Of a stretch of 46,286 nucleotides of DNA, positions 1-46,286 are shown one piece after another. How positions within the stretch are numbered: the first letter of the stretch is position 1; each line of letters begins with the position of its first letter. The DNA lies in assembly GCA_014799925.1 (NCBI GenBank), contig JAAVHC010000011.1, positions 1 through 46,286 on the forward strand. The letters run 5' to 3'. The translations under genes were made by a program, and so were the position numbers. The DNA is from Oscillibacter sp. (lineage in GTDB: Bacteria > Bacillota > Clostridia > Oscillospirales > Oscillospiraceae). The notes under the pieces are model-generated. The model was not told the DNA's origin. It made no database searches and worked only from the letters and a program-made list of their open reading frames with translations.

Positions 1-252
1 GAAAACGCATGGCCGCGTTGTCGTCCTTGACGGGCGTCAGCCCGTCTGTGTCCTCCGCCTTGCCCTGCGTTCCCTGCCCTCGCTTCCTTTTTTCTCATTA
101 TTTCTGGGAACTGCTCTAAGGAAAATCGCCGCATGCAAAGCCTGTCCGTCCATGTCAGTGTACTGAGCCGGACAGGTTTTCTGTCCGCTTTTCACACGGG
201 GCGCAGCTTCTGGATGCGCGGAAATTTTACAAAAAACATCCCCCACCCCGGC
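1..252. other. Left-edge sequence without a supported gene
   Basis: I support no gene here. One plus-strand frame is open from the edge to about 165, but its low-complexity Leu/Arg/Ser-rich translation and lack of a start inside the window do not make a case. The long minus-strand frame that crosses this stretch is antisense to the binding-protein gene and is a GC-rich shadow. A hairpin at 141-180 is listed separately. Confidence 0.4.
141..180 (+). terminator. Possible intrinsic terminator of an upstream plus-strand transcript
   Basis: CCTGTCCG (141-148) pairs with CGGACAGG (169-176) and is followed by TTTT. The loop is long (20 nt) and the U-run is short, so this is a modest candidate. It would end a transcript entering from the left. 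Confidence 0.35.
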
Positions 253-281
253 TTGCGCGGGAGAAAACGGTACACTATAAT
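253..281 (+). promoter_or_regulatory. Sigma-A type promoter of the binding-protein gene
   Basis: TTGCGC (253-258), a 17-nt spacer and a perfect TATAAT (276-281) lie 49 bp before the start codon at 331. Confidence 0.6.
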
Positions 282-330
282 AATCAGCGGTTAACCAAAA
301 ACTACTTGCCCAAAGGGAGGGAAACCACTG

Positions 331-1872
331 ATGAAAAAACGCATCCTGTCCCTGCTGCTGGCGGCGGTCATGCTGCCGGGCCTCGCCGCCTGCGGCGGAA
401 ACGGAAGTCCAGCCGGCGGCAACACCCTGATCTATGCCAGCGGGGACTATACCCGCATCAATCCGGCCATGGACGAGCACGGAGAGATCAACATCCTGCT
501 TTTCAACGGCCTCACCGCCCATGACGGCGACAACCAGGTCGTCCCCTGTCTGGCAAAGAGCTGGGACTTTGACGAGGCCGGCTGCGCCTATACGTTCTAC
601 CTGGAGGAAAACGTGAAATGGCACGACGGCGAACCCTTCACCGCGGAGGACGTGAAGTTTACCATTGAGGCCATCATGGACCCGGAAAACGGCTCCGAAA
701 ACGCGCCCAATTATGAGGACGTGGAGGAGATTGCCGTCATGGACGAGCACACCATCTCCTTCCGCCTCTCCGCCCCCAACGTGACCTTTCTGGATTACAT
801 GACCATGGCGGTGCTGCCCAAGCACCTGCTGGAGGGCGAGGACATGCAGGAATCCGCCTTTTTCCGCGCCCCCGTAGGCACCGGACCCTATCGGCTTTCC
901 AGCTGGGACGAGGGGCAGGCCATTACCCTGACAAGGAACCCGGACTACTTCAAAGGCCCCGCTGGCATCGAGACCATTATCTTCAAGATCGTCCCCGACG
1001 ACAACGCCAGAGCCGTCCAGATGCAGGCCGGGGAACTGACGCTGGCCCATCTGACGCCCAAGGACGCGGAGAATTTCCTGGGAAAAGAGGGCTACGCCGT
1101 CTATGATATGAAGACCTCCGACTATCGGGGGATCCTCTTCAATTTCTGGAACCCCTACTGGACCGAAAACCGGGATCTGATCCCCGCCGTCTGCTGCGCC
1201 ATCGACCGGCAGGCCATCCTGGACGCAGTGGCGCTGGGCCACGGCGTGACGGCCTACGGCCCCCTCCAGCGGAACATTTACAACAATGAAGACGTGGAAC
1301 GCTATGACTATGATCCCGCCCGCGCAAAGAGCATCCTGGAGGACGCCGGGTGCGTCATGGGGGCCAGCGGCTTCTATGAGCGGAACGGCCAGGAGGTCGG
1401 CTTTGTTCTCAGCGTAGGCGCCGGGGACCAGGTCCGACTGGACATGGCCCAGGCCGCCGCCCAGCAGCTCCAGGCGGTTGGCGTCAACTGCACCGTGGAG
1501 GTCCCCTCCAAGGTGGATTGGGGCGGACAGATGGCCTACCTCATCGGCTGGGGAAGCCCCTTTGACGCCGACGATCACACCTATAAGGTGTTCGGCACGG
1601 ACAAGGGCGCCAACTACTCCGGCTACTCCAACGCCCTGGTGGACCAGTACCTCACCCAGGCCCGCCAGTCCGATGATCCCATTGTCCGGAAAGAGGCCTA
1701 TGCCAATTTCCAGACCGCCCTGGCGGAGGATCCCGCCTATGCTTTTATTTGCTACGTGGACGCGGACTACGTGGCCTCCGACTCCCTGAAGGGTATTGCT
1801 GCCGGCACCGTGCTGGGGCACCACGGGGTAGGCATCTTCTGGAACGTCACCGAGTGGACGCTTGAACAATAA
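331..1872 (+). CDS. ABC transporter substrate-binding lipoprotein, family 5 (peptide/nickel type)
   Basis: Probable extracellular solute receptor tethered to the membrane, 513 aa, a normal length for the SBP_bac_5 (OppA/DppA/NikA) family. The N terminus is a lipoprotein signal (MKKR, hydrophobic run, lipobox LAAC with Cys21). Family signatures follow: a VKWHDGEPFTAEDVKF block near residue 95 and a VGTGPYRL block near 185. The start has GGGAGG (315-320) ten bases upstream and the promoter at 253-281. A hairpin terminator follows directly, so the gene is monocistronic. No permease or ATPase lies nearby, making it an orphan receptor that must share a transporter encoded elsewhere. The ligand (oligopeptide, dipeptide or metal chelate) cannot be read from the sequence. 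Confidence 0.9.
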   Translation: MKKRILSLLLAAVMLPGLAACGGNGSPAGGNTLIYASGDYTRINPAMDEHGEINILLFNGLTAHDGDNQVVPCLAKSWDFDEAGCAYTFYLEENVKWHDGEPFTAEDVKFTIEAIMDPENGSENAPNYEDVEEIAVMDEHTISFRLSAPNVTFLDYMTMAVLPKHLLEGEDMQESAFFRAPVGTGPYRLSSWDEGQAITLTRNPDYFKGPAGIETIIFKIVPDDNARAVQMQAGELTLAHLTPKDAENFLGKEGYAVYDMKTSDYRGILFNFWNPYWTENRDLIPAVCCAIDRQAILDAVALGHGVTAYGPLQRNIYNNEDVERYDYDPARAKSILEDAGCVMGASGFYERNGQEVGFVLSVGAGDQVRLDMAQAAAQQLQAVGVNCTVEVPSKVDWGGQMAYLIGWGSPFDADDHTYKVFGTDKGANYSGYSNALVDQYLTQARQSDDPIVRKEAYANFQTALAEDPAYAFICYVDADYVASDSLKGIAAGTVLGHHGVGIFWNVTEWTLEQ

Positions 1873-1876
1873 TATC

Positions 1877-1909
1877 GGAAGAAGGGGCTGATATTCAGCC
1901 CCTTCTTCC
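1877..1909 (+). terminator. Terminator hairpin after the binding-protein gene
   Basis: A perfect 14-bp stem, GGAAGAAGGGGCTG (1877-1890) with CAGCCCCTTCTTCC (1896-1909), and a 5-nt loop, 5 bp after the stop codon. The T-tract is weak (CTGTTT). A second hairpin, CTTTTTCTT-ga-AAGAAAAAG at 1921-1940, follows and repeats the two-hairpin layout seen at several other intergenic sites in the window. Confidence 0.7.
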
Positions 1910-1927
1910 CTGTTTAAATACTTTTTC

Positions 1928-2126
1928 TTGAAAGAAAAAGGTCCTGGGCGGACGGCCAAATCCGCTCTTTTCCGCGCAGGCTGCCTTAGTCCGCCGCACG
2001 GTAACCCTTGATACCTATAATTGAAAGAAAAAGGTCCTGGGCGGACGGCCAAATCCGCTCTTTTCCGCGCAGGCTGCCTTAGTCTGCCGCACGGTAACCC
2101 TTGATACCTATAATTGAAAGAAAAAG
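1928..2126. repeat. Tandem 93-bp repeat, two full units plus a partial third
   Basis: Units run 1928-2020 and 2021-2113 and are identical except for a C/T change in AGTCCGCC; a partial third (TTGAAAGAAAAAG) ends near 2126. Each unit contains the core GGTCCTGGGCGGACGGCCAA, then CGCTCTT, then GTCCGCCGCACGGTAAC. The core carries the inverted arms GGCGGAC/GTCCGCC. The same frame with the same 93-bp period occurs in three units at 26255-26507, but with a different interior and tail. No coding role is supported: the open frames through it are repeat translation. Confidence 0.9.
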
Positions 2127-2140
2127 TATCAAAAAGAACT

Positions 2141-2278
2141 TCTATTCTACAACGGCCACATCGAGTGGCCGTGCAGAATAGATTGCGCATGACCGCTCCG
2201 TGAAGCGCCGCAAAGCGGCGCTTATAGCGCTAAGGCCGCCAAAGGCGGCCCCACGGATGCGGTCATTGCACAATCTAT
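2141..2278. repeat. Complex palindromic, cloverleaf-like element
   Basis: Hairpin a pairs TCTATTCT..ACGGCCAC (2141-2159) with GTGGCCGT..AGAATAGA (2165-2182). An outer stem then pairs 2178-2196 with 2259-2278 (about 19 bp with one mismatch and one bulge), extended by CCGTG/CACGG (2198-2202, 2252-2256). Inside are two perfect hairpins: AAGCGCCGC-aaa-GCGGCGCTT (2203-2223) and GGCCGCC-aaa-GGCGGCC (2234-2250). The 3' arm of hairpin a overlaps the outer stem, so they compete. It could be a structured RNA or a REP/BIME-like DNA element; I cannot tell which. The stretch 1873-2421 holds no gene. Confidence 0.75.
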
Positions 2279-2369
2279 ACGAGCCTAAACCCATTGCTAT
2301 TCCTGAATTTTTGCCCGGTCACGATATTGCACTTTTAATCGAGGAATAGTATGCCTGCAATATGCAGAA

Positions 2370-2396
2370 GAGAGGATGCGGCTGACGCATCCTCTC
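2370..2396 (-). terminator. Hairpin downstream of the DUF4317 gene
   Basis: A perfect 11-bp stem, GAGAGGATGCG (2370-2380) with CGCATCCTCTC (2386-2396), lies 25 bp beyond the stop of the minus-strand DUF4317 gene. The sequence after it on the minus strand is U-poor, so termination is plausible but not certain. Confidence 0.45.
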
Positions 2397-2421
2397 TCCT
2401 CATATTATTCATGTATGCTTC

Positions 2422-3564
2422 TTACTCTTCTTCCCCGCCCCTGATGCCAACGGCCAGGCCGTTGACCTCCACGTCGTTCCCAGCGGGGATCAGCAGGTAC
2501 TTCACGCCGTCAATGACCCGGGTTTCTACCAGATAGCTGGCCGCCGGGTCCACCGTGAGCGTCACCTCGCCGGTCTTGATCTCGAACCGCTTGCTGTCGA
2601 TCAGGTTGTCCGGATTCAGCGCGGCATTCTCCCCAAAACGATCCGCGCACTCCCTCCGGAAGGACTCCGTCCGCTCCTGAGAAACCCCCTGCTGCATGAG
2701 GATGTCCTCCACCTCCCTGACGGTGACGGTCAGGGGCTCCGGGTCCTTGCTTTCCCTGTGGCTCTCGATTTTCTCCCGCAGCCGCTCGTGAAGGGCCTGC
2801 GCCACCTCCAAATGGCAGGCATCCTCCAGCGCCGCCGTCAGGGCGGAGGCAAAGGCTTCCCTCTGCTCGGCGGCGGACATGGGCGGCTCCGTATGGAATA
2901 CCGCGTCCAGGAAATCCTGGTGGAGATCTCCGGCGGACCTGGTATAAAAGAGGACATTATAGATATTCGCCGCCCGGTTGTCAAAGGCCGGGAACAGGAA
3001 CCCCAGCTCCGGCGCGGCCACGATCTGCTCCGGGGCGCAGCTGTGAAACTCGTTTTCTCCCGCGAAGTATCCCAGCTCCATCTTCCCGTCCTTCACCGGG
3101 CAGACGCAGCACAGAATATACCGGTACACGCTGTCGGAGTCCTGCTCCAGATCGTCCTTCCCCCGCTTGGGCACGTCGTATGTATCATAGGCCAGCAGGA
3201 TCAGATAATTGCTGTCCCCCATGTCCAGAGCGTCTATCACCTTCCGGTAGAACTCCTCCCGGATCTCCCCGCTTTTCAGTTCCGATTCCCGCAGGGCGGA
3301 AAGCAGACGGTACTCGTCGCTGTCCATCACCTGCTCGGTGGAGAACACCACGTCGATCAGATTCCGTCCCAGGGCTCCGGACATGGTTTTTTTCAGGAGT
3401 CCCAGATATTTCTCCTCCTCCTGCCCGTTCATACGGCCCAGGGGCTCGTCCAAATAGGAAATAATCTCCTTTTTGGTGTTGACATAGCATCCGTAGACGC
3501 ACTTGACGGCGCACTTCTCCGGACGGAGGCGGCGGCGCAGCTCATTCAGTTCCTTTTGATTCAT
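2422..3564 (-). CDS. DUF4317 family protein
   Basis: About 380 aa, matching the conserved Firmicutes DUF4317 family of unknown function. The family opening is visible: NQKEL..RRRLRPEKCA..VYGCYVN..KEIISYLDEP. The product looks soluble, with no signal peptide or membrane segment. I prefer ATG at 3564, which has GAGG nine bases upstream and fits the family start, over the in-frame GTG at 3579. The gene stands alone, with a repeat region downstream and a divergent MATE gene upstream. No function can be given. Confidence 0.8.
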   Translation of the reverse strand: MNQKELNELRRRLRPEKCAVKCVYGCYVNTKKEIISYLDEPLGRMNGQEEEKYLGLLKKTMSGALGRNLIDVVFSTEQVMDSDEYRLLSALRESELKSGEIREEFYRKVIDALDMGDSNYLILLAYDTYDVPKRGKDDLEQDSDSVYRYILCCVCPVKDGKMELGYFAGENEFHSCAPEQIVAAPELGFLFPAFDNRAANIYNVLFYTRSAGDLHQDFLDAVFHTEPPMSAAEQREAFASALTAALEDACHLEVAQALHERLREKIESHRESKDPEPLTVTVREVEDILMQQGVSQERTESFRRECADRFGENAALNPDNLIDSKRFEIKTGEVTLTVDPAASYLVETRVIDGVKYLLIPAGNDVEVNGLAVGIRGGEEE

Positions 3565-3712
3565 TTGGGACGTCCTCACTTTTTCGTCAGTCTCGCCTCT
3601 CCGGAGGCGGCAAAAGCTTTCCCCTCTATTGTACCGGAAAACCAGCGGAAAAGCAATCCCCGCTACGGCCTGCTTTGTCCATCGGACGCGGAAAATTTCT
3701 CAGACGGCGTAC

Positions 3713-3741
3713 TTGTCAGATGGGCAGCCGGCTGGTATAAT
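3713..3741 (+). promoter_or_regulatory. Sigma-A type promoter of the MATE gene
   Basis: TTGTCA (3713-3718), a 17-nt spacer and TATAAT (3736-3741). Its spacer ends in TGG, as does that of the promoter at 38660-38688, and both transcripts begin with a related palindrome. Confidence 0.75.
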
Positions 3742-3755
3742 GGAGAAACTGCGTA

Positions 3756-3788
3756 TATTATTTCCGAGCCCTGAGTTCAGAAGTAATA
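3756..3788 (+). repeat. Imperfect palindrome in the MATE leader
   Basis: TATTATTTC (3756-3764) pairs with GAAGTAATA (3780-3788), with one G-T pair. The left arm continues into CCGAG, as in the palindrome at 38683-38715, and the right arm resembles that of 38776-38810. It lies in the untranslated leader. A short hairpin, GCCGC-ataca-GCGGC, follows just before the ribosome-binding site. Confidence 0.5.
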
Positions 3789-3829
3789 ATAAACAGATCG
3801 CCGCATACAGCGGCGGGAGGAACGCGCTT

Positions 3830-5266
3830 ATGGCAAAAGAAATCGACTGGAGCTTATATCTGCGCCCCGAAGCCTCCCCCAGCTTCTGGCAGCAGCTGAC
3901 CCTGGTGCTGCGGCTCAGCGTTCCCGCCATTCTGGCGGAAACCAGCGCCATCACCATGGAATACATTGACGCCGGCATGGTAGGCTCTCTGGGCGCTTCA
4001 GCCACCGCCGCCATCGGACTGGTGGCCAGCACTACATGGCTCTTCGGCGGCATCTGCGCTTCCGCCGCCGCCGGCTTTTCCGTTCAGATCGCCCAGCTCA
4101 TCGGCGCGGGACGGCGTGAGGCGGCCCAGTCCGTGGTGCGCCAGGGGCTGATCGCCGCCATCGCCATCGGTCTGCTGCTGGGCGGCATCGGCGCGGCCAT
4201 CAGCTCCGGCCTCCCCCGCTGGCTCCACGGCGAGGCGGACGTCCGCCCTCAGGCCAGCCGCTATTTCCTCATCTATGCCTGCGCCCTGCCCTTCTCCATG
4301 CTGCGGCAGACCTCCGGCAGCATGCTCCAGTGCAGCGGCGACATGCGAACGCCCAGTATTCTCAATATCCTGCTGTGCGCCCTGGACGTGGTCTTCAATT
4401 CCTTCCTGATTTTCCCCACCCGGACGGTCATGGTTCCGGGGTTGTCCCTCTCCCTGCCGGGAGCGGGACTGGGAGTCACCGGCGCGGCGTTGGGCACCGC
4501 CCTGTCCGAGGTAGTCATCTCGGTACTGATGACCTGCTTCCTGTGCTTCCGCTCTCCGGTCCTGCGGCTGGTGCGGGGCGTCCCCTGGCGGCTGGAGCGC
4601 TCATGCCTGCAAACCGCCCTCCGGCTGTCCCTGCCCATAGCCCTGGAGCGGGTCATCTCCGGCGGGGCCTACGTGGCGGGCACCCGGATCGTGGCCCCGC
4701 TGGGGACGGTGGCCGTGGCCGCCAACTCCCTGGCGGTGACGGCGGAGGGCTTCTGCTACATGCCGGGGTACGGCATCGGCTCCGCCGCCACAACGCTGGT
4801 GGGACAGAGCGCCGGAGCGGGCCGGAAGGACCTCTGCAAGCGCTTCGCCTACCTCTCCACGGCGCTGGGCATAGCGCTCATGGCCCTCACGGGAGCGCTG
4901 ATGTTCCTGGCGGCCCCGTGGATGTTCTCCCAGCTGACCCCGGACCCGGCTATTCAGGAGCTGGGAGCTAACGTGCTGCGGATCGAGGCCTTTGCCGAGC
5001 CGCTGTTTGCCGCGTCCATCGTGGCCGCCGGGGCCCTGCGGGGCGCGGGAGACACGATGGTGCCCAGCGTGCTAAACCTGGTGAGCATGTGGGGCATACG
5101 AATCACCATGGCCTCGGTGCTGGCTCCCCGGTTTGGACTGCCCGGGGTCTGGATGGCCATGTGCGGCGAGCTGTGCGTCCGGGGCGTCCTCTTCCTGATT
5201 CGCCTGCTGCGAGGCAGATGGCTGGAGGGAGAACACGCGGCGGCCGTCATAGAGAAAGCCGAATAG
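3830..5266 (+). CDS. MATE family efflux transporter
   Basis: Predicted inner-membrane cation-coupled multidrug antiporter of the MATE/NorM-DinF fold, 478 aa, a usual length. About twelve hydrophobic segments fall in two related halves; the first contains AETSAITMEYIDAGMVGSLG and ALPFSMLRQTSGSMLQ, the second GYGIGSAATTLVGQSAGAG. I place the start at ATG 3830 with GGGAGG at 3815-3820. The longer frame to 3629 would begin before the promoter and lacks a ribosome-binding site. A bidirectional terminator follows. The substrate is unknown. Confidence 0.88.
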   Translation: MAKEIDWSLYLRPEASPSFWQQLTLVLRLSVPAILAETSAITMEYIDAGMVGSLGASATAAIGLVASTTWLFGGICASAAAGFSVQIAQLIGAGRREAAQSVVRQGLIAAIAIGLLLGGIGAAISSGLPRWLHGEADVRPQASRYFLIYACALPFSMLRQTSGSMLQCSGDMRTPSILNILLCALDVVFNSFLIFPTRTVMVPGLSLSLPGAGLGVTGAALGTALSEVVISVLMTCFLCFRSPVLRLVRGVPWRLERSCLQTALRLSLPIALERVISGGAYVAGTRIVAPLGTVAVAANSLAVTAEGFCYMPGYGIGSAATTLVGQSAGAGRKDLCKRFAYLSTALGIALMALTGALMFLAAPWMFSQLTPDPAIQELGANVLRIEAFAEPLFAASIVAAGALRGAGDTMVPSVLNLVSMWGIRITMASVLAPRFGLPGVWMAMCGELCVRGVLFLIRLLRGRWLEGEHAAAVIEKAE

Positions 5267-5274
5267 CGACACAA

Positions 5275-5306
5275 AAAAGGGAGACCGCGTCTGCGGCCTC
5301 CCTTTT
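5275..5306. terminator. Bidirectional terminator between MATE and MFS genes
   Basis: AAAAGGGAG(a)CCGC pairs with GCGG(c)CTCCCTTTT around a gtct loop, with A and T runs on both sides. It separates the convergent MATE (plus) and MFS (minus) genes and serves either strand. Confidence 0.85.
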
Positions 5307-5314
5307 GCATGGAA

Positions 5315-6574
5315 TTATACGTCCCGGTTGTACACTTTCTTCACGTGCTCCCTGCCCCGCCAAATGAACAGGTACACTGCGGCCAGCACCAGCGCGTTGG
5401 TGGCCGTCACAATCAACCGTTCCGGCAGGACCTCCGCCAGCGCGCCAATAATCAAACTCCCGACGACGCTGCCCAAAAAACTGATCATCTGGAAAATCCC
5501 ATTGAACCGAGCCCGCTTATTATCCGGCACATAGGACTGCATCGCCGCCGAGCGGATGGTATAGGAGGTCACGCCCAGCGCGCCATCCATAAAGAACCAC
5601 GCCGCCATCAGCGGTACCGGAAGAAACAGGAGCGTACCGGACAGCACATTGATCATCACATAGACGAAAAACGCAACGGCAAACTTTTTCTCTGTGGGGA
5701 TGCGCAGCCTGTACTGAACGGCTCCGCCCACCAGGCGGCCCACCGTCGTGAAGTTACAGAGAACGGAGTACAGCGTCGCCGCCGCCACCGGCCACGCCGC
5801 AAACCTGGCGGCATGGTTCAGGAAATACGGCAACTGGAGCTGTTCTGCTCCGCCGGCCAGATTACTGGCCATAAAATACATCGCAATCAGCAGCAGCCCC
5901 TTCTCTCCCCGAACGTAGTCCACGCCCTCCCGCAGCTCCCGGCAGAACTGCGTAAAAGCGCTCCCGGCTGTCTCCCGCGGGGCCTCGCTCATGTGCGTCT
6001 CCCGGAAGCGGATCGTAACCTCAAAGCAGGCCGCAATCAAAAAGCTGACCGCGTTGATGGCAAACAGGGACGCGGCCCCGCCCATCTGGTAATAGATGAC
6101 CGCCGCTGCCGGACTCGCGAGACCAGACAGATCCACCAGCATCCCGTAGACAGAGTATCCCTTTTGGAAGTTCCCTTCCGTAATCAGGTTGGGGTAGAAG
6201 CTGTCAAAGGCTACGATGTAAACTCCGTCGATGACACCCGTCACAATGGAGAGCGCGAACAGCGCGGGATAGCTGAACCACCCGCCCCGCAGCAGCAGGA
6301 ACAGAAGGAAATATATCCCGGCAGACAGGAAATCCAGGGTATAGATCACCTTTTTCCGGCTCATGCGGTCCAGGTACGGCCCCGCCAGCACAGGACAGAT
6401 CATCATCGGCAGCTGGAAGCTGACATTGAAGAGCATGTAGAGGAAGGTGGACCCCGTGCAGTCCAATACCACCAGGCTGAGGGCGAAATTGGACATGGCA
6501 TTCCCTACCAGGGAAATCAGGCTTCCTATCGTTATGACTGTGAAATCATAGGTCCACAGTGTTTGGCGTTTCAT
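5315..6574 (-). CDS. MFS transporter, DHA3-like (macrolide-efflux type)
   Basis: 419 aa with about twelve membrane segments. The opening WTYDFTVITIGSLISLVGNAMS and the loop after TM2 (AGPYLDRMSRKKVIY) resemble DHA3 family exporters such as Mef-type macrolide pumps; the exact substrate is inference. ATG 6574 has AAAGGAG upstream. That ribosome-binding site lies within or next to one arm of a 16-bp inverted repeat (6589-6604) whose partner is at 6702-6717. A short leader ORF (6638-6661) lies between the arms. This suggests translational control by leader-peptide translation, as known for erm and cat resistance genes. It ends in the shared terminator at 5275-5306. Confidence 0.8.
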   Translation of the reverse strand: MKRQTLWTYDFTVITIGSLISLVGNAMSNFALSLVVLDCTGSTFLYMLFNVSFQLPMMICPVLAGPYLDRMSRKKVIYTLDFLSAGIYFLLFLLLRGGWFSYPALFALSIVTGVIDGVYIVAFDSFYPNLITEGNFQKGYSVYGMLVDLSGLASPAAAVIYYQMGGAASLFAINAVSFLIAACFEVTIRFRETHMSEAPRETAGSAFTQFCRELREGVDYVRGEKGLLLIAMYFMASNLAGGAEQLQLPYFLNHAARFAAWPVAAATLYSVLCNFTTVGRLVGGAVQYRLRIPTEKKFAVAFFVYVMINVLSGTLLFLPVPLMAAWFFMDGALGVTSYTIRSAAMQSYVPDNKRARFNGIFQMISFLGSVVGSLIIGALAEVLPERLIVTATNALVLAAVYLFIWRGREHVKKVYNRDV

Positions 6575-6588
6575 GTATCAAATTTTCT

Positions 6589-6717
6589 CCTTTACGTTGA
6601 TTTTTCAATCCGGCGCTTTCGGACCGGCAAAGAAAAATTAACAGTAAATATACTCTGCCATGAAAACTTCCTCCATCGGTAAAAATCCTGCTGGGATAAA
6701 TAAAATCAACGTAAAGG
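6589..6717 (-). promoter_or_regulatory. Leader with long inverted repeat that could mask the MFS ribosome-binding site
   Basis: On the minus strand CCTTTACGTTGATTTT (6717-6702) comes first and its perfect 16-nt complement AAAATCAACGTAAAGG (6604-6589) comes last. The second arm includes most of the AAAGGAG site of the MFS gene. Between them lies a 7-codon ORF with its own strong ribosome-binding site. The layout is that of a translational attenuator; the mechanism is inference. Confidence 0.6.
6638..6661 (-). CDS. Putative leader peptide MAEYIYC
   Basis: ATG at 6661, seven codons, TAA at 6638-6640. A strong GGAGG site (plus-strand CCTCC, 6670-6674) sits eight bases upstream. It is too short for an independent function and lies between the arms of the MFS leader inverted repeat, so a regulatory role by ribosome stalling is the natural reading. 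I do not recognise the peptide as a known leader. Confidence 0.5.
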   Translation of the reverse strand: MAEYIYC

Positions 6718-6730
6718 TAAAGGTCTATCT

Positions 6731-6736
6731 ATTATA
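6731..6736 (-). promoter_or_regulatory. -10 box for the MFS leader transcript
   Basis: TATAAT on the minus strand. A start about 7 bp downstream (near 6724) would place both inverted-repeat arms inside the leader. No good -35 box is visible 17 bp upstream. Confidence 0.45.
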
Positions 6737-6757
6737 TCGGACGCACTCGCTGAAACA

Positions 6758-7384
6758 TTATAGCGGACCCGGCTGGAATTTCTCCTCCTCCACCAGTACC
6801 TCCACGGTCCCGGCGGACAGCTCCGTCACCTTCTCCCGGAACCCGTCCACGTCCTCCGCCGGGAGCAGCACCGTCAGCAGCACATCCGTGCCGAAGTCCG
6901 CGTTTTCCACCGCGCCGCCGCACTTCTCCACCAGCAGCCGCATCCGCTCATAGAGCGGGTAGGGACACGGCACCGCCAGAACCGCCCACAGCCGCATCCG
7001 GCTGACGCCCGCCGCGTCCAGGGCCAGCTTCGCCGTGCCGCCATAGGCCCGCGCCAGGCCCCCGGCCCCCAGCAGGATGCCACCGAAGTACCGGGTCACC
7101 ACGCACACCGCGTTGGTGACCTCCTCTTTCACAAAGACGTTCAGCATGGGCTGGCCCGCCGTTCCCTGGGGCTCGCCGTCGTCGCTGTAGCGCAGGACAT
7201 TGCCCTCCCGCAGAACATAGCACCAGCAGTGGTGCCGCGCGTCATGGTACTTCTTTTTTACTTCCTCGATATGGGCGCGGGCCTCCTCCTCGGTCTCCAC
7301 CCGCCAGAGCTGGCCGATGAAGCGGGAGCGCTTTTCCACAAATTCCGCCTCCCCGCAGCCCCGAGGGACCAGATAGCTGTCCAT
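6758..7384 (-). CDS. YigZ/IMPACT family protein
   Basis: 208 aa, the usual length. The N-terminal IMPACT domain (UPF0029; EFVEKRSRFIG, HHCWCYVLREG, YSDDGEPQGTAGQPML, VTRYFGGILLGAGGLARAY) is followed by a DUF1949-like ferredoxin-fold C terminus. Eukaryotic IMPACT regulates the translation-stress kinase GCN2; the bacterial role is unclear. ATG 7384 shares one base with the TAA stop of the preceding GNAT gene (TAATG), indicating translational coupling. The longer frame to 7405 lies inside that gene and is rejected. Confidence 0.9.
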   Translation of the reverse strand: MDSYLVPRGCGEAEFVEKRSRFIGQLWRVETEEEARAHIEEVKKKYHDARHHCWCYVLREGNVLRYSDDGEPQGTAGQPMLNVFVKEEVTNAVCVVTRYFGGILLGAGGLARAYGGTAKLALDAAGVSRMRLWAVLAVPCPYPLYERMRLLVEKCGGAVENADFGTDVLLTVLLPAEDVDGFREKVTELSAGTVEVLVEEEKFQPGPL

Positions 7385-7929
7385 TACTCGCCTCGTTTCT
7401 CCCACATGTCACGGGTCATAAAGTAAAAACAGGTGGGCCGGTCCGGATAGAATTCGTCCGTCAGCTTCTCGGTAAAGGCATACATGAACCCGGATTTCTC
7501 AATCACCCGCCGGGACCGGTGGTTCTCCCGGTAGTGGGTACACCAGATCTCATCCAGCCCCAGATCCTGAAAGCCATACCGCAGCAGCTCCCGGACTACC
7601 TCCGGCATGATGCCCCGGCCCCAATAATCCGGAGAAAGCGCGTAGCCAATCTCGGAGGAACGGCCCTCACGGGCGGCGTCCCCCGGCTTGTGAGGCGTGA
7701 CGAACCCGGCGGAGCCGATGACCCGTCCGCTCTCCCGGTCCACCACCGCGAAGGTGTCCGGCGCGGAGAATACCGTGCGGATGATTTCCAGGCTCTCCTC
7801 AACGCTCTCGTGGGGCTTCCAGCCCGCGATGGGACCCACGCGGGGGTCCTTGCAGCAGGCGTATACGTCCTCCGCGTCGGTTTCGGCGAAAGGACGAAGG
7901 ATGGTTCGGCCGGTTTCCAAAACAGGCAT
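7384..7929 (-). CDS. GNAT N-acetyltransferase, RimJ-like
   Basis: 181 aa, one Acetyltransf_3-type GNAT domain. It opens with the typical LETGRTILRPFAETDAEDVY, has the strand and acetyl-CoA loop EIGYALSPDYWGRGIMPEVVRELLRYGF, and closes with NHRSRRVIEKSGF. RimJ/RimL relatives acetylate ribosomal protein N termini, but most family members have unknown small or peptide acceptors. It forms a two-gene operon with yigZ and lies 14 bp from the end of the upstream XRE gene. Confidence 0.85.
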   Translation of the reverse strand: MPVLETGRTILRPFAETDAEDVYACCKDPRVGPIAGWKPHESVEESLEIIRTVFSAPDTFAVVDRESGRVIGSAGFVTPHKPGDAAREGRSSEIGYALSPDYWGRGIMPEVVRELLRYGFQDLGLDEIWCTHYRENHRSRRVIEKSGFMYAFTEKLTDEFYPDRPTCFYFMTRDMWEKRGE

Positions 7930-7942
7930 GAGGAACTCCTTT

Positions 7943-8149
7943 CTACCGCTGGTCCGCGCGGCCCGTCAGATAATCCAATGATACGTCAAAATGATCCGCC
8001 AGGGCAATCAGATTTGCATAACTGGGCAGATTCTCCCCCAGTTCAAACCGCTGATAATTCCGCTCTTGCAACCCTATGGCTTCCGCCACTTGTGCTTGCG
8101 TTTCCTTCTTTTCCTTGCGCAGTTGGCGCACTCGTTCCTTAAATTCCAT
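7943..8149 (-). CDS. Small XRE-family transcriptional regulator
   Basis: 68 aa, a single Cro/C1-type helix-turn-helix domain (RVRQLRKEKKETQAQVAEAI, then an ERNYQRFELGENLPS recognition helix region). ATG 8149 has AGAGGGG upstream. The longer frame to 8275 crosses the promoter region and is rejected. Divergent from the gene at 8244. The region between holds a perfect sigma-A promoter and five copies of the half-site TAGCG/CGCTA, so this protein is a likely repressor of its neighbour and of itself. Confidence 0.85.
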   Translation of the reverse strand: MEFKERVRQLRKEKKETQAQVAEAIGLQERNYQRFELGENLPSYANLIALADHFDVSLDYLTGRADQR

Positions 8150-8160
8150 AGCTACCCCTC

Positions 8161-8213
8161 TTGACACGCTAATTTTAGCGTGATATAATAGCGTTAAGGC
8201 GCTAATAATAGCG
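8161..8213 (+). promoter_or_regulatory. Consensus promoter with overlapping repressor operators
   Basis: TTGACA (8161-8166), 17-nt spacer and TATAAT (8184-8189): a full consensus promoter reading toward 8244. The spacer is filled by the inverted repeat ACGCTAAttTTAGCGT (8166-8181). Two more overlapping inverted arrangements follow: TAGCGttaaggCGCTA (8189-8204) and CGCTAataaTAGCG (8200-8213). Five half-sites in 47 bp suggest cooperative binding by the adjacent XRE protein. Confidence 0.8.
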
Positions 8214-8243
8214 TTATATAATGAGTATAAAGGAGAAAAACCA

Positions 8244-8489
8244 ATGAACGATTTCATGCAATGGCTGTATGCCAACTACATCAAACCCCAGCTGGACACC
8301 AAGGATATTTCCGCCTATGAAACATCCCTCTCCCTGATGGAGAACTGCTTAAGCGATGAATTAAAGGAGGAGTATAACCGGACCTTGGAATTCTATGCCA
8401 GCCATGCCTTCATTCTGGGGCTTCGCACCGGAGCGGGACTTACCTACTCCTCCCAGAACTCCCTGGGCTCCGCCCATCCCTCGATATAA
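8244..8489 (+). CDS. Small conserved-looking protein of unknown function
   Basis: 81 aa, mostly helical and soluble: it begins NDFMQWLYANYIKPQL, and the middle region TLEFYASHAFILGLRTGAG looks like a conserved core. I do not recognise a characterised family. AAGGAG lies upstream of ATG 8244, under the operator-covered promoter. The last residues (about QNSLGSAHPSI) are read from the antisense of the hflX 3' end, with 46 bp of convergent overlap. The native C terminus may therefore have been lost or replaced when the intergenic DNA was deleted. Confidence 0.6.
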   Translation: MNDFMQWLYANYIKPQLDTKDISAYETSLSLMENCLSDELKEEYNRTLEFYASHAFILGLRTGAGLTYSSQNSLGSAHPSI

Positions 8490-9754
8490 GACTTCACCAC
8501 GCCGACGGCCCTGGGATTGCACACGGCCACAACGTCGATGCTGGCGGCGTACTCCACGCTCTCCACTTTGGCCTCCCGGTACAGCAGGTCCAGCAGTCCG
8601 GCCTTGTCGTAGGGCAGATGAATGGTCACCCGGCGGGTCCCCTTGTCCAGAATCCGGTCGATGGCCGCCAGCAGCTGGTCCAGCCCCTCCCCCGTTCTGG
8701 CGGAGATGTTCACCGCGTCTTCGCCGTGGGGCCGGATGTCCCCCCAGAAGAGGTCGGACTTGTTATAGACCCGCAGGCAGGGCGTTCCTTCCGCGCCCAA
8801 CTCGCCGATGAGGCCGTCCACAATCTGCGCCTGCTCCTGCCAGTGGGGGTTGGAAATATCTATCACATGGAGCAGCAGGTCGGCATACTCCAGCTCCTCC
8901 AGCGTGGCCTTGAAGGCGTCCACCAGCTGGTGGGGCAGCTTGCGGATGAAACCCACGGTGTCGCTGATCACCACGTCCATGGTGTCACTGACAGTCAGCA
9001 GGCGGCTGGTGGTGTCCAGGGTATCAAAGAGCCGGTTGTTGGCGGGGATATCCGCCCCGGTGAGGGCGTTCAAAAGCGTGGATTTCCCGGCGTTGGTGTA
9101 GCCCACGATGGCCGCCACGGGAATCTCATTCTTCATCCGCCGCTGGCGCTGGGTGCCGCGGATGCGGCGGACCTCCTCCAGCTCCTCCTTCAGCTTGTCA
9201 ATCTTCCGGTGGATATGGCGGCGGTCGGTCTCCAGCTGGGTCTCGCCGGGGCCCTTGGAGCCGATGGGCCCTTTGCCGCTGGTGCCCGCCTGACGCTCCA
9301 GGTGGGTCCACATGCCGGTCAGCCGGGGCAGCAGATACTGGTACTGGGCCAGCTCCACCTGGAGCCGTCCCTCACGGGTCCTGGCCCGCTGGGCGAAAAT
9401 GTCCAGAATGAGGGCGCTGCGGTCCAGCACCTGGACGCCCAATTCCTCTGTGAGCACCCGCATCTGGGAGGGGCTGAGGTCGTTGTCAAAGATGACCGTG
9501 GTGGCCTCCTCGTTTTTCACCAGCTCCCTGATCTCGGCCACCTTGCCCTCGCCGATGAAGGTCCGTGGGTCCGGAGAGGCCCGGTTCTGGAGGACGGAGG
9601 CGGCGGCCTCACCGCCGGCGGTCTCCACCAGGGCTTCCAGCTCGTCCATGGACTCCTGGTCGGCGTTGTCTTTGGCCTCCAGCCGGGGGCTGGAGAGGCC
9701 CACCAGGATGGCAATATCTCTTGGGGTTTTGATTTCTTCTGTTACTTCTTTCAT
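8444..9754 (-). CDS. hflX: GTPase HflX
   Basis: 436 aa. HflX binds 50S and 70S ribosomes, splits stalled or heat-damaged ribosomes and contributes to macrolide and lincosamide tolerance in several Firmicutes. Visible parts are the N-terminal HflX domain (VGLSSPR, PDPRTFIGEGKVAEI, DNDLSPSQMR), a coiled-coil linker rich in Arg/Glu (RRHIHRKIDKLKEELEEVRR), the G1 loop GYTNAGKSTL, switch I with FDTLDTTSR, G3 DTVGFI and G4 NKSD. The 3' end overlaps the convergent small gene by 46 bp. A hairpin-rich element follows the start side. Confidence 0.95.
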   Translation of the reverse strand: MKEVTEEIKTPRDIAILVGLSSPRLEAKDNADQESMDELEALVETAGGEAAASVLQNRASPDPRTFIGEGKVAEIRELVKNEEATTVIFDNDLSPSQMRVLTEELGVQVLDRSALILDIFAQRARTREGRLQVELAQYQYLLPRLTGMWTHLERQAGTSGKGPIGSKGPGETQLETDRRHIHRKIDKLKEELEEVRRIRGTQRQRRMKNEIPVAAIVGYTNAGKSTLLNALTGADIPANNRLFDTLDTTSRLLTVSDTMDVVISDTVGFIRKLPHQLVDAFKATLEELEYADLLLHVIDISNPHWQEQAQIVDGLIGELGAEGTPCLRVYNKSDLFWGDIRPHGEDAVNISARTGEGLDQLLAAIDRILDKGTRRVTIHLPYDKAGLLDLLYREAKVESVEYAASIDVVAVCNPRAVGVVKSYIEGWAEPREFWEE

Positions 9755-9781
9755 AGTACCTCGATGTTTCCAGTTGATAGC

Positions 9782-9891
9782 CCGGGCTTACGCAGCCCGG
9801 ACCTGCGCCTACTTTTGCCACGCGGCAAAAGTAGGCAAAAACGCGCCAGAACCAAGGTTCTGGACTCCTTTAGCGTCGCCCAAAGGGCGAC
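9782..9891 (-). repeat. Cluster of four hairpins, including an inverted copy of the two-hairpin module
   Basis: Four perfect hairpins stand in a row: CCGGGCT/AGCCCGG (9782-9800), CTACTTTTGCC/GGCAAAAGTAG (9809-9834), CCAGAACC/GGTTCTGG (9846-9863) and GTCGCCC/GGGCGAC (9875-9891). Read on the minus strand, hairpin 9863-9846, linker CGCGTTTTTG and hairpin 9834-9809 have the same layout as 10226-10286 and 35729-35788 on the plus strand. No gene is supported in 9755-10359; the frame 9988-10359 is translation of the repeat. Confidence 0.7.
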
Positions 9892-10085
9892 ACTTTATGT
9901 TTTGATTTTTTACGCTACGATCTGGTGGACTGTCTGTCCTGCGGAGTGCAGGGGGCCGCCAGGGGTGCTTACTTCTCCGGATGCGCACTAACGATTGTCG
10001 TTGGACAACATGCCGGGAGCCTCTGCGCCTATCGCTTTTCTTTTCGTCAACTCTGCGTCTCCTGGCAATGGTGAAAAATAATTGA

Positions 10086-10286
10086 AGAAGCGGCTTAGCT
10101 TCCTCTGGGTCCCGTCAGGACTCGTGGGTAGACGAACCATCCGGCGCGTTCTGATCGGTGCTATCGGCAGAATCAAGCCAGGTAGGTCGCAGCGCAAATA
10201 ATAGCCCCCGTAATTCAGGAAGGTTCTTAGGAAACGTAGTTTCCTAAGCGTGCTTTTGGTTACTTTTCCCACGAGGGAAAAGTAAC
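10086..10286 (+). repeat. About 200-bp dispersed structured element, copy 1
   Basis: Shares blocks in the same order with 35594-35788: AGAAGCGGCTTAGC, CGTGGGTAG, TCCGGCGC, CTATCG, AGGTCGCAGCGCA, ATTCAGG and GTGCTTTTGGTT. It ends in two hairpins, CTTAGGAAAC-gta-GTTTCCTAAG (10226-10248) and GTTACTTTTCCC-acga-GGGAAAAGTAAC (10259-10286). Between the copies, the hairpin sequences differ while pairing is kept. It lies just beyond the rpmE terminator. Confidence 0.75.
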
Positions 10287-10313
10287 ACCCTGTCCCCACC
10301 CCGATGGGCGGAT

Positions 10314-10347
10314 AAAAAGAGCCGCTCCGCAGACCGCGGAACGGCTC
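10314..10347 (-). terminator. rpmE terminator
   Basis: On the minus strand GAGCCGTTCCGCG pairs with GCGGAGCGGCTC (one mismatch) and is followed by TTTTT, 13 bp after the rpmE stop. Confidence 0.85.
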
Positions 10348-10359
10348 ATCGTAATGCAA

Positions 10360-10560
10360 TCAGTTCAGGCCAAACTTCTTGTTGAACTTGGCAACCCGTC
10401 CGCCGGTATCGACCAGCTTCTGCTTGCCCGTGAAGAAGGGGTGACACTTAGAGCAGACTTCCACGCGAATGTCCTTCTTCGTGGAACCTGTCTCAATTAC
10501 ATTACCGCAGGCGCATTTAATCGTAGTCTGCTGATAATTGGGATGGATACCTTCCTTCAT
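10360..10560 (-). CDS. rpmE: 50S ribosomal protein L31 (zinc-binding type)
   Basis: 66 aa, full length. A large-subunit protein with the four-cysteine zinc site Cys16, Cys18, Cys36 and Cys39 (CAC..CSKC), so this is the C+ form rather than the zinc-independent paralogue. Monocistronic: its own sigma-A promoter at 10626-10654 and a strong terminator at 10314-10347. A structured repeat element lies immediately downstream. Confidence 0.95.
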
Positions 10561-10625
10561 TGCTCTTGTTCACCTCTTTCCTCTTCAATTGGCTTTTTCG
10601 CAGCTTTCACCGCAAAACCTTAGTC

Positions 10626-10654
10626 AGTATACCACGCCGCAATCTGAATTGCAA
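10626..10654 (-). promoter_or_regulatory. Sigma-A type promoter of rpmE
   Basis: Minus strand TTGCAA (10654-10649), 17-nt spacer, TATACT (10631-10626), about 65 bp before the rpmE start. Confidence 0.75.
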
Positions 10655-10707
10655 GCTATTTTTCAGAAATTCTCCTCTTTTTTTGCCAAACCACTTTGAG
10701 AGGGCGC

Positions 10708-10737
10708 AAAAAAGGCGGGCAGCCGGTACTGCCCGCC
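10708..10737 (-). terminator. Terminator of the cmk-plsC-ispH operon
   Basis: Minus strand GGCGGGCAG/CTGCCCGCC hairpin followed by TTTTTT, 15 bp after the ispH-S1 stop. Confidence 0.9.
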
Positions 10738-10752
10738 TCTTTTACCCGGGAA

Positions 10753-12708
10753 TTACGCTTCCTCCCCGGCTTCCTCTGCGGGAACAGGGGTGGGCGCCAG
10801 CAGAGCGCGGATGGACAGGGAAATCTTCTGCTTCTCCTCGTCCACGGCGGTGATTCTGGCCTCCACAGTCTGGCCCTCGGACAGAACGTCGCCGGGCTTC
10901 TCAATGCGGTGATCCGCAATCTGGGAGATGTGAATCAGGCCGTCCACACCGGGAACCACCTCGGCAAACGCGCCGAAGGTCATCAGCTTCACCACGCGCA
11001 CACTGGCGGTGTCGCCCACCTTGTAGGTGTCCATGAACACCTGCCAGGGATTGGTGCTGCGGTCCTTCACGCCCAGGGAAATCTTCCGCTTCTCGGAATC
11101 AAAGGAAATGACATACACCTCCAGGGTGTCGCCGATGGCGACTACCTCGTTGGGGTGCTTGATGCGGCTCCAGGACAGGTCGGTAATATGTACCATCCCG
11201 TCCACGCCGCCGATGTCCACAAACACGCCATAGCTGGTCATGCTCTTCACCGTGCCGGTGTAGCGCTTGCCCGTCTCGATGTTGGCCCAGACCTCGGCGG
11301 CGGCGGCGGCGCGGGCCTCCTGCTGCACGGCCTTGATGGAACCCACCACGCGGCGGCGGGCGCGGTTGACCTCGGTGATGCGCAGCTTCACATGCTGCTT
11401 CACCAGCTCGGTCATGGCGGCGTCACGGGGCAGACCGGACTGGGACGCGGGCACAAACACGCGCACGCCCTTGACGGACACCACTACGCCGCCCTTGTTC
11501 TCCTCGGTAACGATGCCTTCCATGACCTCCTTGCTCTCGCAGGCCGTCTCAATGTTCTCCCATACCTTGACGGCGTCAATCTTCTTCTTGGACAGAGTGG
11601 CATAGCCCTCCACGTCGTTGACGCGGATGACGAACAGCTCGTATTCTTCGCCGATCTTCACCACGTCCTCGGGCTTCACCGAGGGATCATCGGACAGCTG
11701 GTCTACAGGAATGTAGCCGGCTTGCTTACAACCCAGGTCCACATGGACTTCCGTGGGGGTAATGGCGGTGACTACGCCGGTTACCTTATCTCCTGTATTT
11801 AATGTATTGGTATACTGCTCTACCAATTCTTCAAAATTTTCCATGCCCTCGCCCTGGATTTTTTCTTCGCTCATCGTCTTTTTGACCTCCTTTATGATGC
11901 TCGCAGGCGTGGAGGCCCCCGCGGTCAATCCAACCTTACCGCAGCCGGACAGCTCCCCCAGGGGCAGCTCGTCCGCGTTCTCAATCTGATAAACGCGGGG
12001 ACACTGCCGGCGGCAGATCTCCGTCAGGTGCGTTGTGTTGGCGCTCTTGGGATCACCAACCACCACCATAGCGTCCACCTGAGAGGCCAAAACGGCCGCC
12101 TCTGATTGGCGCGTATGCGTAGCATCACATATTGTATCAAAGATTTTTAGATTTGTACACTCTTTTTTTATAATTTTCAAAGAATCTTCCCAAACTTCTC
12201 GCCGGAGAGTGGTCTGGGATACAATGGTCACGCCCGCCGCCCTCTCTGCGGCAGGACTTTTCGCCCATCTGGCAGCTTCTTCCGGTCCTGAAAATACCAG
12301 AAGATTTCCGCACCAGCCCGCGATTCCCCGGACCTCCGGATGGTCCGGATCGCCGATCATCACCGGCTGGCGGCCCTCCTTCTCCGCCGCCTCCACGAGC
12401 CGCTGGACGCGGGCCACCTTGGGGCAGGTAGCGTCCACAATCCTCGCGCCCCGTTCCTCCAGAGCGCGGTAGACCTCCCTGCCGGCCCCATGGGCCCGGA
12501 GCAGGACCCAGTCTCCCGGCCGGGCCTCCTCCGGAGCGTCCATGACACGCATGCCCCGGGCCTCCAGCTGCCCGGTGACGTGGCGGTTGTGAATCACGCT
12601 CCCCAGCATCCGGGGGCGCTCCGCCGTCTCCGCCAGCTCCTGGGCCATTTTGACCGCGCGGGCCACGCCGAAGCAGAACCCCGCGCTTTTTGCCTGAATT
12701 ATTTCCAT
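10753..12708 (-). CDS. ispH: Bifunctional IspH / ribosomal protein S1-like protein
   Basis: 651 aa fusion typical of Clostridia. Residues about 1-280 are 4-hydroxy-3-methylbut-2-enyl diphosphate reductase, the last MEP-pathway enzyme, a [4Fe-4S] protein making IPP and DMAPP. Visible are Cys12 in AGFCFGV, a second Cys in DATCPKV, a third in TICDATHTRQ, and HPEVRG. After an acidic linker, residues about 305-640 hold four S1 RNA-binding repeats (GDKVTGVVTAI, MEGIVTEENKG, GKRYTGTVKSM, GDTASVRVVKL). Whether the fusion acts as ribosomal S1 or links isoprenoid supply to RNA binding is not known from sequence. It overlaps plsC by 10 bp at its start and ends the operon. Confidence 0.95.
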   Translation of the reverse strand: MEIIQAKSAGFCFGVARAVKMAQELAETAERPRMLGSVIHNRHVTGQLEARGMRVMDAPEEARPGDWVLLRAHGAGREVYRALEERGARIVDATCPKVARVQRLVEAAEKEGRQPVMIGDPDHPEVRGIAGWCGNLLVFSGPEEAARWAKSPAAERAAGVTIVSQTTLRREVWEDSLKIIKKECTNLKIFDTICDATHTRQSEAAVLASQVDAMVVVGDPKSANTTHLTEICRRQCPRVYQIENADELPLGELSGCGKVGLTAGASTPASIIKEVKKTMSEEKIQGEGMENFEELVEQYTNTLNTGDKVTGVVTAITPTEVHVDLGCKQAGYIPVDQLSDDPSVKPEDVVKIGEEYELFVIRVNDVEGYATLSKKKIDAVKVWENIETACESKEVMEGIVTEENKGGVVVSVKGVRVFVPASQSGLPRDAAMTELVKQHVKLRITEVNRARRRVVGSIKAVQQEARAAAAAEVWANIETGKRYTGTVKSMTSYGVFVDIGGVDGMVHITDLSWSRIKHPNEVVAIGDTLEVYVISFDSEKRKISLGVKDRSTNPWQVFMDTYKVGDTASVRVVKLMTFGAFAEVVPGVDGLIHISQIADHRIEKPGDVLSEGQTVEARITAVDEEKQKISLSIRALLAPTPVPAEEAGEEA

Positions 12709-13298
12709 CCGTCCACCTCGCTCAGGGCGTAAATGCGATTCAGAACCTCCGCGGCGATCGCGCGGTTCTCATCGGGGGTAGGCCGGCGTCCGGCAATGAC
12801 CGGGATGTAAGGCTCGCCGAAGACAATGGTTGTCTTCCGCAGGAACTTATGCTTCTCCCCGCAGTAGATGGGGATCATGGGAACGCCGGTGCGGACGGCC
12901 AGCATGGTGACGCCGCCCTTGGCCTCCACGTCTCCCCGCTCCTCTACCCGCGTCCCCTCGGGGAACACCAGCAGGCGGTTGCCGCCGGAGAGAACCTTTA
13001 TGGCTGTTTTCATGGCGGTCAGGTCATTCCCTCCCCGCTTGACCGGGAAGATGCCCAGCTTCCGCAAAAATGGGCCCAGCAGCGGAATCCGGAACAGCTG
13101 ATCCTTCGCCATCACCGTCAATCGGGAGTCCCGGGGGAGATTCAGGCCAATGACGATGGGGTCCCACCCGCTGACATGGTTGGCGCACAGCAGCGCGCCG
13201 CCCTCCGGCAGATTCTCCATACCCACCACCCGGCAGGGAAACAGCAGATGAACAAACGGGGCCACAATCGTATAAATGATGCGGTAAAACTTCGTCAT
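12699..13298 (-). CDS. plsC: 1-acyl-sn-glycerol-3-phosphate acyltransferase
   Basis: 199 aa, usual for short PlsC enzymes. Transfers an acyl chain to lysophosphatidate to make phosphatidate at the inner membrane face. Motif I, CANHVSGWDP (NHX4D), motif II near KDQLFRIPLLGPFLRKLGIFPVKR, motif III VFPEGTR and motif IV region VPMIPIY are all present. A hydrophobic N terminus anchors it. It overlaps cmk by 4 bp (ATGA) and ispH by 10 bp, so translation is coupled across cmk-plsC-ispH. Confidence 0.93.
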   Translation of the reverse strand: MTKFYRIIYTIVAPFVHLLFPCRVVGMENLPEGGALLCANHVSGWDPIVIGLNLPRDSRLTVMAKDQLFRIPLLGPFLRKLGIFPVKRGGNDLTAMKTAIKVLSGGNRLLVFPEGTRVEERGDVEAKGGVTMLAVRTGVPMIPIYCGEKHKFLRKTTIVFGEPYIPVIAGRRPTPDENRAIAAEVLNRIYALSEVDGWK

Positions 13299-13978
13299 AG
13301 CCCGGTCCGCCCCCTGATAAGTTCAATCACCCGCGCCAGACTCTCCTCAAAACTGATTTCCGTGGTATCCAGCGTGACGGCGTCCGCCGCCGGGCGGAGG
13401 GGCGCGGCGGCGCGGTTCATGTCGTTTTCGTCCCGTTCCCGCGTCTCCCGCAGAAGCTGATCAAAATCCCTGGGCGTTCCCCGCTGGCAAAGCTCCAGCC
13501 ACCGGCGGCGGGCTCTGGCCTCGCTTCCGGCGGTCAGGAAAATTTTCACGTCCGCATCCGGCAGCACCACCGTGCCGATATCCCGGCCATCCATAATCAC
13601 GCTGTGCTTTTTCGCCATGTCCCGCTGCATCTCCAGCAGAAACGCCCGCACCGCCGGATGGGCGGACATGGCGGAAGCCGCCATGGAGACCTCCTGGGTC
13701 CGGATGAGACCGGTCACGTCCTCCCCGTTGAGGATCATCCGTTGAAGGCCGCCCCCGTCGTGGGCTATGGCGATTCCAATCTCCGGAAGCAGGGACGCCG
13801 CCGCCGCGTCTCCCGGCTCCAGCCCCCGGCGAAGAAGGTGAAGGGCCGCCGTCCGGTAGATGGCTCCCGTATCCACATAAATAAGGTTAAGCTGTCCCGC
13901 CGCCGCGCGGGCAAGGGTGCTTTTCCCGGCCCCGCTGGGGCCGTCGATGGCGACAGAAATATGCCTGCTTGCTTCCAT
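13295..13978 (-). CDS. cmk: (d)CMP kinase
   Basis: 227 aa cytidylate kinase, phosphorylating CMP and dCMP with ATP. P-loop IDGPSGAGKSTLAR near the start, VDTGAIYRTAAL, and IMDGRDIGTVVLPDADVKIFLTA are characteristic. I choose ATG 13978 (preceded by an AAGGAAAAGGA purine tract); the longer frame to 14053 runs into the preceding gene. It lies 29 bp from the flavoprotein stop and overlaps plsC by 4 bp, in the order cmk-plsC-ispH-rpsA common in Clostridia. Confidence 0.95.
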   Translation of the reverse strand: MEASRHISVAIDGPSGAGKSTLARAAAGQLNLIYVDTGAIYRTAALHLLRRGLEPGDAAAASLLPEIGIAIAHDGGGLQRMILNGEDVTGLIRTQEVSMAASAMSAHPAVRAFLLEMQRDMAKKHSVIMDGRDIGTVVLPDADVKIFLTAGSEARARRRWLELCQRGTPRDFDQLLRETRERDENDMNRAAAPLRPAADAVTLDTTEISFEESLARVIELIRGRTGL

Positions 13979-14007
13979 ATTCTTGCTTAATTCCTTTTCC
14001 TTTATTC

Positions 14008-15258
14008 TTATCCTACGGCGGCGGAGACCCCCGCCAGATGTCCCGTACACCACGCTGTCTGGAGGTTGAATCCTCCCGTATAGGCGTCCACGTCCAGCAC
14101 CTCGCCCGCAAAGTAGAGACCGGGCAGAAGCTTCGATTCCATGGTGGAGGGGTTCACTTCCTTCACCGTCACGCCGCCGGAGGTGACGATCGCCTCCGCC
14201 ACCGGCCGGGGGCCTGTGATCTCAACAGGCAGCGCCTTCAGAAGCGTCAGCACCCGGCGGCGCTGCTCCCTTGTCAGGTCGTGGACCTTCTGCCGGGGGT
14301 CGATTTCCGTCAGGGCGACAAAGGGCCCGATCAATTTCCTGGGCAATAACTCATCCAGCGAATTTACAAAATCACTGTTGGCGTGCTTCGTAAAATCGGC
14401 CAGAAGGCGCTTATCCAGCGCCCCCTCGTCCAGCGCGGGCTTCAAATCAATCTCCAGGCGGTACTTCTTCCTGTTGAAATGCCGCATATGCGCCGACGCC
14501 GACAGGACCATGGGACCGCTGACCCCGAAGTGAGTAAAGAGCATCTCTCCAAAGTCGGCGTATATCTTCTTCCCGTTCTCATAGACCCGCAGGGCCGCGT
14601 TTTTCAGACTCAGCCCCTGAAGGCTGGCGCACAGATCACCGGCGGCGCACAGCGGCACCAGAGATCCCCTGGGCTCCTGAACGGTATGCCCCGCCTGCCT
14701 TGCCAGGCGGTAGCCGTCCCCCGTGCTGCCGGTCAGCGGATAGCTGACGCCGCCTGTGGCCACGATAACCCGTTCCGCCTCATACGCGGCTTTCTCCCCC
14801 TTCACGCCCTGAAGGACGCCGTCCCGGATCGTCAGCGCCCGCGCCATATCCCGAAAAATGGATACCTCCAGTTTTTTCAGCCGCTTTTCCAGCGCTCCGC
14901 TAACGTCAAAGGCCCGGTCGGACACGGGAAACACCCGGCTGCCACGCTCCGTTTTAACAGGTACGCCCAACGCCTCAAAAAAGGCCATCACATCGGCGCT
15001 GGTGCATTGGCTGTAAGCGCTGTAAAGGAATCTGCCATTACGCGGAACATTCCGCAGGAATTCCTCCAGATCACAGCAATTGGTCAGGTTGCACCGGCCT
15101 TTTCCGGTGATATTCAGCTTTTTGCCCAGCCGCTCATTCGGCTCCAGAAGACAGACAGAGGCGCCCGCCTCCGCCGCGGTGATTGCGGCCATCATACCCG
15201 CCGGCCCACCGCCAATGACCACAATGTCAGCTTTTATCACTGTGCTCAAACACTCCAT
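14008..15258 (-). CDS. NAD(P)/FAD-dependent oxidoreductase, HI0933/BaiN-like
   Basis: About 416 aa flavoprotein with an N-terminal dinucleotide-binding fold (IVVIGGGPAGMMAAITAAEAG), KLNITGKGRCNLTN, a middle VIVATGGVSYPLTGSTGDGYRLA and a C-terminal TSGGVTVKEVNPSTMESKLLPGLYFAGEVLDVDAYTGGFNLQTA block. The family includes BaiN, linked to bile-acid dehydroxylation in Clostridium, but most members have no known substrate and I do not assign that role. The start is uncertain: GTG 15264, ATG 15258 or GTG 15240, all overlapping the end of the RpiR gene, which suggests coupling. I report ATG 15258. Confidence 0.85.
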   Translation of the reverse strand: MECLSTVIKADIVVIGGGPAGMMAAITAAEAGASVCLLEPNERLGKKLNITGKGRCNLTNCCDLEEFLRNVPRNGRFLYSAYSQCTSADVMAFFEALGVPVKTERGSRVFPVSDRAFDVSGALEKRLKKLEVSIFRDMARALTIRDGVLQGVKGEKAAYEAERVIVATGGVSYPLTGSTGDGYRLARQAGHTVQEPRGSLVPLCAAGDLCASLQGLSLKNAALRVYENGKKIYADFGEMLFTHFGVSGPMVLSASAHMRHFNRKKYRLEIDLKPALDEGALDKRLLADFTKHANSDFVNSLDELLPRKLIGPFVALTEIDPRQKVHDLTREQRRRVLTLLKALPVEITGPRPVAEAIVTSGGVTVKEVNPSTMESKLLPGLYFAGEVLDVDAYTGGFNLQTAWCTGHLAGVSAAVG

Positions 15259-16093
15259 ACTCACCCCAAATATCCTCCAGCCGGTTGAAAATCTGGGCGA
15301 TATCCGTATCCTTCCGGTGACCCGCCGCCACGATCAGCGCGTTGAGCAGGCTGAAGGGCGCCACCAGCGAGTCCACAAAGGAGATCATATCGCTTCTGGC
15401 CAGCAGTACGGCGGAGGCCAGAGGATACAGCGGGGACATATCGCTGTCGGTGACGGCCACCACGTCCGCTCCCCGGTCATGGGCGAACTGCACGCCCTTC
15501 ACGGTAGATTTGGAGTAGCGCGGGAAGCTGATGCCCACCAGAACATCTCCGGGGCCAATGCGAAGGATGCTCTCCAGGATGTCTCCGGCGCTGTTGCTGG
15601 TAACCAGGGTCACGTTCTCAAAAATCAGATGGAAGTAAAAATGAAGATAGCCCGCCAGAAAGGAGCTGGAGCGCACGCCCAGGATATAAATATGCCGGGC
15701 GGCAATCAGCTTATCCACTACCGCGTTGAAGACATTCCGGTCCACCTCTTCAATGGCAACCCGGATCTCGTCCATGTCCATCTGCAAAACGGAGGACACC
15801 ACATCCGAACTGAACAGGCGGTCGCCGGAGGTCCGTATGCGCTGGATGGAGGTCAGCTTGGCGCGGACCAGCTCCTGCAGGGCCTTCTGCATGGCGGGGT
15901 AGCCGTCATAGTCCAGCAGCGCGGCGAACCGCACCACCGTGGACTCGCTGACGCCCACCAGTCCCCCCAGCTTGCTGGCAGTCATGAAGGCGGCCTTGTC
16001 GTAATCAGAGAGGATATAGGCGGCGATCCGCTTCTGCCCCTTGGAGAAACGGGGCATGTTATCCTGAATCGTATGTAGGACGTCCTTCTTCAT
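15227..16093 (-). CDS. MurR/RpiR family transcriptional regulator
   Basis: 288 aa. N-terminal HTH_6 domain (NMPRFSKGQKRIAAYIL, TASKLGGLVGVSESTVVRFAALLDYDGYPAMQ) and a C-terminal SIS sugar-phosphate-binding domain (IYILGVRSSSFLAGYL, GDVLVGISFPRYSKSTV, VAVTDSDMSPL). Such regulators sense phosphosugars. ATG 16093 follows a purine-rich GGGGGGAGAG site. No sugar operon is adjacent; the next gene is a flavoprotein, so the target and ligand are open. Confidence 0.9.
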   Translation of the reverse strand: MKKDVLHTIQDNMPRFSKGQKRIAAYILSDYDKAAFMTASKLGGLVGVSESTVVRFAALLDYDGYPAMQKALQELVRAKLTSIQRIRTSGDRLFSSDVVSSVLQMDMDEIRVAIEEVDRNVFNAVVDKLIAARHIYILGVRSSSFLAGYLHFYFHLIFENVTLVTSNSAGDILESILRIGPGDVLVGISFPRYSKSTVKGVQFAHDRGADVVAVTDSDMSPLYPLASAVLLARSDMISFVDSLVAPFSLLNALIVAAGHRKDTDIAQIFNRLEDIWGEYGVFEHSDKS

Positions 16094-16153
16094 TTTTCTC
16101 TCCCCCCTGCCCTGTATTTTCTGAAATCCGACGGGCAAGCTAATCGCGCAGAT

Positions 16154-16873
16154 TTACTCCGTGCGCTCCCAACCCATCAGGTCCACCAGCTCCCTGTCCG
16201 TGAGGAAACGCCATCGGCCCGGCGGCAGATCTCCCAGCGTCAGACCGCCCTCCCGGACCCGGACCAGGCGCTCCACCCGCAGCTCCGCCATGGCGCACAT
16301 CCGCCGCACCTGCCGGTTGAGCCCCTGGTGAATCACAACGGACAACACCCATTTCCCCTTCCGGCGCTCCAGCACCGATACCCGGGCGGAAGCAATGGGC
16401 GTTCCGTCCTCCAGCGCCGTCAAAGCCGACAGACGCTCCCGGCAGCCGTCCAGCCTGCCGGTTACCGTGACGAGATATTCCTTCTCCGTCTGGTGGCTGG
16501 GATGGGACATCCGCTGGGCGAAAGCCCCATCGCTGGTCAGCAGCAGCAGCCCTTCTGAATCCATATCCAGCCGCCCTACCGGATATGCCCGGCCGCCGCA
16601 GCCGGACACCAGACCGGCCACCGTGGGCCGCCCCCTTTCATCAGACAGCGTGGTTACCACGCCGCGGGGCTTGTGGAGCATCAGATAGATCTTTTTCTCC
16701 GGAAGGCGCAGCGGTTTCCCGTCCAGGGTGATCCGGTCACGCTCCGGGTCCGCCTGATCTCCCAGGGAGGCAATTGCCCCGTTGACGGCCACCCGCCCTT
16801 CCCGCAAAAATTCCTCCGCCTGACGGCGGGAACACACGCCGGCGGAGGAGATGATTTTCTGTAAGCGGTCCAT
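16154..16873 (-). CDS. rluB: rRNA pseudouridine synthase, RluB/RsuA family
   Basis: 239 aa. An N-terminal S4 RNA-binding domain (RLQKIISSAGVCSRRQAEEF) precedes the RsuA/RluB catalytic domain with the YPVGRLDMDSEGLLLLT motif, Asp103 being the expected nucleophile. Family members modify 23S U2605 (RluB) or 16S U516 (RsuA); RluB fits the Firmicutes context. ATG 16873 has GGGAGGG upstream. The longer frame to 17098 overlaps the preceding gene and is rejected. Order scpAB..dac..rluB recalls the Bacillus scpAB-dacB-spmAB-rluB region. Confidence 0.9.
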   Translation of the reverse strand: MDRLQKIISSAGVCSRRQAEEFLREGRVAVNGAIASLGDQADPERDRITLDGKPLRLPEKKIYLMLHKPRGVVTTLSDERGRPTVAGLVSGCGGRAYPVGRLDMDSEGLLLLTSDGAFAQRMSHPSHQTEKEYLVTVTGRLDGCRERLSALTALEDGTPIASARVSVLERRKGKWVLSVVIHQGLNRQVRRMCAMAELRVERLVRVREGGLTLGDLPPGRWRFLTDRELVDLMGWERTE

Positions 16874-16943
16874 GGGCGTCCCTCCCTTACAGTCCGGTTG
16901 TTCTTTGCTGACGCAATATTTATACGATTCCACAAGGAAAAAA

Positions 16944-18035
16944 TCAAAAGGCTCGCTCCCACCAGCGGGCGGGCGCCGGAACCTGCTGCTTCCGGGCCGA
17001 CGGCGCGGTTGCGATGAGGTCAACCTTCGCCACTTCTTCCCCCTCCAGATAGGCGCAGACCTCCCCCACCGCCTGCCCCGGCACCACCGGCGCGGCAATG
17101 GACAGGGGTACGCGGGCCACCACCGTCAGTTTTTCATCTCCGGTAAGGGGATAGCGCAAATCCTCCGACGCCGCCAACGGGACGGAAACCACAGTTCCCT
17201 CCCGCACCAGAACGGAGGCCAGCACCCGGCCCGCCGGGGCCGCCGTTTCCATGCGGTAGTTGGCGAAGCCGTAATCCAGCAGGGCCATATGGTCGTTCCA
17301 GTCGTCGCCGTCGTTCAGGGTGGCGCACACCAGCGTCATGCCGTTCCGGACAGCGGCGGAAACCAGGGTCCGGCCCGCCGCCTTTGTGAATCCGGTCTTC
17401 ACGCCGATGCAGCCCTCGCACCGGCGCAGCAGCTTGTTATGATTGGCCAGATACCGCTCTCCGATGGTAATGGAAGCGGTGGAGACGATCCGGCGGAAAT
17501 CCTGGTTCTCCAGGGCATAGGCCGCCAGACGCGCCATATCCAGGGCGCTGGAGTAGTGCCCCTCGGCATCCAGGCCGTTGGGGTTGGCGAAGTGGGTGTG
17601 ACTGAGGCCGAGCTTCCCGGCGGTATCGTTCATAAGGGAGACAAAATCCTCCACTTCCCCCGCCACGCAATGGGCGACCGCCAGGGCCGCGTCGTTGCCG
17701 CTGACCAGCATCAGGCCGTACAGCAGCTCCTCCAGAGACAGGACGTCCCCTGGCTGAAGATACATGGAGGAACCCTCCGCCATATCCTGAGCCGTTACAA
17801 TGTAGGAGCGGCCCTTGTCGGCGTGCTCCAGCGCCACAACGGCGGTCATAATCTTGGTAACGCTGGCAATCAGGCGCTCCTCATCCGCATTCTGCTCATA
17901 GAGGACCCGCCCGCTGCTCTGCTCAATCAGAGCCGCCGACGAGGCCGACGTGCCCACGGCTCCGGCCGGACAGGCCAGCCGTCCCGCCAGCAAAATGGCG
18001 CACAGGACCCTCCGTCCCCACACACGCTTTCCCAT
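16944..18035 (-). CDS. D-alanyl-D-alanine carboxypeptidase (S11, DacF/DacB type)
   Basis: 363 aa, exported by an N-terminal signal (MGKR, hydrophobic run, CPAGAVG). Low-molecular-weight penicillin-binding protein that trims the terminal D-Ala of peptidoglycan stems. All three active-site motifs are present: Ser58-Val-Thr-Lys61, Ser112-Gly-Asn and Lys213-Thr-Gly. A short C-terminal domain follows the peptidase core. The neighbouring sporulation gene gerW and the scpAB-rluB context suggest a DacB or DacF-like role in spore cortex, but a vegetative DacA-like role cannot be excluded. Confidence 0.9.
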   Translation of the reverse strand: MGKRVWGRRVLCAILLAGRLACPAGAVGTSASSAALIEQSSGRVLYEQNADEERLIASVTKIMTAVVALEHADKGRSYIVTAQDMAEGSSMYLQPGDVLSLEELLYGLMLVSGNDAALAVAHCVAGEVEDFVSLMNDTAGKLGLSHTHFANPNGLDAEGHYSSALDMARLAAYALENQDFRRIVSTASITIGERYLANHNKLLRRCEGCIGVKTGFTKAAGRTLVSAAVRNGMTLVCATLNDGDDWNDHMALLDYGFANYRMETAAPAGRVLASVLVREGTVVSVPLAASEDLRYPLTGDEKLTVVARVPLSIAAPVVPGQAVGEVCAYLEGEEVAKVDLIATAPSARKQQVPAPARWWERAF

Positions 18036-18137
18036 ATCCTCTCTACCTCCCGGCTGTCAGAATGGGAATAGTATGTCTCACCGGGGACGGAATCAATCCC
18101 GTAAAACGTTTCCTGCTTCTCCTGCTTCAGGCGGCGG

Positions 18138-18557
18138 TCAGCACTCCGTCTCCGCCGCTTCGGCCTTCTTCCGGTCCTGCTGCTTCTCAATAAAGCCGGT
18201 AACCCGGTCAATGACCTCCGGAGTCATCTCAATGACCCGGTCCACCGTGTTCATGGGCGGCGCCGCCACGGGCATAACGCGGGTATAGCCGTCCTTTACA
18301 ATCAGAAACGCCATCGGGTCAATATGAACGCCCACACCTATGCCTGTGCCCAGGTTGCCTTCCGGGTTATTGTTCGCCTTTTTGCCAAAGATGGCGCCGC
18401 CGCCGCCCATTCCCATGCTGACGCGGGAAATGGGAATCAGGGTCACGCCATCAGGCGTCTGGATGGGCTGGCCTACAATGGTGTTGGTATCCGCCAGCTC
18501 CCGCAGCTTCGCCATACCCTCCTGCATCATATCGCTGATAGGATTGTTTTTTTCCAT
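18138..18557 (-). CDS. ytfJ: GerW family sporulation protein (YtfJ)
   Basis: 139 aa. The family core is clear: NPISDMMQEGMAKLRELADTNTIVGQPI, IPISRVSMGMGGGG, GVGVHIDPMAFLIVKDG, then an amphipathic C terminus. In Bacillus subtilis YtfJ/GerW is a spore protein needed for efficient germination by the GerA and related receptors. It is followed on the same strand by dac and preceded, 28 bp away, by the DUF2953 gene, the same pairing as Bacillus ytfI-ytfJ. Confidence 0.92.
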   Translation of the reverse strand: MEKNNPISDMMQEGMAKLRELADTNTIVGQPIQTPDGVTLIPISRVSMGMGGGGAIFGKKANNNPEGNLGTGIGVGVHIDPMAFLIVKDGYTRVMPVAAPPMNTVDRVIEMTPEVIDRVTGFIEKQQDRKKAEAAETEC

Positions 18558-18585
18558 GTCCTTCTTCTCCTTTCAAAGGCCCCGG

Positions 18586-19317
18586 TCAGGCGGCCTCATG
18601 CTCCGTTTTTCTGTTTTCGTCTGTTGCTTCCTGCGAGGGCTTCTTTTCCGCCGGCGGCGACGCCAGCTTCCGGAAGCCCAAGAACCACTTCACCAGGCTT
18701 CCGCCCGCCCGGAGGGCCATCCATACCAGGCTGACGGGCCGCAGCGCCACGCCGACGTCGGCAATGAAATCCATCCGCCGCTGGTCGAAATCCAGGTACA
18801 GCCGGACATCCGGGTCCTTCAGGCGCAGCGTCTTTTCCAGTATGGGCAGTCCCACGGCAACAGCCGCCTCCATCCGCCCGTACAGCAGCGCCGTATCCGC
18901 CGGGTCCGCCCCCGCTGCCAATATGTACAGCTTCAGCGGCTGGATATGGACGCTCCGCCCCGTCCGCTTCAGGGCACGGCCCAGAATGGGGGGCAGCGTC
19001 TCCAGGCTGTAGAGAATCTGGTCCTGGTTGACGCTGAATTTTTTCTTTTCCTTCTTCGGCTTTTTCTCTTTTTCTTTCTTCTTTCTGGGAGGCTTCTTCT
19101 TTTCAGGCGGCGCGTTCGGGTCCTTCTCATTTTTGGGGAAGATCCGCAGCTTCACCGGGCCGTACCGGACCCACAGAGATGGTGCGCCGTCCTCATAGGC
19201 GGTACGGACCTGCACCCGGATCAGCAGCAGAATCAGAACCAGCACAAGCAGAACCAGCAGAACAACGCCGATTCCCCGCAGCACGCCCAGCAGAATTCCC
19301 AGTATGAGCTTTCCCAC
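18586..19317 (-). CDS. DUF2953 domain protein (YtfI-like)
   Basis: 243 aa. One N-terminal membrane segment (about residues 5-33), then WVRYGPVKLRIFPK, a long very basic Lys-rich tract (about residues 68-100), and a DUF2953 C-terminal region containing YLDFDQRRMDFIADVGVALRPV. Function unknown. It is found next to gerW/ytfJ in many spore formers and here sits between scpB and gerW, so a sporulation role is likely by association. Confidence 0.85.
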   Translation of the reverse strand: MGKLILGILLGVLRGIGVVLLVLLVLVLILLLIRVQVRTAYEDGAPSLWVRYGPVKLRIFPKNEKDPNAPPEKKKPPRKKKEKEKKPKKEKKKFSVNQDQILYSLETLPPILGRALKRTGRSVHIQPLKLYILAAGADPADTALLYGRMEAAVAVGLPILEKTLRLKDPDVRLYLDFDQRRMDFIADVGVALRPVSLVWMALRAGGSLVKWFLGFRKLASPPAEKKPSQEATDENRKTEHEAA

Positions 19318-19350
19318 GGCGCTCCCCCCTTTCTCCTCCGGCGCTGTCCC

Positions 19351-19941
19351 TCATTCCGCCGGGCCTTCCCCGGCCTCCAGAATTTCCATCAGCTCCGGAT
19401 TGTCGTCCAGCCGCATCTGTCCTCCCTCGTCCACCCCCGGCAGCGGGGGCAGCTCCTCCAGGGTCGTCATATGAAACGAGCGAAGGAAGTTCTGGGTGGT
19501 CCGGTACTGCCGGGGCCTTCCCGGCACCTGGAGCCGCCCGCATTCCTCAATCAGCTTCCGGTCCAGCAGCAGCCCTACGGTATAGGCGCTGTCCACCCCC
19601 CGGATCTGGTCCACCTGCGCCCGCGTGACGGGCTGATAGTAGGCCACAATGGCCAGGACCTCCAGCGCGGGCTGGCTGAGCTTGGCGGTCTTACGAATCT
19701 CAAAAGCCCGGCGGATGATTTCCGCGTACTCCGGCGCGGAGCAGAGCTGATAGCTGTCCTCCATCCGGACCAGGCGGATGCCCCGGCGCTCGTAGGCGTA
19801 ATAATCCCCCAGCCGCTTGAGCGCCTCCTCCGCCCGCGGGCGGTCCGTATCCAGGGCCATGCAAAGGCGGCTGATATGTACTGGCTCGCCGGAGGCGAAA
19901 AGGATTCCCTCCGCGGCGATCTGCATTTCCTTGTTATCCAA
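19351..19941 (-). CDS. scpB: Segregation and condensation protein B
   Basis: 196 aa, usual length. ScpB is the winged-helix kleisin-interacting subunit of the SMC-ScpA-ScpB condensin. Two winged-helix domains are visible, with KLSQPALEVLAIVAYYQPVTRAQVDQIRGVDS and LLDRKLIEECGRLQVPGRPRQYRTT as family signatures. It follows scpA by 37 bp; the two form one operon. Confidence 0.95.
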   Translation of the reverse strand: MDNKEMQIAAEGILFASGEPVHISRLCMALDTDRPRAEEALKRLGDYYAYERRGIRLVRMEDSYQLCSAPEYAEIIRRAFEIRKTAKLSQPALEVLAIVAYYQPVTRAQVDQIRGVDSAYTVGLLLDRKLIEECGRLQVPGRPRQYRTTQNFLRSFHMTTLEELPPLPGVDEGGQMRLDDNPELMEILEAGEGPAE

Positions 19942-19978
19942 TGATCTTTCCCGTCCTCAATTCTTCCCCGGCCGGTCC

Positions 19979-20755
19979 TTACAGCTTCAGGGCGTCGATA
20001 TCCACGCCGGTGGCGGTAACGGTACACTCCCGCTCGCTGCCGGACAAGGTGACGATCCTGGCCCGGCACAGCTCCAGAATGGCCAAAAAGGTGGCCACCA
20101 CCTCGCTGCGGCTGCGGCTGCCCCGGAACAGAAGCCGGAAGCTGGTGATCCCCCGGCGCAGACGCTGGAAAATCTCCTGCGCCTTTCCCGCCACGGGGTA
20201 GGGCTCCTGCCGCACAATTTCCTGAAAGCTGCTGACGGACGGCGGCTGCCTCCGCTCCTCCCGGCCGATGACCTCTCCCATGGCCTGAAGCAGATCGCCG
20301 GGGGTATGGCTGTAGGTGTATATCTTTCCCTGATCCATGGGCTCCGGCGTCCGGAGAAAGATCCGCCCGCCAAACTCCCCCATGGGGCCCAGCCGGGCCG
20401 TCACATATTTGATCTTGGCGTAATTCTCTCCGCTGCGCCGCTCCTCCAGGGAGCGGATCAGTTCGGCCATCTCGCTCTTGGCCTCCTCGTCCTCAATGGA
20501 GAGGAGCATCCTGGTCTTGATGAACATCAGCTGGGCGGCCATGGTGATAAACTCGCTGGCCACCTCCAAATCCATCCTCTGCCGCCGCTCCAGATATTCC
20601 AGATACTGCTCCAGGATCAGGGCTATGGGGATATCCTGAATCTCAATTTTATTTTTGCTCAGCAGGAACAGGATCAGATCCAGGGGGCCCTCAAAATCCT
20701 CCAGGCCCTCCCGGCTGTGTACCACCTGTTCCAGCTTGTATACCGGTTCGTCCAT
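19979..20755 (-). CDS. scpA: Segregation and condensation protein A
   Basis: 258 aa kleisin subunit of bacterial condensin. N-terminal signature FEGPLDLILFLLSKNKIEIQDI, then SEFITMAAQLMFIKTRMLL, and a C-terminal winged helix (VVATFLAILELCRARIVTL). It bridges the SMC heads together with ScpB. Third in the minus-strand series that starts with the M50 protease (32 bp gap). Confidence 0.95.
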   Translation of the reverse strand: MDEPVYKLEQVVHSREGLEDFEGPLDLILFLLSKNKIEIQDIPIALILEQYLEYLERRQRMDLEVASEFITMAAQLMFIKTRMLLSIEDEEAKSEMAELIRSLEERRSGENYAKIKYVTARLGPMGEFGGRIFLRTPEPMDQGKIYTYSHTPGDLLQAMGEVIGREERRQPPSVSSFQEIVRQEPYPVAGKAQEIFQRLRRGITSFRLLFRGSRSRSEVVATFLAILELCRARIVTLSGSERECTVTATGVDIDALKL

Positions 20756-20787
20756 CCGGCGCCCTCCGTCATCGTTTTATCTGAATA

Positions 20788-21432
20788 TCAAAAGAAAAGT
20801 CCCGTCATCCACGAATAAACGGCGTAAATCGCACGGGAAAGGCTGCTTCCTCCAATGTCCAGCCACACGATCAGCAGCAGGATCACCATGCCGTACCGCT
20901 CGTAACGCATCAGCGTATAGTAGGCCCGCTCCGGCAGCAGGGAAAACAGCGCCTTGGACCCGTCCAGCGGCGGAATGGGGATCAGGTTGAACAGTCCCAG
21001 GCCGATACTGAGAACGGCGGTGTTCAGGAAAAAGTAGTACATCCAAACCGCGAAGGGTTCCGCGGGCGCGTACCGGGCCGTCAGCGACGCGATAAACAGC
21101 AGCAGGAACGCCAGCAGAAAGTTGGAGGCCGGCCCCGCCAGGGCGGTGACCGCCATCCCGGATTTTGGCCTCTTAAAATAGCGCATGTCCACAGGGACCG
21201 GCTTGGCCCATCCAAAGCCGCAGATGACCATGGAAGCCAGCCCCAGCCAGTCGATGTGATGCAGCGGGTTCAGGCTCAGCCGGCGCATTTTCCTGGCGGT
21301 AGGATCGCCCAGCGCGTAAGCGGCCAGCCCATGGCAGGTTTCATGCACGGTCAGGCAGAGAAGCACGCTCAGCACCCGCTGAACAAGGGAGAGTAAGCCT
21401 CCCCAATCAAATTGTTCCAAAAAGGTTTTCAT
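20788..21432 (-). CDS. Site-2 protease family metalloprotease (M50, YwhC-like)
   Basis: 214 aa, about five membrane segments. Zinc motif His30-Glu31-Thr-Cys-His34 (HEXXH) in the first segment and the second metal motif NLIPIPPLDGSK near residue 165. It is a small member without a PDZ domain, distinct from RseP at 28140-29216. Substrate unknown; the position before scpAB is common in Clostridia. A sigma-A promoter at 21497-21525 drives it and probably scpAB. Confidence 0.9.
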   Translation of the reverse strand: MKTFLEQFDWGGLLSLVQRVLSVLLCLTVHETCHGLAAYALGDPTARKMRRLSLNPLHHIDWLGLASMVICGFGWAKPVPVDMRYFKRPKSGMAVTALAGPASNFLLAFLLLFIASLTARYAPAEPFAVWMYYFFLNTAVLSIGLGLFNLIPIPPLDGSKALFSLLPERAYYTLMRYERYGMVILLLIVWLDIGGSSLSRAIYAVYSWMTGLFF

Positions 21433-21496
21433 TTTTCTCAGCAGCCATTATTTTAAAAGAAACTTTTATTTTTCTCATTTCAAGCGACTTTTGCTT

Positions 21497-21525
21497 AGTA
21501 TAACAGATTTTTCTTCAGATTACAA
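21497..21525 (-). promoter_or_regulatory. Sigma-A type promoter of the M50-scpAB operon
   Basis: Minus strand TTGTAA (21525-21520), 17-nt spacer and TATACT (21502-21497), 65 bp before the start at 21432. Confidence 0.7.
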
Positions 21526-21696
21526 GGGGGATTTCTCTTTGTTCCGCCGTCTTATTTCAGCTGTATGGCGGCGGGCGCCGCGTCCCTCCTCCCGCCCGGA
21601 GCGCCGCTTAAGAAATTCTTATAGATTTTTCCTCTTTCATTTTAATGCGTAATCCAGTAGAATACCATTCAGAACACACCGGGAAAGGATAAGAAA

Positions 21697-22401
21697 ATGA
21701 GAGAGCGCCGACACCTGACCGAAAATCAAAGAAAATGGATCGCGGGGACGGGAATCTTTCTCTTCCTGCTTCTCTCCGCTTTCGTCGCCTTCTTCGCGGG
21801 AAAGCCCCTGATTCAGTTCGCGCAGGAGCCGGAGCGCTTCCGGACCTGGGTGGATGAGCAGGGCGTTCGGGCACCCATCGCGTTTCTGGGGATGCTGATC
21901 CTTCAGATCGTGGTGGCCGTCATCCCCGGCGAGCCGCTGGAAATCGCCGCGGGCTACGCCTTCGGCGCGGTGGAAGGGACGCTGCTGTGCCTTTTCGGAG
22001 CCTTTTTGGGCCGGGTTGCCGTGTTCCTGCTGGTCAGGCGGTTCGGCGCCCGCGCGGTGGAGGTCTTCTTCCCTCTGGAAAAGCTGAACGATCTGAAGGT
22101 CCTGCAAAATAAGCGGAGGATGACGCTGTGGGTCTTCTTCCTCTTTTTCCTGCCGGGGACGCCGAAGGACGTTCTGTGCTACTTCGTGGGGCTGACAGAC
22201 CTGCCGCTGAAGAGCTGGCTGGTGATCTCCGCCATCGCCCCGGTCCCATCCATCGTTACCTCCACCATCGGCGGCAACGCGCTCGGCATGGGCAACTACG
22301 CTTTCGCCGCCGTGGTGTTCGTAATCACCTTCGTCATCAGCGCTCTGGGGCTGATGGCCTACCGCCTTATCTGTCAGGCTCGTGAAAGGAGCAAAACATG
22401 A
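21697..22401 (+). CDS. TVP38/TMEM64 (DedA-like) membrane protein
   Basis: 234 aa with a SNARE-associated (VTT) domain: AFLGMLILQIVVAVIPGEPLEIAAGYAFG, FGAFLGRVAVFLLVRRFG, FFLFFLPGTPKDVLCYFVGLTDL and a C-terminal membrane hairpin. Related DedA and TVP38 proteins are implicated in lipid-carrier or phospholipid flipping; that role here is inference. The start has GGAAAGGA upstream. Its stop overlaps the start of the glycosyltransferase by 4 bp (ATGA), so the pair is translationally coupled. Confidence 0.88.
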   Translation: MRERRHLTENQRKWIAGTGIFLFLLLSAFVAFFAGKPLIQFAQEPERFRTWVDEQGVRAPIAFLGMLILQIVVAVIPGEPLEIAAGYAFGAVEGTLLCLFGAFLGRVAVFLLVRRFGARAVEVFFPLEKLNDLKVLQNKRRMTLWVFFLFFLPGTPKDVLCYFVGLTDLPLKSWLVISAIAPVPSIVTSTIGGNALGMGNYAFAAVVFVITFVISALGLMAYRLICQARERSKT

Positions 22402-23651
22402 GCGCCTTGTCTATCCTGCAAAATGTCAGCCGCACCATCGGAATCCTCTTTCTCCTGTGCTATTTCTACCAGCTGCTGTATGTGCCGGTCGCCCTGTGGC
22501 GCAGGCATCGGGTCGTCACCGCCGCGCCTCTGCGGCGGTACGCCGTACTGATCGCCGCCCGGAACGAGGCGGCAGTCATCGCCCAGCTGATCGACAGCAT
22601 CCGGCAGCAGGATTATCCCGAAGAATATCTGGACGTCTATGTGGCCGCCGACAACTGCACCGACGATACCGCCCATGCGGCCAGCGAGGCCGGCGCCACC
22701 GTTTACCGCCGCAGCGACGCCCGGCGCGTGGGCAAGGGCTACGCCCTCCACTTCCTCCTCTCCCGGATCCGGGAGGAGCGGGGCGACCAGTATTATGACG
22801 GCTACTTCGTTTTTGACGCCGACAACCTTCTTGCCCCGGATTACGTCAGCCGGATGAACGAGGCTTTCTCCGACTCCTGTCCGGTCGTCACCAGCTACCG
22901 CAATTCCAAAAACTACGGCGACAACTGGATCTCCGCCGGGTATGGACTCTGGTTTTTGCGGGACGCGGCGTTTCTCAACGCTCCCCGGACCCGCCTGGGA
23001 CTCAGCGCCACGGTATCCGGCACCGGATACCTCTTCAGCCGGGAGATCATGCTCCGTCACGGCGGGTGGCCCTTCCACTCCCTCAGCGAGGATACGGAAT
23101 TTACGGTGGACTGCCTCCTGAACGGAGAAAAAATCGGCTACTGCGGCGAAGCGGAGCTGTTCGACGAGCAGCCCACCCGCCTGGGGCAATCCGTCCGCCA
23201 GCGAATGCGCTGGGTCCGCGGGAACATGCTGGTCCTGCTGCGCCACGGCGGTCGGCTCACCGGCAGTATCGGCGGGAAGAACGGGCTCAGCTGCCTGGAC
23301 CTGCTGCTGTCCATGGCCCCGGCCATTGTGCTGGCGGTGTGCGGCACGGCGGCGGGAGCGCTGGCCACGGTGCTGGAGCTGCTCAGCGGCGGCCAGCCGC
23401 TCCCCATGCTGGGAACGGCCATCCTGAGCTTTGCGGTCCCCTATCTGCTGCTGTTCGCGGCGGGGGCAATCACAACCATCACCCAGTGGGGAAAAATCCG
23501 CACCTCCCCGTGGAAGAAAATTCTGTATACGCTGACATTTCCCCTTTTCATGGCAACCTATGTTCCCATTACGATCCTGGCCCTGTTCGGCCGGGTGGAA
23601 TGGAAGCCTATCGAGCACCGGGCGGTCATGACCATCCGGGAATTGAAATAA
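22398..23651 (+). CDS. Membrane glycosyltransferase, GT2 family
   Basis: 417 aa. One N-terminal membrane segment, then a GT-A domain (AVLIAARNEAAVIAQLIDSI, VYVAADNCTDDT, GYFVFDADNLL as the DXD region, LSEDTEFTVD) and the RQRMRWVRGN motif (QXXRW type). Three or four C-terminal membrane segments follow. The layout matches processive or lipid-linked GT2 enzymes. It is coupled to the TVP38 gene, suggesting that both act on a membrane-linked glycan. The sugar and acceptor are unknown. Confidence 0.88.
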   Translation: MSALSILQNVSRTIGILFLLCYFYQLLYVPVALWRRHRVVTAAPLRRYAVLIAARNEAAVIAQLIDSIRQQDYPEEYLDVYVAADNCTDDTAHAASEAGATVYRRSDARRVGKGYALHFLLSRIREERGDQYYDGYFVFDADNLLAPDYVSRMNEAFSDSCPVVTSYRNSKNYGDNWISAGYGLWFLRDAAFLNAPRTRLGLSATVSGTGYLFSREIMLRHGGWPFHSLSEDTEFTVDCLLNGEKIGYCGEAELFDEQPTRLGQSVRQRMRWVRGNMLVLLRHGGRLTGSIGGKNGLSCLDLLLSMAPAIVLAVCGTAAGALATVLELLSGGQPLPMLGTAILSFAVPYLLLFAAGAITTITQWGKIRTSPWKKILYTLTFPLFMATYVPITILALFGRVEWKPIEHRAVMTIRELK

Positions 23652-23694
23652 GAAAGCGAGACCCCCGCGCTGGCGGCGCGGGGGTCTCGCTTTC
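23652..23694. terminator. Bidirectional terminator between GT2 and DHHW genes
   Basis: A perfect 19-bp stem, 23652-23670 with 23676-23694, around loop TGGCG. Its outer pairs are GAAAGC/GCTTTC. It begins at the stop codon region of the GT2 and separates it from the convergent DHHW gene. Confidence 0.8.
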
Positions 23695-23720
23695 CCGGAA
23701 GACATCCGGAAGACGCTCTC

Positions 23721-24824
23721 CTATCTTCCCATAAATATGGCGTCCATGTCCTTTACAAAATTATCCACGCTGTAGCAGACGAATATCTGGTCCATGCCGT
23801 TCTCCTGGGCGTACTGCGCCACGGACGTCCGGTAGTACCGCAGGTCCAGCAGATGGATCTCAGAAAAATACTGGCTCAGGAACGGCGCCAGGCTGTCGCT
23901 GTAGCTGTCCCGGACCACCAGCAGCTTCCGGTCCGCCGCGGCGTCCGGGTTCCGGACGATATACAGTGGCGCGTTGCCGCCCAGAAAGGATGCGTACTTG
24001 TCCTTCTCCCCCAGAAAGCGGTCCACATACAGCCCGTGGGTCTCGCCCCTTTCCACATCCTCCACGGTGACGCTCCCAGTGGGGATATACCTTTCGATGG
24101 TGTCCGGCTCCACCCAATGGACGCCGGAGGTGGAATAGAGGGTGCCGTAAAAATCCTCCGACACGGTCTCCCCCGCCCCCAGGGGCGCGGGTGTCTCCCC
24201 CATGGCAGTCATAAGCGCGGCGTACCCATAATATGCCCCCAGGCTGGTCCAGTGGTGGTCCGTACGGTAGAAAACAGCTTCGTCCCTGTGATTGGTCAGG
24301 GCCCCGGCAACATCCACCCATACCGCGCCGGGAACGCTCCCCCGGACCTGCTCCAGCCATGCTGCCTGGTCGAAATTCTCCGCTCCGGCGGGCAGTTGCT
24401 CCTTCCAGACCTCCGCCGCCGTGGGAATCAGGCCCACATACACCGGAATATCCGTCAGCTCCGTCAGGGCGCGGAGATATCCCGTGTTCTGCGCCCCCCG
24501 GCTGGTATCCTCGATCTGATGGATCAGCCTGTCGCCGCAGAGATACACCCCGTGAAACTCCTGCTTGCCCAGCAAGCGCTCGTACCGGGTTTTCAGCCCC
24601 ATCCAGTTGTCCCGCAGGGGGAACTGGTCCTCCAGATATTTCTCCAGATTGGCGGTATAGCTGCCGTCCAGCAGGGACGCCCAGGAGAACGCGGGCAGCT
24701 GGCTCAGGTTCCGATTCTCCACCGGGGAGAAGGTCCGGTCCGGCAGGAGGATATGCAGCAGGCCGAAGCCCGCCAGGAATACGCAGAAAATCATCGCCGT
24801 GATCCGCTGGGATGCTTTTGTCAT
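23721..24824 (-). CDS. DHHW family protein, AlgX/AlgJ-like acetyl-transfer partner
   Basis: 367 aa. N-terminal membrane anchor, then an SGNH-like domain facing outside: the FSPVENRNLSQLP opening, YRTDHHWTSLGAYYGY with Asp189-His190-His191-Trp192, and VRDSYSDSLAPF (probable catalytic Ser) near the end. Relatives AlgJ/AlgX pass acetyl groups from an MBOAT protein to an exopolysaccharide. The MBOAT gene is 18 bp upstream in the same operon, which supports that role; the polysaccharide is not identified. Confidence 0.88.
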   Translation of the reverse strand: MTKASQRITAMIFCVFLAGFGLLHILLPDRTFSPVENRNLSQLPAFSWASLLDGSYTANLEKYLEDQFPLRDNWMGLKTRYERLLGKQEFHGVYLCGDRLIHQIEDTSRGAQNTGYLRALTELTDIPVYVGLIPTAAEVWKEQLPAGAENFDQAAWLEQVRGSVPGAVWVDVAGALTNHRDEAVFYRTDHHWTSLGAYYGYAALMTAMGETPAPLGAGETVSEDFYGTLYSTSGVHWVEPDTIERYIPTGSVTVEDVERGETHGLYVDRFLGEKDKYASFLGGNAPLYIVRNPDAAADRKLLVVRDSYSDSLAPFLSQYFSEIHLLDLRYYRTSVAQYAQENGMDQIFVCYSVDNFVKDMDAIFMGR

Positions 24825-24842
24825 GGTTCCCTTCCCCCCTTC

Positions 24843-26228
24843 TTAGAACCGGAAATACAGAAACGGGTTGTATCCCGCGTCCACCAGAGAGGCGGTACAC
24901 AGAATCAGCGCCCCCAGCACCAGCAGCGGCGTCAGGACAGACCGGGCTCGCTCCCCCAGCCTGTCCCACAGCTTCCGCGCCAGCGGCGTGGAGCCGACCG
25001 TCAGAATCACCAGCGTGGGCAGATAGCTCCACAGCCGGTAGCCGTCCACGGGACTGTACAGTCCTCCGCCGCCGAACAGGGACCGGAAATAACCGCCCAG
25101 CCGTCCCATGTCCTCCACGGCAAACAGTGCCCAGCCAATCAGGACGACCGCCATGGTATAGATGTGCCGGACCGCCCCGGGCAGCTTCTCCAGCCGTTTT
25201 CCCAGAAACAGCCGCTCCGCCAGCATCCATGCCCCGTAATACAGTCCCCACAGCAGGAAGTTCCATCCCGCTCCGTGCCAGATGCCGGTCAGGAGCCAGA
25301 CAGTCAGGATGTTGCGGATCCACTTCCATCTGGGAACCCGATTGCCGCCCAGGGGGAAATAGACATACTCCCGGAACCAGGTGGTCAGAGAGATGTGCCA
25401 GCGCTTCCAGAACTCCACGACAGATTTGGAGATGTAGGGGTAGTTGAAGTTCTCCAGAAAGTCAAAGCCCAGCATCCTCCCCAGACCGATGGCCATATCG
25501 CTGTAGCCGGAGAAATCGAAGTAAATCTGGAACGCGTAGGCCGCCAGCCCCAGCCACGCCCCGGCAGCCGTCAGGCTCTGCGCCGACAGGGACTGATCCC
25601 ACAGCTGCCCGATGGCGTTGGCCAGCAGGACCTTCTTCGCCAGCCCCACGGTGAAGCGCTGGATGCCGGAGACAAATTTCTCCAGGTCCTCCCGGCGGTC
25701 CTCCAGCTGCTCCGCCACGGACTTGTACCGGACGATGGGGCCCGCGATCAGCTGCGGGAACAGGGTGACGTAAGCGCCGAAGGTGACCACGTTCCGCTGG
25801 ACCGGCGCGTCGTTGCGGTAGACGTCAATGGTGTAGCTCATGGTCTGGAAGGTGTAAAAGCTGATGCCGATGGGCAGAGGCAGGCCCAGCACCGGCAGAG
25901 ACAGCCCCGTCAGGGCGTTGAGGTTCCCGGCCAGGAAATCCCAGTACTTGAAGAACACCAGGATGCCCAGATTGAAAATCACCGACGACGCCACGGCCCG
26001 CCGGGCCTTTTTATCATCCGCCCGCCACCGCTCCACCAGCATCCCGTGGACGTAGTCCACCGCGATGGACAGCAGCATGATCAGAATATATATCGGCTCG
26101 CCCCAGCCGTAGAAAAACAGGCTCACCAGCAGCAGGATCAGATTCCGCAGCTTCAGCGGCGCGAGCTTGTACACCGCCAGCACGGCCATCAGATAGAAAA
26201 ACAGAAAGGGCAGGCTGGAAAAAATCAT
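24843..26228 (-). CDS. MBOAT family O-acyltransferase (AlgI/DltB-like)
   Basis: 461 aa polytopic membrane protein. Family motifs: SYTIDVYRND, FPQLIAGPIVRY, YFDFSGYSDMAIGLGRMLG, FWKRWHISLTTWFREYVYFPLGG and WLLTGIWHGAGWNF with His318 as the expected catalytic residue. It should carry acyl (acetyl) groups across the membrane to the DHHW protein encoded next. DUF4358 lies upstream with an array of 93-bp repeats between. Confidence 0.92.
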   Translation of the reverse strand: MIFSSLPFLFFYLMAVLAVYKLAPLKLRNLILLLVSLFFYGWGEPIYILIMLLSIAVDYVHGMLVERWRADDKKARRAVASSVIFNLGILVFFKYWDFLAGNLNALTGLSLPVLGLPLPIGISFYTFQTMSYTIDVYRNDAPVQRNVVTFGAYVTLFPQLIAGPIVRYKSVAEQLEDRREDLEKFVSGIQRFTVGLAKKVLLANAIGQLWDQSLSAQSLTAAGAWLGLAAYAFQIYFDFSGYSDMAIGLGRMLGFDFLENFNYPYISKSVVEFWKRWHISLTTWFREYVYFPLGGNRVPRWKWIRNILTVWLLTGIWHGAGWNFLLWGLYYGAWMLAERLFLGKRLEKLPGAVRHIYTMAVVLIGWALFAVEDMGRLGGYFRSLFGGGGLYSPVDGYRLWSYLPTLVILTVGSTPLARKLWDRLGERARSVLTPLLVLGALILCTASLVDAGYNPFLYFRF

Positions 26229-26254
26229 GGTTTTTCTCTCCTGTCAAAAAGGGG

Positions 26255-26507
26255 GGTCCTGGGCGGACGGCCAATCTCGCTCTTGACTGTCGTGTCTGAC
26301 TGAGTCCGCCGCACGGTAACGGAGACGTCTGTGCAAACAGGTCAGAAGGTCCTGGGCGGACGGCCAATCTCGCTCTTGGCTGTCGTGTCTGACCGAGTCC
26401 GCCGCACGGTAACGGAGACGTCTGTGCAAACAGGTCAGAAGGTCCTGGGCGGACGGCCAATCTCGGCTCTTGGCTGCTGTGTTTGACCGAGTCCGCCGCA
26501 CGGTAAC
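26255..26507. repeat. Tandem 93-bp repeat, three units
   Basis: Unit starts at 26255, 26348 and 26441, exactly 93 bp apart. The third unit is slightly diverged and shortened. Each holds GGTCCTGGGCGGACGGCCAA, CGCTCTT, GAGTCCGCCGCACGGTAACG and the local tail GACGTCTGTGCAAACAGG. The same frame and length occur at 1928-2113 with a different interior and tail. The array fills the gap between the MBOAT and DUF4358 genes; its open frames are repeat translations. Confidence 0.9.
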
Positions 26508-26515
26508 GAAAACAG

Positions 26516-27007
26516 CTACGCGAAAAGCTTGTTGAACGCCTCCACGGCCTGGTCCTGCTCCTCTCCGGCGCAGATCAGGGCCACCACGCTGCCATTGGTG
26601 ATGACCTTGGCCTTCTCCCAGGCCTCGACGGTCATGGGATACATGGCGCCGCCCTGAACCTGGGCGTCAATGCGGGCCTGGAAAATGTCCGCCACCTCCC
26701 TGGCGTGAGAGGCATCCTCCAGCTCCACCAGGGCAAACTCATAGGCTACGGCGGAAATCATCGCCATTTTCAGCACGGACTGCTTCAGACCATAGGTCTC
26801 CAGGCCGGGGTAGAACTGCGCGATATAGTCCGCTTCCACATCCATCATGGCGGGCTGATTACCCTCGCCCAATGCCGCCATGAAGTCCTCATAGTACTGG
26901 TTCAGATCCGGGGCCTCCCTGTCGGGGGTGTCGTTTCCTTTGCCGCCGCAGGCGGCGAGGGTCAGAAGCAGGGTCACGCTCAGCAAAACGCTTAAAAACT
27001 TTTTCAT
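26516..27007 (-). CDS. DUF4358-like lipoprotein
   Basis: 163 aa. Lipoprotein signal peptide (MKKFLSVLLSV, lipobox LAAC, then GGKGND). The mature part (LETYGLKQSVLKMAMISAVAYEFALVEL, EVADIFQARID, NGSVVALICAG) looks like the DUF4358 family, which has no known function and often sits beside MBOAT and DHHW genes in Clostridia (from memory). ATG 27007 has TGGAGG upstream; the frame to 27031 has no better site. A palindrome GTCCGGT-g-ACCGGAC (27034-27048) lies in the leader. Confidence 0.75.
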   Translation of the reverse strand: MKKFLSVLLSVTLLLTLAACGGKGNDTPDREAPDLNQYYEDFMAALGEGNQPAMMDVEADYIAQFYPGLETYGLKQSVLKMAMISAVAYEFALVELEDASHAREVADIFQARIDAQVQGGAMYPMTVEAWEKAKVITNGSVVALICAGEEQDQAVEAFNKLFA

Positions 27008-27102
27008 GTGTACCTCCAGGTATTTTTTCATTTGTCCGGTGACCGGACCGTCCTGTTAGGCGGGCCGACAGGTAAATTGTTCCCCGGTTTTGAAAAAAAT
27101 TT

Positions 27103-28143
27103 CTACGCGAGACTGGCAATCTCTTCCATCAGCGCGTCCACCAGCTTGTCCTGGGGCACTTTCCGGAGGATCTCCCCCTTGCGGAACAGGAGGCCCTCCC
27201 CGTTTCCGCCGGCTATGCCCACGTCGGCGGCGGACGCCTCGCCGGGGCCGTTTACCGCGCAGCCCATGACCGCCACGGTGATGGGCCTGGTACAGCCCGC
27301 CAGACGGCGTTCCACCTCCTGAGCCATGGGGATGAGGTCAATGTTGGTCCGCCCGCAGGTGGGACAGGCGATGATATTGGGCCCCTCCTGCCGCAGTCCC
27401 GCGGCCATAAGGATCTTTTTCGCGGCATGGACCTCCTCCACCGGGTCGGCCGTGAGAGTCACCCGCAGGGTATCCCCGATCCCCAGGCACAGCAGGCCGC
27501 CGATGCCCATGGCGGACTTCACCATGCCCATATCCGGCGTACCCGCCTCGGTGACGCCCAGATGCAGGGGGTAGGGACACCGCTCGCTCAAAAGCCGGTA
27601 GGCCCCCATGGTCACCGGCACGGAGGAGCACTTCACAGAGATACAGATATCCGTGAAGTCGAATTTCTCCAGCAGGGCCGCGTGGCCCAGGGCGCTCTCC
27701 ACAAGGGCCTCCGGCGTGGCTCCGCCGTACTTTTTCAGCAGCTCCTTCTCCAGTGAGCCGCCGTTGACGCCGATGCGGATGGGGATCCTCCCTGCCCGGC
27801 AGGCGTCCGCCACGGCCTTCACCCGGTCCTCCCCGCCGATATTGCCGGGATTGATGCGGATCTTGTCGATCCCCTGGGCGGCGCACTCCAGCGCCAGCTT
27901 GTAATCGAAGTGAATATCCGCCACCAGAGGGATGCGGATCTGGGCTTTGATGGCCCCGATGGCCTTCGCCGCCGCCATGTCCGGCACGGCGACCCGGATG
28001 ATCTCACACCCCGCCGCCTCCAGGCGGTGGATCTGGTCCACCGTGGCGGAGACATCATGGGTCTTGGTATTGCACATGGACTGAATGGCAACCGGTGCGC
28101 CGCCGCCTACGGGAACGCCGCCCACCATGATCCGCTTTGTCAT
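27103..28143 (-). CDS. ispG: 4-hydroxy-3-methylbut-2-enyl diphosphate synthase
   Basis: 346 aa, short bacterial form. IspG (GcpE) makes HMBPP from MEcPP in the MEP pathway with a [4Fe-4S] cluster. The TIM-barrel part starts with TKRIMVGGVPVGGGAPVAIQSMCNT. The cluster ligands appear in IACPTCGRTNID and VMGCAVNGPGEASAADVG. It overlaps rseP by 4 bp (ATGA) and ends the pyrH-to-ispG series. Confidence 0.96.
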   Translation of the reverse strand: MTKRIMVGGVPVGGGAPVAIQSMCNTKTHDVSATVDQIHRLEAAGCEIIRVAVPDMAAAKAIGAIKAQIRIPLVADIHFDYKLALECAAQGIDKIRINPGNIGGEDRVKAVADACRAGRIPIRIGVNGGSLEKELLKKYGGATPEALVESALGHAALLEKFDFTDICISVKCSSVPVTMGAYRLLSERCPYPLHLGVTEAGTPDMGMVKSAMGIGGLLCLGIGDTLRVTLTADPVEEVHAAKKILMAAGLRQEGPNIIACPTCGRTNIDLIPMAQEVERRLAGCTRPITVAVMGCAVNGPGEASAADVGIAGGNGEGLLFRKGEILRKVPQDKLVDALMEEIASLA

Positions 28144-29216
28144 GACACCGTCCTCCCCCCTACCAGCTTCATCACGTCGTTGAAGGTCACAAACAGCATC
28201 AGGCCCATCAGCAGCGCCAGGAATACCATATTGATGGCCGCCTCATACCTGAGAGGAATCTTCTTCTTAAGAAGCTTCTCGGAAATCGTAGAGACGATCA
28301 GGAAAAGGATATGTCCGCCGTCCAGCGCGGGAATGGGCAGCAGATTCATAACGGCCAGGTTCACGGCAATCATGGCTCCGAAATAGGCGATATTGGCCAG
28401 CGCGTCGGTAACGCTGGCGCTCTGAGCGCCCACCTCGTTGATGGTGGAGACGATCCCTACCGGCCCGCTGAGGTCATTGACGCCGGCGCTGCCGGTCACC
28501 AGCATTTTCAGGCTGAACCAGACCGTCCGGACAAAATCAACGGCGTCATACCACGTATACTGCAATTTCGCCCCAAGGGTGGCTTCCTTGACCACGGCGG
28601 TCCGGTAGAAGCCGTAACCCTGATAGGCGCCGCCCTCGCTGTCGCTGTATGTGCCCACGGCCAGGTTGTGGAATACGACCTTCTCTCCGTCCCGCAGCAC
28701 CACAAGGTCAATGGGCTGGCGGTTGGCCACCATAAGAATCAGGTCGATGTCGCCGGGAGTATAGATCCGGGACCCGTTGATGGAGTAAAACACGTCCCCC
28801 TCCAGCAGGGCCCCGCCGTTGACCGCCTCGAACTCCGGAGCGCACCCCGCGGCGACAGGAACATAGAACCCCGCCGCCTGAAAATTAAGGATCAGGAGAA
28901 TCAGCACACCCACCAGAAAATTCATGGCGGCGCCGGCGGCAAAGACGAAAATCTTCTTCCAGAAGCCCTGGTTGCCGAGGCTGTGTGGATCGTCGGAGTC
29001 CTCCTCCTCGCCCTCCATGGCGCAGAAGCCCCCGATGGGCAGGGCCCGGAGGGAGAACATGGTGCCCTTTTTCCCCGTTCTCTTCCAGACGAGGGGCCCC
29101 ATGCCGATGGCGAACTCGTGGACGGTGACGCCGCACAGCCGCGCGGCAATGAAGTGGCCCCACTCGTGGGCGGCGATCAGAATACCAAACAATAAGATGG
29201 CCAGGATAATATACAT
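28140..29216 (-). CDS. rseP: RIP metalloprotease RseP
   Basis: 358 aa site-2 protease that cuts membrane-embedded anti-sigma factors and signal peptide remnants. His17-Glu18-Trp-Gly-His21 lies in the first segment, FNDV and a PDZ domain (about 120-200, GDVFYSINGSRIYTPGDID) are in place, and the second zinc motif is NLLPIPALDGGH. It keeps the conserved dxr-rseP-ispG order, interrupted only by a gene remnant between dxr and rseP. Confidence 0.95.
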   Translation of the reverse strand: MYIILAILLFGILIAAHEWGHFIAARLCGVTVHEFAIGMGPLVWKRTGKKGTMFSLRALPIGGFCAMEGEEEDSDDPHSLGNQGFWKKIFVFAAGAAMNFLVGVLILLILNFQAAGFYVPVAAGCAPEFEAVNGGALLEGDVFYSINGSRIYTPGDIDLILMVANRQPIDLVVLRDGEKVVFHNLAVGTYSDSEGGAYQGYGFYRTAVVKEATLGAKLQYTWYDAVDFVRTVWFSLKMLVTGSAGVNDLSGPVGIVSTINEVGAQSASVTDALANIAYFGAMIAVNLAVMNLLPIPALDGGHILFLIVSTISEKLLKKKIPLRYEAAINMVFLALLMGLMLFVTFNDVMKLVGGRTVS

Positions 29217-29279
29217 GGTCTTACCTCTTTATAGGGTGATTTGCCGCCCCTGGCGGCAAGGGAAAGTGATTTCTATTCA

Positions 29280-29506
29280 TTACTCCGAGGGTTTCTCGCC
29301 CCCGGACCCCGCGCCTAACGGCAGATGATTCTTTTTCCCCTTTGCGTCGTGGAAATGAAAATGGGTCAGCCTCTCCCGGTACGCGTCAAGCAGAAAAATC
29401 CTGTGTTCCGGCAGAGTAAAGTATACGCCCCCGGACAAGTGCATATTCAGGATTGGTCCGCCTTCCGGCCCGGGCGGCTCAATCAGAGCCGGCATCCCCA
29501 GATCTG
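29280..29506 (-). pseudogene. Remnant resembling a sugar-phosphate isomerase/epimerase C-terminal part
   Basis: The open frame here has about 75 codons after the dxr stop. It contains LTHFHFHDAKGKKNHLPLGAG, strongly like the metal-binding HXHDXXGXXXHLPLG region of xylose-isomerase-like TIM-barrel proteins, preceded by a HRIFLLDAYRERL helix. Those proteins are about 260 aa, and the barrel N terminus and remainder are missing. No convincing start or ribosome-binding site is seen. A decayed insertion in the dxr-rseP gap is the best reading; a small live gene is less likely. Confidence 0.45.
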
Positions 29507-30655
29507 TCATTTTGCAGCTTCCAGCACACACGCCCTGGCTTTTTGGTCCGCTTCCAGGATTTCGTCCATGGCGGGATGATGGATGCCGGGTATTTTATCC
29601 AGCGCCTCCGCAACCAGGTCCGGGATCTGTCCGAAGGAAATCCGCTCCTGACGGAACAGCTCCACCGCCGCCTCGTTGGCTCCGTTGAGCACCGCGCAGC
29701 TGGTCCCGCCCGTCCGGGCGCAGTCCATGGCCATCCGCAGGCAGGGGAACGCCTCCAGGTCCGGCGGGGCAAAGGTCAGCGGCGGACAGCGCAGCAGATC
29801 CAAAGCCGGCAGCTCCGACTTCTCCCGGTAGGGATAGGTCAGCGCGTACCGAATGGGAAGACGCATATCCGGCGTGCCCATCTGTGCCAGCACCGCGCCG
29901 TCCCGGAACTCCACCATGGAGTGGATGATGCTCTGGCGGTGGATGACCACGTCCACCTGGTCCGGCGTGACCCGGAACAGGCGCATGGCCTCGATAAACT
30001 CCAGACCCTTGTTCATCAGGGTGGCGCAGTCGATGGTGATCTTCTCCCCCATGGTCCAGTTGGGGTGCCGGAGGGCGTCAGCCCTGGTCTTTTTCGCCAC
30101 CTCCTCCCGGCGCAGACCGAAAAACGGCCCGCCGGAGCAGGTCAGGATCAACCGCTTGATCTCACCCCTGTCCCGGCTGCCCTGCAAGCACTGAAAAATG
30201 GCCGAATGCTCGCTGTCCACCGGGATAATTTCCGCGCCGTAACGCTTCGCGGTTTCCATGACCAGCTCCCCGGCGCAGACCAGGGTCTCCTTGTTGGCGA
30301 AAGCCACCCGTTTTCCCGCCTCAACGGCGGCCATGGTAGGCAGCAGCGCCGCCATGCCCACCACGGCGGTGACCACCGCGTCGCTCTCCGGCAGGGACGC
30401 CGCCCGGCGCAGGCCGTCCAGACCGTAGGCCACCTCGATATCCAGTCCCGTCAGCCGCCCCGCCAGCTCCAGGGCGGGCTCCAGATCATTTACCGCCACC
30501 AGCCGGGGGCGGAACTCCCTGGCCTGCCGCTCCAGTAGGTCAATGCTGGTACGGGCCGTCAGCGCGGCCACCCTGATTCCCTGCTCCCGGCAGACGTCCA
30601 GCGTCTGCCGCCCGATGGAGCCGGTGGAACCCAAGAGGGAAATTGCTTTTACCAT
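29507..30655 (-). CDS. dxr: 1-deoxy-D-xylulose-5-phosphate reductoisomerase
   Basis: 382 aa. Second MEP-pathway enzyme, NADPH- and metal-dependent. It opens with the nucleotide-binding ISLLGSTGSIGRQTLDVCRE; PVDSEHSAIFQCLQG and LTCSGGPFFG mark the active site; NWTMGEKITIDCATLMNKGLE and the C-terminal VLNGANEAAVELF are typical. It lies between the GNAT gene (13 bp) and the remnant before rseP. Confidence 0.96.
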   Translation of the reverse strand: MVKAISLLGSTGSIGRQTLDVCREQGIRVAALTARTSIDLLERQAREFRPRLVAVNDLEPALELAGRLTGLDIEVAYGLDGLRRAASLPESDAVVTAVVGMAALLPTMAAVEAGKRVAFANKETLVCAGELVMETAKRYGAEIIPVDSEHSAIFQCLQGSRDRGEIKRLILTCSGGPFFGLRREEVAKKTRADALRHPNWTMGEKITIDCATLMNKGLEFIEAMRLFRVTPDQVDVVIHRQSIIHSMVEFRDGAVLAQMGTPDMRLPIRYALTYPYREKSELPALDLLRCPPLTFAPPDLEAFPCLRMAMDCARTGGTSCAVLNGANEAAVELFRQERISFGQIPDLVAEALDKIPGIHHPAMDEILEADQKARACVLEAAK

Positions 30656-30668
30656 ATGCTCTCCTCAC

Positions 30669-31112
30669 TTACAGCTTCTTGAAGAGCGCGGCGCTCCAGA
30701 ATTCCATGCCCAGCTCATCAATGTAAAAATGCAGAATTGCCCGATGGTCCTTCGTTGCTGTACCCAGCATGAGATACTTCGCCTCCGGCCGGACCTGCTC
30801 CTCCACATAACGAAACAGCGCGGAGCCTACGCCCCGGGAACGGTAAGCGGGCTTCACATAGAGTTCTTCCACCTCAAAATAATCTGTGCCATCCGGTACG
30901 ACCGCGCCTTGATTTTTTGACTTTTTTAGCTTTCCAAACAGATATCCAATGATCTCGCCGCTTTCTTCCGCGATGAAAACGCGGTTTCCCTCCAAATTGC
31001 CGCGCCCATTCTTTCGGTATCCATGGCAGCTGTTTTCCGCTTCCCAGTCCGCAGACATGGTTATCAGCGTCAGGACAATCTCGTCTGTAAGCGGAACTTC
31101 CCTAGTCACCAT
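30669..31112 (-). CDS. GNAT N-acetyltransferase
   Basis: 147 aa, one GNAT domain: FIAEESGEIIGYLFGKL, YFEVEELYVKPAYRSRGVGSALFRYVEE (acetyl-CoA loop RSRGVGSA) and LGTATKDHRAILHFYIDELGMEF. Acceptor unknown. ATG 31112 follows the cdsA stop by 7 bp with GGAGG inside the cdsA end; the frame to 31145 runs into cdsA. It is an unusual passenger between cdsA and dxr, probably cotranscribed. Confidence 0.85.
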   Translation of the reverse strand: MVTREVPLTDEIVLTLITMSADWEAENSCHGYRKNGRGNLEGNRVFIAEESGEIIGYLFGKLKKSKNQGAVVPDGTDYFEVEELYVKPAYRSRGVGSALFRYVEEQVRPEAKYLMLGTATKDHRAILHFYIDELGMEFWSAALFKKL

Positions 31113-31119
31113 TCCGGCG

Positions 31120-31950
31120 TCAGCCTCCGACGCAGCGCCAGCCAACCTGCATCAGCTCCATCAGCGCCGCCAGCACGGGAGCGACAAACAGCACGCTGTC
31201 AAACCGGTCCAGCACCCCGCCGTGGGCCAGGAAAATCTTTCCGTAGTCCTTCACGCCGAACTCCCGCTTGATGAGGGAAAAGCTCAAATCGCCGATCTGT
31301 GCCACCACGCCGCAAAACAGCGACAGCACCGCCATGGCGCCATAGCTTAATATACCGCTGGCTCCATAGAACCAGTGCCTCATAACGAATACGAACAGCA
31401 GACCGCAGACCACATTGCCCGCCAGTCCGCCGACGGCTCCCTCCACCGTCTTTTTGGGACTCACTTTAGGGGCCAGCTTATGCCTGCCGATGGCAAGGCC
31501 CGTGAAATAGGCGAAGGTGTCGCAGGCAAAGCTGAGAATAAAGGGCAGCAGCAGATACCCCCGGCTGACGCCGCTGGCATAGATGCGCAGGAACGAGGAG
31601 AAGGAGTATCCGATGGCGATGCCGCCGAACAGCACCGCCGCAATCTGGTGAAATCGCACCGCGCCGCCCTTAAAAACGGCGTAAGTAAACACGACCAGCG
31701 TAGACAGGATGAACCATACGCCCACATACTGCGGGCGGTCATAGAACCACTCCACTGTCATGCATGGGATAAGCACGGCGGCAACCGCCAGAAAGGTATC
31801 CCGTTCGCCTCCCACGCAGCGGTACAGCTCATTGCCGCCGATGCCCGCCAGCAGCGCCAGCGCGCCCAGCAGCAGCGGCGGGGGGCCCCACAGCACCACA
31901 TACAACAGAACCGGCACACCCACTGCCGCCACTAAAATTCTTGACTTCAT
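31120..31950 (-). CDS. cdsA: Phosphatidate cytidylyltransferase
   Basis: 276 aa, about eight membrane segments. Makes CDP-diacylglycerol from phosphatidate and CTP. The family signature appears near the C terminus: SLIKREFGVKDYGKIFLAHGGVLDRFDSVLF, and the middle has FACDTFAYFTGLAIGRHKLAPKVSPKKTVEG. It overlaps uppS by 4 bp (ATGA), the classical uppS-cdsA pair. Confidence 0.96.
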   Translation of the reverse strand: MKSRILVAAVGVPVLLYVVLWGPPPLLLGALALLAGIGGNELYRCVGGERDTFLAVAAVLIPCMTVEWFYDRPQYVGVWFILSTLVVFTYAVFKGGAVRFHQIAAVLFGGIAIGYSFSSFLRIYASGVSRGYLLLPFILSFACDTFAYFTGLAIGRHKLAPKVSPKKTVEGAVGGLAGNVVCGLLFVFVMRHWFYGASGILSYGAMAVLSLFCGVVAQIGDLSFSLIKREFGVKDYGKIFLAHGGVLDRFDSVLFVAPVLAALMELMQVGWRCVGG

Positions 31951-32714
31951 GTCGAACCCTCCTGCACTCCGCCATACCGGCGTGAACGGCGCTGGTAGGA
32001 TGCAATAGCCCGGTGCAGCTCTTCTTTGGTAAAATCAGGCCACAGCACATCCGTAAAATAAAACTCACTGTAGGCGCACTGCCACAGCAGAAAATTGCTC
32101 TGCCGCAGCTCTCCGCCGGGCCGGATCAGCAGGTCCGGATCGGGAATCCCGGAGGAATAGAGGTAGCCCCCCAGCACTTCTTCTGTTAAGTCACTTGGCT
32201 TTACAAGCCCAACGCGGCAATCCTCAGCAAACCTCTCGGCGGCATGAACCAGCTCCGCTCTGCCCCCGTAGTTGATGCAGATGCTGCACAGACAGCCAGT
32301 CAGCCGCTCCGAGATGGCGTTGCATTGCTCCACCAAGCCCTTCAATTCGCCGCTGAGGGGCGACATGTCCCCCATGAAGCGCAGGCGCACATTGTCCCGC
32401 TCCATGGTGTCGATGGCCTCCAGCAGGTAACGCCTGAGCAGGGACATGATGGCGTCCACCTCGTCCTGGGGCCGCTTCCAGTTCTCCGTGGAAAAGGCGT
32501 AGACCGTCAGGTACTTAATGCCAATGTCCCGGCAGTAGGTGGCGATGGTGCGGAAGGTCTCCGCGCCCACCTTATGTCCGGCAGTGCGGGGCAGTCCCCG
32601 CTTCCTGGCCCATCGGCCGTTGCCGTCCAGTATGATAGCGATATGGCGGGGCAGACGGCTGAAATCCACCTGCCCCGCCGTATCAGCTTTTTTCTTGCCG
32701 AAAGAAAAAATCAT
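31947..32714 (-). CDS. uppS: Isoprenyl transferase (undecaprenyl diphosphate synthase)
   Basis: 255 aa cis-prenyltransferase that elongates farnesyl diphosphate with IPP to make the carrier lipid for peptidoglycan and other glycans. HIAIILDGNGRWARKRG (catalytic Asp), TVYAFSTENWKRP, and PDLLIRPGGELRQSNFLLWQCAYSEFYFTDVLWPDF are all intact. It overlaps cdsA by 4 bp. About 110 bp separate it from frr, with a perfect hairpin in that gap. Confidence 0.96.
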   Translation of the reverse strand: MIFSFGKKKADTAGQVDFSRLPRHIAIILDGNGRWARKRGLPRTAGHKVGAETFRTIATYCRDIGIKYLTVYAFSTENWKRPQDEVDAIMSLLRRYLLEAIDTMERDNVRLRFMGDMSPLSGELKGLVEQCNAISERLTGCLCSICINYGGRAELVHAAERFAEDCRVGLVKPSDLTEEVLGGYLYSSGIPDPDLLIRPGGELRQSNFLLWQCAYSEFYFTDVLWPDFTKEELHRAIASYQRRSRRYGGVQEGST

Positions 32715-32767
32715 AAGCTTCCTCGCCTGGAAATTAAATTAATTATCGGAGTGCATGGGGACCGCCA

Positions 32768-32790
32768 TTGTGCAGGCGCTGCCTGCACAA
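32768..32790. repeat. Perfect hairpin in the frr-uppS gap
   Basis: TTGTGCAGGC (32768-32777) pairs with GCCTGCACAA (32781-32790) around loop gct. There is no U-run on either side, so it is not a typical terminator. It may mark RNA processing or partial attenuation within the operon. Confidence 0.6.
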
Positions 32791-32823
32791 CAGCCGTTCC
32801 GTGTGCCCGAAGCTCCGCTTCGG

Positions 32824-33378
32824 TCACACCGCCAGCAGCTCCTTCTCCTTCTTGGCCAGCAGGTCGTCGATCTCCTTGCACATGTCGTCGGTCAGCTTCT
32901 GGATATCCTTCTCGACGATCTTCATGTCGTCCTCGGTGATCTCGCTGGCCTTCTTCTGCGCCTTGAAATCCTCCACCGCGTCCCGGCGGATGTTGCGGAT
33001 GGCCACCTTGCCGCCCTCGGCGTACTTGGCGATCTGCTTGACCAGCTCCTTGCGGCGCTCCTCCGTCAGCTGGGGGAAGGCCAGTCGGATGATCTTGCCG
33101 TCGTTCTGGGGATTGATGCCCAGGTCGGACTCCTGAATAGCCTTGCAGATCAATTTCACCGCAGCGGCGTCCCAGGGCTGGATGGTCAGGGTCCGGGGAT
33201 CCGGGGATCCGATGGAGGCAATCTGATGAATGGGGGTAGGCGTGCCGTAATAGTCCACCATGATCCGGTCCAGCACGGCGGCGTTGGCCCGGCCGGCCCG
33301 GACGGCGGCAAAGTCCGCCGCCACGGAGGCAATGGATTTCTTCATTCTTTCCTCATAGGCCTTTAATTCGCTTTTCAT
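32824..33378 (-). CDS. frr: Ribosome recycling factor
   Basis: 184 aa, exact family length. RRF splits post-termination ribosomes with EF-G. Signature regions: [37 protein letters not shown] and [26 protein letters not shown]. It overlaps pyrH by 4 bp (ATGA). Confidence 0.97.
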
Positions 33379-34103
33379 TTGGTTTCATCCTCCTTCACAA
33401 TTGTTCCAATCTTCTCGCCCTTCAGGGCGCGGATGATATTTTGGGGGTCCTTCAACGCAAAAACCAGCACGGGGATGTGATTGTCCATGGCCAGACTGGT
33501 GGCAGTGGTATCCATTACCGCCAGATGCTGGGCCAGCACCTCGCTGTAGGTGATATCATCGTACTTCACGGCGGAGGGGTCCTTCGCCGGGTCGGCACTG
33601 TAGACGCCGTCTATGTTCTTCGCCAGCAGGATCACGTCCGCGCTGATTTCAGCGGCCCGCAGCACGGCGGCGGTGTCTGTGGAAAAGAAGGGGTTGCCGC
33701 TTCCGGCTCCGAAGAGCACCACCCTGCCCTTCTCCATATGACGCACAGCGGCGGCGCGGGAGTATGGCTCGGCAACGGGCCCCATTGCAATGGCGGTCTG
33801 GACACGGACGTCCACGCCGTTCTGCTCCAGCACGTCGGCCACAGCCAGACAGTTCATCACGGTGCCCAGCATCCCCATATGGTCGGCGCGGGTGCGCTCC
33901 ATCCTGCCGCCGCCGTCCTTGGCGCCCCGCCAGAAGTTCCCGGCGCCGATGACCACGCCCACCTGGACGCCCATGGCGACAGCTTCCCTGATGACGCCGC
34001 AGACCTGGCCGATGATGGCAAAATCCAGGCCGTGGCGTCTCTCCCCCGCCAGGGCCTCGCCGCTGACCTTCAGCAGGACTCTCCTATATTTCGGTTCCTC
34101 CAT
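33375..34103 (-). CDS. pyrH: UMP kinase
   Basis: 242 aa bacterial uridylate kinase of the amino-acid-kinase fold. [44 protein letters not shown] and [23 protein letters not shown] are characteristic. ATG 34103 has GGAGG upstream; the longer frame to 34247 is noise. It opens the pyrH-frr-uppS-cdsA series. The usual upstream partners rpsB and tsf are absent, replaced by hairpin-rich DNA and a divergent GNAT locus. Confidence 0.96.
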
Positions 34104-34247
34104 AGGCGTTTTCCTCCACTCTCTCCTCCGGTTGGAAATTTTCGGTTTCATACTGTCCCCTATTTTAATATATTTTCTGGCGTTTGAAAAGTAGTAATTG
34201 TAAATTTTTTGCAGAAGGCGGACATACTTTTCTTTGTGACCAGCCAC

Positions 34248-34296
34248 CCGCCGCCCGGCGGCGGCCTGGGCCGCCAGCGTCCTCTCCGCGGACGCT
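34248..34296. repeat. GC-rich hairpins between pyrH and the GNAT leader
   Basis: CCGCCGCC-c-GGCGGCGG (34248-34264) and AGCGTCC-tctccgc-GGACGCT (34276-34296). The stretch 34104-34369 contains no gene. The hairpins could be a REP-like remnant; no matching copy is visible in the window. Confidence 0.5.
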
Positions 34297-34369
34297 GCGC
34301 CAGATAAGCATCAAAAGATAACTTTTTGGCGCGAAACCGCGTCTTGTTTATAAATTTTATTGGACGGCA

Positions 34370-34398
34370 TTGACAAAATTCTTTGGATATGGTATTCT
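34370..34398 (+). promoter_or_regulatory. Sigma-A type promoter of the double-GNAT leader
   Basis: TTGACA (34370-34375), 17-nt spacer and TATTCT (34393-34398). The start would be near 34405, only about 20 nt before the leader ORF. Confidence 0.8.
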
Positions 34399-34424
34399 CA
34401 CTCCCGGAAAGGCAGGTGAATGGC

Positions 34425-34481
34425 ATGAAAACAGCAATCAACCGGTTCGGGGATATTTGCCATTCACTGTCCGCAGCCTGA
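34425..34481 (+). CDS. Putative leader peptide MKTAINRFGDICHSLSAA
   Basis: ATG 34425, 18 codons, TGA 34479-34481. AGGTGA (34414-34419) lies five bases upstream. The ORF starts about 20 nt after the predicted transcription start and encodes one arm of the antiterminator in codons 6-10. It has no membrane or signal character. A ribosome-stalling leader is the natural reading; I do not recognise it as a known leader. Confidence 0.6.
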   Translation: MKTAINRFGDICHSLSAA

Positions 34482-34516
34482 CGCGGCTGCTGCCGGAGAG
34501 CAGAATGGCGAACTTC

Positions 34517-34544
34517 AGCGTTCCCGAAGCCGGGAACGCTTTTT
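34517..34544 (+). terminator. Intrinsic terminator upstream of the double-GNAT gene
   Basis: AGCGTTCCCG (34517-34526) with CGGGAACGCT (34531-34540), loop aagc, then a T-run to 34544. It sits between promoter and gene, 25 bp before the start codon, so it can only serve as an attenuator. Confidence 0.85.
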
Positions 34545-34568
34545 GTTTTGCCGCGAGAAGGAGTTTTT

Positions 34569-35546
34569 ATGGCTGTAAAACCTGTACTGCTCTCCGATTT
34601 CACCGACTCTCGCTTTCAGACCGCCTTTCAGACATATTTCACCGAGTTGGGCATTTCCATCCGGGGCTGGGACGGCCTGTTTCAGGAAATGAACGGCGAG
34701 GGAAACAACCTTGCCTACCTCCTGCTGGATGATGAGGGAGGGACCCTTGGCTTTCTGCAATTCCAGCTCACCGGCTTCTCCAACTGGTTCTTTGAGGAAT
34801 CCGTTGGCTTCATCAGAGAATTTTGGATTGACCCGGCGCACAGGCGGCAGGGATATGGCAGGATGCTTTTACATCTGACGGAGACATACTTTGTGGAACA
34901 TGGCGCGCATCGCGCCGTTCTGACCGCTGACGACGCCTTGGCGTTCTACCTTGCCAATGGCTATTCAATCGCGCCCGGGGTCAGGGCGAAGAACAAGATG
35001 GATGCTCTGGTCAAGAATTTATTGGGCTCAAAGGAATCAGCGGCGAAATTCAGGGAGCATTGGAAAAACATTACAATAAAGGAAGTTACTGCCCCTGATG
35101 CGGAATTTTTATCCCGATTGATGAATGACCCCTCCGTCATGAAAGCTCTGCATGAGCCCCCGACGCAGAAGAGCGATTGGATGGAAGCTGTCCGCGCCTG
35201 GAAAGAAGACGATGATGAGGCGGGATACATCATTTTTGATGGCGCTGTTCCGATTGGGTGGTTTGCGGTGAACGGACTGTTGACAGACGGGCGGAAAGCG
35301 TTCTTGAAAATGGCGGTCCTGCTGCCTGCTTATCAGGGGAAACATATTGGCAGATATGTACTGTCCCAGATCCTGGAGCGTTTGAAGGTCAAGGGCTATC
35401 AATCGGTTATATTATTTACGGATCAGGATAATTTTGCAGCGCAAAAGTGCTATGCAAACTGTGGATTCAAAATTACGGATGCTTTGATCGAGGAAATGCC
35501 GGATCATACTATGGTCGCTCGCTGTAAAATGGAATGCCGGCTTTGA
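34569..35546 (+). CDS. Tandem double-domain GNAT acetyltransferase
   Basis: 325 aa. The N-terminal GNAT domain (about 1-150) has GFIREFWIDPAHRRQGYGRMLLHLTE with an intact acetyl-CoA loop (RRQGYG). The C-terminal GNAT domain (about 165-325) has FLKMAVLLPAYQGKHIGRYVLSQILERL and NFAAQKCYANCGFKI. Fused GNATs include antibiotic and mycothiol acetyltransferases, but no specific subfamily is recognised and the substrate is unknown. ATG 34569 has AAGGAG (34558-34563) upstream. The gene lies behind a leader ORF and attenuator, the kind of control known for ribosome-targeting drug resistance. The 3' end meets a dispersed repeat. Confidence 0.8.
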   Translation: MAVKPVLLSDFTDSRFQTAFQTYFTELGISIRGWDGLFQEMNGEGNNLAYLLLDDEGGTLGFLQFQLTGFSNWFFEESVGFIREFWIDPAHRRQGYGRMLLHLTETYFVEHGAHRAVLTADDALAFYLANGYSIAPGVRAKNKMDALVKNLLGSKESAAKFREHWKNITIKEVTAPDAEFLSRLMNDPSVMKALHEPPTQKSDWMEAVRAWKEDDDEAGYIIFDGAVPIGWFAVNGLLTDGRKAFLKMAVLLPAYQGKHIGRYVLSQILERLKVKGYQSVILFTDQDNFAAQKCYANCGFKITDALIEEMPDHTMVARCKMECRL

Positions 35547-35580
35547 GCCTTCCGCAGCGGTCCGCATGTCTGGCGATGGA

Positions 35581-35788
35581 GGGCAGTCTGCCCAGAAGCG
35601 GCTTAGCCTCTCTGATCATCGTTAGAATCCGTGGGTAGCCGCAGAAGTCCGGCGCATCTGGGAGAACACTATCGACAGGCCAAGTCGGTTAGGTCGCAGC
35701 GCATATAAAGCACAACATTCAGGGGATTCTCAAGGGGGTCCGCCCCCTTGAGGGTGCTTTTGGTTCTTTTCCCACAAGGGAAAAGAAC
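35581..35788 (+). repeat. About 200-bp dispersed structured element, copy 2
   Basis: It begins with GGGCAG-t-CTGCCC (35581-35593), then AGAAGCGGCTTAGC (35594 on) and the same ordered blocks as 10086-10286. It ends with CTCAAGGGGG-tccg-CCCCCTTGAG (35729-35752) and GTTCTTTTCCC-acaa-GGGAAAAGAAC (35763-35788). It lies just past the rplS terminator, as copy 1 lies past that of rpmE. No gene lies in 35547-35876; the open frame on the minus strand is repeat translation. Confidence 0.75.
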
Positions 35789-35836
35789 TTCCACCCTGCC
35801 GCCGCAGCGGCAAAGCCCTCTTTCAGCAAGAAAAAG

Positions 35837-35868
35837 AGTCCGGCAGGACACCCCTGCCGGACTTTTTT
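35837..35868. terminator. rplS terminator
   Basis: AGTCCGGCAGG (35837-35847) pairs with CCTGCCGGACT (35853-35863), loop acacc. There is a T-run to 35868 on plus, and A-rich sequence before the stem gives a T-run on minus, so it can work both ways. It is 9 bp after the rplS stop. Confidence 0.85.
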
Positions 35869-35876
35869 GCGCGTTA

Positions 35877-36215
35877 TTACAGCTTCTCGCGAACCTTGGC
35901 CGCCTTGCCCACGCGGTCACGCAGGTAGTACAGCTTGGCCCGGCGCACAACGCCGTGACGGACAACCTCGATCTTGTCGATGGTGGGAGAATGGAGCGGG
36001 AACACCTTCTCCACGCCGATGCCGTAGGACACGCGGCGGACGGTGATCGTCTCCTCAATGCCGCCATGCTTCTTGGCGATCACGATGCCCTCGTAGACCT
36101 GAATACGCTCACGAGCGCCTTCCTTGACCTTCACGTGCACCTTGACAGTGTCGCCGACCAGAACGGCGGGCATTTCCTTGATCTGGGATTTGGTCAGTTC
36201 CTTGATGAGATCCAT
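35877..36215 (-). CDS. rplS: 50S ribosomal protein L19
   Basis: 112 aa, full length. L19 lies at the 30S-50S interface. It opens [30 protein letters not shown]-like, has [17 protein letters not shown] and ends [22 protein letters not shown]. Monocistronic here, with its own promoter (36318-36346) and terminator; the usual trmD-rimM neighbours are absent. Confidence 0.97.
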
Positions 36216-36317
36216 GGGATATTTCCTCCTAATTTATAGGCGTTCTTAACAATTTCTATGGAGCAAGCGCGCTCTGGCCCCGCCCCTTGACAGAGGACCG
36301 CCCTTTTTCGCTATGAC

Positions 36318-36346
36318 AGAATAACACACCGCAAAGAAAAAAGCAA
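36318..36346 (-). promoter_or_regulatory. Sigma-A type promoter of rplS
   Basis: Minus strand TTGCTT (36346-36341), 17-nt spacer and TATTCT (36323-36318), giving a leader of about 95 nt before the rplS start. Confidence 0.65.
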
Positions 36347-36373
36347 GAACTTTTTTCCCGAAAATGGGAGTTT

Positions 36374-38518
36374 TTACCCCTGTCTCTTCCTTCCGCGCAG
36401 CCCATTCAGGAAGCGGTGCAGCGCGTCCGGCTTCTCCGGGGCGGCGGCGCGGCGGTGGAGGGACTCCGCTATGAAGGCCTCCTGGCTGTCACACGGGGCC
36501 AGCGTGTTGACCTTCCGGCAGTAGGACCCGTCCGGCAGCAGGGAACTGGCCTTCACGTTGTCCTCCAGCTGGGTATGAAGGATTTTCAGCAGCATTTCCT
36601 TCACCGCCGGGTCATAGACCGGGCAGGCAATCTCCACCCGGTGGTTCAGGTTCCGGGTCATGAGGTCGGCGGAGGCGATATACAGCTTCATATCCTTCCC
36701 CCGTCCAAAACGGTAAATCCGTCCATGTTCCAGAAAACGCCCCACAATGCTGGTGACATGGACGTTCTCCGTCCGCGCGGCAATGCCGGGGCGCAGGCAG
36801 CAGATGCCCCGCAATATCAGCTGCACCTGTACGCCCGCCTGAGACGCCTCGACCAGTTTGTCCATGACTGTTCGCTCGGTCATGGCGTTGGCCTTCACGC
36901 AGATGCAGCCCTCATGTCCCTTGGCGATCTCCCGATCAATCAGCTCCAGCAGCTTTACCTTGATTCCCGCCGGAGCCACCAGCAGATGCCGGTACTCCCC
37001 CTCCAGGTTGCCCACCAGCATGTTCTGGAAGAACGCCGCGCCGTCCAGGCCGATTTCCTCGTGGGCAGTCATGAGGCTGAGGTCCGTATACTGCTCATTG
37101 GTGCATTCGTTGTAATTCCCGGTTCCGATCTGAGTGACGTAGCTGAGCTTGTCCCCCTTGCGGAGGGTGATGAGGCAGATCTTGCTGTGGCACTTGTACT
37201 CCTCCACGCCGTAGATCACCCTGCATCCGGAGTCCTCCAGCAGCCGGGACCAGGAAATGTTGTTGGCCTCGTCAAACCGGGCCCGCAGCTCCATGAGCAC
37301 CGTAACCTCTTTCCCGTTCTCCGCCGCCTTGCAGAGAATATGGGCAACCCGCGAAGACGTGGCCAAACGGTAAATGGTGATCCGGACAGACACCACGTCC
37401 GGCCGGACCGCCGCCTCCTCCAGCAGCTGCAAGAACGGGTCCACCCCGTCAAAGGGGAAGAACAGCAGCCGGTCCTTCTGCCGGACCTGGTCAATGATGC
37501 TGACCGATTTATCCAGATCCTCCGGCCACCGGGGGCAGTAGGGCGGAAAACTGAGCGCCGCCGCCTTTTCCCCCGGCAGGGCCTTGATGAGGTCGTAGAC
37601 ATAGCGCATATTCAGCGGCGACTGGTCCACATAGATCTGCCGGTTTTCCAGACCCACCCTGCCCTTCAGCAGGCGCATGAACTCGCCGCCCATCTTCTTC
37701 GACAGCTCCAGCCGCACGGCGGACTGGCCGGCACGCTTTTTCAGCAGCTTGCTCATCCGGCTGCGGATGTCCTCGCCGCTCTCCTCCAGCAGCTCCGCGT
37801 CCAGGTTCAGGTCGGCGTTCCGGGTGACGCACAGCACGCAGCTGCTCTCCAGCTTGTACTCCCCGAAGAGAGCCGGGGCATAGTGGAGCAAAATCGTCTC
37901 CATCCGGATGAACCGCCCCGGATCACCGGGCATCGGCAAAAACGCCGGAAGCCCCTGAGGCGCGGGCAGAAAGCCCAGGGACGCGGTTCCCTTCCGGCTG
38001 CGCATCAGCCCCGCCACATACAGGGCCTTGCTGGCCAGATGGGGGAAGGGATGCCGCGCGTCCACGATCTGCGGAGACAGCACCGGCAGGATCTTCGCCT
38101 TGTAGTAGGTGCTGACAAACTTCCTCTCCTCCGGGGAAAGCTCCTCCATGGCCAGGTCACAGACCCCCTCCCGGCGCAGCAGGGCCGCCACGTCGGCGTA
38201 GAGCCGGTTTTTGATCTCAATGAGACCGGGGATCACGCTGTAAATCTCCGACAGCTGCCCCTCCGGGGTCAGTCCGGTCTTGTTGTCGATCTCCCCCGGA
38301 GACACCAGGGATACGTCAAAGAGGTTCCCCACCCGGACCATGAAGAACTCGTCCAGATTGCTGGTAAAGATGGAGATGAACTTCAGCCGTTCCAGCAGGG
38401 GCACGGACTCGTCCCCCGCCTCCTCCAGCACCCGGCGGTTGAACCGGAGCCAGCTCAGCTCCCGGCTCTGGGTATAGGCGTAATTTGCGTTTTCCTGTCT
38501 CTGCGGCAGAATTGGCAT
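36374..38518 (-). CDS. ppk1: Polyphosphate kinase 1
   Basis: 714 aa. PPK1 makes inorganic polyphosphate from ATP, reversibly. The N-terminal domain shows ELSWLRFNRRVLEEA and FTSNLDEFFMVRVG; the PLD-like catalytic domains show LLFFPFDGVDPFLQLLEEAA, ITIYRLATSSRVAHIL, the phospho-acceptor His region EEYKCHSKICLI, and YVTQIGTGNYNECTNEQYTDLSL. The C terminus continues with RFLEHGRIYRFG and the usual end. Single gene with its own promoter; no ppx is nearby. Confidence 0.96.
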   Translation of the reverse strand: MPILPQRQENANYAYTQSRELSWLRFNRRVLEEAGDESVPLLERLKFISIFTSNLDEFFMVRVGNLFDVSLVSPGEIDNKTGLTPEGQLSEIYSVIPGLIEIKNRLYADVAALLRREGVCDLAMEELSPEERKFVSTYYKAKILPVLSPQIVDARHPFPHLASKALYVAGLMRSRKGTASLGFLPAPQGLPAFLPMPGDPGRFIRMETILLHYAPALFGEYKLESSCVLCVTRNADLNLDAELLEESGEDIRSRMSKLLKKRAGQSAVRLELSKKMGGEFMRLLKGRVGLENRQIYVDQSPLNMRYVYDLIKALPGEKAAALSFPPYCPRWPEDLDKSVSIIDQVRQKDRLLFFPFDGVDPFLQLLEEAAVRPDVVSVRITIYRLATSSRVAHILCKAAENGKEVTVLMELRARFDEANNISWSRLLEDSGCRVIYGVEEYKCHSKICLITLRKGDKLSYVTQIGTGNYNECTNEQYTDLSLMTAHEEIGLDGAAFFQNMLVGNLEGEYRHLLVAPAGIKVKLLELIDREIAKGHEGCICVKANAMTERTVMDKLVEASQAGVQVQLILRGICCLRPGIAARTENVHVTSIVGRFLEHGRIYRFGRGKDMKLYIASADLMTRNLNHRVEIACPVYDPAVKEMLLKILHTQLEDNVKASSLLPDGSYCRKVNTLAPCDSQEAFIAESLHRRAAAPEKPDALHRFLNGLRGRKRQG

Positions 38519-38549
38519 GGGACCACGCTCCCTTTATCTTGGTGGAGTC

Positions 38550-38578
38550 ATTATACCATTCTCCTCTCTAAATGGCAA
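38550..38578 (-). promoter_or_regulatory. Sigma-A type promoter of ppk1
   Basis: Minus strand TTGCCA (38578-38573), 17-nt spacer and TATAAT (38555-38550), 32 bp before the start codon at 38518. Confidence 0.8.
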
Positions 38579-38651
38579 GAGTCAGAACATATCCGCCCAC
38601 CGGTCAGCAGTTCCTCCGCAAAGTATGCGCGGGGAATGTGTAAACAAATCC

Positions 38652-38688
38652 GGGACATCTTGTCCCAACCAGCCTCCTGTGGTATAAT
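38652..38688 (+). promoter_or_regulatory. Promoter of the AbrB-like gene with overlapping inverted repeats
   Basis: TTGTCC (38660-38665), 17-nt spacer and TATAAT (38683-38688). The -35 box lies in the perfect inverted repeat GGGACA-tct-TGTCCC (38652-38666), and the -10 box is the left end of a 33-bp palindrome. Both are candidate operators. Confidence 0.7.
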
Positions 38689-38810
38689 TTCCGAGCTTAA
38701 AGCTCGGAAATTATATATCTGATTTGAGCCGTTTTGCTCGCCGCCGTTCACGGCGGCAACCGCAAAACATGGCAGATATTACTTCCGACCTTTAAGGCCG
38801 GAAGTAATAT
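38683..38810 (+). promoter_or_regulatory. Triple-hairpin leader of the AbrB-like gene
   Basis: Palindrome 1: TATAATTTCCGAGCTT (38683-38698), one central A, AAGCTCGGAAATTATA (38700-38715), perfect. Hairpin 2: GTTTTGC (38731-38737) with GCAAAAC (38762-38768), enclosing GCCGCCG/CGGCGGC (38740-38746, 38751-38757). Palindrome 3: 38776-38792 with 38794-38810, one mismatch, outer arms ATATTACTTCCG/CGGAAGTAATAT. Palindromes 1 and 3 share length, a TTAA-containing centre and the TTCCG/CGGAA pairing. No T-run is present, so these are not terminators. Confidence 0.75.
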
Positions 38811-38847
38811 AATCGGACGAAAAATTTTTCAACAGGAGGTCAGGACA

Positions 38848-39315
38848 ATGCCGCAGATGAACAAAGGTGGCAAATTTATTTTCGGAAAGTCCGTAATCAG
38901 AGACGATGGAACGGTTCATATCCCGACGCAGGCCATAGAAGAGTATGGGATCACTTCAGAGAAAAGAGTATACCTGTTTACGGGCAGCAAGATCACGGGC
39001 GGGTTCTGTGTTACCAGGAAAGGCCTGCTGGAGCCGTCAAAGCTGGGCCACATTTTAGCAGAAAACGCCGATTTGCAGAGCTATGCTTCACAATACGGCG
39101 AATTTATCAAATATAAGGGCCGGTATTATTGCTGGGCTGACATATCCGAAGCGGGCCAGATCGTTCTGACAGACGAGATGATGGACTTTTTAAGCGTAGA
39201 ACCAGGTATGCAGCTGCTTTCTATCCGCAGCAGCGATATTGCGTTTACAATGGGCGCAAAAGGGCCTCTGCTGGAGCGGGCGCGAAACTATACCGGCGGC
39301 ATTCCGATGTATTGA
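38848..39315 (+). CDS. AbrB-like swapped-hairpin protein of unknown function
   Basis: 155 aa, soluble. The first third reads like a SpoVT/AbrB DNA-binding strand pattern (GKSVIRDDGTVHIPTQAIEEYGITSEKRVYLF). A second, weaker copy may lie near residues 110-140 (GQIVLTDEMMDFLSVEPGMQLLSIRSS). Conserved-looking SKITGGF, FIKYKGRYYCWADISE and FTMGAKGPL complete it. I have no function for the family. ATG 38848 has AGGAGGT (38834-38840). The elaborate palindromic promoter and leader suggest autoregulation. A bidirectional hairpin follows. Confidence 0.65.
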   Translation: MPQMNKGGKFIFGKSVIRDDGTVHIPTQAIEEYGITSEKRVYLFTGSKITGGFCVTRKGLLEPSKLGHILAENADLQSYASQYGEFIKYKGRYYCWADISEAGQIVLTDEMMDFLSVEPGMQLLSIRSSDIAFTMGAKGPLLERARNYTGGIPMY

Positions 39316-39333
39316 CCGGAAATATGGATGCGG

Positions 39334-39360
39334 AAAGGGCGGCTCCGTGAGCCGCCCTTT
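39334..39360. terminator. Bidirectional hairpin terminator
   Basis: AAAGGGCGGCTC (39334-39345) pairs with GAGCCGCCCTTT (39349-39360), loop cgt. It separates the convergent AbrB-like and ECF S-component genes. The T-runs are short on both sides. Confidence 0.7.
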
Positions 39361-39366
39361 CAAAAA

Positions 39367-39903
39367 TCATCTTTTCAGCGCCCGCCTCAGCACCGGCGTC
39401 AGCAGCAGCGCGATCCCGCCGCCCGCCAGCGCCGTCACCAGCTGGGGATAGGAGAACATCACCGTAAACGCGGCAATCTGCGGCTCCTTCAGCGGCAGAA
39501 CCGCGCACAGCAGCTTCACCACCAGCAGGTACAGCACCGCGAACTTGGCGGCCGCCGCCAGAATCCAGGCCGCGCCCTTCCGCCACATGGGCAGGTCCCT
39601 TCCCCCGGCCAGCAGGCCCAGCATCAGCACGAATACCAGGTTCCCCACCGCGATGGAGGGCACTATGGGCAGCAGCTGGGGCCCGATGCCCAGCAGGAAC
39701 GCGAAGAACGGCGACAAGAGCGCCACCGTGACTCCGCTCCACAGTCCCACCGCCAGCACGGAAATCGCCAGCGCCGCGTTGACGCAGGCGCCGGTGACGT
39801 ACTGCCCGGCGGGCTTGGTGATCCACTGGAGAACGATCAGCAGGGCCGTCATAACAGCGGTTTCCGTGATATACACGACCCGCTTACTCGCGACTGATTT
39901 CAT
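39367..39903 (-). CDS. ECF transporter S component
   Basis: 178 aa with about six membrane segments; begins with the typical RVVYITETAVMTALLIVLQWITKP, and has FAFLLGIGPQLLPIVPSIAVGNLVF and a C-terminal FSYPQLVTALAGGGIALLLTPVLRR. S components bind a vitamin or related nutrient and share an EcfAA'T module encoded elsewhere. The substrate cannot be read. It lies 3 bp from yebC on the same strand. Confidence 0.75.
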   Translation of the reverse strand: MKSVASKRVVYITETAVMTALLIVLQWITKPAGQYVTGACVNAALAISVLAVGLWSGVTVALLSPFFAFLLGIGPQLLPIVPSIAVGNLVFVLMLGLLAGGRDLPMWRKGAAWILAAAAKFAVLYLLVVKLLCAVLPLKEPQIAAFTVMFSYPQLVTALAGGGIALLLTPVLRRALKR

Positions 39904-39906
39904 TCA

Positions 39907-40644
39907 TCAGTCCTCCTGCTCCCAGTTGTGGTACACGTTCTGCACGTCGTCGTTGTCCTCCAGCAGGTCGATCATCTTGGTCATGTTCTTGATGTCGTCC
40001 TCGCCGGTGAGCTTAATGTAGTTCTGGGGCACCATCTCAATGGCGGCGGAAACGAAAGCATACCCCTTCTCCTCCAGAGCCCTGGTGACGGCGTTGAAGT
40101 CGTCCGGCTCGGTGGTGATCTCAAACACATCCCCGTCGGCCTCGAAATCCGCCGCGCCGCAGTCCAGCGCGTCCATCATGACGGTCTCCTCGTCCAGGTC
40201 GCCCTCCTCGTTGTCGATGACGATGACGCCCTTGCGGTCAAAGCTCCAGCTGACGCAGCCGGTAGCGCCCATGTTCCCGCCGTATTTGTCAAACAGATGG
40301 CGGACCTCCGGGGCGGTGCGGTTGCGGTTGTCGGTCAGGGCCTCGACGATGACGGCTACGCCGCAGGGGCCATAGCCCTCATAGACCACCTTTTCGAAGT
40401 TATCGGTGCTGCCGGAACCCAGAGCCTTATCAATGGTGCGCTTGATGTTGTCATTGGGCATGTTGGCGGCCTTGGCCTTGGCAATAACGGTGGCCAGACG
40501 GGAGTTGTTGTTGGGGTCGCCGCTGCCGCCCTCCTTCACCGCCACGATCATCTCGCGGGCAATCTTGGTAAACGCCTGAGAGCGCTTGGCATCCGCCGCG
40601 CCCTTGGTCTTCTGAATATTGTGCCATTTGGAATGTCCAGACAT
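39907..40644 (-). CDS. yebC: YebC/PmpR family protein
   Basis: 245 aa. It opens with the invariant SGHSKWHNIQKTKGAADAKRSQAFTKIAREM and contains NNSRLATVIAKAKAANMPNDNIKRTIDKA, YEGYGPCGVAVIVEALTDNRNRT and GGNMGATGCVSW. The family was annotated as transcriptional regulator; recent work in bacteria points to relief of ribosome stalling at proline-rich stretches. ATG 40644 has AAGGAG ten bases upstream; the upstream TTG at 40653 is too close to that site. Confidence 0.95.
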   Translation of the reverse strand: MSGHSKWHNIQKTKGAADAKRSQAFTKIAREMIVAVKEGGSGDPNNNSRLATVIAKAKAANMPNDNIKRTIDKALGSGSTDNFEKVVYEGYGPCGVAVIVEALTDNRNRTAPEVRHLFDKYGGNMGATGCVSWSFDRKGVIVIDNEEGDLDEETVMMDALDCGAADFEADGDVFEITTEPDDFNAVTRALEEKGYAFVSAAIEMVPQNYIKLTGEDDIKNMTKMIDLLEDNDDVQNVYHNWEQED

Positions 40645-40818
40645 ATCGCTCAATCTCCTTACTTAATGGATTTCAAAGATAGCATTAAAGCTCCCGTCAT
40701 CGCGCGGCGGACCGTGACAGCCGCTGCGGAACGCTTGCGCCCGTCACGACGGTCCTGCCGTTGGGAAAAGGGCTGACGGTCTCCTGTCCGGGACGGTTCA
40801 TCCCGCTTCGCAAAAGAA

Positions 40819-41601
40819 TCACACGTAATACTGGACGGCCTCCCTGTGGACGGCGGATTTGTCAATCCTTACGCCGGGGAATTTTTCCGTCAGGTACTTT
40901 ACCAGTACGGGGCACACCACATCCTCCGTGGGAAAGTGCCCCGCGTCAATCACGGTCAGCCCCACGGACCGGGCGTCCAGAAACTGATTGTATTTCAGGT
41001 CGGAGGTAACAAAGGCGTCGCAGCCGTTTTCCGCCGCCGCCCACAGATAGCCGCCGCAGGCTCCTCCGCCCACCGCTACCCGGCGGACCGGCTTCCCACC
41101 GTCCGCGAACCGGAGGCCGTTGGGCCCGATGGCCGCCTTGACCCACTGCAAAAAGGCGGGCAGAGCCATCTCTCCCGGCAGCTCGCCCACCCGGAGGACG
41201 CCGTCTCCTCCCGGCAGCTTTTCCACGCGCTCCAATCCCAGTCTCGCCGCCAGCGCGTCATTGACGCCGCCCTCGGCCCGATCCAGATTGGTGTGCATAC
41301 AGATGGCGGCAACACCGGTTTCCATCAGCTTCAGCAGCAGCCTCCCCTGGGGAGTATCGTCCCGGATGGTCTGGACGGGGCTCCAGTGGCAGTTCATCAC
41401 CGGATGGTGCGCCACAATCAGATTCGCGCCCAGACGCAGTGCCTCCTCCGTCGCTTCCTCCGTCACATCCAGGGTCACCAGAATCCCGGTAACTTCCCGA
41501 TCCGGCCTGCCGATAAGGAGACCCACGTTGTCCCCCTCCATGGCAAGCTCCCTAGGGGCCAGCTCATAGATCGCTTTTTCAATGTCCCGCAGCGCCGGCA
41601 C
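40819..41601 (-). CDS. Nif3-like dinuclear metal centre protein
   Basis: 260 aa. The NIF3/YqfO family forms hexameric rings with a two-metal site; its biochemical role is uncertain. Metal motifs are visible: LIVAHHPVMN, CMHTNLDRAEGGVND, and the C-terminal VIDAGHFPTE. It overlaps the end of trmK by 23 bp, the Bacillus trmK-yqfO arrangement. This is the short form lacking the inserted PII-like domain. Confidence 0.92.
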   Translation of the reverse strand: MPALRDIEKAIYELAPRELAMEGDNVGLLIGRPDREVTGILVTLDVTEEATEEALRLGANLIVAHHPVMNCHWSPVQTIRDDTPQGRLLLKLMETGVAAICMHTNLDRAEGGVNDALAARLGLERVEKLPGGDGVLRVGELPGEMALPAFLQWVKAAIGPNGLRFADGGKPVRRVAVGGGACGGYLWAAAENGCDAFVTSDLKYNQFLDARSVGLTVIDAGHFPTEDVVCPVLVKYLTEKFPGVRIDKSAVHREAVQYYV

Positions 41602-42307
41602 GTTCCCACTCCCCTTTCCTTTCTTCCAGCTGAGCGATGACGTCCAGCAGCTTTTTCCGTTTCTCCGCCATGGACGGGTCGCGGGCCCGTTCCAGCCCCG
41701 CCGCCGCCCGCCGCAGGCGCAACAGCCTGTCCGTTATGTACAGTCCGTACAGGGGATCCCGCTCCAGCAGGAATCCGCCCCATGCCTGGGCGTCGCCGGC
41801 GGGGGGCATTTCGCCGCCCCGGACGGACAGGATGGGGTACAGCACCCCCTTGTCCTGGACCAGCTCCTCATGGAGCGCCGCGTATCCGTTCAGCGGCAGC
41901 CAGGAGCGCAGGACCTCCGCCTTACTCATGGGCTGGAGCAGCAGAAGGGGCCCCGCCCGGCTCCAGGGCGCGGCGGCCAGGATCTCCGTGATGGCGTCGC
42001 CGCCCATTCCGGCAATGACGATCACGTCCGCCTCTCCCGGTTCCAGAACGGAAAGCCCGTCTCCCAGCCGGAAGTCCAGGTTTTCCGTCACGCCATATAC
42101 GCGCGCGGTCCGGCGGGCATGGTCCAGAGGCGGAGCGCCGATGTCGGCGGCCACGGCCCGTCCGACCCGGCCCTCCAGCAGCAGGGACACGGGAATATAA
42201 CCGTGGTCGGCGCCAATATCGGCGAGACACCGGCAGCCCTCCGGCACCAGCGCGGCAATCGCGCGCAGGCGGGGGCCCAATACAATTTCATGACAAAGCA
42301 TTTTCAT
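41579..42307 (-). CDS. trmK: tRNA (adenine(22)-N(1))-methyltransferase TrmK
   Basis: 242 aa SAM-dependent methyltransferase that modifies A22 in tRNA. GPRLRAIAALVPEGCRCLADIGADHGYIPVSLL carries SAM motif I, followed by AVAADIGAPPLDHARRTA, DFRLGDGLSVL and DVIVIAGMGGDAI. The C-terminal coiled coil (RLRRAAAGLERARDPSMAEKRKKLLDVIAQLEERK) is typical. ATG 42307 has GGAG five bases upstream; the frame to 42421 has an Arg/Gly-rich extension and is rejected. Confidence 0.93.
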   Translation of the reverse strand: MKMLCHEIVLGPRLRAIAALVPEGCRCLADIGADHGYIPVSLLLEGRVGRAVAADIGAPPLDHARRTARVYGVTENLDFRLGDGLSVLEPGEADVIVIAGMGGDAITEILAAAPWSRAGPLLLLQPMSKAEVLRSWLPLNGYAALHEELVQDKGVLYPILSVRGGEMPPAGDAQAWGGFLLERDPLYGLYITDRLLRLRRAAAGLERARDPSMAEKRKKLLDVIAQLEERKGEWERAGAAGH

Positions 42308-42425
42308 TCGTCTCCGAGCGGAAGACCGGAGCAAGCCCCGCGCGGCAGGGCGAAACCGGCCGTCCGCCCAGAACCCGGTTTCTCCGCCACGGACGCTCCC
42401 CCCTCTCCCATGACAGCGCAAAGGA

Positions 42426-42458
42426 GGGACTCACAGGCATCAGCTATGAGTGAGTCCC
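42426..42458. repeat. Inverted repeat between DUF1858 and trmK genes
   Basis: GGGACTCAC (42426-42434) pairs with GTGAGTCCC (42450-42458), with one possible extension in the loop. It lies 17 bp after the DUF1858 stop on the minus strand without a U-run. A weak terminator or processing site is possible. Confidence 0.5.
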
Positions 42459-42474
42459 CCGATCCCGGCCCTGT

Positions 42475-42675
42475 TTACTTATTGGCCTCGGCGTTGACGG
42501 CCTCCAGCAGCTTCTCCACATCCACGCCGTGAACGGCGCAGGCCTCGGCCACGGTTTCTCCCCGGCTGCTGGGGCAGCCCAGGCAGTGCATGCCGATGGA
42601 CAGGAAGATGGGAGCGGTCTGGGGCGCCATGTCCAGAATATCGCCGATGATGGTATCTTTCGTGATGGTAGCCAT
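42475..42675 (-). CDS. DUF1858 domain protein, redox-disulfide type
   Basis: 66 aa, one DUF1858 domain as found beside hybrid-cluster proteins (TIGR03980-like). ITKDTIIGDILDMAPQTAPIFLSIGMHCLGCPSSRGETVAEAC shows the CXXC pair that could act in redox or metal binding. ATG 42675 follows a GGAGGT site. It has its own promoter at 42731-42759. No hybrid cluster protein gene is nearby, so the partner is unknown. Confidence 0.9.
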   Translation of the reverse strand: MATITKDTIIGDILDMAPQTAPIFLSIGMHCLGCPSSRGETVAEACAVHGVDVEKLLEAVNAEANK

Positions 42676-42730
42676 GGGAAATTACCTCCAAGTTTTTTTC
42701 TGTCGCTGGCTGCTCTGATTCAGCGCAAAT

Positions 42731-42759
42731 AGTATACCCCAATATTCTGCCGATTTCAA
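42731..42759 (-). promoter_or_regulatory. Sigma-A type promoter of the DUF1858 gene
   Basis: Minus strand TTGAAA (42759-42754), 17-nt spacer and TATACT (42736-42731). Confidence 0.75.
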
Positions 42760-42919
42760 TACCTTTTTGCGGGTAAATCAATTTTCCGGCCGCCGCCGCG
42801 GCATATTGGGCAGAAACGGCGGAAACCGGGGCGGCCGCGCCCCCCCGGAATCATGCCTCATACTATTTCTCGTCTAAATTCTTTATTTTGTAACCGGGCG
42901 GAAATCCAGGATTTGCAAT

Positions 42920-42981
42920 GAGCCGAGGCTCGAAATTAAAGTTCTTTTTGATACTTTTTCTTTCAAGAAAAAATATCAAAA
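42920..42981 (+). repeat. Two-hairpin module near the ylmC 3' end
   Basis: GAGCC-ga-GGCTC (42920-42931), a linker ending AGTTCTTTTTG, then TTTTGATA(c)TTTTTCTT paired with AAGAAAAA(a)TATCAAAA (42946-42981). The 27-nt stretch from 42940 is also present, reverse-complemented, at 2114-2140. The layout resembles the 3' modules at 10226-10286 and 35729-35788. The rest of 42760-42919 shows nothing I can name. Confidence 0.6.
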
Positions 42982-43260
42982 CGGCCCCCGCCGTCTCTGC
43001 CGCTTATAGGGCGGCCGGCGCTGAGCGGGCTTGTCAATGAGGATGATGTCATCCCCGATCTGCTTGATGCACTCCCAGGGGATGTAAAACTCCTCTCCCC
43101 TGCCGAACAGGCCGAAAAATTTGCAGGGTCCCGGCACGACCAGGGCCGCCACCCGTCCTTCCGGCAGCAGCACCTCCACATCCCCCACATATCCGATCCG
43201 GCAGCCATCGCAGATATTGATGACCTCTTTGCACCGCAGCTCTACCATCCTGCATTGCAT
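42976..43260 (-). CDS. ylmC: YlmC/YmxH family sporulation protein
   Basis: 94 aa, one PRC-barrel domain: MVELRCKEVINICDGCRIGYVGDVEVLLPEGRVAALVVPG, then the FYIPWECIKQIGDDIILID second half and a basic tail. Family members are conserved in spore formers and lie beside sigG or in the dapA/spoVF region; the biochemical role is unknown. ATG 43260 has a GGGGGGA site. It follows sigG by 80 bp, on the same strand. Its stop region overlaps a repeat hairpin. Confidence 0.88.
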   Translation of the reverse strand: MQCRMVELRCKEVINICDGCRIGYVGDVEVLLPEGRVAALVVPGPCKFFGLFGRGEEFYIPWECIKQIGDDIILIDKPAQRRPPYKRQRRRGPF

Positions 43261-43340
43261 AGCCGTCCCCCCTCTCATGGGGAGTGTATGCCCCGGGAAG
43301 AATGTCCCATGCCGCTAAGGAAGCATGGACGCCGTTTTCC

Positions 43341-44111
43341 CTAAATATTTTTCTGAATGGTCTTCAGCGCGTTTTTTTCCAGCCGGCTGACCTGGGCCTG
43401 AGAAATCCCCACCTCGGCGGAGACCTCCATCTGCGTCTTTCCCTCGTAAAACCGCAGCGCCAGGATATGCTTTTCCCTCTCTCCCAGCCGCTCCAGGGCG
43501 TCCTTCAGCGCGATGCGCTCCAGCCAGTGCTCGTCGGTATTCTTCGTGTCCTTTACCTGGTCCATGACGCACACGGTGTCCCCGCTGTCCGAATAGACCG
43601 GCTCAAAGAGGCTCACCGGGTCCATAATGGCGTCCATGGCGAAGACAACGTCCTCTCTGGGAATGCCCAGCTCCCGGGCCAGCTGCTCCACCGTGGGCTC
43701 CCGCTGGGACTGCGCCATCAGCCGCTCCCTGGCCTGCATCACCTTGTACGCGGTGTCCCGCATGCTGCGGCTGACCCGGATGGCGCTGTTGTCCCGCAAA
43801 TACCGCCTGATCTCGCCTACGATCATCGGCACGCCATAGGTGGAAAACCGCACCGGCTGGGTAATATCAAAATTGTCAATGGCCTTGATGAGCCCCACGC
43901 ATCCCACCTGGAACAGATCGTCGGCATTCTCTCCCCTGCCGATAAACTTCTGAATCACCGACAGCACCAGCCGCAGATTCCCGCTGATCAGCTTTTCCCT
44001 GGCCTCCTGATCGCCCTCCTTTGTCCGCCGCAGCAGCTCCATGGTCTCCTCATTTCGCAGCACTTTCAGCTTTGAGGTGTTTACGCCGCAGATCTCCACC
44101 TTCCCCTGCAC
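43341..44111 (-). CDS. sigG: RNA polymerase sporulation sigma factor SigG
   Basis: 256 aa. Sigma-G drives late forespore genes. The N-terminal KVEICGVNTSKLKVL tag, which binds the anti-sigma factor SpoIIAB/Gin surface in Bacillus, is diagnostic. Region 2 (NLRLVLSVIQKFIGRGENADDLFQVGCVGLIKAIDNFD), region 3 and region 4 (REKHILALRFYEGKTQMEVSAEVGISQAQVSRLEK) are intact. The start is GTG 44111 with AAGGGGG upstream. A SigF-like promoter is visible at 44145-44173. spoIIGA and sigE are not in the window. Confidence 0.97.
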   Translation of the reverse strand: MQGKVEICGVNTSKLKVLRNEETMELLRRTKEGDQEAREKLISGNLRLVLSVIQKFIGRGENADDLFQVGCVGLIKAIDNFDITQPVRFSTYGVPMIVGEIRRYLRDNSAIRVSRSMRDTAYKVMQARERLMAQSQREPTVEQLARELGIPREDVVFAMDAIMDPVSLFEPVYSDSGDTVCVMDQVKDTKNTDEHWLERIALKDALERLGEREKHILALRFYEGKTQMEVSAEVGISQAQVSRLEKNALKTIQKNI

Positions 44112-44144
44112 GTCCTCATCCCCCTTGGTGAAAACTTACAAAGG

Positions 44145-44173
44145 CAGTTTTCCCCTGGCCGGATAGATTATAC
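44145..44173 (-). promoter_or_regulatory. Candidate sigma-F promoter of sigG
   Basis: Minus strand GTATA (44173-44169) and GGGAAAACTG (44154-44145) match the Bacillus sigma-F elements GYWTA and GGNNANAHTR. The spacing is 14 nt, one less than usual. It lies 34 bp before the GTG start. Forespore expression of sigG by sigma-F is established in Bacillus. Confidence 0.5.
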
Positions 44174-44240
44174 GGGTGGAAAAATAGAGGTTTTGTCGGG
44201 ACACTTCCCCCTCTTGCCCGCGGCAGAAGCGGCGTATCTC

Positions 44241-45311
44241 TCAGCCCTCCAGCAGCCGCAGATTCCTTTGCAGCCTTTCGTTGCCGGGCTCCAGCGCCAG
44301 CGCGGACCCGGCCGCCCGGGCGGCCTCTTTCCGCCGCCCGGTGTGGTAGAAGGCCATGGTTTGCAGGTCGTAGGGGAGGCTCCCCCAGCTGGACGCCTCA
44401 CAGATATAGCTTCGGGGCCGCTCCGTAATGCGCAGCGCGCAGTCCGTGAAATAGAGCACCCCGTCCCACTCCTTCCGCTCATACAGCAGCATCGCCAGGT
44501 CCATATACGGCTCCCGCAGATGGGGCGCTTCCGCGACGGCCCGGAGATACCAGTCCCGCGCCGCCGCCGTCTCCCCTTTCCCGGCATATGCCCTGGCGAT
44601 ATAGCGCATGGAGGCGCACCGCTCATCCCGCCATGTGGCGGAGGGCATGGCCAGGTGGCGCTTCAGCGTGCGGATGCAGTCGTCCCAGCGGCCCTTGAAC
44701 ATGTACTCCCGGCCCAGATAGTGCATATTCCGGTCGTCCGACGGGTCCTCCTCCACCGACAGCTCCAGCAGGGGCAGATACTGTCCGCGGGATTTGCTGT
44801 GGTCCGGGTGGTGGTCCAGCTGGATGCCCTCCGCCGCGACCTTGGGGCCGGGACGGCCCTCCCCCGTCCAGTGCAGCACCTCATGGACCGGATGAACCCA
44901 CTGCCAGCCGTGACGGCAGTGAATTTTCTCCGCCCAGAACACCACGCCCTCCCCGCCGCCGGGGGTGAAGCTCCAGGTGTAGCGGTAAGCGGCCTGGGAC
45001 GCTCCGGGGGTCCATGCCTGTTCCAGCGCCTCCCGCCAGCCGGGATGGAACACCTCGTCCAAATCCGTACAGATACAGATATCCGCATCCCCCGGCACCA
45101 GCTCCAGAGATCGGTTCCGGGCAGTATCAAAGCGCCAGGGGGCGATCACTTCCACCGTGACTTCCGCTCCGCGGGCGCACAGCAATTCCGGCGTGCCGTC
45201 TTCCGAGCCGGTGTCCAGGACCACAATCCCGTCCGCCTCGGACATGGAATCCATCCAGCGGTCCACAAATTGCGCCTCATTCTTGCAGATGGCATATACG
45301 AAAATTTTCAT
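44241..45311 (-). CDS. Glycosyltransferase (GT2) with TPR-like C terminus
   Basis: 356 aa, soluble. N-terminal GT-A domain: KIFVYAICKNEAQFVDRWMDSM, IVVLDTGSEDGTPELL and ICICTDLDEVFHPGW, the last carrying the DXD-type metal motif. The C-terminal half (about 185-356) is a helical TPR-like array (YLPLLELSVEEDPSDDRNMHYLGREYMFKGRWDDCI, YIARAYAGKGETAAARDWYLRAV). It is 62 bp downstream of the collagen-like gene on the same strand, so that Thr-rich protein is an attractive acceptor, by analogy with glycosylated spore collagen-like proteins. That link is inference. Confidence 0.88.
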   Translation of the reverse strand: MKIFVYAICKNEAQFVDRWMDSMSEADGIVVLDTGSEDGTPELLCARGAEVTVEVIAPWRFDTARNRSLELVPGDADICICTDLDEVFHPGWREALEQAWTPGASQAAYRYTWSFTPGGGEGVVFWAEKIHCRHGWQWVHPVHEVLHWTGEGRPGPKVAAEGIQLDHHPDHSKSRGQYLPLLELSVEEDPSDDRNMHYLGREYMFKGRWDDCIRTLKRHLAMPSATWRDERCASMRYIARAYAGKGETAAARDWYLRAVAEAPHLREPYMDLAMLLYERKEWDGVLYFTDCALRITERPRSYICEASSWGSLPYDLQTMAFYHTGRRKEAARAAGSALALEPGNERLQRNLRLLEG

Positions 45312-45373
45312 GGAAACCTCCTTTCCCGCATCAGAAAGAGAGGGGCAGCGACGCGCCGCCCCTCCCCTTCCTG

Positions 45374-46126
45374 TCAGGTTGCCAGCAGTCCGGCAGCCCG
45401 CAGATTTGCCAGAAGCTCGTTGAACTGGTCGACCACATCGTCGGCTCCGGTGGCATCAGCCACCGCCGCAGCCGGAGTCACAGCGGGACCGGCGGGGCCG
45501 GTGGGACCAGTCGGGCCGGTGGGACCTTCCGCACCCGCCGCTCCGGCAGCGCCGGCGGCGCCCGCAGGACCTTCAGGACCAGTGGGACCAGTCGGGCCGG
45601 TGGGACCTTCCGCGCCCGCCGCTCCGGCAGCGCCGGCGGCGCCCGCAGGACCTTCAGGGCCAGTGGGACCGGTAGGGCCGGTGGGACCTTCCGCGCCCGC
45701 AGCGCCAGCAGCGCCGGCGGCGCCCGCAGGACCTTCAGGACCAGTGGGACCGGTAGGGCCGGTGGGACCTTCCGCACCCGCCGCTCCGGCAGCGCCAGCG
45801 GCACCCGCAGGACCTTCAGGACCAGTGGGACCAGTCGGGCCGGTGGGACCTTCCGCGCCCGCCGCTCCGGCAGCGCCAGCGGCGCCCGCAGGACCTTCAG
45901 GACCAGTGGGACCGGTCGGGCCGGTGGGACCTTCCGCGCCCGCCGCTCCGGCAGCGCCGGCGGCGCCCGCAGGACCTTCAGGACCAGTAGGACCAGTGGG
46001 CCCGACAGCACCCGTAGCTCCCGTTGCGCCGGTGGCGCCGGTTGCGCCTGTCGCACCCGCAGGACCGACGGGGCCGGTGGGACCAGTGGGCCCGACCGCG
46101 CCCGTGGCTCCCGTGGGTGCAGTCAT
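45374..46126 (-). CDS. Collagen-like triple-helix repeat protein
   Basis: 250 aa. Residues about 4-213 are Gly-X-Y triplets: a short GATGATG/GPTGPT lead, then six identical 27-residue units ([20 protein letters not shown] then TGPTGPT). The 35-residue tail ([20 protein letters not shown], then RAAGLLAT) resembles small C-terminal segments seen in Clostridia collagen-like and phage fibre proteins, from memory, and may trimerise. No signal peptide. Family members such as BclA form exosporium hairs. The Thr residues are possible glycosylation sites. No ribosome-binding site is seen before ATG 46126. Confidence 0.9.
45500..45985. repeat. Six 81-bp tandem repeats in the collagen-like gene
   Basis: Six units of 81 bp encode 27-residue Gly-X-Y blocks (residues 48-209). 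Unit protein sequence is the same throughout while silent third-base changes differ between units, so the protein sequence appears to be selected. Copy number is likely to vary between strains. Confidence 0.95.
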
Positions 46127-46192
46127 ATATGCACAAACCCGGAAAGCATTGCAAACACTACAAAAAACACGACCCCTCTATAACACATTCAT

Positions 46193-46229
46193 GGGAGAAC
46201 ACAGCTAAACGACGTGTTCTCCCTTTTTT
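46193..46229 (+). terminator. Strong plus-strand terminator in the collagen-like upstream region
   Basis: GGGAGAACAC (46193-46202) pairs with GTGTTCTCCC (46214-46223), then TTTTTT. No plus-strand gene precedes it within the window, so it would end a short leader or small RNA before the gene at 46262, or serve as an attenuator of it. Confidence 0.75.
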
Positions 46230-46261
46230 CATGCCCAGCTATCAGCGAAAGGAGGACCCCC

Positions 46262-46286
46262 ATGCACAGCACAGAAGAATCTTCCC
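46262..46286 (+). CDS. Start of a plus-strand gene cut by the window edge
   Basis: A strong AAAGGAGG site (46248-46255) lies six bases before ATG 46262, giving MHSTEESS before the edge. Nothing can be said of its function. It is divergent from the collagen-like gene and lies 32 bp after a plus-strand terminator. Confidence 0.5.

Follow-up and report, generated by a model that had tools for sequence, protein, structure and literature searches.

A leader with alternative pairings ahead of a GNAT fusion gene

The question raised by this locus is whether the 200 nucleotides ahead of a gene for two fused GNAT domains form a switch operated by the ribosome and, if they do, what the ribosome would be reporting. 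The locus lies in a stretch of 46,286 nucleotides, hereafter the window, from an Oscillibacter sp. genome (2.97 Mb in 84 contigs). An initial annotation of this DNA had proposed ribosome-mediated attenuation, and the parts that it named (a promoter, an 18-codon ORF with a Shine-Dalgarno sequence (SD), a terminator and mutually exclusive pairings) are all present at the positions claimed (Table 1). Their order is promoter, extended SD, 18-codon ORF and strong terminator, followed by the GNAT-GNAT fusion gene. The antiterminator forms 12 pairs with one bulge, as had been described, and the region around 34459-34465 has the two alternative partners assigned to it, pairing at 10 of 10 positions upstream (stem S) and at 9 of 10 downstream (inner stem). 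A fourth stem, L, additional to that description, connects the leader ORF, at its end, with the GNAT SD; it has 6 bp in the window and is not predicted to form there.

Table 1 Features of the leader and of the gene behind it, in window positions.
Feature	Position	Strand	Basis or remark
Sigma-70-type promoter	34370..34398	+	TTGACA, 17 nt, TATTCT; TG before second hexamer; 10 of 12 matches
Extended SD of leader ORF, AAGG-C-AGGTGA	34409..34419	+	Direct reading; conserved in alignment A3
Stem S 5' arm (SD end to AUG), putative anti-antiterminator, GTGAATGGCA	34416..34425	+	Pairing, covariation
Leader ORF, 18 codons and stop, peptide MKTAINRFGDICHSLSAA	34425..34481	+	ORF translation
Antiterminator 5' arm, within leader ORF	34442..34453	+	Pairing, covariation
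Inner stem 2:3, 5' arm, competitor of stem S	34456..34465	+	Pairing, alignment
Stem S 3' arm, leader codons 12-15	34458..34467	+	Pairing, covariation
Long-range stem L 5' arm, immediately 3' of leader stop codon	34482..34487	+	Pairing, covariation
Inner stem 2:3, 3' arm	34503..34512	+	Pairing, alignment
Intrinsic terminator: hairpin 34517-34540 and U-tract	34517..34549	+	Consensus scan, folding, covariation
Antiterminator 3' arm, overlaps terminator	34521..34533	+	Pairing, covariation
Long-range stem L 3' arm, immediately 5' of GNAT SD	34550..34555	+	Pairing, covariation
SD of GNAT gene, AAGGAG	34558..34563	+	Direct reading
GNAT-GNAT fusion gene, 325 aa	34569..35546	+	N domain ~1-152, C domain ~163-325

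The extended SD fills columns 7-17 of an alignment of 19 leaders (A3, see below) in the form AAGG-x-AGGTGA, which we take to be a near-full complement of the 16S rRNA tail. Since its 3' part also belongs to stem S, the ribosome is in competition with the hairpin for these bases. A comparable promoter (TTGACA...TAtaaT) stands at the equivalent position at loci L009-L012.

Folding energies were compared with those of 200 shuffled sequences, none of which equalled the terminator hairpin (-18.4 kcal/mol, z -5.5), the antiterminator with the inner stem (-46.9 kcal/mol, z -4.9) or the whole 200-nt leader (z -3.55). The minimum-energy fold of the free RNA contains the terminator and the inner stem and lacks the antiterminator. 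Consensus scans returned 7 terminator-like sites where 3.9 are expected and 4 promoter-like sites where 1.8 are expected; by themselves such scans carry little weight, and the case against chance, as read from the sequences, is a comparative one.

The leader recurs before GNAT genes in Clostridia

Thirty-three leaders were compared overall, drawn from the order of the window and a few Clostridia beyond it. A blastn search with the 200 nt against 60 genomes matched 11 at E <=0.01, the source genome included, and the leader is present in seven of these, namely the source genome, G018, G020, G017, G009, G006 and G035, the last from another genus (the weak matches L016-L018 were left out of the reading). 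Within the genus, 7 of 25 genomes encode the GNAT N domain; six of the seven genes carry the leader and the seventh (G021) carries a second leader class, described below. Scanning one genome per species (84,980 species) for this domain gave 92 relatives, and among the best 80, sorted by pattern, 20 showed this leader and 28 the second class, which left 32 without either. Those 20 are all MAGs, and their titles include Oscillospiraceae, Ruminococcaceae, Lachnospiraceae, Eubacterium and Ruminiclostridium, and the closest named relatives of the window GNAT within the same best 80 of 92 are MAGs of Oscillibacter sp. and Oscillospiraceae.

A covariance model of the leader (R1), run on 394 genomes of the order, had matches at E <=1e-3 in 45 of them; 10 places score at least 45 bits, and nine of these were absent from the model's seed. 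All 10 precede GNAT genes (by Pfam): the window fusion, a triple GNAT of 471 aa (L123), double GNATs (L125, L128, L130) and single GNATs (L124, L126, L127, L129, L131). The layout at L131 is the same in a largely different sequence. Below 45 bits, L132-L140 alone were read, and none of these is a leader with a GNAT behind it. Two of these weak matches, L136 (from about 1507) and L132 (reverse strand), have a short ORF, a strong SD and a terminator ahead of genes that read as helix-turn-helix regulators (a 65-aa ORF in L136) instead of GNATs, and are perhaps, from their sequence, a cousin of the GNAT leader switch.

A second model (R2), whose seed includes many of the leaders found with R1, gave matches in 4 of the 391 genomes searched from the class (one of them, L152, new) and in 12 of 71 genomes in the genus of G617; among 398 genomes of the phylum it matched the window alone, under strict filters that lose weak matches. 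A candidate second copy in the source genome, the single match beyond the window (18.9 bits, E 0.5), was discarded as it reads as coding sequence. No Rfam family matched the window at its gathering score; below threshold there were three matches within 34300-34620, the best being Phe_leader. The GNAT protein had no tblastn match in plasmid and phage records, and viral contigs held no relative of its N domain; four leader-pattern matches in viral contigs, with no GNAT after any of them among the ORFs printed, were taken as chance. A prior description of the leader was not found in the open-licence papers searched.

Alternative structures are conserved with compensatory changes

The initial annotation had named conservation of the leader ORF and pairings in relatives and covariation across homologous leaders as checks of its proposal; both are borne out, and stem S, the antiterminator and the terminator covary, as does stem L. 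Covariation was scored on A3 (19 leaders, without L094 and the insertion-bearing L076 and L083) and on a larger alignment, A4 (26 leaders, also without L128, L129, L152 (a later find) and L159). In the structure made of stems S and L and the terminator, 95.1% of cells pair across the 19 leaders, 15 of 26 pairs have changed on both sides, and the covariation score is 0.315 against 0.191 in shuffled alignments. For the alternative structure (antiterminator, inner stem and stem L), 82.6% of cells pair with 16 of 28 pairs changed on both sides in the 19 leaders (score 0.303, shuffled 0.187), and 79.6% with 18 of 28 in the 26 leaders (0.259, shuffled 0.177). None of 500 shuffles reached any of these three scores, and the percentage paired likewise lay above all 500 for both structures; displacing the structures by 1-3 columns lowered the paired share to 30-51% of cells. 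These figures carry two caveats: relatedness survives the shuffling, and the MAFFT alignment of the variable region is doubtful. Nor are the leaders independent, since L127, L129 and L159 are close relatives, as are L098 and L105.

Taken singly, stem S pairs in 97.4% of cells (3 of 10 pairs changed on both sides) and stem L in 93.5% (5 of 6) over 19 leaders, and the antiterminator core in 91.8% (6 of 8) over 26. The inner stem is the weak part, with 70.5% of cells paired in 19 leaders and 67.6% in 26. One measure, the count of further pair types, gave no clear excess over shuffles: its value was reached by 223 of 500 for stems S and L with the terminator (19 leaders), and by 6 (19 leaders) and 40 (26 leaders) of 500 for the antiterminator structure. 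A short, SD-bearing ORF stands upstream of an intrinsic terminator in the window and its relatives, and an antiterminator overlapping both is conserved by covariation; the comparison of sequences shows the leader ORF, stem S, antiterminator, terminator and stem L to be conserved with compensatory changes.

Some loci depart from this layout. At L076, L083 and L128, the leader ORF is separated from the GNAT by roughly 80-370 nt of extra sequence, rich in inverted repeats, lying within or next to the terminator, parts of which stand on both flanks. At L094 and L160 a leader of the same class has a decayed-looking terminator and an ORF extending across the stem L arm; it may be a switch that has fallen out of use.

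A second leader class before the same GNAT family

The second class, found by pattern at 28 of the best 80 of 92 relatives (L033, L038, L047, L051, L070 and L090 among them; a stricter pattern gave 13 of 80), resembles the first in placing a short ORF and alternative pairings before the same GNAT family. Its ORF is typically MKxNRVWRAHEI followed by a stop codon, or a variant of it, with GGAGGG inside the ORF and CCCTCC at the stop codon. Because this CCCTCC can pair with the GGAGG of either the ORF or the gene's SD, and no terminator was seen, control is presumably translational, and we regard the class as probably a translational attenuator on its sequence. Three of its loci had no Rfam match, and in 14 of 20 genomes chosen from the GNAT loci the pattern matched once, anywhere in the genome. 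That relatives of this GNAT also have a second type of leader independently supports a ribosome-related signal.

Predicted effect of ribosome position on the antiterminator

Leaders were folded with a ribosome mask of 15 nt either side of the first P-site nucleotide and a terminator still lacking its last 4 nt, and the readout was the mean share of the terminator 5' arm paired with the leader ORF. Thirty leaders entered this folding (L076, L083, L128 and the near-copies L155-L158 were omitted). Antiterminator pairing rose from 0.04 without a ribosome to 0.60 with one on codon 1, and fell to 0.31 on codon 2, 0.11 on codon 3, 0.01 on codon 5, 0.00 on codons 8 and 12 and 0.08 on codon 15; a second, weaker maximum appeared at the last codon (mean 0.30). 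Shuffling the arm lowered the codon-1 mean to 0.13. For 20 of the 30 leaders the real value lay above all 30 shuffles, while five to nine shuffles matched or exceeded it in L013, L032, L100, L124, L126 and L131 and 26 did so in L094. The window leader scored 0.67 at codon 1 and 0.21 free, with one of 30 shuffles as high. Exceptions were the leaders weak at codon 1 (L013 0.36, L126 0.17, L124 0.03, L131 0.03, and L094 0.00, where the terminator was mis-detected) and L089, in which the antiterminator forms without a ribosome (0.76). The antiterminator is therefore predicted to be freed mainly with a ribosome on codon 1.

Moving the edge of the footprint along 29 leaders (L094 further omitted for its mis-detected terminator) gave 0.62 up to +16, 0.26 at +20 and 0.15 at +22, and by pairing probability the median limits of the antiterminator arm are +21 and +31. 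Once the terminator was complete, an edge at +16 left antiterminator pairing above 0.4 in only 4 of 29 leaders, so antitermination in this model must be kinetic. The mean accessibility of the GNAT SD over 29 leaders was 0.39 in free RNA and 0.36 with a ribosome on codon 1, compared with 0.46 for a ribosome at the stop codon and 0.48 with the 5' arm of stem L masked, a weak modelled effect that is at most suggestive of translational control by stem L.

Start-codon arrest as the candidate signal

The conservation and covariation of the pairings support ribosome-mediated attenuation ahead of the GNAT gene, and we regard it as highly probable that the leader region is a regulator and as likely that it is a ribosome-controlled transcription attenuator working as a sensor of start-codon arrest. 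Without arrest, stem S (SD with codons 12-15) would trap the antiterminator arm in its loop or, alternatively, passing ribosomes would cover that arm, and the terminator would stop transcription. A ribosome arrested on the start codon would cover about 16 nt from the A of the AUG, and stem S could not form because this ribosome holds the SD and AUG. The freed arm, just past the ribosome edge (+18 to +29 in the window), would then pair with the 5' half of the terminator, and the antiterminator, stacking on the inner stem before the terminator is completed, would let RNA polymerase read through; once the mRNA is full length, stem L, next to the GNAT SD, may provide a further, translational level of control. 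The two weakest steps are the physiological signal, probably an inhibitor that arrests initiating ribosomes, and the role of the GNATs, which presumably acetylate such an inhibitor.

Leaders of erm and cat genes also place a short ORF before a resistance gene with alternative RNA pairings, and they depend on specific stalling peptides, whereas in the GNAT leader the peptide looks secondary. Drug-specific, peptide-dependent stalling of this kind, inside the leader or at its stop codon, is an improbable account of the GNAT leader. The reading frame is kept in 28 of 33 leaders, which would suit a functional peptide, and in the folding a ribosome placed on the last codon likewise gives antiterminator pairing, above 0.5 in 10 of 30 leaders (L010, L032, L071, L089, L100, L125, L127, L130, L152, L159), as stalling at the stop codon would require. 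However, the residues that recur in many leader peptides, RFG and CHS, are encoded by the very codons that must pair, the remaining codons vary, in five leaders (L103, L123, L130, L131, L094) the anti-SD arm is read in another frame, and ribosomes inside the leader at codons 5, 8 and 12 give next to no predicted antiterminator. We hold with moderate confidence that the position of arrest matters more than the peptide, and start-codon arrest is the more likely sensor than a drug-specific stalling peptide.

Arrest on codon 1 would report any slow step there. The leader could then monitor initiation in general (initiator tRNA, formylation, (p)ppGpp or cold) and not a drug; for the fthC uORF motif, control through initiation speed has been suggested (PMC11109978). 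Such a role is quite unlikely here, given that the genes behind the leader are varied GNATs, none recognised as an initiation or one-carbon gene, and that a second, unrelated leader class precedes relatives of the GNAT. An attenuator answering to amino-acid starvation, as in trp, phe or his leaders, could draw on the sub-threshold Phe_leader match (27.6 bits, E 0.01; gathering score 55) and is very improbable, as the leader has no run of codons for one amino acid, no codon enrichment was seen, leader peptides differ between genera and the genes that follow are GNATs. A plain terminator beside a chance short ORF, with no regulatory role, would fit scans only modestly above chance and is hardly credible when stem S and the antiterminator covary beyond 500 shuffles and the entire set of elements recurs before GNATs.

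Start-codon arrest has precedents. In Bacillus subtilis vmlR, a uORF in an anti-antiterminator hairpin is combined with an antiterminator and an intrinsic terminator, several different uORF peptides work, and there is a structure at the gene's SD (PMC9226507). Its inducers, retapamulin and lincomycin, are expected to stall initiating ribosomes, the signal that we propose for the window leader, and a 30S toeprint is reported 16 nt downstream of the start-codon A (PMC9226507). The likeness is one of layout and proposed mechanism: the vmlR uORF has 3 codons against 16-24 in the GNAT leaders, its SD is single-stranded before the hairpin whereas theirs is itself the anti-antiterminator arm, and vmlR encodes an ABC-F ATPase instead of a GNAT (PMC9226507). 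The E. coli topAI leader toiL likewise has a uORF that reports several antibiotic classes, with start-codon sensing, but it unmasks the topAI SD, with Rho termination following from repression, where the GNAT leader has an intrinsic terminator; stalling anywhere in toiL is proposed to work, in contrast to mainly codon 1, as predicted here (PMC12121999). On this view the principle is a known one and its setting is new: a conserved attenuator that probably senses start-codon arrest and governs GNAT arrays.

GNATs behind the leader

The window protein belongs to the GNAT superfamily by profile and fold, and the earlier statement that it has no recognised substrate agrees with database searches: across 26 NCBIfam families no curated cut-off was reached (best rimI, 49.3 against 86.4; best named resistance model ArsN2, 42.1 against 125), and four GNAT domains searched separately all fell below the cut-offs. 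It shares fold and profile with named GNAT resistance enzymes (AAC(6'), Sat4 and others), but remains below every curated NCBIfam cut-off tested. The N-domain structure model (pLDDT 93.7) retrieved generic GNATs only within the structures searched for a substrate. As for the genes concerned, an attenuator placed before a GNAT is supported, and the leader is not tied to one particular GNAT, as several types and fusions follow it. Extra GNAT genes also occur in the operons, with three in a row at L031, a GNAT and a double GNAT at L094, and a GNAT and a 475-aa triple GNAT at L105, and the operons examined encode between one and four GNAT domains each.

The balance leans towards antibiotics inducing the gene behind the leader, whereas detoxification of the inducer by the GNAT is a tentative idea with slightly less than an even chance. 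The widest reading, in which one start-codon-arrest sensor RNA absent from Rfam governs chromosomal, shuffled GNAT arrays in Clostridia as an inducible acetyltransferase resistome against inhibitors of initiating ribosomes, is doubtful; if true, this hidden resistome would perhaps target natural products without known acetylating resistance. Should the start-codon-arrest reading be right, attenuation of this kind, known from ABC-F genes, would extend to acetyltransferases in Clostridia, and the question of which translation inhibitor the GNATs acetylate would become testable. The covariance model of the leader would then be a sequence handle for inducible resistance or stress GNATs that protein annotation leaves unnamed, because the leader would mark which GNATs answer to arrested ribosomes. 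Elsewhere in the window, a minus-strand ORF at 30669-31145 (158 aa counted from a mechanical start) also looks like a GNAT.
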